The translations under genes and the position numbers were made by a program. The notes under the pieces are model-generated. The model did no database searches and was not told the origin of the DNA. It worked only from the letters and a program-made list of their open reading frames with translations. Source: Deltaproteobacteria bacterium (GTDB taxonomy: Bacteria; Myxococcota_A; UBA796; UBA9615). Taken from it: DNA of 42,056 nucleotides. This document shows positions 1 to 42,056 of this stretch, piece by piece. Numbering within the stretch: the stretch's first letter is position 1; each line of letters begins with the position of its first letter. The stretch spans positions 1-42,056 of the forward strand of contig JAGSHC010000023.1 in the NCBI GenBank assembly GCA_023954745.1, read 5' to 3'.

Positions 1-404
1 ACCACCAGCCGCTCGACCCCCTCCTCGAAGAAGACGTAGTCCTGAAACGCAACGACCGCCTCGGTCATCAGTCCGCGGCCCTGGTACGCCGGAGCGATCC
101 AGAACCCTCGGCCGTCGGAGTCCCCGGTGTCGCTGCGCCTCCACTCCAGGATGCCGATGGCCTGGTCACCGAGCTCCCTCAGAGTCAGGGCCCACAGCAT
201 CACTTCGCCGCGGGCGACCTTCGGCATGGCGATGTCCCGCAGCCAGTGGATGGCCCCGTCCGGTGGAAAGGGCCAGGGAACCTTCAGTGACATGTGCTGG
301 ATGACCTCCCACGAGGAGAAGAGCGCCTGCACCGCCGGGGCGTCCTCGACGGTGGCGGGCCGCAGCAGCAGGCGGGGGGTCGACAGTGTGGGGGTTGCGC
401 TCAT
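1..404 (-). CDS. GNAT-family (RimJ/RimL-type) N-acetyltransferase, C-terminus cut by window edge
   Basis: Read from ATG at 404 on the minus strand, this gives about 134 residues and runs off the window start. The N-terminus has the RLLLRPATVEDA pattern typical of RimJ/RimL acetyltransferases. Further on, FWIAPAYQGRGLMTEAV contains the Q-x-x-G-x-G acetyl-CoA pyrophosphate-binding loop (motif A). Such enzymes move an acetyl group from acetyl-CoA to an amine, often a protein N-terminus, but the substrate cannot be told from sequence. It lies downstream of purF on the same strand, 181 nt away, and no other gene is visible in that gap. A TAACGT hexamer ending 10 nt before the ATG (415-420) could be its own -10 box, giving a very short leader. 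Confident on family, not on role. Confidence 0.85.
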   Translation of the reverse strand, partial: MSATPTLSTPRLLLRPATVEDAPAVQALFSSWEVIQHMSLKVPWPFPPDGAIHWLRDIAMPKVARGEVMLWALTLRELGDQAIGILEWRRSDTGDSDGRGFWIAPAYQGRGLMTEAVVAFQDYVFFEEGVERLV

Positions 405-585
405 CGTCCGAGGAACGTTATCGGACAGCGAGCTGGCTGACCCGCGCCAGGGCAGCCGGCACCCAGCGGTGATCCCTCACCTGGCAGAGCGACCGCAGAG
501 TCGGGAGTCTCAGCCCAGAGATGGCCGCGTCGGCCGCCTGGGGCACGAAGACCGCAACCTCGCGCTCTCGCTCTCTCCAGGGAGC

Positions 586-2055
586 TCAGCCGCAGGCGGT
601 GCGGTCCCGGATGATGGCCAGTCGGTGCTCCTCGCTGACGGACATCGGGTAGACGCCATCGAAGCAAGCGGCGCAACGCCGCCCGGGGAACACCGAGTTG
701 AGGCCGTCCACCGAGAGGAACGTCAGGGAGTCGACTCCGAGGTCCTTGGCCCAGCGATCCTCCATCGCGCGCTGGTCCTCCAGCGACAACCCTCCGACAC
801 GCGCGGCGTCCCCCACGTAGCCAGGAGCGGCGAGCTCGGCCTCCGTGCTCATGTCGATCCCGTAGAAGCACGGGTTGAGCACCGGTGGAGCGTGAATCGC
901 GAAGTGCACCTCCTTGGGCCCCTGGGACCAGACGAGGTCGAGCAAGCGCCGGATCGTGCTGCCCCGCACGATGGAGTCGTCGATCACGACCACCCGCTGG
1001 CCCTCGAACTCGCTGCGGATGAGGTTGAGCTTGAGACGCAGGGCGGACTCACGGCCTGCCTGAGAGCCCATGATGAAGGTCCGACCCGAGTAGCGGTTCT
1101 TGATGAAGCCCTCGCGACAAGGGAGGTTGAGCTCCTCGGCGAACGCGATGGCGGCCGGCCGGGACGTGTCCGGGACTGGGATGACGCGATCTGCGGAGAA
1201 ACCGCGGCTCGCGAACTCGCCCGCGAGTCGGCGTCCCAGGGACAGGCGGCGCTCGTAGACCGTCTCTCCTCGCTCCACCGAGTCGGGGCGGGAGAAGTAG
1301 ATCGCCTCGAACACGCACGGGGTGTGCTCGCGCTGCTCGAGCATGCGGCGCACGGGCTCTTGGCCGGCACGGAAGAAGCCGACCTCACCCGCCTCGAGCT
1401 CACCGACGAGGGAGTAGCCCAAGGCGTCGAGAGAGACGGACTCCGAGGTGACGCACCACGCATCGCCCCGGCGGCCCATGACAAGGGGGCGAATGCCGTG
1501 CGGGTCGCGAAACGCCACGAGGGTGGGCTGCCCATCGACCTGCATGACGAAGACGACCGAGTAGGCCCCCTTGACCAGACGCACGGTGTCGCGAAGGGCC
1601 GCGGCCACGTCGTCGGCGGTGTGGTTTACCCGACGACGGTTCATGACCTCGTCGGCGAAGATGCACAGGATCGGCTCGACGTCGCAGCGGGACACGAGGT
1701 GGATGGAGCGGGCGGCGAGGCCACGCTCGAGCTCGTCGTAGTTCGTGACGTTGCCGTTGTGGGCCATGATCACGCCCGGACGGCGCTCGAAGAAGGGCTG
1801 GCTGTCGGCGAGGACGCCTTTGCCCTGCGTCGGGTACCGGACATGACCCAGACCCGCCTTCCCTTGAAGACGCTCGACGACGGGCCGATCGAAGACGTCA
1901 CGGACCAGCCCCAATCCGCGGTGCCCTGGAAAGTGAGCCCCGTCGTAGGTGAAGATCCCGCAGGAGTCCTGACCACGGTGCTGGAGAGCCTGAAGCCCCG
2001 TGGAAAGCTGGCCGGCAACGCCAGCCTCGTCGACGATGCCGATGAATCCGCACAT
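586..2055 (-). CDS. purF: Amidophosphoribosyltransferase (PurF), Fe-S type
   Basis: PurF makes 5-phosphoribosylamine from PRPP and glutamine, the first committed step of purine synthesis, in the cytosol. The 489-residue product has the expected length. It starts Met-Cys-Gly-Phe, so Cys2 becomes the N-terminal glutaminase nucleophile after Met removal, with no propeptide. LQHRGQDSCGI belongs to the glutaminase domain and VVVIDDSIVRGST is the PRPP-binding loop. Cysteines in TPCVFEAIYFSRPDS, NPCFYGIDMST and CAACFDGVYP sit where Bacillus subtilis PurF binds its 4Fe-4S cluster, so a cluster is inferred. A TATAAG hexamer ends 6 nt before the ATG, suggesting a leaderless transcript. It is divergent from the transferase gene at 2106. 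Confidence 0.97.
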   Translation of the reverse strand: MCGFIGIVDEAGVAGQLSTGLQALQHRGQDSCGIFTYDGAHFPGHRGLGLVRDVFDRPVVERLQGKAGLGHVRYPTQGKGVLADSQPFFERRPGVIMAHNGNVTNYDELERGLAARSIHLVSRCDVEPILCIFADEVMNRRRVNHTADDVAAALRDTVRLVKGAYSVVFVMQVDGQPTLVAFRDPHGIRPLVMGRRGDAWCVTSESVSLDALGYSLVGELEAGEVGFFRAGQEPVRRMLEQREHTPCVFEAIYFSRPDSVERGETVYERRLSLGRRLAGEFASRGFSADRVIPVPDTSRPAAIAFAEELNLPCREGFIKNRYSGRTFIMGSQAGRESALRLKLNLIRSEFEGQRVVVIDDSIVRGSTIRRLLDLVWSQGPKEVHFAIHAPPVLNPCFYGIDMSTEAELAAPGYVGDAARVGGLSLEDQRAMEDRWAKDLGVDSLTFLSVDGLNSVFPGRRCAACFDGVYPMSVSEEHRLAIIRDRTACG

Positions 2056-2061
2056 GCCGGA

Positions 2062-2067
2062 CTTATA
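2062..2067 (-). promoter_or_regulatory. Putative -10 box of purF (leaderless spacing)
   Basis: The minus strand reads TATAAG followed by exactly 6 nt (TCCGGC) and the purF ATG. Transcription would then start at or next to the A of the ATG. There is no Shine-Dalgarno in the 6 nt. No good -35 is visible; the best is TTGGTC at 19 nt spacing. The hexamer is nearly symmetrical, so it could also serve the divergent gene at 2106. Confidence 0.5.
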
Positions 2068-2105
2068 GACGACCCGCAGCGGTCACGACCAAGAAAGGAG
2101 ACTCC

Positions 2106-2873
2106 GTGGAGTCACCGAGGAGCGCACACCCCCGGACCTCCCGAGCCCTGGTGCTCATGGTCAAGGTCCCCTACCCCGGCACGTGCAAGACCCGGCTCAG
2201 CCCGCCGTTGAGCCCCCGCGAAGCCGCAGACCTCTACCGCTGCTTCCTCGTCGACCTCGCGCGGGAGATGCCTCAATGGGGTGTCGACGCCGACCTGATC
2301 GTCGCCTGGGCCGATGACGATCGTCGCGGCGGAGAGCCGAGCTCGAGTGACGATCTCCCCCCAGCCCTCGAGTCCCTCTTCGGTTCCGCGCCGTGCAGAG
2401 CCCTCCGTCAGGAAGGCCCCAGCCTCACCGCGCGCATGGTCCGCGTGTTCGAGACGCTGCAACACCAGGGCTACGAAACGATCGTGATGCGCAACAGCGA
2501 CTCCCCCCACCTGCCCGAGGCCGTCGTCTCCGAGGCCTTCGTGGCCCTCGAACGGGCGCCCGGGTCCGTGGTCATCGGCCCAGATCTCGACGGGGGCTAC
2601 TACCTCGTCGGGATGTCTGGTGGGCCGCCGAACATCTTCCCCCCGGTGATGAGCACGGCCACTGTCCTGGAGCAGACCGTGGAGAATGTGCAGTCGCTGG
2701 GCCGCGCGCTGCACCTCCTCGAGCCCCACCTGGACGTAGACACCGCGGACGACCTCGTGACCTTCTGGCTGGAGTTCGGCGGTCGGGCCGACGTGCGGCA
2801 CTGGGCGACCTGGCAAGCCCTGGAGGGCCACGACGCCTGGGAGCGGTTCGCCGAGGAGACGCTCACCCCGTGA
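2106..2873 (+). CDS. DUF2064 / TIGR04282-type glycosyltransferase-like protein (GT-A fold)
   Basis: The 255-residue cytosolic protein matches the DUF2064 pattern. An early KVPYPGTCKTRLSPPLSP stretch is the nucleotide-sugar binding K-x-P-x-P-G-x-x-K-T-R-L motif. NSDSPHLP corresponds to the family's G-S-D-x-P-x-L metal-site motif, and GPDLDGGYYLVG is the other family signature. Members have a GT-A nucleotidyl/glycosyltransferase fold related to CofC and MobA, and are often annotated as arsenosugar-biosynthesis glycosyltransferases. The real substrate is unknown here, and no radical-SAM or arsenic partner lies nearby. The GTG start is set by AAAGGAG 5 nt upstream. It converges on the lipoprotein gene with only 6 nt between stop codons. 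Confidence 0.85.
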   Translation: MESPRSAHPRTSRALVLMVKVPYPGTCKTRLSPPLSPREAADLYRCFLVDLAREMPQWGVDADLIVAWADDDRRGGEPSSSDDLPPALESLFGSAPCRALRQEGPSLTARMVRVFETLQHQGYETIVMRNSDSPHLPEAVVSEAFVALERAPGSVVIGPDLDGGYYLVGMSGGPPNIFPPVMSTATVLEQTVENVQSLGRALHLLEPHLDVDTADDLVTFWLEFGGRADVRHWATWQALEGHDAWERFAEETLTP

Positions 2874-2879
2874 TCGAAC

Positions 2880-3581
2880 TCAGAGCAGGAGCGGCGACGT
2901 CAGGTCGAAGTCCCCCGCTGCGGGGCAGAAGGTCGACTCGAAGGCTCCGGAGATGGGGTCATCGCCTTGGGCCTCCACGTCCATGACGATCGTGCCCTGC
3001 AGTGCTTCATCGACGGTGTAGCTCTTGACGACGATGTTGCCCGCCGTGGCCACGAACTGCTGCGGCACATAGTCGGTGCCCTCGAAGATCGCGGCGCAGC
3101 GCTCCAGCGTGGGCGCGTCGTGCCAGGCAAACGTGGCGTCAAACCACGGCCCGGAGGGGGCGGTCTCACCGTCCTCGTCCAGATAGGGATAGTCGGTGGC
3201 GGGCGTCTCCTCCTCCCCCCGAGGCTGAGCCTGCAGGCGAATCTGGGAGATCCAGAAGGGTTCGCCGCCGGAGAACTCGGCCCACCGGTCAGCCCACTCG
3301 ACGCAGAAGTCATTTGGGTCCTGCCCCCCATCCAGCTGTGCACGAAGCGCCCGCATGTCTTCGGCGAGCTGCGGCCACGCGGTGCAGGAGTCCTCCACCG
3401 GCATCATCCAGACCGTCAGTGGGTGAATCGGGAGGCTGGTCCCCGGATCCGTCCCTCGGAACTCGAAGTGCACCGCCTCGACGACGTCGAATCCGTTGCC
3501 ATCCACCTCCCCGCTGAGGAGGTTCGGAACGCAGCCGGCGAGCAGGCTCGACCCGAGAACGATCAGAGGCATCAAGCGCAT
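2880..3581 (-). CDS. Uncharacterised lipoprotein
   Basis: A 233-residue secreted lipoprotein of unknown function. It starts MRLMPLIVLGSSLLAGC, a short signal peptide with lipobox L-L-A-G-C, so it should be lipidated at Cys17 and anchored in the envelope. The start at 3581 is supported by GGAGGAACC directly before the ATG, although the frame stays open further upstream. The body is Trp- and acid-rich with several cysteines (SCTAWPQ, DFCVEWAD, ERCAAIFEG, STFCPAAGD). Four of these could form disulphides. I recognise no domain. Its start is 54 nt from, and divergent to, the Pro-rich protein at 3636. Confidence 0.8.
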   Translation of the reverse strand: MRLMPLIVLGSSLLAGCVPNLLSGEVDGNGFDVVEAVHFEFRGTDPGTSLPIHPLTVWMMPVEDSCTAWPQLAEDMRALRAQLDGGQDPNDFCVEWADRWAEFSGGEPFWISQIRLQAQPRGEEETPATDYPYLDEDGETAPSGPWFDATFAWHDAPTLERCAAIFEGTDYVPQQFVATAGNIVVKSYTVDEALQGTIVMDVEAQGDDPISGAFESTFCPAAGDFDLTSPLLL

Positions 3582-3635
3582 GGTTCCTCCGAGCCATCGA
3601 CGGGAGCGTGCCCGCCGGGCTAATTTGTTCATGCG

Positions 3636-4652
3636 ATGAAGAGACCGTACCTCGCACCGAAGGACAGCGGCGGCCCAGGCCACGTTGTCGATCTCGAGCT
3701 CGGCCGGAAGGCAGACGCCCCTTGGGACAGCCAGGCCTCTGGCCGGCCCCGTGGGCGTCCGATCCCTGGTGCGCCTCCCACGCCCTCTCGCGCAGAGCCC
3801 GCCCCCCAGGCCGCTCCGCCCCCCCGCGCGTCGAGCGGACTCGCCATCGACGCCGGCGCGTCTGCGAGCGAGTACACGAGACAGGACTCGGAGTCCTACT
3901 GGTCGCTCCCGGCGATCCCAGCGGTGCCCCCCGGGAAGGTGCAACCCCCGAGCGACTCGAGCTCCCTCTCCGGCGCGGCTGAGGAGTTCGACGTCGCGAC
4001 GGGCTGGAACTTCCCGGCGGTGGACCTCCCGGCCGACCTCGCGCCGAAGCTGGACATGACCGCCGCCGAGCGCGAGGCACCCATCCTCCCGAGCACTGAA
4101 GAGATCTTCTCGAGCTCGGGGACCTGGGGCTCCATCCCCGAGGAGCCACCGGCGCCTGCCCGCGCGATCGGACTCGAGATTCCGTCCGCTCCCCGGCGCC
4201 CGGCACCGCCCGCGCCCCCCCCCAGCGCTCCTCCCCCACGGGCCGCGCATCCCGCTCCCGCGAGCCACGGCGCCGTGGATGTGGAGCAGCTCCTCGCCAA
4301 GGGGCGCGAACTCCTCTCCGCCGGCGAGCTCGGCACCGCGTTGAAGCTCCTTCGGCATGCTCGGCGCCTGGATCGCGCAAACAACAGCGTGGCCACCTGG
4401 CTCGAGTTCGCAGAGCGACGCCTCATGCGCGAGCACCTCCCGGACGCAAAGCCCGAGTCCGTTCCCCTCCTCGCCCAGGATCGCCGGCACCTGATGGGGC
4501 AGGCGTCTGGCCTCGAGAAGCAGCTCGTGGCCGCCATCGACGGGAAGCGCACGATCGCCGCCCTCCTGGGCGCCGCCAACTCCGAGGCCTATGTCCCGAT
4601 GCTGAAGATGCTCGGGGCCTTCGTGGGCCGCGGTTGGATCAAGCTCGGCTGA
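3636..4652 (+). CDS. Pro-rich protein with C-terminal TPR-like and winged-helix-like segment
   Basis: A 338-residue soluble protein with no signal peptide. About the first 210 residues are low-complexity, rich in Pro, Ala and Ser (for example APPPSAPPPRAAHP), probably a disordered linker. Around residue 210 a helical segment begins (DVEQLLAKGRELLSAGELG), which looks like one or two TPR helices. The end (IDGKRTIAALLGAA, then LKMLGAFVGRGWIKLG) resembles the short winged-helix tail seen in DUF4388/PatA-type signalling proteins. That likeness is an inference. A TAATTT hexamer at 3621-3626 lies 9 nt before the ATG. Its 3' end overlaps the convergent GT87-like gene by 14 nt. Function unknown. Confidence 0.7.
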   Translation: MKRPYLAPKDSGGPGHVVDLELGRKADAPWDSQASGRPRGRPIPGAPPTPSRAEPAPQAAPPPRASSGLAIDAGASASEYTRQDSESYWSLPAIPAVPPGKVQPPSDSSSLSGAAEEFDVATGWNFPAVDLPADLAPKLDMTAAEREAPILPSTEEIFSSSGTWGSIPEEPPAPARAIGLEIPSAPRRPAPPAPPPSAPPPRAAHPAPASHGAVDVEQLLAKGRELLSAGELGTALKLLRHARRLDRANNSVATWLEFAERRLMREHLPDAKPESVPLLAQDRRHLMGQASGLEKQLVAAIDGKRTIAALLGAANSEAYVPMLKMLGAFVGRGWIKLG

Positions 4653-6108
4653 GTCCGCCGCGCGGCGAGGCTGACCAGCCCACCGTCACGGCGCACGCCA
4701 ACGTCAACCAGAGTCCGTTGGCAATGCAGTAGGTGGTGGCGTCCGGGATCCCCAACGCCACGGCGAGCCAGACCACACCGGTGAGGCCGAAGAGCGCCGC
4801 GCCGTAGAGGGCCGGCCGGCCGGTGGGATAGGGGCCGAGCAGCAGAAGCCCCAGGGCGGGAAGCAGCGCGTAGTACCTCGACATCGTCAGCAACAGGAAT
4901 GGCACGGGGAGCGACATCAAGAGGAGCACCAGCAGCTCCCGTCCGCCATCGCCGGAGGGCGTTCGGCGCGCTCCCGTCAGCAACAGGACCCCCCAGGCGA
5001 GGCTCAGGGTGACTGCGATGCCCGTCGCCCACCCGGCGCGGTCGCCCCAGTCCGTTGCCCGCTCTGCCCGCGCCGCCGCATCCGATTGCTCCCCGACCGG
5101 AGACCAGGCCGCCATGGGTCGCCAGCCGATGCGCCGGTCACCCAGGTGGTGGTGCTCGGCGTGCGTCTGAATCTTCTCCCCGAACTCGATCCAAGCTCCG
5201 GCACCTCGACCCGTGCTGGAGCCCACCAACAACGCTGCGAGCACCGCCGTGCCCACCCCGGCGCCGAACCGGAGCGCGCGGCCCCGTAAGTGACGAGACC
5301 GTCCAAGGGCGAGCGCTGGGCCCACGAGCAGGAGCGCGGGGAAGACCCGGGAGGCGACGGCCCACCCGAAGAACGCCCCAGCGGTGGCCTGCTTGCCGCT
5401 CTGCATCGCGCAGGCCGCCAGCACCATCGCCGCGAGCCAGTCCATCTGCAGTGGACCTCCCACGAGATTCTGCGCGCTGCCGTAGAAGACGCTGACCCAA
5501 GCCGCGGCCACCAGCGACGAGCGCCAGCCGAACACGCGCCCCGCCGCCCCAAAGGCGAGCCCGAGCATCAGGACATCGAGGGCCCCCAAGAACGCGAACC
5601 AGCCACCGGACGCGGGCCGGGCCCCCACGAGACGACCAAACGTGGCCGTCCAAGCCGGAGTCGCGTTGTACCCCTTGTCCTTGAACCACGAGGCCCAGGA
5701 CCGGGAGTCCTGGCGCGGCTCGAGGACGGCGAGGTCTGCCTGGAGCGCGCTCCAGCGGGCGTCCGTCCACGCAGGAGAACGCTCCCCCCGGGGCGAGACG
5801 TGGGCGTAGGTTGTCAGGTCGCGTTGGCTCTCGATCGCGTGGCCGCTCGCCGCGAGAGTCTGCTCGTAGAGCCCGGTGTAGCCGAGCTCGCCGAAGTACC
5901 GCGCACCGAGGTGATAGTGCGCGAAGGTGTACTCCCGGACTTCACCGCTGCGCGCCAACCTCGACAGGGGGGGCAACAACGTCAGGCCGAGACACAGCAG
6001 GGCCCAGCTCAGCAGGAGCCCGCGACGACTACGAAGAGAGGGGGTGGCGAGCAAGGCCGCGCCGACGAGGCAGAGGCCGGCGCAGAGGAGGGGGCTGGGG
6101 TCGCCCAT
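4639..6108 (-). CDS. GT87-like polytopic membrane glycosyltransferase (DUF2029-type)
   Basis: A 489-residue integral membrane protein with roughly ten hydrophobic segments, starting with two N-terminal helices (LLCAGLCLVGAALLA and LLLSWALLCLGLTLL). Between them and the next helix is a long polar loop of about 110 residues, probably periplasmic. Next come NLVGGPLQMDW and AVASRVFPALLLVGPAL, resembling the R-x-F-P signature of polyprenol-phosphate-mannose-dependent GT87 (DUF2029) transferases. If so, it would add a mannosyl-type sugar from a lipid donor on the outer face of the inner membrane. It is the last gene of the rplU-led run, 19 nt after the J-protein stop, and its stop overlaps the convergent gene by 14 nt. 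The membrane call is firm; the GT87 call is moderate. Confidence 0.7.
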   Translation of the reverse strand: MGDPSPLLCAGLCLVGAALLATPSLRSRRGLLLSWALLCLGLTLLPPLSRLARSGEVREYTFAHYHLGARYFGELGYTGLYEQTLAASGHAIESQRDLTTYAHVSPRGERSPAWTDARWSALQADLAVLEPRQDSRSWASWFKDKGYNATPAWTATFGRLVGARPASGGWFAFLGALDVLMLGLAFGAAGRVFGWRSSLVAAAWVSVFYGSAQNLVGGPLQMDWLAAMVLAACAMQSGKQATAGAFFGWAVASRVFPALLLVGPALALGRSRHLRGRALRFGAGVGTAVLAALLVGSSTGRGAGAWIEFGEKIQTHAEHHHLGDRRIGWRPMAAWSPVGEQSDAAARAERATDWGDRAGWATGIAVTLSLAWGVLLLTGARRTPSGDGGRELLVLLLMSLPVPFLLLTMSRYYALLPALGLLLLGPYPTGRPALYGAALFGLTGVVWLAVALGIPDATTYCIANGLWLTLACAVTVGWSASPRGGLSRA

Positions 6109-6127
6109 CGTCAGCCGAGGGCCGCAG

Positions 6128-6715
6128 TCAGACGATCTTGATCTTGTAGGGGTTCTGGTTCTTCTTCTTCTTCTCGGCGAGGAGGATGCGGGCCCGGTCG
6201 AGCTCCTTCTGGAGGATCGGGTTGTCCTTCTCGTAGTTCATCGCGAACTGCACGTTCATGACGACGCCGTTCCAGTCCTCGTTGGACTTCGCGATGACGG
6301 CGAGATCCCAGTACTTGCGGGCTCGCTTGTCGCTCACCACCGAGTCCGGGTCGGCGTCGCGCTCACGCTCGAGGGCCGCCTTGTCCAGCGACCGGTGGCT
6401 TCCCGTCAGGGTCGGAGCCTGCTGGCCCATGACGCCGAGCTTCTTGTCGTACATCCGCTTGAGCTCGGGATCCTTGAGGATCTGGTAGCTCTCGGAGACG
6501 CGCTTGAAGATCTGGGTGACCTGCCGGGTCAGCTTCGGGTCCCGCACGCCGTAGAAGCGGTCCGGGTGGAACATCTGGGACTGCTCTCCAAAGGAGCGCT
6601 CCACCTCAACCAATGGCGCCCCGGGCTTCAGGCGGAGGATTCGGTAGTGATCGAGCTCCTCGAGCAGGGAGAAGACAGTCTCGACTTCGACGCGGCGGCG
6701 CAGATCCAGTTCCAT
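6128..6715 (-). CDS. J-domain co-chaperone with C-terminal TPR-like tail
   Basis: A 195-residue cytosolic protein. Residues about 20-80 form a J domain: HYRILRLKPGAPLVEVERSF, then FHPDRF with the invariant His-Pro-Asp that triggers Hsp70 ATP hydrolysis, then SESYQILKDPELKRMYD. There is no Gly/Phe linker, zinc finger or DnaJ substrate domain, so it is not a canonical DnaJ. The C-terminal half (KYWDLAVIAKSNEDWNGVV, then ARILLAEKKKK) is helical and resembles a TPR-type tail. It starts 10 nt downstream of the Hsp70 stop, so the two are clearly co-transcribed and probably work as a dedicated pair. A Lys-rich end (EKKKKNQNPYKIKIV) is unusual. Confidence 0.88.
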   Translation of the reverse strand: MELDLRRRVEVETVFSLLEELDHYRILRLKPGAPLVEVERSFGEQSQMFHPDRFYGVRDPKLTRQVTQIFKRVSESYQILKDPELKRMYDKKLGVMGQQAPTLTGSHRSLDKAALERERDADPDSVVSDKRARKYWDLAVIAKSNEDWNGVVMNVQFAMNYEKDNPILQKELDRARILLAEKKKKNQNPYKIKIV

Positions 6716-6725
6716 TCAGTTCCTC

Positions 6726-8312
6726 TCAGAAACCGAGGTTGTCGAAGCTCAACTCTTCGCGCAGGTCCTTGACCTCGTCCGCGCTCAGCCCCGTCGACGC
6801 CTCGAGCCGGATGGACGCGGCCTGGCCGGTCTCGGACTCCTCAGCGGTCACACTGACGATACCATCGCCGTCGATGTCGAAATAGACAGTGATCTTCACG
6901 TCGCCGCGAGGCGCAGGGCGCAAGCCCTCGAGGATGAACTGGCCGAGCTTCTCGTTGTCGGATGCCATCCGGGCCTCGCCCTGGAAGACCTCGATCTTCA
7001 CCTCGTGCTGGCCATCGACGGACGTCGTGAACTTCTTGCTGGTCCCCGTGGGGATCGACGTGTTCCGCTCGATGAGTCGCTCGCAGAAGCCAGCCACCGT
7101 GGCGATCCCGAGGCTCTGCGGAGTCACATCGATGAGCAGGGTGCCACTCGATCGGCCCCCGCTCTGCATGGAGCCAAGCAGGTTCTCAGCCTGAATGGCG
7201 GCCCCCACGGAGACCACCTCATCCGGGTTGACGCCCAGGGCGGGCTCTCGGCCGAAATAGTTCTCCACGGCCTCCTGGATGATGAGGGAGCGCGTCATGC
7301 CTCCGACCATCACCAGGGCGCCAATGTCCCGCGGCGTGCACCGCGCCGCCGTCAGCGCCTCGTCACAGACCTCGAAGGTGCGCTTCACCAGCGGGAAGAC
7401 GATCTGGTTGTACTGAATGCGGGTGAGGATCGAGGTAAACGCCTGATCGTAGCCCCGCTCGTCCTTCACGAGAGCGTCGACCTTGATGGTCGTCTCCTCC
7501 ACCTCCGAGAGCTCACGCTTTGCCTGCTCGGCGGCCCGCCGCATCTTGAGCCGCGCCGACGGCGAGCGCCGCACTTGACGCTGATGCTCCTCGCTCAACT
7601 GGGCGAGCATGTAGTCCATGACCAGCTGGTCGAAGTCGTCGCCCCCGAGATACGTGTCGCCTGCGGTGGAGACCACCTCGAACACATCGCCCATGATCCT
7701 CAGGATCGAGATGTCGAAGGTGCCGCCTCCGAGGTCGTAGACGGCCGCGTACTCGTCCCGCTCTTCGCCGAGTCCATAGGCCAGCGCAGCGGCGGTCGGC
7801 TCGTTGATGATGCGAAGCACCTCGAGACCGGCGATCTCGCCAGCGTCGCGCGTGGCCTGGCGCTGATTGTCGTTGAAGTAGGCGGGGACCGTGATCACCG
7901 CGTGACGGACCGGCTCGTCCAGATAGGCCTCGGCGAGGCTGCGGAGGTAACGCAGGACGTGAGCCGAGATCTCCTGGAGGGAGTACACGCGATCGTGCAC
8001 GCGGATCCGCGGGTCGTGATGCTCGCCAGGCACGATGTCGTAGGGGACGCTGTGAGTGGCGCGGACCACCTCTTCACTGTCGATGGTGCGCCCGATGAGC
8101 CGCTTGCTCGAGTACACCGTGCCCTGCGGATTCAGGTTCATCTGAAGCATCGCCTCGTGGCCGACGATGGGGTTCTGGCCATGACCGAAGGACACCACCG
8201 ACGGGTGGGTTCGATTGCCCTGGGCGTCCGGAATCACCTCCGCAACGCCGTTTCGGATCACCGAGACGACGGAGTTCGAGGTGCCGAGGTCAATCCCAAT
8301 CGCGTGTGGCAT
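6726..8312 (-). CDS. Hsp70 family protein, DnaK-like, lacking the C-terminal lid
   Basis: A 528-residue ATP-dependent chaperone. [14 protein letters not shown] is the phosphate-1 motif, [13 protein letters not shown] phosphate-2, [14 protein letters not shown] the connect-1 region and [14 protein letters not shown] the adenosine motif. The substrate-binding beta domain follows ([15 protein letters not shown], then [13 protein letters not shown]). The protein stops right after the beta domain at DNLGF, about 110 residues shorter than DnaK, so the helical lid and the EEVD-like tail are missing. The start at 8312 is chosen because GGAGGAG precedes this ATG and the next residues are the conserved N-terminus. 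An upstream in-frame ATG at 8357 would add 15 non-conserved residues. A J-protein gene follows directly. It is a paralogue type, probably not the housekeeping dnaK. Confidence 0.93.
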
Positions 8313-8371
8313 GCGCTCCTCCACCGGGGGCGGGTCGAGGGACCCCGGGTTGAGCATCCTACCGCAGGGAG

Positions 8372-9028
8372 TCAGGGCTGAAGGGCGACCGCCAAGGTGA
8401 GGACGTCCACCGACGATGCTCCCGCCTCCCGCAGACTCCGCGCCGCCTCCTCGGCGGTCGCGCCCGTCGTGATGACGTCGTCGATGAGGAGCACGGTCCG
8501 GCCGGTGAGTGACGGAGCCTCTGGCGCCACCCAGAAAGCCTGGGCCAGGTTCTCCCGACGCTCAGCCTTCGGGAGGCCCACCTGCGCCGGCCGGTGCTCT
8601 CGATGCAGAGCAGCCACCCGAGGTGCGCCCAGCGCCTCAGCGACGGCCGCGGAAAGCAGCCAGGCATGGTCGAAGCCTCGCTCCACCTGGCGCGGACGAG
8701 AGATGGGCATCGGAACCACAAGGTCAGGCTCGAGATCGTGCGCCAGGGCCTTCTGGACCAACAGTTCCCCCAGGGGACGAGCCAGGGCCAGCTCGCGCTC
8801 GTACTTGAGGCGCTGAATCAGAAGGGAGAGGAGGCCATCGAACGCCGAGCAGGACAGCACCTGGGTGACGTCCGCCAGACGGCGGTGGGCAATGGGGAGC
8901 GGGGGGAACTCGGCGAGACATGCGTCGCAGAACCGATGGGCGTCGCCCGCGTGCACCCCCACGCCACAGGACGCGCAGGTCGGAGGAACGAGCAGGTCTC
9001 TGAGCGGCCCCAGGAGGCGGCCGCTCAT
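8372..9028 (-). CDS. ComF/GntX-type phosphoribosyltransferase family protein
   Basis: A 218-residue protein with an N-terminal zinc-finger-like cluster (PPTCASCGVGVHAGDAHRFC, followed by DAC) and a C-terminal phosphoribosyltransferase fold with the PRPP loop VLLIDDVITTGATAEEA. This is the ComFC/GntX arrangement. Family members bind phosphoribosyl compounds and, in competent bacteria, aid uptake or processing of single-stranded DNA. A role in transformation is not shown here, because no other competence gene is in the window. The ATG at 9028 overlaps the rlmH stop in an ATGA tetranucleotide, so the two are translationally coupled. The open frame reaches further upstream inside rlmH, but the conserved sequence starts here. 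Confidence 0.9.
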   Translation of the reverse strand: MSGRLLGPLRDLLVPPTCASCGVGVHAGDAHRFCDACLAEFPPLPIAHRRLADVTQVLSCSAFDGLLSLLIQRLKYERELALARPLGELLVQKALAHDLEPDLVVPMPISRPRQVERGFDHAWLLSAAVAEALGAPRVAALHREHRPAQVGLPKAERRENLAQAFWVAPEAPSLTGRTVLLIDDVITTGATAEEAARSLREAGASSVDVLTLAVALQP

Positions 9029-9498
9029 CGACCTGGAGTTCCGTGGTGGTACTTGCCTCCTTGCTGGATCGAGAGCGCGCGATACAGCTGCTCCAGGAGC
9101 AGCACGCGGGCCAGCTCGTGGGGGAGGGTCATGTCGGAGAGGCGCAGGCTGTGGCGGCACCGGGCGCGGACCGGATCGTCGAAGCCCCAGGGGCCACCGA
9201 GGACGAAGCAGAGCTCCCGGGTGTCGCGCTGAAGCCCCGACATCCACTTCGAGAGCTCGACCGAGGTCCGCCGGGTGCCGTGTTCGTCGAGGAGCACGGG
9301 GACGGCCGTGACCGGGATCTGAGCGAGCAGACGCTCACCCTCCACCTTCATCGCGCGCTTCGGGTCCTGGCCGCGAGCGTCCTTCACCTCGTTGACGGTG
9401 AAGGAGTTCATTCGCTTGATGCGTTTGGCATAGTCCGCACAGAGCGCCGTGGCGTGGGCGTTCTTCGTGCGCCCAACGGCGATGAGGGTGATGCGCAC
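9025..9498 (-). CDS. rlmH: 23S rRNA (pseudouridine-1915-N3)-methyltransferase RlmH
   Basis: RlmH is the small SPOUT methyltransferase that methylates pseudouridine 1915 in helix 69 of 23S rRNA on 70S ribosomes, using S-adenosylmethionine. The 157-residue product has family length. It starts V-R-I-T-L-I-A-V-G-R-T-K from a GTG at 9498, matching the conserved first strand. FVLGGPWGFDDPVR contains the G-G-P-x-G cofactor loop. LRLSDMTLPHELARVLLLEQ is the trefoil-knot signature, and the end reads QGGKYHH, like E. coli's HPYHR. The only start fitting the family N-terminus is GTG, preceded by GGGAAGGG. It lies 97 nt after rsfS, its usual partner in bacteria, and overlaps comF by 4 nt. Confidence 0.95.
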   Translation of the reverse strand: MRITLIAVGRTKNAHATALCADYAKRIKRMNSFTVNEVKDARGQDPKRAMKVEGERLLAQIPVTAVPVLLDEHGTRRTSVELSKWMSGLQRDTRELCFVLGGPWGFDDPVRARCRHSLRLSDMTLPHELARVLLLEQLYRALSIQQGGKYHHGTPGR

Positions 9499-9595
9499 GT
9501 CGCCCTTCCCCGTCGCGTAGGACGGCTCTCCGCCCTCCCAGGCGGCGGTTCCGCCGGGGTCGGCGGCACTCACCGCCCAGGGCGGCGTGTTCGAT

Positions 9596-10000
9596 CTAGC
9601 TCGAGGCCACGTACTCGGGCGGAACCGGAGGCTCCACGCCGGGGATTTCGACCTGAGCGGCATCAGACCAGAGGCCCTCGAGGTCGTAGCGGTGGCGCGC
9701 GTCGCCCTTGAACACGTGCAGGACCACGTCGCCAAAGTCCGCGAGGACCCAGTCGTGGTTGCCCCCACCGGCTCCCTCCACCGAGAGCGCCGGAGAACCC
9801 ATGGCCTTGCCGACACGGGCGCAATGGTCCGCGATGGCGTCGAGCTGAGGGGTCGAGTTGGCACTGACGATGAGGACGTAGTCCGCGTAGGAGACGAAGT
9901 CCTCCACGTGGATGAGCACGGGGTCCTCCGCCTGCTTGTCCAGCGCGGCTTCCGCGATGGTGAGCGCGATCTTCAGAGTGTCGATGTCTTCCGTGGCTAT
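9596..10000 (-). CDS. rsfS: Ribosomal silencing factor RsfS, apparent AUA start
   Basis: RsfS (Iojap/DUF143) binds ribosomal protein L14 and blocks subunit joining when nutrients are short. FVSYADYVLIVSANSTPQ is the family core, followed by IADHCARVGKAMG, then EGAGGGNHDWVLADFGDVV with the family's W-x-L-x-D-x-G-D-V pattern. The family's first helix is encoded upstream (TLKIALTIAEAALDKQAED), but no ATG, GTG or TTG lies in frame before it. The frame hits a TGA only 10 codons further up. ATA at 10000 sits 8 nt after GAGGAG and would give 134 residues beginning (M)ATEDIDTLK. Alternatives are CTG at 9976, or GTG at 9919 with GGAGG upstream, which would delete the first helix. Family certain; start uncertain. 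Confidence 0.92.
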   Translation of the reverse strand: MATEDIDTLKIALTIAEAALDKQAEDPVLIHVEDFVSYADYVLIVSANSTPQLDAIADHCARVGKAMGSPALSVEGAGGGNHDWVLADFGDVVLHVFKGDARHRYDLEGLWSDAAQVEIPGVEPPVPPEYVASS

Positions 10001-10014
10001 GGCTCCATCTCCTC

Positions 10015-10032
10015 GAGGGGCGTTTGCCCCTC
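10015..10032 (-). promoter_or_regulatory. Stem-loop directly upstream of the rsfS Shine-Dalgarno
   Basis: GAGGGGC, a 4-nt loop and GCCCCTC make a perfect 7-bp GC-rich hairpin. It ends 1 nt before the GAGGAG ribosome-binding site of rsfS. If transcription starts from the TATTGT box at 10039-10044, this hairpin forms the very 5' end of the mRNA. It could protect the 5' end or modulate access to the ribosome-binding site. The role is inferred. Confidence 0.5.
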
Positions 10033-10038
10033 ACCCGA

Positions 10039-10044
10039 ACAATA
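10039..10044 (-). promoter_or_regulatory. Putative -10 box (TATTGT) for rsfS-rlmH-comF
   Basis: In the 112-nt gap between the upstream lipoprotein stop and rsfS, the minus strand reads TATTGT. This fits the A2/T6 rule of sigma-70 -10 boxes. The first transcribed base would fall about at the hairpin at 10015-10032. The -35 region (GTGCAC at 16 nt) is poor, so this may be a weak internal promoter of the longer rplU-led operon. Confidence 0.35.
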
Positions 10045-10112
10045 GTCCATGTCTGGCTCTGTGCACGGGGCCTTCGGGGCCCGCCCCTGCACGGAGGTCG
10101 AGGGTCGGTGCA

Positions 10113-10961
10113 TCACCGCCCCCCGGTGGGAAGTCGAGTGCGGCGGACGAAGATCTGCTCTGGAGGCGGCGCCTCCACCGTCGGAGGGACCGCACTGAGC
10201 GAGCGGCGCTCCCGGTAGGTCACCATCACTTCGTCGGTCGGATCGCGGCCTCCGACGACCTCGCGGGCCACGAAACGGCCCTCGAGTTCGGCGAGAAGTC
10301 GGTTGCCGGTGGCGTCGTCCACATACACGGTCCCGGCCAGACGAATGGGCTTCGTAGCCAGGCCGAGGCGCTTGGCGGCGACGTCGGGGCTGAGGGGAGT
10401 CGCGGTGTCGAGGGCCGGCGGAGGGGCGAGCTCGATCTTCCAGACGGTGACCGGTCGGCCGTCGACGGTGTCGGCTCCGATGCGACGCCAACCGAGCTGC
10501 CGTGCGAACCCGCCCAACGCCTGATCCCAAAGCGACAGGGTGCGCAGCTGGATGATCGTGTTGCCGCCGGGCTCCCGGTTCTTTCGGTACAGCATGTCGT
10601 GGGCGCCAGCGCGGTAGGCGTCCTCCCCGACCCGAATCTCTCGCTGAAGCCGACCGCCGGAGATCTCCTCGAAGAGCGAGCGGTCGATGTCCGCCCACAC
10701 AAGCTTGCTGACGACCTCGCGAGAGGGCCACAAGCCGGCCTTGTCGCCCCGAATGTCGAGACTCGCGTCCCAGATGTGCGGCCCCAGAGCCCGCAGCGTT
10801 CCCGGAGACATGGCCGGAGGACCGGAGTCATAGGGCCTCGTCTCGTCCTCGGGCAGAGGGTCGAGACTCGGATCCTTGCTGCAACTGTCGAGACAGGAAG
10901 TGCAGAGGAGAGCGACGACGAGGAGGGCGTGCGCACCGCGGCGCAAGGCTCGACTGCTCAC
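10113..10961 (-). CDS. Uncharacterised lipoprotein coupled to obg
   Basis: A 282-residue secreted protein with a signal peptide (ALLVVALLCTSC) ending in a lipobox-like T-S-C, hence probably lipid-anchored. The mature part has two more early cysteines (LDSCSKDP) and an acidic, Pro-rich linker. A roughly 200-residue domain follows, with alternating beta-type segments (RPVTVWKIELAPPP, RLAGTVYVDDATGNRLL). The pattern recalls outer-membrane lipoprotein carrier or LolA/LppX-like beta sheets, but I cannot assign it. The GTG start overlaps the obg stop as GTGA, so it is translated from the same message as Obg. That link between a GTPase and an envelope lipoprotein is unusual. Function unknown. Confidence 0.8.
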   Translation of the reverse strand: MSSRALRRGAHALLVVALLCTSCLDSCSKDPSLDPLPEDETRPYDSGPPAMSPGTLRALGPHIWDASLDIRGDKAGLWPSREVVSKLVWADIDRSLFEEISGGRLQREIRVGEDAYRAGAHDMLYRKNREPGGNTIIQLRTLSLWDQALGGFARQLGWRRIGADTVDGRPVTVWKIELAPPPALDTATPLSPDVAAKRLGLATKPIRLAGTVYVDDATGNRLLAELEGRFVAREVVGGRDPTDEVMVTYRERRSLSAVPPTVEAPPPEQIFVRRTRLPTGGR

Positions 10962-12010
10962 GAGTCGTCGGACTCGGAACCGTCGGACTCGGCGTCCCGA
11001 GCCTTCTTCACGTGACTGGCCAGCTCGTACGTCAGCGGATCCAGTCCCGCGCCGGTGACCGAAGAGCCTACGAACACCGAATGTCCGGCGCCCTCGAAGG
11101 CCTCGCGCACCTCGTCGATCTTGGATTCCGAGACGAGATCGGCCTTGCTCAGGAAGATGACCTGAGGGCGGCGGGCCAGCGCGGGGTCGAAGCGCTCCAA
11201 TTCGGCGTTGATCGTAGCAAAACGCTTCATCGGGTCACCGTGCATGTCGTCCTCGAGAGGATCGAGGGACAGCAGGTGAAGGAGGAGCGCGCAGCGCTCG
11301 ACGTGGCGGAGGAACTGGTGGCCGAGGCCGACTCCCTCGGCCGCGCCCTCGACGAGGCCGGGGATGTCGGCCATCACGAAGCTGTCGTAGGTGCCCGGCA
11401 CCCGCACGACACCGAGAGAGGGCCGCAGCGTGGTGAAGGGGTAGGCGGCGATCTTCGGCTTGGCCTCGGAGAGGCGCGAGATGAGCGTGGACTTGCCGGC
11501 GTTGGGGAAGCCGAGCAGCCCCACGTCCGCCAGGAGCTTCAGCTCGAGAGTCAGCTCCCGGGACTCGCCCGGCAGTCCTTGCTGCGCGAAGTCGGGGGCT
11601 CGACGAGTGGACGTCTTGAACCGGGCATTGCCCATGCCGCCCTTGCCGCCCTTGAGGACGACCACGCGCATGTCGTGCTCGCTGAGGTCTGCGAGGACTT
11701 CGCCGGTGCGCAGGTCCTTGATGAGCGTGCCCACCGGGACGACAACGACCGCGTCCTCACCGCCTCGCCCAGTGCGAAGGGCAGACCCGCCAGGGGTGCC
11801 ATTCTTCGCCTTGACGTGCTGCTTGTAGCGGACGTGGGACAGCGTGTTCTTGCTGCGCGTCGCCACGAAGACGACGTCTCCGCCGCGACCGCCGTCACCA
11901 CCCCACGGTCCGCCGTTGGTGATGAACTTCTCCCTCCGGAACGCCACGAGGCCAGGGCCGCCTGCGCCCGAAGACGCTTCGATCCTGACCTCGTCGATAA
12001 ACCGGGACAT
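10958..12010 (-). CDS. obg: GTPase Obg/CgtA
   Basis: Obg is an essential GTPase in 50S ribosome assembly and stringent-response control. The 350-residue protein begins with the Obg fold (MSRFIDEVRIEASSGAGGPG, then FRREKF and the glycine-rich GGPWGGDGGRGGDV). The G domain follows: G1 GFPNAGKST, G3 DIPGLVEGA, G4 FLSKADL. The C-terminal OCT domain is absent; instead there is a short acidic Ser/Asp tail, as in E. coli. The start at 12010 is set by conservation. No clear Shine-Dalgarno precedes it, and the longer open frame would overlap rpmA. It is the third gene of the classic rplU-rpmA-obg cluster, and its stop overlaps the following lipoprotein gene by 4 nt. Confidence 0.97.
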   Translation of the reverse strand: MSRFIDEVRIEASSGAGGPGLVAFRREKFITNGGPWGGDGGRGGDVVFVATRSKNTLSHVRYKQHVKAKNGTPGGSALRTGRGGEDAVVVVPVGTLIKDLRTGEVLADLSEHDMRVVVLKGGKGGMGNARFKTSTRRAPDFAQQGLPGESRELTLELKLLADVGLLGFPNAGKSTLISRLSEAKPKIAAYPFTTLRPSLGVVRVPGTYDSFVMADIPGLVEGAAEGVGLGHQFLRHVERCALLLHLLSLDPLEDDMHGDPMKRFATINAELERFDPALARRPQVIFLSKADLVSESKIDEVREAFEGAGHSVFVGSSVTGAGLDPLTYELASHVKKARDAESDGSESDDS

Positions 12011-12054
12011 AGGAGACGCCGGTCTGGCCCCGAAGGGCCGGCGTGCCCGAAGCT

Positions 12055-12315
12055 CTAAGCTTCGGCGGTCACGACGCCGACAGTCTTGCGACCGTGCTTG
12101 TCGTGGCCGAACTTCACCTGTCCATCGGACAGAGCGAAGAGCGTGTAGTCCCGACCGCAACCAACGTTGGCGCCCGGGTGGAAGGTGGTGCCGCGCTGGC
12201 GCACGATGATCGTGCCTGCGTTGACCGACTGGCCATCTCCACGCTTGACGCCGAGGCGCCGACCGATGGAGTCGCGACCGTTACGGGAAGAACCCTGTCC
12301 CTTTTTGTGAGCCAT
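12055..12315 (-). CDS. rpmA: 50S ribosomal protein L27
   Basis: The 86-residue L27 sits near the peptidyl-transferase centre and its N-terminal arm contacts t[19 protein letters not shown] is the conserved N-terminal arm, directly exposed with no cleavable Firmicutes-type leader. [21 protein letters not shown] is interrupted by no indel, and [12 protein letters not shown] follows. Length is as usual. It starts 12 nt after rplU and precedes obg by 44 nt, the standard bacterial order. Confidence 0.98.
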
Positions 12316-12327
12316 CTGACTGCTCCC

Positions 12328-12639
12328 TCAGGCGTTGATCGAGTTGATGGTGAACTCGGTCAGCTTCGCGCGGAAGCCGTTCTTGGACTTGGAGTCCTTG
12401 CGACGGCGGCGCTTGAAGATGATGAGCTTCTCACCCTTGGTCTGGGCGGTGACGGTGGCCTCTACAGCGGCTCCGTCGAGGAAAGGCTTGCCAATCTTGA
12501 CGCCGTCGTCACCGCTGACGAGAAGCACGTCATTGATGTCGAGCGTGGTGCCCACGGGGGCGTCGAAGAAGTCGGCCTGGATGACATCACCCGCGGCGAC
12601 TTTGTACTGGCGGCCACCCACCTGAACGACTGCGTACAT
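12328..12639 (-). CDS. rplU: 50S ribosomal protein L21
   Basis: L21 is a 23S rRNA-binding protein of the large subunit. The start at 12639 gives MYAVVQVGGRQYKV and 103 residues, the usual family length, with GGAG 7 nt upstream. An in-frame ATG at 12651 would add MEFA but has a ribosome-binding site placed too close. KRRRRKDSKSKNGFR is the typical basic rRNA-binding loop. It is the first gene of a long minus-strand operon under a near-consensus promoter at 12702-12729. Confidence 0.97.
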   Translation of the reverse strand: MYAVVQVGGRQYKVAAGDVIQADFFDAPVGTTLDINDVLLVSGDDGVKIGKPFLDGAAVEATVTAQTKGEKLIIFKRRRRKDSKSKNGFRAKLTEFTINSINA

Positions 12640-12701
12640 TGCGAACTCCATGGCCTCTTCGGGCCCTCAAACTCACCCTACCCAGGGTCGAGCGGAGGCG
12701 G

Positions 12702-12729
12702 AGTATACGGACGGCCGGGGACTCGTCAA
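12702..12729 (-). promoter_or_regulatory. Sigma-70-type promoter of the rplU operon
   Basis: On the minus strand, TTGACG (12724-12729), a 16-nt spacer and TATACT (12702-12707) give the best promoter match in the window. The start of transcription should lie near 12695, about 55 nt before rplU. The leader holds a small hairpin (ACCCT, 4-nt loop, AGGGT at 12675-12688). I do not see the Firmicutes L21 leader structure. Confidence 0.75.
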
Positions 12730-12769
12730 GAACTGCGTCTCGCGTTTGTTCCCAGGCGACCGTAGTGCC

Positions 12770-14128
12770 TCACTGAACGTAGATTCCGAAGACCCCCAGG
12801 CACATCTCGTCGAGGGTCTCGTCACCCAGGACGACGTCCATGGGCTCCTCGAGGCCAGCCTCAGCCAACGCCTCGCGCACGAACGGGTTGTCCAGGGAGT
12901 TGTCGTAGGTGCACCGGAGGCGCAGTCCATCGCCCTCTTCGATGAGGGGCAGGGGGCCGGCCGAGGCGTCGTAGTCGTACCAACGCTGCCAGTTGAAGTC
13001 CCACTTCGGCGTGTGCACGAGGCAGACCTCGTCGCCGTTGGCCTTCAGCAGGTCGATCTTCATGTCTACGCCGACCCAGTGCATGTGGGTCCCCACTGCG
13101 AACACGGCGAGAGTCCCCAGACCATCGGTGTCGAGCTCGTCGAAGACGATCGTCTCCACGTGGCCCTTGGCGCCAGCGGGGATCACGAACTCGGGTTCCG
13201 AGCCCGAGTCGCCTTCGCCCGGCTGCAGCTCCGGCCCGCTGCTCTCGTTCCCCACCAGAGCGAGGAACGAGCGACGTCCCAGCGTCTGCTCCTCCCACCG
13301 GAGCTCGAGGCTCGTGGCGTCCGGCGGCTCGACCTCGCCGCTGGGGTGGTAGTGCACCTGGGCGACGATCCTCGAGCCACCCTGGACGAGCATCCCGGTT
13401 CCCTCGGGAGTGACCATTGGCATGGCGCCGGGCGCCCACGCAGCGATCAGCTCGGCGTCGTAGGGCGCGGGGTTCCCCGCACCGCAGTCGAAGGTCCCCC
13501 CGCCGGCCGCCGCCGCCTCGTCGATCGCCGCAGCGTCGTCGGCGTCGGAGCTGAAGACGAGCACGTGGTGCACGACGTTGTGGTTGTCGGGCTTCACCTG
13601 AAGACCGGTGAGCCACATGTTCTCGGTGGTCTCGGGGTCGAACACGATGCATCGGAACTGATCGGGCCCGCTGGCCGGCACGGTGTAGGAGCTCAGGGGC
13701 GGCAGGATCTTGTCGACGCGATCCAACTCGACGCTGCGCGGCGCCGGGAGCGGCGTCGCCGTCGCAGGATCCCCCTCCGGGGCCCCGGCGGTGGCCCAGG
13801 CACGGAAGGTGGCGATCTGCTCCTCCGTGAGGCGCGCGTCGTCCTTCCAAGGAAGCGGGGTCTCGCACTCGTCGGTGTCGTGAGCGGCCCATGGCGGCAT
13901 CGTGCGGGCCTCGACGGTGTCGGCGAGCCAACCCGCGATGTCCTTGCTGTCTTCGTAGGTGACCAGATCGAAGGGGGCGATCTTCCCGGGCGCGTGGCAG
14001 TTCTGGCAGTGCTCAGCGACCAGCGGCGCGACGTCCTGGTGCCAGGTCGGGGCGTTGGGGTCGACGGCGTCGCCCGACGGGCATCCGAGAAGCAAGGCGA
14101 GTGGCGTGAGAGCGATGAGTCGGCGCAT
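12770..14128 (-). CDS. Copper type II monooxygenase-like lipoprotein with N-terminal haem-c site
   Basis: A 452-residue exported protein. MRRLIALTPLALLLGC is a lipoprotein signal peptide. Just after it, EHCQNCHAPGKIAPFDL is a C-x-x-C-H haem-c attachment site in the style of planctomycete/myxobacterial cytochrome modules. The rest carries motifs of copper type II, ascorbate-dependent monooxygenases (PHM/DBM family): HNVVHHVLVF for the CuH site, VHYHPSG and GTHMHWVG for the CuM region, and DEMCLGVFGIY near the end. These enzymes hydroxylate C-H bonds with O2; the haem could deliver the electrons in place of ascorbate (inference). GGGGGAAA precedes the ATG. It is divergent from the phospholipase D gene, 73 nt between starts. 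Substrate unknown. Confidence 0.85.
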   Translation of the reverse strand: MRRLIALTPLALLLGCPSGDAVDPNAPTWHQDVAPLVAEHCQNCHAPGKIAPFDLVTYEDSKDIAGWLADTVEARTMPPWAAHDTDECETPLPWKDDARLTEEQIATFRAWATAGAPEGDPATATPLPAPRSVELDRVDKILPPLSSYTVPASGPDQFRCIVFDPETTENMWLTGLQVKPDNHNVVHHVLVFSSDADDAAAIDEAAAAGGGTFDCGAGNPAPYDAELIAAWAPGAMPMVTPEGTGMLVQGGSRIVAQVHYHPSGEVEPPDATSLELRWEEQTLGRRSFLALVGNESSGPELQPGEGDSGSEPEFVIPAGAKGHVETIVFDELDTDGLGTLAVFAVGTHMHWVGVDMKIDLLKANGDEVCLVHTPKWDFNWQRWYDYDASAGPLPLIEEGDGLRLRCTYDNSLDNPFVREALAEAGLEEPMDVVLGDETLDEMCLGVFGIYVQ

Positions 14129-14201
14129 GAGTTTCCCCCGGTTGTGAATTCGGCGGCGCGGACGCTACCAGGGGCGACCCCACACAGGGCAGGATGACTC
14201 T

Positions 14202-16718
14202 GTGCCCTCCGCATTTCTCCTCCTGACTGACGCATCGCCCCTGGGGATGGCCGCCGTCGATCTCGCCTGCGCCCTGCTCGAGGTCCCCGAGCTGCGCATC
14301 CAGGTTCTGGCCCAGCCGCGCACGCGCTCGGGTCCTGGACGTTGGGCCGCGATCGTCGACGCTCTCGAGAGGGCCGAGGCCTGGGGGCAGGAGCTGCTGG
14401 GGATCCACCGAGGCACCGTCGAGGCCGTGCTGGAGTCCGACGTCGCCCTCGATGTGGACCTCGTGGTCGTCGACCCGGCGCTCCCCAGATCAGCCTCGGA
14501 GGCTCCCTTGAGAGAGCAGGTGGCCGTGGCCTGGCCGGCGGAGTCCACCGGGCCCATCCGCACGGTCTCCCTCCCCTATCGGGTGTCGTCCCACTCGTTG
14601 CTCGCGCCCCTCTCCTGGTTCCGCTCCCACCCCGGAGACGTGAGGACACTGAGGTCGGTGTCGCTCGAAGGAGGCGGACCGGTGCTCGACGCAGGGCTCG
14701 CGGCGGAGCTTCTTGGGCTGAGCCAGACGGTGGAACACGCGCCGGCGGCGGTGGAGCGTGGGTCCCTCGCCGCGCTGAACGGACACCTCCAAGAGACGCG
14801 CACCGACCTCGTCGCCTTCGCCACCCCCCACGGCCCCGAGCTGTGGCCGTTCCTGGTTCTTCTCCGGGAGGCGGCGTTTTCCTGCCCCGTCCTTCTCGTC
14901 CCCACAAAAGCGCCTCTCCTGAGCTTGCGCCCCCGCCTTCAGCTCACCGACCTCGTGCGGCTCGAGGATGAGCTGGTCGGCGGGGCGGTGCGGGTCGACC
15001 CTCTCGGACGGCTTCAGCGAGTCCACCGGGAGACCCTCGCGATCGTGGCGGAGGCCGCGGTGCTGACCCACGTGGAGGTGCTGCGGGGTGCAGTGCACCT
15101 GCCCGCCGCCATCGACCAACGCGTCCTGGGCGTGACCGACGCAGAAGGCGACCCCACCCTGGAGGTGCAGGGGGCGGGACGGGTTCTTGAGCTCGCCGGG
15201 CCACCGATTCGGCTGTTCCTCGCGGGGGACGATCCGCCCGAGCCGGTCCACGGAGAGCGTCTGTGGGCGGCGCGCTTCGCGGGGGGTCCCCCGCCAGAGT
15301 CCCTCCAGCAGATGCGGGTCGATGGCGTGGTGGACGGGGACGCCCTGCTCCGGTCCGGGGCCCCCGGGGACTTGCCTGACGCCAGCGGGCCCGCCCAACT
15401 GGAGCGGCTGCGACGTCGCCTCGTGTGGCTTGGGGCGCCCCTGGCGGACTCGGACATCGCACCGCGAGACGCCTCCCTGGGCGAGCGACTCCGCGTCCTC
15501 AGCGGAGCCCAGGAGGTTCGAGCCGACGCCGTGGCGCTGCTCCTCGACAATGCCGAAGCCCGGCTCTCGTTGCTTCGCCTCATCGATGAGGCCGAGCGCT
15601 CGATCTGGATGCAGACGTTCATCTTCGAGCAGGACGAGGTGGGTGAGCTGGTCTCCGCAGCGCTGCTCCGTGCGGCAGAGCGCGGGGTCGCTGTGATGCT
15701 GCTCGTGGACTCCGTCTTCGCGGGACACGGGGCCCTGGGCCGGACCAATCCGCTCCTTGTGGGGCTGTCGGAGCACCCGGGGGCCGAGGTGCGCTCGGCC
15801 CGCCCGGTGGAACAGCTCGCCGACCTGAGACGCCGTGACCACCGAAAGCTGCTGGTCATCGACGGCCGGCTCGCGCGGATCAGCGGACGCAACGTGGGCG
15901 CGCCCTACTACACCGGCTTCGACGAGGTCCCTCTCAGCGCGACGACCCCGGTGCGGCAGGTCCCGTGGCTCGACGCGGGGCTCGATGTCGCCGGTGGGGT
16001 GGTGGGGGCGATCGCGGATGCGTTCGCGTCAGCGTGGAGTGCAACCGGTGGGTCCGATCTCGACGTCCAGGTGGCGGCCCCCAGCGAGGCAGGAAGTCTC
16101 CGGTGCCACCTGGTCTTGCACGAGACGATGCAGGACGCCTTCACCCTCGACACGTATCGGGCGCTCTTCGAGTGCGCGACGGAGCGCATCACCCTGGTGA
16201 ACACGTTCCCTCTCCAGTTCGAGCTGCAGCAGGTGCTCCTGCGGGTGCTCGAACGAGGGGTGAAGCTGCGCTTTCTGGTGGGGCACCCCCGCCCGGCCTT
16301 CGCCGATGGGACGCCGTTCCCGGGGGAGTCCTACCGCCAGCTGGCCAACCAGGTGGTGCATGGGCGGCTCGATCCCCTGGTGCGCGCCGGCGCGGACGTG
16401 CGCGCCCTGACCATGCGATGGCGTGAGCCGTGGGGCTCGGACATCGACCCCTTGCTTCCCCACATCCACGCAAAGCTGCTCACGGTGGACGGCCGCGTGG
16501 CGACCATGGGCAGCGCCAACCTCGACATCGCCGCCGCCTATTGGGACAGCGAGGCCCTGCTGGTGGTTCAGGACGAGGGCTTCTGCGCCCGCATCGACGG
16601 CAAGCTCGACACGCTGTTCGAAGGCTCCCTGCCCTTCGACCCCAACGACGAGGAGTGGCAACAGCAAGCCGCCGCCCGCAAGACCCTCTCGAGGAACTGG
16701 CCCAGCTGGGCCACCTAG
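14202..16718 (+). CDS. Phospholipase D-family (cardiolipin synthase-like) protein with long N-terminal extension
   Basis: An 838-residue protein. The C-terminal half has both catalytic HKD motifs: H547-x-K549-x4-D554 (HRKLLVID) followed by GRNVG, and H756-x-K758-x4-D763 (HAKLLTVD) followed by GSANLD. Two HKD motifs make one active site that transfers phosphatidyl groups, as in cardiolipin synthase, or cleaves phosphodiesters. There are no transmembrane helices at the N-terminus, unlike ClsA. About the first 410 residues are not PLD. They begin AFLLLTDASPLGMAAVDLAC and include LREAAFSCPVLLVPTKAP, which recalls two degenerate universal-stress-protein domains (inference only). GTG start with AGGA 7 nt upstream. 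PLD chemistry confident; substrate unknown. Confidence 0.88.
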   Translation: MPSAFLLLTDASPLGMAAVDLACALLEVPELRIQVLAQPRTRSGPGRWAAIVDALERAEAWGQELLGIHRGTVEAVLESDVALDVDLVVVDPALPRSASEAPLREQVAVAWPAESTGPIRTVSLPYRVSSHSLLAPLSWFRSHPGDVRTLRSVSLEGGGPVLDAGLAAELLGLSQTVEHAPAAVERGSLAALNGHLQETRTDLVAFATPHGPELWPFLVLLREAAFSCPVLLVPTKAPLLSLRPRLQLTDLVRLEDELVGGAVRVDPLGRLQRVHRETLAIVAEAAVLTHVEVLRGAVHLPAAIDQRVLGVTDAEGDPTLEVQGAGRVLELAGPPIRLFLAGDDPPEPVHGERLWAARFAGGPPPESLQQMRVDGVVDGDALLRSGAPGDLPDASGPAQLERLRRRLVWLGAPLADSDIAPRDASLGERLRVLSGAQEVRADAVALLLDNAEARLSLLRLIDEAERSIWMQTFIFEQDEVGELVSAALLRAAERGVAVMLLVDSVFAGHGALGRTNPLLVGLSEHPGAEVRSARPVEQLADLRRRDHRKLLVIDGRLARISGRNVGAPYYTGFDEVPLSATTPVRQVPWLDAGLDVAGGVVGAIADAFASAWSATGGSDLDVQVAAPSEAGSLRCHLVLHETMQDAFTLDTYRALFECATERITLVNTFPLQFELQQVLLRVLERGVKLRFLVGHPRPAFADGTPFPGESYRQLANQVVHGRLDPLVRAGADVRALTMRWREPWGSDIDPLLPHIHAKLLTVDGRVATMGSANLDIAAAYWDSEALLVVQDEGFCARIDGKLDTLFEGSLPFDPNDEEWQQQAAARKTLSRNWPSWAT

Positions 16719-16731
16719 AGCGGCTCAAACG

Positions 16732-16856
16732 CCTGAGGGCCTCAGGCCCGGGAGGTCAAGGAGGCAAGGGAGGCGACGACTGAGGCGCACCGAGGGTGCG
16801 TCGCAAGGAGCGCCGACCGCAGCCGACGCAGAGATCGCGGGCCTGAGGTTCTCAGG
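16732..16856. repeat. Three short hairpins in the convergent gap between the PLD and AAA genes
   Basis: The gap after the PLD stop holds CCTGAG-GGC-CTCAGG (16732-16746), GCGCACC-GAG-GGTGCGT with a G-T end pair (16785-16801), and CCTGAG-GTT-CTCAGG (16842-16856). The first and third have the same 6-bp stem with different loops, and the third overlaps the AAA stop codon. None has a T-run, so they are not classic terminators. They may act as bidirectional mRNA 3' ends for two converging genes. Confidence 0.55.
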
Positions 16857-18585
16857 GCCTCAGGAGGGCGTGCTGTTGGCGTCTGATGTCCGCGTTCAAA
16901 TCCTCGCTGCTCATCGCCTTGTACCGATCGGGCAGCATCTGCCTCGAGCTGCACTCGAACACCGCCAGCAGCTCCATGTACCGCATCATCGCGTCGTCGC
17001 GACTCGGGATGAAGTCGTCGGCCGCCGCCAGCAGGTCCGCATCGCCGATGGTCTCGCGGTCGTCGTCGTCGGCGAAGTTGGTGGCGTTGAGCAACACCGC
17101 CTCGATCTCGGCCCCGGTCATGCCCTCGACCCGTCGCGCGAAGGCCGGGTAGTCGTTGATGCGGTGCCGGATCTTGTTCTTGCGAAGCAACGCCTTGGTG
17201 ATCGCGATGCGCGCGTCCTCCGTCTGCGGCGGGAAGAACGGCAGCTTCATGTCGAAGCGACCAGGCCGCTTCATGTCCGCGTCGAGCTTGTCCGGCCGGT
17301 TCGTCATCATCACGAAGAGGATGTTCCCGCGGTTGCCCGTATCGCTCATGAACTCCTTGAGCCGCGCCGTCACCCGGGAGTTCACGCCGCCGTCGTTGTC
17401 GCCAGCCCCCTGCCCACCGATGGACCGGTCTCCCTCGTCGATGACCACCATCACGTTGCCCAGGGCCTTGACGATGGTGAGGATCTTCTCGAGGTTGCCC
17501 TCGGTGCTCCCCACCCACTTGTCGCGGAAGTTCTTGAGCTTGAGCGAGGTCATGCCGCACTCGTTCGCGAAGGCCTCCATGAGGAAGCTCTTGCCGGTCC
17601 CCATGGGTCCGACGCCGAGCACGCCCATGGGGACACGCTCCTTGTCCCCCTTCTTGATCGCCGCGACGACGCGGCGAAGCGCTGCCTTCTTCTTCTCCAT
17701 GCCGCCGACCACCGTGAAGTCGTGACTGCTGTCCATGAACTCGACGAGGCCGAAGCACTCCCGTTCGATGAACTCGCGCTTCCGCTCGGTGATGACGTCC
17801 GTCGACAAGCGTCCGTCCATGGCGCGGGCCGAACGGAACAGGTTCTCGATCTGGAAGTTGGTCAGGCCCGCGGTGAGATGGGCCACGCGCTCGGCGGCCA
17901 TGCCGACCTTGCCCTCCTCTGCAAAGTTCCACTCGGCGAACGAGTGGCGCTCCGCGGCGTCGGGGAGAGGAATCTCGATGCTGGTCAGGCGAGGCGCTGA
18001 GCGCACGTTTCGGTCGAGGTCCGCCAGATTCTCTGTGATGAGGATGATGATGTTGTCGGTGGCGAGTACGCCCGGGTCCGACGCCCACCGCTGCAGCGTC
18101 ACCCGCATCGCGCGGTCCTGCTCGCCCATGAAGCTCACGTCGCCCGCCGGAGACACGGTCTCGGCGTACTCCAGGATGAAGGCGCCGTGCTGGGTGGTGT
18201 CCCGGAGGAAGGTCTCGATCCAGGGGAAGAGCCGGTAGGGATCCCGCGGCAGCGCCAAGGGCAGCTGCGCCCGGCCTTCGAGGAGACGGCGGGCGTTCAC
18301 CGCATTGCGGAAGGGCTGCTCCATGTTCTTGTCGCCGAAGCGCAGCCCCGAGGCCACGTCGTAGAACAGGACCGTGTCCTTCGTGCGGGCCAGCATCGTC
18401 GACAGGAAGTCGCTGAGCGGCAGGTAGTCGTCCTTCCAGCGCACCAGGTCGTGCACGTTCCCGTGCAACACGAACAAGGCACTGGCCCCCGAAACGAACC
18501 GATCGCGCAGGCGATTCGCCCACTCCGGCAGCTCGGGGCTCTCCTCCACCGCGTCGGTCGCGGTCCCCTTGGAATCAGAAGCCAA
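16852..18585 (-). CDS. Ycf46-like AAA ATPase with degenerate N-terminal AAA module
   Basis: A 577-residue cytosolic ATPase. Residues about 25-270 resemble a degenerate AAA domain (ALFVLHGNVHDLVRW, later IIILITENLADLDRNVRSAP) without Walker motifs. Residues about 300-520 are an intact AAA module: GPMGTGKS with Walker-A Lys332, VMVVIDEGDR with Walker-B Asp383-Glu384, sensor TNRPDKLD and the arginine-finger-type RPGRFD. Inactive-plus-active layout is that of Ycf46/Slr0374 proteins of cyanobacteria and plastids. Walker B is followed by Gly-Asp where most AAA proteins have Ala/Ala-x, a small oddity. It starts inside rseP (11-nt overlap), so it is coupled to a site-2 protease and may act on the same membrane substrates. 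Confidence 0.88.
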   Translation of the reverse strand: MASDSKGTATDAVEESPELPEWANRLRDRFVSGASALFVLHGNVHDLVRWKDDYLPLSDFLSTMLARTKDTVLFYDVASGLRFGDKNMEQPFRNAVNARRLLEGRAQLPLALPRDPYRLFPWIETFLRDTTQHGAFILEYAETVSPAGDVSFMGEQDRAMRVTLQRWASDPGVLATDNIIILITENLADLDRNVRSAPRLTSIEIPLPDAAERHSFAEWNFAEEGKVGMAAERVAHLTAGLTNFQIENLFRSARAMDGRLSTDVITERKREFIERECFGLVEFMDSSHDFTVVGGMEKKKAALRRVVAAIKKGDKERVPMGVLGVGPMGTGKSFLMEAFANECGMTSLKLKNFRDKWVGSTEGNLEKILTIVKALGNVMVVIDEGDRSIGGQGAGDNDGGVNSRVTARLKEFMSDTGNRGNILFVMMTNRPDKLDADMKRPGRFDMKLPFFPPQTEDARIAITKALLRKNKIRHRINDYPAFARRVEGMTGAEIEAVLLNATNFADDDDRETIGDADLLAAADDFIPSRDDAMMRYMELLAVFECSSRQMLPDRYKAMSSEDLNADIRRQQHALLRP

Positions 18586-20461
18586 AGATCATCCCCACAT
18601 CGTTGAAGGTCGCGAACAAGAAGATCATCAGGATGAACACGAGACCAGCCCACTGGAAGCGGGCCTGCAGCTCTTCGTCCATCTTGCGCCCCTTGAACTT
18701 CTCGTACATCAGGAACATGAAGTGCCCCCCATCGGTGATGGGGATCGGCAGGAAGTTGACCACGGCGAGGTTCACTGACAGCAGCGCGAGGAAGACGAGC
18801 AGGTCGCCCGTGCTCTTCTTCGCGAAGGTGTGCGTCGCCCGGAGGATGCCCACGGGGCCGCTGATCATCCGGGCGGACATGCGCCGCATGAACATCGCCT
18901 GAAGACCAGCCACGAACTGGTCGAGGATCTGCCACGGCTTCAGCAGCGCCGGGACCAGCGCCTCCGAGGGAGACATCTTGATCAGGTCTTCCCGCACCAT
19001 CGGGCCGACCCCGATGAAGCCGATGCGGATGCTCTCGTTGGCGTCGGTCGCCGCGAGCTGCACCGAGCGGCGCTCGCCGGCGCGCTCGATCTCCAGGCTC
19101 AGCGTGTCGTCCTCGAGGCTGTTGAGGGCGTAGAGCAGGGTGTCCCAGTTTGGGTCGGAGACCGTCCAACCCGGCTCGCCGGTCACGTTGGCCTCGAACT
19201 CGCGCACGACGTCGCCCTGGACGAGCCCCGCTTGGGCCGCCGGACCGCCAGGCATCACCTCGCCCACGACGAGGGCGTCGGGAATGGGGCCCGCGATGCC
19301 CAGGGGGGACAACGCGTGGGTGCCGAGGGCCCAGTTGCTCGCCTCGACTGGGGTCACAAAGACATCCACCTCGGTGGCGCCGCGCTTGAGCCGGAGTTCG
19401 ACCCTGGCTCCCTCTTCGGCGTACCAGGAGACGGCCTTCCACAAGGCGTACCAGTTGCCGACGGGCGCGCCGTTGACGGCGAGGACGACGTCCCCAACCT
19501 GGGCGCCGGCCTCGTGTGCGGGTCCCGCCGGGTCCACGAAGCCGAGGACCGGAGGCTCCTCGGGCTGGAATCCCAGGGTCTTCGACGGAACCTCGTCGGG
19601 CGTCTTGCTCGCAGGGTGGGCCTGCAAGTCGACGGTCTGGTCCTCGCCATCCACCTCGCGTCGCACGGTGACGACGATGTCCTTGTCGCCGCGTCGGCGA
19701 ATCATCTCGGAGAAGCCCGACCAGGAGGAGATGCCCTGGCCATCGATGGCGACGAGCCAGTCTCCGGGCTCCAGGCCTGCCCGGTCCGCGGCGCTGTCCA
19801 CGACGACGGTGCGGACGCGCGGCACCAGCGGGCGCCCGAAGTCCGGGCGGTTGAAGGGCTCGGCAGGATCGCGATGCACGGGCGCGTTGATGACCCGACT
19901 GTTGCCATCGCGCTCGACGACCATCTCGACATCGGCGCCGGGCTCGAGCGTCGCGTACTTGACGAAGATGTCCTCCCAGGAGGCCACCTTCTTGCCTTCC
20001 ACCTCGGTCACGATGTCGCCGGGGCGCAGCCCCGACTGGAGGGAGTCGAAGCCCACCGCGCCCACCGCGGGGGGGGACGCGTGGAATCCCACGACGAAGG
20101 CGAGGTAGCAGAGCGCAAAGGCGCTCACGAAGTTGGCGATGACCCCGGCGCTGATGATCTGGGTGCGCTGCCAGACCGTCTTGGCCTGGAAGCTGTCGGA
20201 CCGCATGCGGCTGGGGTCCTCCACCTCACTCGGGAGCTCGTTCTGGCCGAGCATCTTCACGTACCCACCGAGGGGCAGGGGGCCGACTACGTACCTGGTT
20301 CCGGTCTTCCCGGTCCACGAGAAGAGCGCGAACGGATAGTCGAATCCGATGGCGAACTTCTCGACGTACACCCCGTTCTTGCGCGCCATGAGGAAGTGCC
20401 CCAGCTCGTGCAGAAAGATGACGAGTCCGAAGCCGAAGATGACCTTGATGACGGGAGGCAC
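18575..20461 (-). CDS. rseP: RseP-type site-2 zinc metalloprotease with four PDZ-like domains
   Basis: A 628-residue inner-membrane protease that cuts substrates within the membrane, classically an anti-sigma factor. H18-E-L-G-H22 in the first helix binds zinc. NFLPIPITDGG near residue 569 supplies the third ligand (Asp577). E. coli RseP is about 450 residues with two PDZ domains. Here four PDZ-like units lie between the catalytic halves, each with a G-L/G-A-Q...GD-V/W core: LRPGDIVTEVEGKKV, LEPGDWLVAIDGQGI, AQVGDVVLAVNGAPV, LVQGDVVREFEANVT. The GTG start has a TTGCAG/TACCCT promoter ending 6 nt before it, hence a leaderless mRNA. It is co-transcribed with the AAA gene. Confidence 0.93.
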   Translation of the reverse strand: MPPVIKVIFGFGLVIFLHELGHFLMARKNGVYVEKFAIGFDYPFALFSWTGKTGTRYVVGPLPLGGYVKMLGQNELPSEVEDPSRMRSDSFQAKTVWQRTQIISAGVIANFVSAFALCYLAFVVGFHASPPAVGAVGFDSLQSGLRPGDIVTEVEGKKVASWEDIFVKYATLEPGADVEMVVERDGNSRVINAPVHRDPAEPFNRPDFGRPLVPRVRTVVVDSAADRAGLEPGDWLVAIDGQGISSWSGFSEMIRRRGDKDIVVTVRREVDGEDQTVDLQAHPASKTPDEVPSKTLGFQPEEPPVLGFVDPAGPAHEAGAQVGDVVLAVNGAPVGNWYALWKAVSWYAEEGARVELRLKRGATEVDVFVTPVEASNWALGTHALSPLGIAGPIPDALVVGEVMPGGPAAQAGLVQGDVVREFEANVTGEPGWTVSDPNWDTLLYALNSLEDDTLSLEIERAGERRSVQLAATDANESIRIGFIGVGPMVREDLIKMSPSEALVPALLKPWQILDQFVAGLQAMFMRRMSARMISGPVGILRATHTFAKKSTGDLLVFLALLSVNLAVVNFLPIPITDGGHFMFLMYEKFKGRKMDEELQARFQWAGLVFILMIFLFATFNDVGMIFGF

Positions 20462-20467
20462 GGGCGG

Positions 20468-20496
20468 AGGGTAGGAGCGCCCAAGGGGCCCTGCAA
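20468..20496 (-). promoter_or_regulatory. Leaderless promoter of rseP
   Basis: On the minus strand: TTGCAG (20491-20496), 17-nt spacer, TACCCT (20468-20473), then exactly 6 nt and the GTG start of rseP. The distance implies that transcription begins at the start codon. No Shine-Dalgarno is present. The coq4 promoter has the same geometry. Confidence 0.6.
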
Positions 20497-20572
20497 GGTG
20501 CCAGCGGGCGACAGCAGTCCCGAGATGCCCCCCTGTGCCGCGAGAGCGAGCGGGGTCGGGCCCCGTCCGCGC

Positions 20573-21598
20573 TCACTCCCGCAGCCCCCGGTGCACGCAC
20601 CCTGCGAGCAGTTCGTGACCACGGTCCCCGAAGTGCCAGACATCCGCGAAGGTCGTGGCAGCCTCGCCATCGAACGGACGGCGACAGTCGATGGGAGAGA
20701 GGCCGGCGGCCGTCAAGGCATCAGCCATTCGTTGGTAGGCGGTCTTGATCCCGGCGGCTCCCCCGAAGGGCGCGACCGACAGCTCGAGGAGGTCTTGCTC
20801 GATCGCGGAGAGGGGCGACTTCTCGAAGAGCGCGGGCTGGAGAACGACGCTGAACTCCGCGCCGGACTGCGAGGCCAGCTCCGCAGTGGCCTGCACGTTC
20901 TCCACGAAGAAGGCCACGCGCGCGTCCCAGTCCTGGGAGTGGCCGGCCGGCACAGGCTCTCCCTCGGAGTCGACGGTGTCGAAGTACCCGAGATCGGCTC
21001 GATAGCCGTTGGTCAGGTCGTTGAGCCCCGTGAGCATGAGGACCCGCGCCGGCGACTCGTGGGGAAGCGCGCGCGCGATCGCGTAGCGCTCCTGGTCCGA
21101 CTTCCAGGCGCCCGCCGCGAAGACCACCACGCGGACGGGCTCGTTGGCCTCGGCCTGGTGTGCCTGAAGCCTCCCGAACCAGGTCTTCGCGATCGTCGAG
21201 GCGTACGCCCCGAAGCCCACGCTCCCCCCGCTGACCAGCAGAGTCTCGCAGCCGTCGCAGGGGAGCTCTTGGGTGCCGTTCTCCCGAATGACCAGCAGCC
21301 CCGGCACATCGGCAGCGCTGTCGCGCCAGCCCAGCACGGGGTCTTTGCTCTTGGGGGCCATGCGCGCCCCCCAGTACCCCTCCCGAGGGCCTTGGGGCGG
21401 GACCGTGTGCGCTCTCTCGCGGTAGCTGGCTTCCCAGGCCTCCCGGTTGAGTGATCGCCCGCGCTCCTCCGCAGATGGGCGCGCCAGATACCAGGCGACT
21501 CCGGCCCCGATGAGCCCCAGCGCGAGCAGGCTTGGCAGCGCCATGAAGAGCACGCCCCGCAGACCCGGCGGCGTGACGGCCCGGACGTCGGAGTCCAT
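20573..21598 (-). CDS. Membrane-anchored SGNH/GDSL-like hydrolase
   Basis: A 341-residue protein with one N-terminal transmembrane helix (VLFMALPSLLALGLIGAGVA) and a large extracytoplasmic domain. The domain has the SGNH hydrolase signposts in order: VSGGSVGFGAYAS (nucleophile Ser in a G-G-S-V-G loop, block I), LTGLNDLTNGY (G-x-N-D, block III) and DVWHFGDRGHELLA near the end (D-x-x-H, block V). Such enzymes remove acyl or acetyl groups from sugars or lipids in the envelope. The signature Ser is in GGSVG, not GDS, as in alginate-acetylation-type members. Its ATG shares a base with the FHA gene stop (TGATG), so it is translationally coupled. Target unknown. Confidence 0.75.
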   Translation of the reverse strand: MDSDVRAVTPPGLRGVLFMALPSLLALGLIGAGVAWYLARPSAEERGRSLNREAWEASYRERAHTVPPQGPREGYWGARMAPKSKDPVLGWRDSAADVPGLLVIRENGTQELPCDGCETLLVSGGSVGFGAYASTIAKTWFGRLQAHQAEANEPVRVVVFAAGAWKSDQERYAIARALPHESPARVLMLTGLNDLTNGYRADLGYFDTVDSEGEPVPAGHSQDWDARVAFFVENVQATAELASQSGAEFSVVLQPALFEKSPLSAIEQDLLELSVAPFGGAAGIKTAYQRMADALTAAGLSPIDCRRPFDGEAATTFADVWHFGDRGHELLAGCVHRGLRE

Positions 21599-22494
21599 CA
21601 GTCGAGGACCACTTTGTCGGCGGTCTCGAGGTGAAGGAGGACCTTTCCCGCACCATCCGAGCTGACGAGGTCCGGCCGGAGCCGGTGCCCCTTGAGCTTG
21701 CGCCGCAATCGGGCCAGCACGGTGTCAAAGCGACGGCGGAGCAGCATGGAGTCCTCCTCGCCCGGCCACAGCAGCCGAGACAGGGCCTCCCACTCCAGCG
21801 GCGCGCCGACCTCGGCGAGCTCCGAGATCATGCGCGCGGCCTGCCCGGCGAGGGTGGCCGCGGTCACCCCATCGCGCTCGATGACGACCGTGTCGTAGTG
21901 ACAGACGATCCGAAGAGGCGCATCGACCCGTCCGCCGAGCCGCGTCGCCTGCTCCCCCGCGCGGGAGAGCTCGTGGGCCACCGCCGTGACCTCGACGCCC
22001 TCGATGACCGCAGACCACCCAGGCTCCAGGGCCCGGGGGCTCTCGTCTCCCAACTCGACGCGCCAGTCCCCCCCCGTGAACCAGAAGGCCGCGACGGCTG
22101 CCGCACTGTGGCGAGACACCAAGCGCGGATGGGGCTTCGTGATCAGCCAGCAGGCTCCTGGGAGCGGCTGGCGCGCGAGCCCCGGCATGGACAAAGCCAG
22201 CACCGAGCTCGGCAGGTGGACCTCTTCGACAGTCAGAACCAGGCCGCGAGCGAACTCGATGCGCTGGCCTGCGGCGAGGGTCAGCTCCCGAAGCGGCTTG
22301 CCGGAGACCGCGAACATCGCGCGAAGCGACAGGAGCCGCAGTTCTCCGCTCCGCAGGGAGATCATCGCGTGGGCTTCGCTGACTCGCGCGTCGTCGAGAT
22401 GCAGGGCTGCGGTCCAGAGGCGACCGAGGATGTCGCCGTGCCCGAGCTCGTGCAGCGAGTCGTCGGGCGTGCGGAGAATGACCGATGCGCGCAT
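21598..22494 (-). CDS. FHA-domain protein with C-terminal winged helix
   Basis: A 298-residue cytosolic protein. The first ~100 residues form an FHA fold (GHGDILGRLWTAALHLDDAR, then VSEAHAMISLRSGELRL, with G-R, S-x-x-H), which binds phosphothreonine peptides. A middle segment of about 100 residues is unassigned. The C-terminus (LEWEALSRLLWPGEEDSMLL, then RRRFDTVLARLRRKLK) resembles the OmpR/PhoB winged helix that binds DNA. It begins 16 nt after the kinase stop and overlaps the SGNH gene start by one base. The likely role is to read phosphorylation by that kinase and act on DNA. There is no clear Shine-Dalgarno, so it probably depends on coupling. The in-frame ATG at 22578 would overlap the kinase. 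Confidence 0.82.
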   Translation of the reverse strand: MRASVILRTPDDSLHELGHGDILGRLWTAALHLDDARVSEAHAMISLRSGELRLLSLRAMFAVSGKPLRELTLAAGQRIEFARGLVLTVEEVHLPSSVLALSMPGLARQPLPGACWLITKPHPRLVSRHSAAAVAAFWFTGGDWRVELGDESPRALEPGWSAVIEGVEVTAVAHELSRAGEQATRLGGRVDAPLRIVCHYDTVVIERDGVTAATLAGQAARMISELAEVGAPLEWEALSRLLWPGEEDSMLLRRRFDTVLARLRRKLKGHRLRPDLVSSDGAGKVLLHLETADKVVLD

Positions 22495-22510
22495 GCAGCC
22501 ATTGTGACGG

Positions 22511-25500
22511 TCAAGGGGCGTCGGGAACACCCTCCCACCGCGAGCGGACCCGCGAGACGAGCTCCTCACGCTCGGCATCGACCACCGACAAGTCCCACAG
22601 CTTCAGGGTCCGGTCCCAGCTCCCGGTGGCGAGACGCTCTCCATCTGGGGACGGCGCCATCCCCGAAACACGCCGGGAGTGAGCGGCAATCTGCAGTCGC
22701 AGGATCGCGTCCGGCATGGAGTACACCTCCACGGTGCCGTCACTCGTGCCGAGGAACAGCCGCTGCCCCTGGGAGTCGAGCCGAATGTTGCCCGCGCGAG
22801 GGCGGGGAATCAGCAGGCGGGCGGAGGCGTCCGGCTCCCTCGCCCCCCGAACCATGACTCCTTCCCGGCTCGTGTAGTAGAGCGTCTCGCCATCGTTGGT
22901 CACCACCACCGACCGCACCCCGCTCGGGCTCGGGAGGGCTTCGAAGCGCGGCGGGGCCCCGTCGATGGCGAGATACAGGTCTCCGAGCCGCCCCAAGACC
23001 GCGGCGTGGGTGCCGTCGCCGGACACCTCCGCGGAGAGTGGCTGCCACCCCGGAATGGCCCCCCCCGGGATCTCCTCGCCGTCAGGGCCCATCAGGTAGG
23101 GGCTCACCAATCCAACCTCGAAGGAGAAGCGGTGTCCGCTCGCCAGCAGGTAGATCGTGTTTGCGCTCGGGAGGACCCGCGACGCCTTCCCCTTCTCCAC
23201 TCGCAGAAGGCCTACTCCACGTCCGGCCAGGAGCAGCGCGCCGTCGGGAGTCCACGCGACGGATCGGAGTTCGGGCGGAGGATTGACGGAGAGATCCGGG
23301 GCAAGGTCCGCGAGATTCAGCCGCGTGGAGAGCGCGCCGTCGTCCGAGAGCACCAGCAGGGCCTCGGCCACTGCGGCGATGCCCTCGGCCCCCCATGCGA
23401 CGTCAAACAGCCCGTTTGGCAGGGTGCGGCGCGCCCAGCGTGTGGGGGCGGGCACCTCCCAACGCTCGAGTCGCCCGGTACGTCCCACCAAGAGGGTGCC
23501 ATCGGGCATGAAGCCAAGGCGTCGGACTTCGCCCGGGAGCCGATAGCGAAGGTCCGGATGCTCTCGAGGGATGACCCAACCCCGGCCTGTGGTGTCCATG
23601 GCAGCGAGCAGGGCTCCATCGTCCGAGATCGTGACCTGGCGGATCATTCGCTCGCTGAGCTCGATGCTGACGACGCGCCGCCCCTCCTGGAGATCGGAGA
23701 GCACGAGGTCTCCCTCCACTCCCCCCGTGAGCAGCCAACGCCCCGCGGGGTCCGCGACCCCCGTCCACGCGATGGAGTCTCGTTCCAGGGGCGGGAGCAC
23801 CTGCGTCTCGGTCCCATCGACGGCTCGCCGCACCGTGCGACCGCCGCTGCAGATGATCACGTACTCGCCCTCTCGGACGAGCTCCCCGGCCCACTCGAGG
23901 CCGCCCCCCCCACAAGGCACGATGTTCTCGACCTCTCTTCCCGCGAGCGCCGTCGCGGTGAAGAAGCGCTGGTCACGTCCGTTCTGGAGCGAGACGTGTC
24001 GCCTGGGGAACCGGGAGAATCCACGGCGACCGGATACGGAGACCCGCGTGCCGTCGAGACGGTCGCTGGCACCGGTGCGAGCATCCAACATCAACCAGCG
24101 GTGGGAGCCCTCGTTGTAGGCGAGGACCTTGCTGCCGTCGGGGTCCAGGGAGTGGAGCGACGTCGCCACGGGGAGCCGCCAGCGCTCGGTGCCGTCGAAG
24201 TCGTGAGCCAACAGCTGATCGCGCCCCACACACAGAACGAACTCGCCCGTCACGCTGAGGAGGCTGCGCTGGCAGACGGGGGTAGGGACCGAGGTGAGGA
24301 GCCTCGGGGTCGCGTCCAGACCATGGGCAGCGAGGACGCCCCGCGCTCCGGGGTGTTCCCCCCGCTCCAGAGCATCCGCCGCGAGGGACTCTGCGAGGGT
24401 TCGGTTTCCATCGGCCGACGCCTGCCGGGCCTGGAGCACCAGGGCGTCCTGCACGATCCGCTCGTCGACCCCGCCCGGGACCGGGTCGTGCGACCCGAAC
24501 CAGTCCCCCGCTCCTGCTCCCACCACCAACGCCGCCAACAAGGCAGCACCCCGTGGCCAGAGCCGCGTGGGCGTCGCCTTCCCCGGCATCTCCCGGCGCC
24601 CCTCGAACCACCCTTCGAGGGCAAGGGCCATCTCCCCTGCGTCGGCGTACCGATCCGCGGGGTCGCGGGCCAGGGCTCGGTCCACGATCGTGACGAGTCC
24701 TGGGTCGACCTCCGGGACGAGGACCGAGAGCGACGTGCGAGAGCCGCTGAGGATCTGCGCGATCATCTCGCGCTGGCTGGGTCCTCGGAACGGGCGCTGC
24801 CCGGCGAGGATCTCGTACAGCACCGCGCCCAGGGCCCAGACATCGAGGCCCGGACCCACCTCTTCGCCGCTCGCCTGCTCGGGGCTCATGTAGGCCGGCG
24901 TCCCCAGGACAGCCCCCAAGCGGGTCTTGAAGTCCTTGCTGACCACCGCATCCCACTCGTCCTCATCGAGAGTCCGCGCGAGGCCCCAATCCATGACCTG
25001 AGTCTCGCCCCAAGGGCCGACGAGGATGTTGTCGGGCTTGATGTCGCGGTGCACCACGTTGGCTGCATGGGCGAACGCGATGGCTTCCACCGCCGCGAGG
25101 AACCCCCGCAGGAGGTGTTCGCGCTCCTCGTAGGACGAGCGCGCCTCGATCGCCTCGCCGAGGGACTGCCCCCGCACGAGCCGCATCACGTAGTAGGGGC
25201 GCCCGTCGGCGTCCTCGCCCAGATCGTAGACGGGCACGACTCCGGGGTGATCCAGGGCCGCCGTGATCCGCGCTTCGCGCCGTAGCCGCTGCGCCTCGGG
25301 GCCATCGGGGGCTCCCAGGGCCTCCTTCACCGCCACTTCACGACGCAGCACGCGGTCGTCTGCGGAGACGACGCGCCCCATGCCGCCCTCACCCAGGAGG
25401 GCCCGTTCGCGGTAGCGAGGGTCCTCGGTCACCGGCGCCCAAGCGCCGCTCGAGCCGTACCATTCGCCGCTCGGCAGCTGGCCCGGGCGCGCACCTCGAT

Positions 25501-25519
25501 CGTCTTCCTCGTCCGCCAC
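22511..25519 (-). CDS. Hanks-type Ser/Thr kinase with extracytoplasmic beta-propeller sensor
   Basis: A 1002-residue membrane kinase. Kinase domain ~35-300: G43-E-G-G-M-G loop, VAVK with Lys65, catalytic H157-R-D159 in HRDIKPDN, D177-W-G in place of DFG (common in bacterial kinases), and GTPAYMSPEQ in the activation/APE region. A single transmembrane helix follows (GAALLAALVVGAGAGDWF, about residue 330). The outer ~650 residues look like a repeated propeller with blades such as SVAWTPDGALLLAGRG, ending in a true WD40 unit (VSGMAPSPDGERLATGSWDR, then TLKLWDL). GTG start, weak AGG ribosome-binding site. It is the first gene of a kinase-FHA-SGNH operon, divergent from ubiB with 64 nt between. 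Confidence 0.92.
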   Translation of the reverse strand: MADEEDDRGARPGQLPSGEWYGSSGAWAPVTEDPRYRERALLGEGGMGRVVSADDRVLRREVAVKEALGAPDGPEAQRLRREARITAALDHPGVVPVYDLGEDADGRPYYVMRLVRGQSLGEAIEARSSYEEREHLLRGFLAAVEAIAFAHAANVVHRDIKPDNILVGPWGETQVMDWGLARTLDEDEWDAVVSKDFKTRLGAVLGTPAYMSPEQASGEEVGPGLDVWALGAVLYEILAGQRPFRGPSQREMIAQILSGSRTSLSVLVPEVDPGLVTIVDRALARDPADRYADAGEMALALEGWFEGRREMPGKATPTRLWPRGAALLAALVVGAGAGDWFGSHDPVPGGVDERIVQDALVLQARQASADGNRTLAESLAADALERGEHPGARGVLAAHGLDATPRLLTSVPTPVCQRSLLSVTGEFVLCVGRDQLLAHDFDGTERWRLPVATSLHSLDPDGSKVLAYNEGSHRWLMLDARTGASDRLDGTRVSVSGRRGFSRFPRRHVSLQNGRDQRFFTATALAGREVENIVPCGGGGLEWAGELVREGEYVIICSGGRTVRRAVDGTETQVLPPLERDSIAWTGVADPAGRWLLTGGVEGDLVLSDLQEGRRVVSIELSERMIRQVTISDDGALLAAMDTTGRGWVIPREHPDLRYRLPGEVRRLGFMPDGTLLVGRTGRLERWEVPAPTRWARRTLPNGLFDVAWGAEGIAAVAEALLVLSDDGALSTRLNLADLAPDLSVNPPPELRSVAWTPDGALLLAGRGVGLLRVEKGKASRVLPSANTIYLLASGHRFSFEVGLVSPYLMGPDGEEIPGGAIPGWQPLSAEVSGDGTHAAVLGRLGDLYLAIDGAPPRFEALPSPSGVRSVVVTNDGETLYYTSREGVMVRGAREPDASARLLIPRPRAGNIRLDSQGQRLFLGTSDGTVEVYSMPDAILRLQIAAHSRRVSGMAPSPDGERLATGSWDRTLKLWDLSVVDAEREELVSRVRSRWEGVPDAP

Positions 25520-25571
25520 CGCGACCTGTCGCTCCGTCCCCGGGCGGAGTCTACCCCCGCTGCGGATCGAC

Positions 25572-25577
25572 TACCCT
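25572..25577 (+). promoter_or_regulatory. Putative -10 box of ubiB (leaderless spacing)
   Basis: TACCCT is followed by exactly 6 nt (GCGGCC) and the GTG start. The hexamer and spacing are identical to those of rseP. No convincing -35 is seen (GTCTAC at 17 nt). There is no Shine-Dalgarno before the GTG. Confidence 0.45.
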
Positions 25578-25583
25578 GCGGCC

Positions 25584-27266
25584 GTGCCCATCGTCCGCAC
25601 CGCCGCCCGCACTGCCCTGGGAGCCCGACAGGTCGTCAAGGACCTCGGACGCCTCCAGGAGATCGCGCAGATCCTCGCTGGCCACGGCTTTGGTTGGGTC
25701 GTCGCCAACATCGAGGTTCCCGGCGTGGGGCTGCTCCGACGGTTCACCGGCGAGGAAGGCCGCACGGAGACGACCCCCGCGCGCGTGACGAACGTGATCA
25801 AGGCTCTCGGGCCGACGTTCGTGAAGCTCGGCCAGGTGCTGAGCACCCGCAGCGACCTGATCCCCCGGGAGTACGCCCTCGCCCTCCAGGAGCTCCAGGA
25901 CCAGGCCGGGCCGGTGCCCTACGAGGACATCGAGGCGGCCATCGAGGCCGCTCTGGGAGGCAAGCCCGACGACATCTTCGCCAGCTTTGACCGGGAGCCT
26001 CTCGCCGCTGCCTCCATCGCGCAGGTGCACCGCGCCCAGATGAAGACCGGCGAGGAGGTCGTCCTCAAGGTCCAGCGCCCCAATGTGCGCCAGCGGATCG
26101 AGACCGACATGTCGATCCTGGGCTTCCTCGCGCGGCAAGCCGAGGCACAGGCCCCCGAGGTCAAGGCGGCGAACCTCTCGGGCATCCTCAAGGAGCTGAA
26201 CAAGACCATCGCTCGCAGCACCGACTTTCGATACGAAGCGGACAACATCCACCTCTTCGCGCGGAACTTCGAGGGCAACCCCGACGTCGTGATCCCCAAG
26301 GTCTTCGAGCCGTTCAGCAAGGCGACCGTGATCACCATGGACTTCCTGGACGGCGTGCGACTCTCGGACGCCCGCGAGGCGGGCTGCGACATGGCGCTCG
26401 TCGGTCAGCGATTCCTGGGCTCGGCGTTCCAGATGCTGCTCCACGACGGCGTCTTCCACGCCGACCTGCATCACGGCAACGCGATGGTCCTGCCGGGCAA
26501 TCGCCTGGGGCTCATCGACTTCGGGGAGATCGGCCGTCTCACGGACGAGATGCGGGAGAACATCACCACGCTGTTCTTCGCCATCAACCGCCGGGACTTC
26601 CGCACCATCGCCCGCATCCTGTGGGAGATCGCCGTCCGCCCTGGCCACGTCGACTACTCCGGCTGGGAAGCGGACGTGCAGGAGGTCGTGGAGGAGGAGT
26701 TGGCAGGCAAGGCCATGGGCAACATCGCCGTGGACCAGCTCATCGGCCGCCTGATGGAAGGCGCGATGCGCCACGGCGTGCAGGTCCCAGCGAGCTACAC
26801 CGTCTACTTCAAGGCCCTGATCACGGCCCAGGGCGTCGCCCACGAGCTCATCCCCGAGGTCGATCCACTGGAAGAGATGATGCCGTACGTGCAGGAGATG
26901 GCTCGCCGGCTGTACTCGCGGGAGCGGCTCCAGGAGGAGCTCTTCTACTACATCACGAGCTTCCGCTACTCAGCGAAGCGCCTGCCCCTCGTGCTCAGCC
27001 AGCTGCTGCAGGACGTCCAGGACGGGCGCCTCCGCATGCGCTCGATCATCGAGACGAGCGACCAGGAGCGGGCAGAGCGCGAACGCCAGATCAACCGGCT
27101 CGTCCAAGCGGTGCTGGTCTGCGGGCTGCTCATCGCCAGCAGCCTCGGTCTGCACGCGACCGGCGTCCCGATGCTCCTCGGAATGCCGGCGCCGGCGACG
27201 GTCGGCTACTTGCTGGCCTTTGGCCTCGGTGGCCTGGTCAGCTGGCGAGTCTTCCGCAGCGGCTGA
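25584..27266 (+). CDS. ubiB: ABC1/UbiB family atypical kinase/ATPase
   Basis: A 560-residue membrane-bound atypical kinase. Family marks in order: GPTFVKLGQVLSTRSDLIP (K-x-G-Q), LAAASIAQVH (Ala-rich loop replacing the Gly loop), VVLKVQRP (ATP Lys), FHADLHHGNAM (catalytic loop) and LIDFGEIG (metal-binding DFG). Two hydrophobic helices end the protein (VLVCGLLIASSLGLH and VGYLLAFGLGGLVSW). UbiB helps ubiquinone or related isoprenoid-lipid synthesis, likely by extracting lipid precursors from the membrane; its substrate is not settled. The window also holds coq4, although far away. The GTG start appears leaderless. Its 3' end overlaps the convergent gene by 61 nt. No other quinone-synthesis gene is adjacent. 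Confidence 0.93.
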   Translation: MPIVRTAARTALGARQVVKDLGRLQEIAQILAGHGFGWVVANIEVPGVGLLRRFTGEEGRTETTPARVTNVIKALGPTFVKLGQVLSTRSDLIPREYALALQELQDQAGPVPYEDIEAAIEAALGGKPDDIFASFDREPLAAASIAQVHRAQMKTGEEVVLKVQRPNVRQRIETDMSILGFLARQAEAQAPEVKAANLSGILKELNKTIARSTDFRYEADNIHLFARNFEGNPDVVIPKVFEPFSKATVITMDFLDGVRLSDAREAGCDMALVGQRFLGSAFQMLLHDGVFHADLHHGNAMVLPGNRLGLIDFGEIGRLTDEMRENITTLFFAINRRDFRTIARILWEIAVRPGHVDYSGWEADVQEVVEEELAGKAMGNIAVDQLIGRLMEGAMRHGVQVPASYTVYFKALITAQGVAHELIPEVDPLEEMMPYVQEMARRLYSRERLQEELFYYITSFRYSAKRLPLVLSQLLQDVQDGRLRMRSIIETSDQERAERERQINRLVQAVLVCGLLIASSLGLHATGVPMLLGMPAPATVGYLLAFGLGGLVSWRVFRSG

Positions 27267-28699
27267 AGGGTCAGCGTGCTCTGGAGTAGCGCCGCGAGGC
27301 TGTCGAAGGCCTGCGTCGACTGGCTGGTCTTGACGTTGGGCGCCGCGAGCCAACGCACCACGAGGCTGCACACCTCATAGGCCAGCGTGGGATCCGCCTC
27401 GAGACGCGAGATGAACTCTTCGCGAGGCAGCGTGTAGACCATCGCCCCCGAGCCGCCGACCACGACGCTGATCTCGTGCCGCTCGGGCTGGGGCCCCCGA
27501 CGAAGGGTGCCCTCGTCTGCGCCGCGCACCCCGGTCCCCGGCGGAGTCCCGTTGCGCCCCCGCCCCTTGCTGCCGGAGACCATGGGGTCATCCAGCGGAA
27601 GGAGAGCGCTCCAGAAGCCCGTCAACTGGAGTCGGTGCCCTCCGGGAGGGAGCAGCGCTCCGTCCGCTCGCAGGCTGGCCTCGAGCTGGGCCAGCTCCTC
27701 GTGCATCTCCTCGGTCGTCGAGAGGAGCGAGAGCTCCACGGGGCCCCGCGCCCGGAGGAGCTCACCCCACTCCACGAGGTAGACCGCGTCAGCGAATCCA
27801 CCGTACTGGTACAGCGGAGCGCCCGGCTCTCGCCAGCTGGGGCGGAGCCCTTCGGTCAGCTGACGGAATGCCCGCTCGGGCAAGCCGCGGTGGGCAGTCC
27901 CGGACGCCTTGCCGGGGGTGAGCCCGTAGACCACGGTCCCCACCGGTCGGGCTCGATGCTGAAGGACGAGCTCCCGCACCAGGCTGAGGCTCAGGTGTGC
28001 ATCCCGAGCCAGCTCCTCGTGGAACCGGCCCGCGTCGATCTCGCCGAGCGACACGGTCCCCTTCAGCCGAGCACGGAAGCGCGCAGTCCCCCCCGTGAGA
28101 GCAGCGACGGCGCCGATGACCTCGCCCGCCCGTGCCGTCCAGAGCGGGGTGTCTCCCCCGTCCAGGGGCAGGAGCTCCACCCGCCCGGCGGCGACGTAGA
28201 TCACCCGCTCCCGGTCCGTCTCGAAGACCTCCAGTTCCTCGTCGACGACATCGAAGGCGCTCTGCAGCGTCTGGTAGCGATGGTGCGTCCACGCGGCGTC
28301 GTCGGGGGGCACGGTGGCGGGCCCGGGGTCCGTGTCCTGGATGGTCTGGGTGGGCATGCCCCAGTCGTCTGCCAGGCGCTCCTCTCGTCCTCCATCGGCC
28401 AGCAGACGGGCGTGGCGCAGGAAGGGACTCCCCACCACGGGCGCACGCACGCTCTGCTTCACGAGCGCCCGCATGGCGTCCCGGGCGAGCTCCCGTCGCG
28501 CCAGGCGCCGGTGCAGGTTCGGCCCCCCCAGCTCCTGGATCATCTCCAGGTGGCGAAACCAGCCGCGCAGGGCGATCGCGTCCTCGCGGCGACCTTCCGT
28601 CCAGAGAACCTGGAGGGCCGCATCCCGAAGGTGCTTGTAGATGAACGAGATCCGGGTGGGACCCTCGCCTCGGTCCGGGACCCCGGAAGGAATCGTCAT
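27206..28699 (-). CDS. Protein with cyclic-nucleotide-binding-like domains, frame-disrupted at its 5' end
   Basis: The conservative start is ATG at 28699 (497 residues), but coding character (GC-rich third positions) continues in this frame to about 28775, so the true start is uncertain. Residues about 1-140 are helical and unassigned (YKHLRDAALQVLWTEGRRED). Two segments resemble cyclic-nucleotide-binding/Crp folds: RVIYVAAGRVELLPLDGG, then AGEVIGAVAALTGG (about 165-255), and LYQYGGFADAVYLVEWGELL, then MVYTLPREEFISRLEAD (about 290-445). No DNA-binding helix follows, so it is not a Crp regulator. The 3' end overlaps ubiB by 61 nt on the opposite strand. Upstream is an out-of-frame kinase N-lobe (see next entry). 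Function unknown. Confidence 0.65.
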   Translation of the reverse strand: MTIPSGVPDRGEGPTRISFIYKHLRDAALQVLWTEGRREDAIALRGWFRHLEMIQELGGPNLHRRLARRELARDAMRALVKQSVRAPVVGSPFLRHARLLADGGREERLADDWGMPTQTIQDTDPGPATVPPDDAAWTHHRYQTLQSAFDVVDEELEVFETDRERVIYVAAGRVELLPLDGGDTPLWTARAGEVIGAVAALTGGTARFRARLKGTVSLGEIDAGRFHEELARDAHLSLSLVRELVLQHRARPVGTVVYGLTPGKASGTAHRGLPERAFRQLTEGLRPSWREPGAPLYQYGGFADAVYLVEWGELLRARGPVELSLLSTTEEMHEELAQLEASLRADGALLPPGGHRLQLTGFWSALLPLDDPMVSGSKGRGRNGTPPGTGVRGADEGTLRRGPQPERHEISVVVGGSGAMVYTLPREEFISRLEADPTLAYEVCSLVVRWLAAPNVKTSQSTQAFDSLAALLQSTLTLQPLRKTRQLTRPPRPKASK

Positions 28700-28916
28700 C
28701 ACCCGAACCAGAGTGGCCCTGCGACCCGCCAGCTTCCGAGCGAGGTCCGACGCCAGAGGCACCGCGAGCCATGTGGGACTTGACGGCCACCCGGTGGCCC
28801 GTCCGCAGGTCAACGACCTCGTGGACGACCCCCATCGAGCCTGCACCAAGCTCCCGCACCGCCTCGAAGCGGGGAGAGAGTGCGGTGTGTTCGGCTGCCG
28901 CACGGGTGGCTGCCAT
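28700..28916 (-). pseudogene. Kinase N-lobe fragment, out of frame with the downstream gene
   Basis: From ATG at 28916 the frame gives a protein-kinase N-lobe: FEAVRELGAGSMGVVHEVVD (Gly-rich loop) and RTGHRVAVK with the ATP lysine. Third-position GC is high to about 28775, then drops in this frame and becomes high in the +1 frame. No HRD, DFG or APE motif follows in any frame. The fragment may be a deletion scar of a kinase whose C-terminal sensor survives as the downstream gene, or a single gene with a sequencing or natural frameshift. GGGGGA lies before the ATG, so expression signals remain. Confident that the frame switches, unsure why. Confidence 0.6.
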
Positions 28917-28980
28917 CGTTCGGTCCCCCGGGCCCCACCCCGGAAATCCTCATCGGATGTCCCACCGGGATCGAGAACGC

Positions 28981-28995
28981 CAATCCAGGATTGGT
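28981..28995. terminator. Hairpin just after the stop of the 1139-residue gene
   Basis: CCAATC-CAG-GATTGG is a perfect 6-bp stem with a 3-nt loop, starting a few nt past the minus-strand TAG at 28999. There is no following T-run, so intrinsic termination would be weak. It may mark the mRNA 3' end of the M16 operon. Confidence 0.35.
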
Positions 28996-28998
28996 GCT

Positions 28999-31900
28999 CT
29001 AGAGCTTACCGAACGGAATCTTCTTCTTTCGCTCAGGAACGAAGCCTTCGAACACAGCTTTCATCAGGTCCATACCCGCCTTCTTTTCATCGCGGCTGGG
29101 GAACTTGATGGGGCTGGTGTGGACGAGGAGCCAGGCGTCCTCCTTGCCGGAGTAGCGGAAGAACTTGAGGTGGGGCTTGTGGTCGCCCTCGTAGCAAACC
29201 CAGAGCCACTCGGGCGCGCCCTTGGCGTAGGCCTGCTCGAACTGGCCGTAGAAGTTGCCCATCTTGTCGAGGGCAGGCTCGCCGTAGATACGGACCACGC
29301 CGACACCGTCGGCCTCCGCCCACATCATCACCTCTTCCTCTTCGTCCTCGAAGAAGACCGTCTCGGGCAGGTTGTCCCAGTCGAACTCGGCCACCGACTC
29401 GGGCTCCGGCTTCTTCTTCTTCTTCGGCGGGGGCTCGTCTTCCTCGTCGGCGGCGATGTCCTCGTCGTCCAGGTCGAGGTCCTCGTCGTCGAGCTCGAGG
29501 TCCTCGTCGTCTGCCTCGCGCTCGTCGGCCTCGGCCTTGCGCTTCTTGTCCTCGTCGGCCTTGCGCTGCTTGTCTTCCTCAGCGCGGCGGTCATCGTCGG
29601 CCTTGCGCTTCTTGTCGGCCTTGCGCTTGTCGTCGTCGCGGCGACGGCGCTCTTCCTCGGCCTGCTCGCGCTCTTCGTCTTCACGACGCTTCTCCGCCTC
29701 GGCGCGCTCGCGCTTCTGCTCTTCCTTGCGGCGCTTCGCTTCTTCGTCGCGCTGCCGCTCCTCTTCTTCGACCTCCGCCTCTTCGTCGATGGCGTCGAAG
29801 TCGAACTCGTCTTCGTCCTCGTAGCGGTCGGCGCGACGCACGACGTCGCGGTCGTCGTCGTCATCCTCGTTCTTTGCAGCGAGGGCGGCGACCTCGTCGT
29901 CCTCGTCCACGGCCACGCGCTGGCGGCGGCCACGGCGGCCTCCACCTTCGGGCTCGTTGTCCACGATCTCCTTCGCGAACACGCGCAGCGTGCCCTTCTG
30001 GGAGGACTTGACCCCGGAGGGGTGCGAGATCTGGACGGAGTAGGTGCCGTCTCCCGCCGGCAGGTCCTCGGGCACGTCGAGGTCGACTTCGAGCTCGTGG
30101 AAGCCGATGTTGCGGGTCATGTTGAACTGGTCGACCTTCTCGGTCCCGTCGACTGAGTACTTCACGTCCACCGTCAGAGCCACGTCGTCTTCGACGCTCC
30201 AGCCGCCCACCGCCATGTCCATGAGCAGCACCGCCTCCTCGCCGGGAAGCACGACGGAGGGGTCGAGCTCGATGCGCTTGAGATCCAGGGCGCTGCCCAG
30301 GTGCACGAACTCCTCACGCTCACCCCGCAGGGGCACGCCGTCGAGCTCGAGGCTCGTCAAGACCCGGTACGAACCGAGCTGCGCAGCGGAGGTGTAGCTG
30401 GAAGGCACCTTGAGCCAGGTCGTCGTCTCGTTTTCACCCACCGCGGGGGTCTTCGACGTGCTCTTGACGGCGAAGTCCTTGATGGGGTTGCCCGAGCGGT
30501 CGTAGGCCTGCGCCACCACCTGGATCTTGTGTCCTTCGGCCTTGCCTTCCACGTCGTACTTGACCTTGACCTGCACGCTCTTGCCGGCGCGCGTAGCCAG
30601 GTAGGGCTTGCCTTCGGTCCTGGCACCCACGGCAACATCCATCAGCCGGACGTCGATGGGTGCGTTGGCCTGGGCGATGCGCGCCTCTTCACGCTTGCGC
30701 TCGTCCTCGGCCTTGCGAGCCTCCTCACGCTTGCGCGCTGCCTCGGCCTGACGCTTCTCCTCGGCGCGAGCTCGGTCCGCTTCGGACTTCGCCGCCTCTT
30801 CCTTGCGGCGCTCCTCTTCGACCCGCTGGCGCTCCTTCTCGGAGAGGCCGGCGTTCTCGCGCTCAGCGAGCTTGTCGGCCTTCTCGGCCTCCGCCTCGGC
30901 GACGGCATCGCCCATCTCGAGCGCGCGCGTCTCGCCACCGAACAGCTCTCCGACCTCGACGGACGTGGCCTCGCCGGAGTAGCTGAGGGTGTAGACCGGG
31001 TCGAACCAGTCCATGTCGTCAGGGCGCAACGACCTCTCGAAGCGACGCCACCAAGAGACCAGATCGTCCTTGTATGCCATGACCTTGAAGGGTCGGTCGC
31101 TGTCGTCGTCCTCGTTCTCCACCGCCCGCAAGGGCCAGTGGTTCGGGTTCTTGGCCAGGCCTTCCACGGCGCGGGCATCGTTCCCGTTGAGCTCGCGCAC
31201 CCAGCGGCCCGCGGTCTTCTCGATGATGCGGCGCGAGATGGCCCGCTCACCGTTCTCGAGGGCCTCGCCCGAGACCCAGCGGTCGAGGTGGCCCAGGTAG
31301 AACTTGATGTCGCCTTCGCGGTCGAAGAAAGGAACCTCGCCCTTCTGTACGGCCGTGGCGAAGAACTCGGGAGACGTGCCCACGTAGAGGTGAGCGGCGT
31401 CGAAGTCGACCATCAGCGGCGTGTAGAAGTAGACGAAGCCGAACACCTCAGCGACCTCGTCGCCCCGCTCGGTCTCGGCGTTCACCGTGATCGTGGACAC
31501 GCCGTAGCGGGTGGGGTGCTTGATCTTCTTGGTCTCCCACTCCCAGTCCTCGACGTACTCGCCGCGCAGCTCCTTGAGCGCCTCGCCGCGCTCGATCTCC
31601 GCGGCGCGGGTGCGGTAGCGGGCGGACGTCAGCACATCCTTGACGTACTCACCGGACTCCTGGGGCCACGGAAGAGCACGGTCGGCAGCGATGTAGTCCC
31701 GGTCGACGAGCTTCTCGACGGAGCGGATGTTCTTCTCCATCTCGTCGCCTTCGTCGTCGACGGAGCGGCCCTTGTACTTGACCCAGGCGCCCTCGCCTCG
31801 ATCCGGCAGAGAGCTGAGCCTCGGCAAGCGCACGTCGCCGCCGGTCCAGTTGTCCGGACGGGACTTGAGACCCACGGACTCGATCTCGGGGTCGTCGTCG

Positions 31901-32418
31901 GCCTCGTCCACGAACCAGCCGGTGACCACGCGGAACTTGTTGGCCTCGGTGTGCGAGACGAGTCCCGGATCCGGTCCGATCAGCACGGGGGCTGCGAAGT
32001 TGATGAAGCCCTGGCCACGGTCGCCCGGCGTCTCCCAGACGATGCGTACGGCCGGGTCGTCGGGGCCGGCGATGAGGTACTCCTCCAGGTTGAGGAGGGT
32101 GCCTCGAAGCGACTCCACCGGTCGGTCGGACTCCATGGCGTCCTCGAGCGCCGGACCGATCTGATCCTCCCAGAACTCGAGCGACGGAGCGCGCACCACG
32201 TAGAGCCCCGAGAGGATGCGGTAGCGGTTGGCGCTCTTGATGCCGGACTTGAGGACGCGACGCTCGATCTTGTTGGCGGTCAACTCGTCCTTGACCAGCA
32301 GGCCGCGCACTTCGATCTGTCGGTCGCGAGCCGTGACCGGGTTCGCCACACACAACGCCAAGAGGGCGAGGAGGGAGACGAGCCAGCGGCGCGAGGTGGG
32401 GGAGGGAGTTCTCATCAT
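28999..32418 (-). CDS. Large exported protein with two charged helical segments, no family recognised
   Basis: An 1139-residue secreted protein. A signal peptide (WLVSLLALLALCVANPVTA) is followed by a ~470-residue region with no known fold to me. About residues 505-590 are a Glu/Lys/Arg/Ala-rich coiled-coil-like helix (RVEEERRKEEAAKSEADRAR). Next come two beta-rich, Ig-like segments of about 100 residues each (KPYLATRAGKSVQVKVKYDV; EEAVLLMDMAVGGWSVEDDV). About 875-1005 is a second, extremely charged segment rich in K, R, D and E, ending DDEDLELDDEDLDLDDEDIA and five lysines. A C-terminal ~120-residue domain with aromatic patches follows (WLWVCYEGDHKPHLKFFRYS). ATGATG follows immediately after the M16 stop TAG, with GAGGAA upstream, so it is operonic with the peptidases. 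Possibly an envelope scaffold or protease substrate. Confidence 0.8.
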   Translation of the reverse strand: MMRTPSPTSRRWLVSLLALLALCVANPVTARDRQIEVRGLLVKDELTANKIERRVLKSGIKSANRYRILSGLYVVRAPSLEFWEDQIGPALEDAMESDRPVESLRGTLLNLEEYLIAGPDDPAVRIVWETPGDRGQGFINFAAPVLIGPDPGLVSHTEANKFRVVTGWFVDEADDDPEIESVGLKSRPDNWTGGDVRLPRLSSLPDRGEGAWVKYKGRSVDDEGDEMEKNIRSVEKLVDRDYIAADRALPWPQESGEYVKDVLTSARYRTRAAEIERGEALKELRGEYVEDWEWETKKIKHPTRYGVSTITVNAETERGDEVAEVFGFVYFYTPLMVDFDAAHLYVGTSPEFFATAVQKGEVPFFDREGDIKFYLGHLDRWVSGEALENGERAISRRIIEKTAGRWVRELNGNDARAVEGLAKNPNHWPLRAVENEDDDSDRPFKVMAYKDDLVSWWRRFERSLRPDDMDWFDPVYTLSYSGEATSVEVGELFGGETRALEMGDAVAEAEAEKADKLAERENAGLSEKERQRVEEERRKEEAAKSEADRARAEEKRQAEAARKREEARKAEDERKREEARIAQANAPIDVRLMDVAVGARTEGKPYLATRAGKSVQVKVKYDVEGKAEGHKIQVVAQAYDRSGNPIKDFAVKSTSKTPAVGENETTTWLKVPSSYTSAAQLGSYRVLTSLELDGVPLRGEREEFVHLGSALDLKRIELDPSVVLPGEEAVLLMDMAVGGWSVEDDVALTVDVKYSVDGTEKVDQFNMTRNIGFHELEVDLDVPEDLPAGDGTYSVQISHPSGVKSSQKGTLRVFAKEIVDNEPEGGGRRGRRQRVAVDEDDEVAALAAKNEDDDDDRDVVRRADRYEDEDEFDFDAIDEEAEVEEEERQRDEEAKRRKEEQKRERAEAEKRREDEEREQAEEERRRRDDDKRKADKKRKADDDRRAEEDKQRKADEDKKRKAEADEREADDEDLELDDEDLDLDDEDIAADEEDEPPPKKKKKPEPESVAEFDWDNLPETVFFEDEEEEVMMWAEADGVGVVRIYGEPALDKMGNFYGQFEQAYAKGAPEWLWVCYEGDHKPHLKFFRYSGKEDAWLLVHTSPIKFPSRDEKKAGMDLMKAVFEGFVPERKKKIPFGKL

Positions 32419-33948
32419 CTATTCCTCGAGGAGGTTCCCTTCGTCGTCGACGGCCACGATGGCGCCAAGACCGAGATCCTCTACTGCAGGACCGGCTACG
32501 GCGCGATCTCCGACCACGAGGATCATGAGGTCGTCGCCGCTGACCACCTCGGCGTAGGCCGCCTGAGCCTGCTCGCGGGTGATGGCGGCGATGCGGGCGC
32601 TCTTGCCCTGCAAGTGGCCTTCGGGGTAGCCGAGGGCGTCGGCGGTGGCGAACTGGCTGAGGACCGAGGCCATGCGCTCGTAGGAGCCCGGCTCAGCCTG
32701 AACCATGGCGCCCACGCTGCGCCCGTGCTCCTCGTCGGTGATGGGGACATCGCCGAGAGCGCCCCGGATCTCCTTGAGGAACTCCGTGATGGACGCTGCG
32801 GTGACATCAGCCCGGACGGAGGACGTGGCTGCGAAGTAGCCGCCCTGGCGGTAGGCGCGGAAGCCCGACCGGGCGCCGTAGGTGTAGCCCTTGTCCTCGC
32901 GCAGGTTCATGTTGATGCGCGCGGTGAAGTTGCCGCCGATGGGGTGGTTGCCCAGGATCCGCAGATCGTGGGTCGCCGGGTCGAAGGCGGGCGCAGCGTT
33001 GCCGAGCAGGAGGAAGGACTGCGACGCGCCAGGCTTGTCTACCCAGTAGACGGTCACTCCCTTTTGGGGCTCCACCGGAGCCACTTCGACGACCGGCGCC
33101 TTGCTCTTCGGGTCCGCGGCCCAGGTCCCAACCGTGGCGTCGAGGATGGGCTTCAGGGTCGCCTCGTCCATGCGAGTCACCACCACGAGGGAGGTGTTCG
33201 CCGGAGCCCAGTCGTTCATGTGCCACTTGACGACGTCGCCGCGGGTGAGGGCACTCAGCGACTCCTCATTGCCTCCGCCGGGGCGACCGATGTAGGAGTC
33301 ACCGAAGACCAGCTTCTTGCCGACGCGGGTTCCGACGGTGGGCAGGTCGTCCTTGCTCGAGAGCAGGCTGCGCTTGCGGTCCTCGATCACCCGGTCCAGG
33401 TCTGCCTGGGCGAGCGTGGGGGACCCGAGCATCGAGAGCACCAGCTCCAGAGTGGGCTCGAGCTTGTCCTCGAGAGAGTTGATGCGCACCACGTTGTTGT
33501 CGAGGGACGCCCCGAGGCTGACATCCGAGGCCAGCCGCTGCAGGGCCTGCTCGAGGTCCAGGGCGTTCATCTCGCCCGCGCCTTCGTTGAGCATGTCGGC
33601 GGTGACGGCAGCGAGGCCCTCCTTGCCGACGGGGTCAGCGGCGGACCCAGCGCCCACGTGTAGCCGCATCTCCACGAGGGGCACGGCGCCGGTGGTGACG
33701 AGGGTCACGGGGATGCCGTTGGCCAGCGTGAAGCTCGTGGACTCGGGGACCGAGAACTCGGGGGCGGGGCCGGGAGTCGGCATCGCGGGCCAGGCAGCTT
33801 CGGCGGGAGCAGCCGCTTCAGCGACGGCCTCGGCGGCAGCAGCGTCGGCGGTGCCGGACGTCTTGGCGTTGGGGCCCCAGCAGCAACCGGCGAGGGCGAG
33901 GGAGGCGCTGACGGACAGCACCGTGGTCAGAAGCGCGCGGGCGTTCAC
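32419..33948 (-). CDS. M16-family peptidase-like lipoprotein, catalytic site lost
   Basis: A 509-residue lipoprotein (VSASLALAGC lipobox) with an Ala-rich linker to about residue 60 and two M16 (insulinase-fold) modules. Where active members have H-x-x-E-H, this one reads GKEGLAAVTADMLNEG with no histidine, so it cannot bind zinc. RPGGGNEESLSALTRGDVV and WAPANTSLVVVTRMDE are the usual M16 landmarks. It is the non-catalytic partner expected in two-chain bacterial M16 proteases and in mitochondrial MPP. The GTG start overlaps the active subunit's stop as GTGA, ensuring equal synthesis. The next gene begins right after its TAG. Confidence 0.9.
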   Translation of the reverse strand: MNARALLTTVLSVSASLALAGCCWGPNAKTSGTADAAAAEAVAEAAAPAEAAWPAMPTPGPAPEFSVPESTSFTLANGIPVTLVTTGAVPLVEMRLHVGAGSAADPVGKEGLAAVTADMLNEGAGEMNALDLEQALQRLASDVSLGASLDNNVVRINSLEDKLEPTLELVLSMLGSPTLAQADLDRVIEDRKRSLLSSKDDLPTVGTRVGKKLVFGDSYIGRPGGGNEESLSALTRGDVVKWHMNDWAPANTSLVVVTRMDEATLKPILDATVGTWAADPKSKAPVVEVAPVEPQKGVTVYWVDKPGASQSFLLLGNAAPAFDPATHDLRILGNHPIGGNFTARINMNLREDKGYTYGARSGFRAYRQGGYFAATSSVRADVTAASITEFLKEIRGALGDVPITDEEHGRSVGAMVQAEPGSYERMASVLSQFATADALGYPEGHLQGKSARIAAITREQAQAAYAEVVSGDDLMILVVGDRAVAGPAVEDLGLGAIVAVDDEGNLLEE

Positions 33949-35333
33949 TGGGCACCTCCTTCAGAGCCGCCACCATCGGTCGGAGCTTCCTCCTCCGGGG
34001 CCGGCCGTACGATGAGCTCGATGCGCTTGCTGTCGTCGAGCACCGCGTTGGTCCACTTCGACAGACTCTCCTGCGTCACGCCCGTGTAGCGGTTCAGGTC
34101 CTGCTGGGCCCAGTCGGGCTCCCCGAGGTAGCCGTTGTACATGTGCAGCATGGAGCCGCGACCGGCCACGGACTCGAGGCGCTGGTAGAAGCTCTTCTGC
34201 CAGGAGTTCGTCGCCCGCTCGAGCTCGTCGGCGGTGGCGCCGTCCTTCTTCAGGCGGTCAATCTCCTCCTGAAGGGCGGCCTGAACCTCTTCCACGGTGT
34301 GCCCGGGGGCGACGGTGGCGTAGAGGATGTAGCGGCTGCCGAGGCGGGCGCTGGCCTGGAAGGCAGCGACGTCCTTGGCGATGCGGTCCTCGAAGACGAG
34401 GCGCTTGTAGAGGCGGGAGTTCTTGCCGTCGCTCAGGATGCCGGAGAGCACGTCGAGGTCGGCGTCGCCGTCGGTAAAGAAGGCGGGGCTGCCCCACGCC
34501 CAGTAGACGCGCGGGAGCTGGACCTCATCGGTGATCTCGATGGTCTTCGCTTCGATGACACCTGGGTCGGCCTCGGTGACGGGGCTCGGCTGCTCGCCCT
34601 TCGGAATGGGCCCGAAGTACTGCTCGATCCAGCCCTTCACCTCGGCCTTGTCGAAGGAACCGGCCACCACGAGCGTGGCGTTGTTGGGCACGTACCACTG
34701 GGTGAAGAAGCCCTTCACGTCGGCGAGGGTCGCGGCCTCGAGGTCCTCGTGGGAGCCGATGGTGGTGTGCTCGTAGGGATGGTCCGTGGGGAACATCTCC
34801 TCGCTGAGGTACACCCAGACTTCACCGTAAGGCGTGATCTCGTAGCGCTGGCGCCGCTCGTTGCGCACGACCTCGCGCTGGTTGTCGAGCTTCTGCTGGG
34901 TCAGGGCCGGAAGGAGGAAGCCCATGCGGTCGGCCTCCATCCAGAGGGCCAGCTCGACGCCGTTGGTGGGCAGGGTCTCGTAGTAGTTGGTGCGGTCGCC
35001 GTTGGTGGAGCCGTTGATCCGGGCGCCGAGGGGCTGAAGGGGCGCGAAGTACTCGCCATCGGCGTGCTCGCTGCCGTTGAACATCAGATGCTCGAAGAGG
35101 TGCGCGAAGCCGGAGCGCCCCTTGACTTCGTCCTTGCTGCCTACGTGGTACCAGAGCTCGACGTGGGCGATGGGGGTCGCGTCGTCCTCGTGCAGGATGA
35201 CCTGCAGACCGTTCTCCAGCTCGTACTCCTCATGGGGAATGGAGATGGTGGGCTCGGCCAGGGCCGGTCCAGCGACGACTGCGGCGCAGAGCGCGGCCGA
35301 CAGGGTGGTTCGCACAACGAAGGAATGGTTCAT
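33945..35333 (-). CDS. M16-family zinc metalloprotease, catalytic subunit
   Basis: A 462-residue exported protease. The start at 35333 gives a signal peptide (FVVRTTLSAALCAAVVAGPALA) and GAGGA 7 nt upstream. Zinc ligands are H78-L-F-E-H82 with Glu81 as catalytic base, and Glu159 in NQREVVRNERRQ as third ligand, 77 residues after His82 as in pitrilysin. NNATLVVAGSFDKAEVKGWI closes the first module; the second, inactive module ends at SKRIELIVRP. M16 proteases degrade unfolded peptides inside a clamshell. Here the partner clam half is the adjacent lipoprotein, so the pair is probably tethered to the envelope, facing the periplasm. Ala-Gln end. Confidence 0.95.
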   Translation of the reverse strand: MNHSFVVRTTLSAALCAAVVAGPALAEPTISIPHEEYELENGLQVILHEDDATPIAHVELWYHVGSKDEVKGRSGFAHLFEHLMFNGSEHADGEYFAPLQPLGARINGSTNGDRTNYYETLPTNGVELALWMEADRMGFLLPALTQQKLDNQREVVRNERRQRYEITPYGEVWVYLSEEMFPTDHPYEHTTIGSHEDLEAATLADVKGFFTQWYVPNNATLVVAGSFDKAEVKGWIEQYFGPIPKGEQPSPVTEADPGVIEAKTIEITDEVQLPRVYWAWGSPAFFTDGDADLDVLSGILSDGKNSRLYKRLVFEDRIAKDVAAFQASARLGSRYILYATVAPGHTVEEVQAALQEEIDRLKKDGATADELERATNSWQKSFYQRLESVAGRGSMLHMYNGYLGEPDWAQQDLNRYTGVTQESLSKWTNAVLDDSKRIELIVRPAPEEEAPTDGGGSEGGAQ

Positions 35334-35391
35334 CCGGTCATCCTCATCTCCGCTTCCGGCCAACGCCTGCCCGGTACGCGAAGGGCGTGCG

Positions 35392-35420
35392 TTGGTAACA
35401 CGCGGGGGGAACCCGGGCAA
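35392..35420 (-). promoter_or_regulatory. Candidate promoter of the M16 operon
   Basis: The minus strand reads TTGCCC (35415-35420), 17-nt spacer, TACCAA (35392-35397). The TTG and spacing are good, but the -10 lacks its final T. A leader of about 50 nt would end at the GAGGA ribosome-binding site of the protease gene. Confidence 0.35.
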
Positions 35421-35494
35421 GGTCGCCCATAGGCCGCGCCGGCCCTCATCCCAGGCGCCTTGCCGGTGCGCACAGGCGCAGCAATCATGACGCC

Positions 35495-37312
35495 GTGCCT
35501 CGCCCCCCAATCCGCGCAGTGCTCGTCGATCCCGAAGGCAGGGAGCGCTCGGCGTTGATCCGAGGCCCCGCCGGGGTCGTGCGCGTCGGTCGTGCCCCCG
35601 AGAACGACATCCAGGTCATCTCGCCCTACATCTCGCGACGTCACGCGGAGTTGGCACTGCACGATGATGGCGTGCAGTTCCGGGACCTCCGAAGCACGTC
35701 GGGTTCGTATCTCGACGGCCGCCGCATCACCGAAGTCGTGCTCCAGCCGGGCCAGGCGGTGCGGCTCGGCTCCCCCGACGGCATCCGGCTGAACATCCAG
35801 GAGCCCCAAAGGGGCGGCGTCTGGCCTCGGCCGGCGCTGTCGTCGGGAGACTTCTCGGCGGTGGACCTCGGAGAGGATCCCGAAGCGGCTGACGACGCCC
35901 CGGACCACACGGAGATCGTGCAAGTGGCGGCCCTGGAGAGCTCTCCCTACCTCTCTGCGAGCGTGGTCGCCGCGAACCAACGCAAGAACGGGAAGACCGA
36001 AGAGCGCCTGCGCACTCTCATCTCGGCCACTCAGGAGTTCCTGAGCGTCTCCACGGTGGACGCCCTCGTGGGCAAGCTCCTGCAGGAGATGATGAAGATG
36101 CTGCCTGTGGAGCGGGGCATGGTCCTGCTCGACGAGGGCGGCGAGCTCAAGCCTGTGCGGTGGCTGGTCCGCGGCGAGGAAGGAAGCGCAGTCTTCGACC
36201 CCCTCGCGTCCATCTCGGCCGAAGTCTTGCGGGAGGCGGTGGCGGAGCCAGACCTGCCCTTCCACCCCATTCAAACCGTGACCAACCGCGTCTTCGCCGA
36301 GGGGGTCGGACTGCTGACCCTCGACGCACCGTCGGATCAGCGGCTGGAAGGCAGCAAGTCGGTGCTGCTGCAGTCCGTGCGGTCGATCCTCGCTGCTCCG
36401 CTCTCGACGGCCGAGGGCATTCACGGGGTGCTCTACCTCGACACGCGACGGGCCCTTCGCAAGGACGACGGAGATGCCCTCGACTTCCTCATGGCCGTGT
36501 CGCGCCAGGCAGGCACCGTCCTGCGTCAACTTCAGCTGCTCGACCGCCAGAAGCGGATGTTCGAGTCGATGATGCGCGGCCTCGCTGCCTCCATCGACAA
36601 GCGTGACGGACTCACGGCCGGTCACTCCGCGCGCGTCGCTCACTACAGCGTCGGCACGGCCGAGGAGCTCGGCCTCGATGAGACCAGGCGCTACTCCATC
36701 TACTACGCGGCGATGCTCCATGATTACGGCAAGATCGGGGTGGATGACGCGGTGCTGAAGAAGCCGGCGAGGCTCACCCCCGCTGAGTACGAGCACATCA
36801 AGCTCCACCCTCGATACACGTACGACATCCTCAGCAAGATTGCGTTCCCGCCCGAGTTGGCGGACCTGCCCATGACCGCGGCGTCACACCATGAGCGCAT
36901 GGATGGAGCGGGGTATCCCTTCGGGCTCCAGGGCGAGGAGATTCCCCTGGGCGGCCGCATCATCGCCGTCGCCGACGTGTACGACTCCCTGACGCGCAAG
37001 CGGCACTATCGCGACCCGATGCCCCTGGACGAGGTCCTCGACCACCTCGAGGAGGGCCGGGGTGAGCGCTTCGACCCCAAGGTCCTCGACGCCTTCTTCC
37101 GCTACCACACCAAGGAATTGGCGATGAAGGAGGAGCGGCGGCGACGCAAGCGAGCGCGCGGGGTAGACGAGGCACCGACGACCGCCCACGAGACGGTCAT
37201 GACTGGTGAGCCGACGGACTACTCCCGCACGGGGCCCATCGAGGGGCTGTCGGTCCTCGACTCCGAGGACGAAGTGGTCGTGGTGGAGCCGACACTCCGG
37301 CTGGAGCCGTAG
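35495..37312 (+). CDS. FHA-GAF-HD-GYP signalling protein (putative c-di-GMP phosphodiesterase)
   Basis: A 605-residue cytosolic signalling protein. FHA domain about 10-95 with G32-R33, S47-x-x-H50 and S69-G70, binding phosphothreonine. A GAF-type sensor lies at about 165-340 (VDALVGKLLQEMMKMLPVER onward). The HD-GYP domain is about 350-545: H409-D410 in MLHDYGKIG and G473-Y474-P475 in DGAGYPFG, so both metal-site and signature motifs are intact. Such domains hydrolyse c-di-GMP to pGpG or GMP. A basic stretch (KEERRRRKRARG) and a tail with TPTDYSRTGPIEG-like Thr-containing sequence follow, possible phosphorylation sites. GTG start, poor ribosome-binding site; the hexamer AATCAT ends 6 nt upstream. 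Confidence 0.92.
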   Translation: MPRPPIRAVLVDPEGRERSALIRGPAGVVRVGRAPENDIQVISPYISRRHAELALHDDGVQFRDLRSTSGSYLDGRRITEVVLQPGQAVRLGSPDGIRLNIQEPQRGGVWPRPALSSGDFSAVDLGEDPEAADDAPDHTEIVQVAALESSPYLSASVVAANQRKNGKTEERLRTLISATQEFLSVSTVDALVGKLLQEMMKMLPVERGMVLLDEGGELKPVRWLVRGEEGSAVFDPLASISAEVLREAVAEPDLPFHPIQTVTNRVFAEGVGLLTLDAPSDQRLEGSKSVLLQSVRSILAAPLSTAEGIHGVLYLDTRRALRKDDGDALDFLMAVSRQAGTVLRQLQLLDRQKRMFESMMRGLAASIDKRDGLTAGHSARVAHYSVGTAEELGLDETRRYSIYYAAMLHDYGKIGVDDAVLKKPARLTPAEYEHIKLHPRYTYDILSKIAFPPELADLPMTAASHHERMDGAGYPFGLQGEEIPLGGRIIAVADVYDSLTRKRHYRDPMPLDEVLDHLEEGRGERFDPKVLDAFFRYHTKELAMKEERRRRKRARGVDEAPTTAHETVMTGEPTDYSRTGPIEGLSVLDSEDEVVVVEPTLRLEP

Positions 37313-37475
37313 CCGCGGCCCAGAAGCAGAAGTCTCCGCCGGAGAGCAGGCGCGCGAAGACGAGGGCCTGGCGAGCGGCTCCGGCGCTTCTTCGAGTGAA
37401 CGGATCGCCGATCGAATCGGTGGCCGTCCGCTCGAAGCACCCCTACCCGTCAACGACGCTGGTTCAGGAGTTCAC

Positions 37476-38465
37476 TTGAAGTACACCGCATGCGCCACAT
37501 TGCTCCTTGTTGCTTCCCTTGCTCAGGCCGGGTGCAACAACGACTTCAGGGATTGCAGCGAGGTGGACGCCTCCGCCGCCGAGTCCCTTCCTCAGTCGCT
37601 CTCCCAAACCGGTCTGTACGGCGACATCGCGAACGACGTCGTGGTCGACGCGGCGATTCTCTTTGAACCCGAGTTCCCCCTCTGGACGGACGGCGCCACG
37701 AAGCGACGGTGGCTCGTTCTTCCCGAGAGCGGACAGGTGGACACGACGAACCCCGACGAATGGGTGTTTCCCGTCGGGACGAAGTTCTTCAAGGAGTTCA
37801 CCCGCGACAGCACGCGCCTCGAGACGCGCTTGAACACGCGGACAGCGGACGGCTGGACCGGCGTCGCATACATCTGGAACGAGTCGGGCGACGATGCGGT
37901 GCGACAGCTCGATGTCGCCGAGGACGTCAAGGGGACGACTCACGACGTCCCCAGCGCAGTCCAGTGCCTTGCCTGCCACGGCGGACGCGGCAACTTCAGT
38001 CTTGGCTTCAGCGCGACGCAGCTCGCGCCAGAGACCCGTTCTGATCTCTATGACGCGGGGTTCTTGTCCGACCGCGTCGACGCAGAGCTGCAGCTGGAGC
38101 CCATCGCGAGGGCCGGGCTCGGCACCCTTCACGGCAACTGCGCTCATTGCCACAACAGCCGGCGCGACGAGCAACCCCAGGCGACCTCCTGCTACGCGCC
38201 GCCCGTCAACGACGACGACGACCCGATCGACTTCTCGCTCCCGCCAGACCTCGCCTCGGTCGAGGAAGCACCCGCAGTGCGGACGGCCCGCTGGCAGCTG
38301 GGCGAGCTAGACGACAGCGCACTGCTGGATCGAATCTCCACCAGAAACTTGAGCTTGGCCGACGACGCATCCATGCCCCCCCTCGGGACCGAGGTCGTCG
38401 ACGACCGCATGGTGGAGACGATCGAGGCATTCATTGCGACCCTGCCGCCACGAGTAGAGCGATGA
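37476..38465 (+). CDS. Dihaem c-type cytochrome lipoprotein
   Basis: A 329-residue exported protein. It starts at TTG (37476), set by AGGAG 5 nt upstream and by the signal peptide KYTACATLLLVASLAQAGC with lipobox A-Q-A-G-C. Two C-x-x-C-H haem-attachment sites are present: CLACH and CAHCH, the latter in HGNCAHCHNSRRDEQP. EFPLWTDGATKRRWLVLPES and WVFPVGTKFFKEF recall the SO_2930/HNE_0200-type dihaem family (TIGR03806). That match is from memory and moderate. Role probably periplasmic electron transfer. A hairpin (TCTCC-GCC-GGAGA, 37333-37345) separates it from the HD-GYP gene, so it may be transcribed on its own. The 3' end faces Coq4. Confidence 0.82.
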   Translation: MKYTACATLLLVASLAQAGCNNDFRDCSEVDASAAESLPQSLSQTGLYGDIANDVVVDAAILFEPEFPLWTDGATKRRWLVLPESGQVDTTNPDEWVFPVGTKFFKEFTRDSTRLETRLNTRTADGWTGVAYIWNESGDDAVRQLDVAEDVKGTTHDVPSAVQCLACHGGRGNFSLGFSATQLAPETRSDLYDAGFLSDRVDAELQLEPIARAGLGTLHGNCAHCHNSRRDEQPQATSCYAPPVNDDDDPIDFSLPPDLASVEEAPAVRTARWQLGELDDSALLDRISTRNLSLADDASMPPLGTEVVDDRMVETIEAFIATLPPRVER

Positions 38466-38565
38466 CGTTGACGGTCCACCCGAACGCGTTGATGCCTATC
38501 GCGCTCGCCCAGATCCCCGGGCTTCTGTAGAGCTCGAGGCGGTCGCCGTTCCGCACAGGGAGCAC
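38431..38565 (-). CDS. Possible 44-residue single-helix membrane peptide
   Basis: In the gap after coq4, a GTG at 38565 has GGAGG 4 nt upstream and opens 44 codons. The product has a polar start (LPVRNGDRLELYRSPG) and one hydrophobic helix (WASAIGINAFGWTVNVIALL), ending VAAGSQ. It overlaps the cytochrome 3' end by 35 nt on the opposite strand. The frame is also open upstream to 38634 within coq4. It may be a real small membrane protein or chance. No relative recognised. Confidence 0.3.
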   Translation of the reverse strand: MLPVRNGDRLELYRSPGIWASAIGINAFGWTVNVIALLVAAGSQ

Positions 38566-38593
38566 GATGCCTCCGTACCCGAAGACGGCTCTT

Positions 38594-39292
38594 CTATGTC
38601 GCAGCGTCTCCCAATAGGATCCGTCGCACCTCACTCAGCGGCGTGGCCCAGTGGTCCTCGAACGGGAACTCGAGGAACGGGCGCGCGGCCTGGCCCCGCT
38701 TCCACGCAGTCCGAGCGATGGAGAGGTACCTGAACGGCAGCATCTTGTGCTGGAGGAGTCCCACCACGGGGTACCCGAAGGTGAGAATGACCCAGGGGCT
38801 CCTGATGCCCAGGTTCCCCATCACGAATGCCTGCAGCTCCATCTCCGAGAGGTCATCGGTCTTGTACCCGGTGACGACGTGGTAGCAGTCATGGGTCTCG
38901 CGGTAGCGTTTGCTGATGTAGTCGTGGTCGTCATCCAACGGCTGGTCCGTATGAAACGGTGGAAAGCCGTTGGAGTCGAAGTAGTCGACCAGCGCCCGGC
39001 CGAGAGAGCCTTCAGGGAGGTCCGACAGGGCCCCGAGGTCGAGGTCGTTGCGCTCCAGCGAGGGCCGGTCGCTCAAGAGCCGAGCGCCCTGCGGCGTCGC
39101 TCGCATTCGCTGAATGTGGGCCTCGTAGACCTCGTAGTCGAACGCCCGATTGATGAGCGCGCCAGCAGCCGGGTTGCCCGCGTCCTCCTTGAGCACCATC
39201 AACGTTTGGAAGCCCACGAGGACTCGGCGCGGCCACGACGCGTTGTCGGGCAGGTGGGGAAGCGCAGCGGGGGGACTCGCGGTCGTGTCCAT
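38594..39292 (-). CDS. Coq4 family protein
   Basis: A 232-residue protein of the Coq4 family, which in eukaryotes and some bacteria supports ubiquinone synthesis, recently linked to oxidative decarboxylation of the quinone ring. The zinc motif H-D-x-x-H-x11-E is intact in ETHDCYHVVTGYKTDDLSEM. Before it lies DHDYISKRYRETHDCYH, and after it the membrane-facing GNLGIRSPWVILTFGYP. The N-terminal ~25 residues are a polar tail. The ATG at 39292 is preceded by TTGGAG-17-TACGCT ending 6 nt upstream, so the mRNA is probably leaderless. It is not in a quinone cluster; the neighbours are an esterase and a cytochrome. Confidence 0.9.
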   Translation of the reverse strand: MDTTASPPAALPHLPDNASWPRRVLVGFQTLMVLKEDAGNPAAGALINRAFDYEVYEAHIQRMRATPQGARLLSDRPSLERNDLDLGALSDLPEGSLGRALVDYFDSNGFPPFHTDQPLDDDHDYISKRYRETHDCYHVVTGYKTDDLSEMELQAFVMGNLGIRSPWVILTFGYPVVGLLQHKMLPFRYLSIARTAWKRGQAARPFLEFPFEDHWATPLSEVRRILLGDAAT

Positions 39293-39298
39293 CTGGCG

Positions 39299-39327
39299 AG
39301 CGTAGCGACAAGGGCCCGTCTCTCCAA
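39299..39327 (-). promoter_or_regulatory. Leaderless promoter of coq4
   Basis: Minus strand: TTGGAG (39322-39327), 17-nt spacer, TACGCT (39299-39304), then 6 nt to the ATG. Same layout as the rseP promoter: TTG -35, 17-nt spacer, TAC-C-T-type -10, 6 nt. No Shine-Dalgarno between -10 and start. Confidence 0.6.
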
Positions 39328-39391
39328 CGGGACATGGCGCCCGCCAGCTGGGCCGAGCCCAGGGCAAGCTCCGCGCGTATCTTGTGAGTTC

Positions 39392-40282
39392 ATGCCTTCG
39401 CTTCACCTGCTGCCCTCTCGCGCGTCGACTCTCCTGGCCCTCGCGGTTCTCGCCGGCTGCCCCTCGGCGGAGCCCGGCCCGTCGAACCCCGGAGACATCC
39501 CAACGGAGCTCGGCGGTGATCGGCCCGCGGCCTTCCAGGTCCCCGCGGACTACGACGGCCTCTCTCCCCTGCCCCTGCTGATGTTGCTCGGTGGCTACGA
39601 CTACTTGTCCGCCGACCTCGACGAGTGGCTCGGGGTGAGCGAGCACCCCGACGACCTCAACGTCGCCTTGCTCATGCCCGATGGGCTCATCGACTCGGGC
39701 GGCTCTCCGTTCTGGAACGCCACCGACACCTGCTGCGACTACGACGGCACGGGGGTCGATGACGTGGCGTATCTCGAAGGGCTCATCACGGAGGCGGGGG
39801 ACACCATCCCCCTCGACGCCAGCCGTGTCGTGCTCGTGGGACACAGCAACGGCGGCTTCATGGCCTACCGGATGGCGTGCGAGGCGGACACGCCAGTGAC
39901 CGCGCTCGTCTCCATCGCGGGGTCTGGGTGGCTCGACCCAGACGACTGCGACGCCACCGAGCCCGTCTCCGTGCTCCAGGTGCACGGGGAAGACGACGAG
40001 ATCATGCCTTTCGCCGGGGACACCGACGCTCCGGGAGCCCTGGAGATGCTCGAGCGCTGGGCAGGACGAAACGACTGCACGACGAACTTGGAATCGCAGG
40101 GCGACGGGCGCGAGTACGCCGACGACGGCATCGACGACGAGACGGCGGTGTCCAGGTACTCGGGGTGCGGGGGGCAGGACGCAGAGCTGTGGCTGATGGA
40201 AGGCAACGACCACTACCCGGAGTTCCGGCCGCTGTTCACCACGGCTGCACTGGACTGGGGTCTCGCCCGACCGCGGGAGTAG
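39392..40282 (+). CDS. Secreted alpha/beta-hydrolase lipoprotein, PHB-depolymerase/feruloyl-esterase-like
   Basis: A 296-residue lipoprotein (SRASTLLALAVLAGC). The fold is the alpha/beta hydrolase used by polyhydroxybutyrate depolymerase and acetylxylan/feruloyl esterases (LpqC-type). PLLMLLGGYDYLSADLDEWL forms the oxyanion side, VLVGHSNGGFMAYRMA holds the nucleophile Ser in G-H-S-N-G, VLQVHGEDDEIMPF supplies the Asp, and EGNDHYPEF the His. TDTCCDYDGTGVDDVAYL is characteristic of this group. It hydrolyses an ester outside the cytoplasm; the substrate is unknown. ATG at 39392; a TATCTT hexamer at 39378-39383 gives at most a few nt of leader. Divergent from coq4, 99 nt apart. Confidence 0.85.
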   Translation: MPSLHLLPSRASTLLALAVLAGCPSAEPGPSNPGDIPTELGGDRPAAFQVPADYDGLSPLPLLMLLGGYDYLSADLDEWLGVSEHPDDLNVALLMPDGLIDSGGSPFWNATDTCCDYDGTGVDDVAYLEGLITEAGDTIPLDASRVVLVGHSNGGFMAYRMACEADTPVTALVSIAGSGWLDPDDCDATEPVSVLQVHGEDDEIMPFAGDTDAPGALEMLERWAGRNDCTTNLESQGDGREYADDGIDDETAVSRYSGCGGQDAELWLMEGNDHYPEFRPLFTTAALDWGLARPRE

Positions 40283-40296
40283 ACACGAAGGACGCC

Positions 40297-40313
40297 ATGG
40301 AGCCGGACTCCAT
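40297..40313. terminator. Hairpin downstream of the esterase gene
   Basis: ATGGAG-CCGGA-CTCCAT is a perfect 6-bp stem starting 15 nt after the esterase stop, without a T-run. Apart from this and the helicase promoter, I see nothing coding in the 284-nt gap 40283-40566. Confidence 0.3.
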
Positions 40314-40516
40314 CGCTGCTCCCGTGCTCATCGCCCAGGGGTGAGACCTCCGTGCTGGAGCTGGGCAGGGGGAGCACACCTCATGGCAGGCCCGCCGTCG
40401 ACAGGACGAGGAGTGGGAGAGCGCCTATCTGAAGGAGAGACCCCCGATGCCCGCCTGGGAGTCGTCGTTGCGGGTCGCGGCGCAGTGACGGGAGACCCCG
40501 CAAAGCCCGACATTCC

Positions 40517-40545
40517 TTGCGTCCTCCGGTCCTGGCAGCTATCAC
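40517..40545 (+). promoter_or_regulatory. Promoter of the DEAD-box helicase gene
   Basis: TTGCGT (40517-40522), 17-nt spacer, TATCAC (40540-40545). Transcription should start near 40552, leaving a leader of about 15 nt that just includes the CGGAG ribosome-binding site before the TTG start. Confidence 0.5.
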
Positions 40546-40566
40546 GCCGCACCGATCGGAGCCCCC

Positions 40567-42056
40567 TTGACTGACGAAACGAACACCGAGACTCCTGAAG
40601 AGGCCGCGCCGGCCTCCCAGGAGAACGCCCCTGACGAAACCCTCGCCTGGGACGACATCGCCCTCTCTCCCGCGCTGCGCGCTGGAGTGGACGGACGCGG
40701 CTACGCCAACCCCACCGCGGTGCAGGCCAAGGCCATTCCGATCGCGCTCGAGGGCCACGATCTGCTCGTCCGCAGCAAGACGGGCTCGGGCAAGACGGCC
40801 GCCTTCATGATCCCGACCCTCGACCGCATCCCCGCCGGCTACGGCAAAGCTGGCTGCGTCGTGATGTGCCCCACCCGCGAGCTCGCCATCCAGGTGGCTG
40901 AGGAAGCGGCGGAGCTCTGCAAGGAGAAGGAGCTACGCATCGTGCGCGTGTACGGCGGTGTGCCCATCGGGCCGCAGGCTGACGCGCTCAACGCGGGCGC
41001 AGAGGTGGTCATCGGGACGCCGGGCCGCATCCGCGACCAGATTCGCCGGGGGAACCTCGACCTGAGCAACGCCCTGGTGGGTTGCCTCGACGAGGCCGAC
41101 GAGATGCTGTCCATGGGCTTCTTCGAGGAGGTCACCTCCATCCTCGACGAGCTGCCCAAGGACGTGCAGATCCTACTGTTCTCCGCGACGGTGGAGGCCG
41201 AGCTGAAGAAGCTCATCGGCCGCTACCTCAAGGACCCGAAGGAGATCTACATCTCCGTCGACAACGAGCAGGCCAACAAGAACATCCACCACGTGCTCTA
41301 CGAGACCACGTTGGAGTACCCGAAGCCGCGCCAGCTCCTCTACGTGATGGAGAAGGAGTCTCCCGGCAGCTGCATCGTGTTCTGCAACACGCGCTCGGAC
41401 ACGGAGACCGTGGCTCGCTTCCTGAACCGCCAGGGCCTGGGTGCGGAGCCCATCAGCTCCGACCTCACGCAGAAGGCGCGCGAGCGAGTCATGAAGCGCA
41501 TCAAGGCCGGCGAGATCGAGGTCATGGTCGCGACGGACATCGCGGCGCGCGGCATCGACATCAGCGACCTGACCCACGTCTTCAACTACTCCCTCCCCGA
41601 GGACCCAGCGGTCTACGTGCACCGCACGGGCCGCACCGGCCGCATCGGCAAGAAGGGCACGGCCGTGTCCTTCATGGGCGGCAAGGAGATCCAGTGCCGC
41701 AAGGTCCTGGAGGGCAAGTACGAGATCGACTTCGAGGAGCGGGAGCTCCCGACGCGCGAAGAGGGCGAGCGCATGTGGACCAACCGTGGTCTGCGTGAGA
41801 TGAAGGAGACGATGCAGGCGGGGATGCCCTTCGAGGGGTTCCTCTCCATGGCTCGTCACCTCCGCGAGCAGGGACCTGGCGCCGACGCGTACGTGGCTCT
41901 CGCTCTCCGCGGCTTCTTCCGCTTTGCGCGCATGGAAAAGGCGCGCAAGGAGATGGAAGCCGAGTTCGGTGAGGACGCGGCCTTCGAGATGCGCGAGCGC
42001 CAGAGCCGAGGCGGCCCTCGCGGCGGCGGCGGACGGCGTGACGGTGGAGGCCGAGG
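40567..42056 (+). CDS. DEAD-box ATP-dependent RNA helicase, 3' end cut by window
   Basis: At least 496 residues. The TTG start at 40567 is set by CGGAG 5 nt upstream and gives an acidic leader (TDETNTETPEEAAP). Motifs in order: Q-motif (YANPTAVQAKAIPIA), I SKTGSGKT, Ia PTRELAIQ, GTPGR, II DEAD (LDEADEMLSMGF), III SAT, IV VFCNTR, V ATDIAARGID, VI HRTGRTGR. All are intact, so it is an active ATP-dependent RNA unwinder. Beyond the core comes a helical region (about 400-470) and a Gly/Arg-rich tail (RGGPRGGGGRRDGGG) that binds RNA nonspecifically; the frame is open at the window end. Likely role: ribosome assembly or mRNA turnover (CsdA/RhlE-like). No stop seen. Confidence 0.95.
   Translation, partial: MTDETNTETPEEAAPASQENAPDETLAWDDIALSPALRAGVDGRGYANPTAVQAKAIPIALEGHDLLVRSKTGSGKTAAFMIPTLDRIPAGYGKAGCVVMCPTRELAIQVAEEAAELCKEKELRIVRVYGGVPIGPQADALNAGAEVVIGTPGRIRDQIRRGNLDLSNALVGCLDEADEMLSMGFFEEVTSILDELPKDVQILLFSATVEAELKKLIGRYLKDPKEIYISVDNEQANKNIHHVLYETTLEYPKPRQLLYVMEKESPGSCIVFCNTRSDTETVARFLNRQGLGAEPISSDLTQKARERVMKRIKAGEIEVMVATDIAARGIDISDLTHVFNYSLPEDPAVYVHRTGRTGRIGKKGTAVSFMGGKEIQCRKVLEGKYEIDFEERELPTREEGERMWTNRGLREMKETMQAGMPFEGFLSMARHLREQGPGADAYVALALRGFFRFARMEKARKEMEAEFGEDAAFEMRERQSRGGPRGGGGRRDGGGR

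Follow-up and report, generated by a model that had tools for sequence, protein, structure and literature searches.

M16 pairs are heterodimeric clam-shell peptidases in which a dead half completes the active site. The bacterial heterodimers of subfamily M16B are defined by HxxEH and a distal Glu in one subunit, and an R/Y pair has been described for the M16 half opposite the active site (PMC12731061). In the best matching described type, SPH2681/SPH2682 (3amj), and also in TTHA1264/TTHA1265, the active (HxxEH) and the dead subunits are adjacent. Some M16 pairs, e.g., MPP and AlbF/AlbE, are known to process precursors, and the physiological substrates and partners of the bacterial pairs are poorly defined (PMC12731061). 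In a narrow search of the open-licence literature, we came across no description of an M16 pair with a third partner. A genetically locked partner, if true, would offer a handle on how an M16 peptidase is positioned or fed.

The three-gene run and its M16 pair

In the window, i.e., the whole 42,056-nt stretch of DNA that was analysed, we found three consecutive frames that code for an M16 pair (M16A and M16B) and a large protein that we refer to as BIG.

35333-28999, minus strand: three-gene run M16A-M16B-BIG
33945..35333, minus strand: M16A, 462 aa, exported active-type zinc peptidase of subfamily M16B (Pfam, solved chains, invariant columns)
33945..33948, minus strand: GTGA start/stop overlap of M16A and M16B (direct sequence)
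32419..33948, minus strand: M16B, 509-aa lipoprotein, catalytically dead partner (Pfam, solved chains, alignment with M16A)
28999..32418, minus strand: BIG, 1139-aa exported modular protein, with ATGATG immediately downstream of the M16B stop codon

The M16A/M16B junction reads ...CCAGTGAACG (the GTGA overlap) and the M16B/BIG junction ...GAATAGATGATGAGA (TAG, then ATGATG), so that frames and junction sequences bear out the three-gene operon, with its GTGA coupling and stop-ATGATG, proposed in the initial annotation. All three gene products carry export signals.

M16A matched the Pfam families Peptidase_M16 (5e-17) and M16_C (9e-35), both well above cut-off, and its closest solved chains were 4nnz and 3amj_C (“zinc peptidase active subunit”). 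Its H78-L-F-E81-H82 motif and the downstream E159 are invariant in six relatives. M16B is also above both Pfam cut-offs, Peptidase_M16 and M16_C (5e-17 for M16_C), with 3gwb and 3amj_B (“zinc peptidase inactive subunit”) as closest solved chains. In its alignment with M16A no HxxEH was found, the corresponding position reading AAVTADML, and R350 and Y357, in the segment LREDKGYTYG, occupy the positions of the Arg and Tyr in 3amj_B and 3gwb. The lipobox of M16B is LAGC, and lipoprotein status was common to the family rows aligned. Thus the marks of a heterodimeric zinc peptidase of the M16B subfamily (SPH2681/2682, MPP type) are divided between the two genes, HxxEH and the distal Glu lying in M16A and the R/Y pair in a same-fold partner that lacks HxxEH, M16B; the Pfam matches, the motif present in one and missing from the other, and the lipobox agree with the active M16 protein and dead M16 lipoprotein reported before. 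From this we infer that M16A and M16B probably form a heterodimeric clam-shell peptidase on a membrane. An identity with YfmF/YfmH, which are associated with EF-P modification, was rejected on the NCBIfam cut-offs (58 vs 250 bits for YfmH and 30 vs 285 for YfmF).

The pair itself is ordinary and widespread. A second M16 gene follows M16A in 78 of the 80 best-matching named loci, which come from many phyla; among these same 80, an ilvE-like gene was present in three and BIG in none.

A large exported protein outside known families

The layout of BIG, which starts with a Sec-type signal (direct reading), was drawn from alignments and two AlphaFold2 runs.

30910..32328, minus strand: N-domain, residues 31-503, containing an HTH_17-like segment (AlphaFold2 model)
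30667..30909, minus strand: charged helical linker, residues 504-584 (composition, charge periodicity)
29956..30666, minus strand: two tandem Ig/FnIII-like beta-sandwich domains, residues 585-821 (AlphaFold2, Foldseek, profile)
29341..29955, minus strand: low-complexity charged linker, residues 822-1026, with a putative single alpha-helix of ~95 residues (876-970) and an acidic/PPPKKKKK tract
29002..29340, minus strand: C-terminal alpha/beta domain (C-domain), residues 1027-1139, ending ..FGKL (alignment)

The frame is coding, because the same domains are present in six genomes and because the Ka/Ks values against the nearest relative were 0.2–0.3/0.6–0.8 over the three structured regions. The N-domain was modelled with confidence (pLDDT 86, pTM 0.88) and the Ig pair mostly above 90 pLDDT, the C-domain at only ~65. 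Inside the exported N-domain (residues ~326-388, window ~31255-31443, minus strand) there is an HTH_17-like segment of excisionase type, predicted as strand-helix-helix-strand-strand-helix; of 13 such segments in the family, 7 matched PF12728 at E<=1, the best value (5e-5) coming from a protein other than BIG itself.

The 81-aa linker contains 28% K+R and 32% D+E, and the 205-aa linker 24% and 44%, respectively, the latter holding a poly-acid and then a PPPKKKKK tract. Large hydrophobics make up only 2% of the long helix, where opposite charges are enriched at i+3/i+4 (z 3.2/3.6), and the first linker is 6% hydrophobic with opposite-charge enrichment at i+3 (z 5.0). This composition suggests ER/K-type spacers, each a single alpha-helix, and a coiled-coil reading was rejected on the 2–6% hydrophobics together with the i+3/i+4 charge pattern. 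The exported 1139-residue protein with Ig-like segments, two charged helices and a poly-acid then poly-Lys tract is therefore as initially annotated. In the family alignments both heads (the N- and C-domains) and the Ig pair stand out as conserved domains, and the linkers differ in length. Lys-rich tandem repeats, e.g., KKAAKP and KAKKEP, occur in the second linker of three orthologues (L065, L064 and L066). The same linker is the break point of three assemblies (G001, G002 and G003), whose contigs end inside its repeats; in all three the C-terminal part of BIG is found again where a different contig ends, beside a UbiB-like gene.

Long charged linkers of variable length between folded domains would be accessible sites, and BIG might then be a dedicated substrate or precursor of the M16 pair, cut probably within them, much as MPP and AlbF/AlbE process their precursors (PMC12731061). 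The linker sequences, however, are not conserved, and many M16 chambers favour short peptides. We consider this explanation improbable.

BIG belongs to no known family. It had no Pfam match at E<=0.1 and no NCBIfam match, and the N-domain had no match in the PDB at E<=0.001 by Foldseek, the matches listed having TM <=0.15. Profiles of the N-domain and C-domain gave only chance-level matches to PDB sequences, and a conserved-peptide scan of the genome contigs with BIG gave none. The top Foldseek matches of the N-domain were serpins, a likeness that we discarded (TM ~0.1, rmsd >20 A), and BIG is not an AgmX/PglI-tail protein either, since neither myxo_SS_tail nor any other NCBIfam model matched it. 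Only the Ig pair had clear structural matches, the best to RbmA (4kkq, 1.9e-9), whose tandem FnIII domains are likewise two consecutive beta-sandwiches; at 13% identity and a target TM of 0.35 this is a generic fold likeness from which no function is inferred. A known family with an unrelated role, which would have spoken against the initial annotation, did not come up in the HMM and structure searches. Although modelled with confidence, the N-domain fold has no significant counterpart in solved structures, and the protein family that carries it was found in one bacterial lineage only.

Distribution, paralogues and flanking genes

When 331 genomes of the phylum were searched with profiles, the Ig pair was found in six and the C-domain in five, all of a single GTDB family; in the sixth genome of the family, G004, the contig stops before the C-domain. 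Strong matches to the N-domain were also confined to this family, and none of the BIG domains had a convincing match outside it among the 331 genomes. Weak matches throughout the phylum, mostly to N-domain residues ~304-394, were rejected as BIG homologues: they are mostly short or interrupted frames with a general HTH_17-like similarity, and one of them (L112) looks like an excisionase-type HTH.

The family sample consists of six genomes, all draft assemblies. M16A-M16B-BIG was present in all six, on a single contig in five; in G004 it is split inside M16B, and two contigs carry M16A-M16B and M16B-BIG. The N-domains share 41–66% identity across the six. The end of M16B and the start of BIG overlap or nearly do so in at least five of them (4-bp overlaps in G003, G004 and G005, a spacing of 6 bp in G001). 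The linkage claimed for the locus hence holds in all six genomes, with no tendency of the orthologues to occur away from M16 genes. In the one genome of a sister family in the order (G006), an FHA-like gene is divergent from M16A-M16B and BIG is missing. In the rest of the class, an ilvE-like gene lies 6–107 bases after the M16B match in 15 of the 20 loci read. This M16A-M16B-ilvE order is frequent in the class (L081-L094, L097), and the combination of a peptidase pair with an aminotransferase gene is curious in its own right. The M16 pair being widespread and BIG restricted to one lineage, BIG therefore looks like a late addition.

Paralogues of the N-domain were detected in G000 (three), G001, G004 and G005, seven of which could be aligned, plus fragments; none were found in G002 and G003. 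They had no M16 neighbours in the stretches read. In several an Ig-like segment comes after the N-domain and the tail is AgmX/PglI or TonB-like, the NCBIfam model myxo_SS_tail scoring above cut-off in one paralogue and below it in another. The C-domain and Ig-pair profiles of BIG do not pick them up. In an unrooted maximum-likelihood tree, the six M16-linked proteins and the seven unlinked ones fall on opposite sides of a branch with 100/100 support, which is compatible with one joining event. The paralogues also bear on the idea that BIG is a regulator of the protease, its N-domain serving to block or open the clam shell, as inhibitor or gate. Coupled starts imply coordinated expression and the N-domain has no recognisable enzyme family, as such a regulator might. 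However, the same domain occurs in proteins without M16 neighbours, and the serpin matches that would have suggested an inhibitor are not fold matches (Foldseek TM ~0.1), so that we regard regulation as very unlikely.

The genomes of the family also keep the genes around the operon, an FHA-GAF-HD gene upstream and UbiB-like, RseP-like, rplU, rpmA and obg genes downstream (names partly from direct sequence reading), the BIG C-terminus lying close to the UbiB-like gene in G001, G002, G003 and G005. In the window, a minus-strand gene with a weak cyclic-nucleotide-binding match (27206-28699) stands between BIG and the UbiB-like gene, and another (22511-25519, minus strand) codes for a Ser/Thr kinase fused to WD40 repeats; neither had a counterpart in the family loci read. 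Since the flanking order is conserved too, there is little rearrangement in this region and adjacency on its own says little; for the same reason linkage is no proof of a complex. The initial annotation had taken tight linkage as a sign that BIG is a substrate, scaffold or adaptor of the protease. The linkage stood in all six genomes; the role did not follow from it, given the conserved flanks and the M16-free paralogues of the N-domain.

BIG may be a structural protein of the envelope or surface that is merely co-transcribed with the M16 pair and, like the paralogues, has a function of its own. The seven aligned paralogues, several with AgmX/PglI or TonB-like tails, speak for this, as do the synteny beyond the operon and the fact that ilvE, an unrelated metabolic gene, is the usual third gene in the rest of the class. 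On the other hand, the M16-linked BIGs are one group and adjoin M16B in 6/6 genomes, their starts overlapping it or nearly so; their C-domain and Ig pair are private to them, and the profiles of both miss the paralogues. Independent function with co-expression is, in our estimate, nearly as likely as a scaffold or adaptor. In that case, the locus would offer hardly more than a new orphan protein family.

A tentative role and its relation to known systems

The explanation that we favour, although at somewhat less than even chances, is that BIG serves the anchored protease as a scaffold or adaptor in the envelope. It builds on features read from the sequence, i.e., gene order, coupled starts, export signals, active and dead residues and domain layout. 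M16A and M16B would be a periplasmic clam-shell zinc endopeptidase that the lipid anchor of M16B holds on a membrane. BIG, which belongs to a family of modular exported proteins specific to the lineage, would have been added to the 3' end of the operon a single time, in an ancestor common to one bacterial family. Single alpha-helix rods would keep its heads and the Ig-like middle apart, and its domains could capture envelope polypeptides, present them, or position the protease. The physical contact between BIG and the protease, and with it a presenting or positioning role, we infer.

Consistent with such a scaffold or adaptor are the gene order kept in all family genomes with overlapping or nearly overlapping starts, the position of the M16-linked BIGs on one side of the 100/100 branch, and the pair without BIG in the sister family (G006). 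The three exported products, one of them a lipoprotein (M16B), the matches to active and inactive subunits, and the conservation of heads and Ig pair over linkers of variable length point in the same direction. Against it, adjacency may be inertia, the flanking genes being syntenic too, the N-domain has paralogues without M16 neighbours, and most bacteria have the M16 pair without BIG. The most specific version, in which BIG is a dedicated accessory subunit of a type for which we came across no description, a lineage-specific scaffold of new fold and with single-helix rods that brings protein substrates to the lipid-anchored peptidase in the envelope, we consider doubtful.

Three known arrangements can be compared with this locus. 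The AgmX/PglI (myxo_SS_tail) paralogues share with BIG the N-domain (22–27% identity), the following Ig-like segment and the export signal; they differ in having no M16 neighbours, a tail domain in place of the private C-domain, and other linkers. In the M16A-M16B-ilvE order of the class the M16 pair is a close relative and is likewise followed by a tightly packed third gene, but that gene is branched-chain aminotransferase-like (named from sequence) and BIG is absent. The SPH2681/SPH2682 type is the nearest to the pair itself, with chain-by-chain sequence matches, active and dead genes side by side and the Arg...Tyr segment kept in the dead subunit. What sets the present operon apart from this type is an extra, coupled third gene that codes for a large exported protein and, perhaps, the lipobox of the dead subunit. 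The two-part zinc protease is common in bacteria; in one family of uncultured bacteria it appears to have gained this third gene, whose product matches no known family, and to have kept it.
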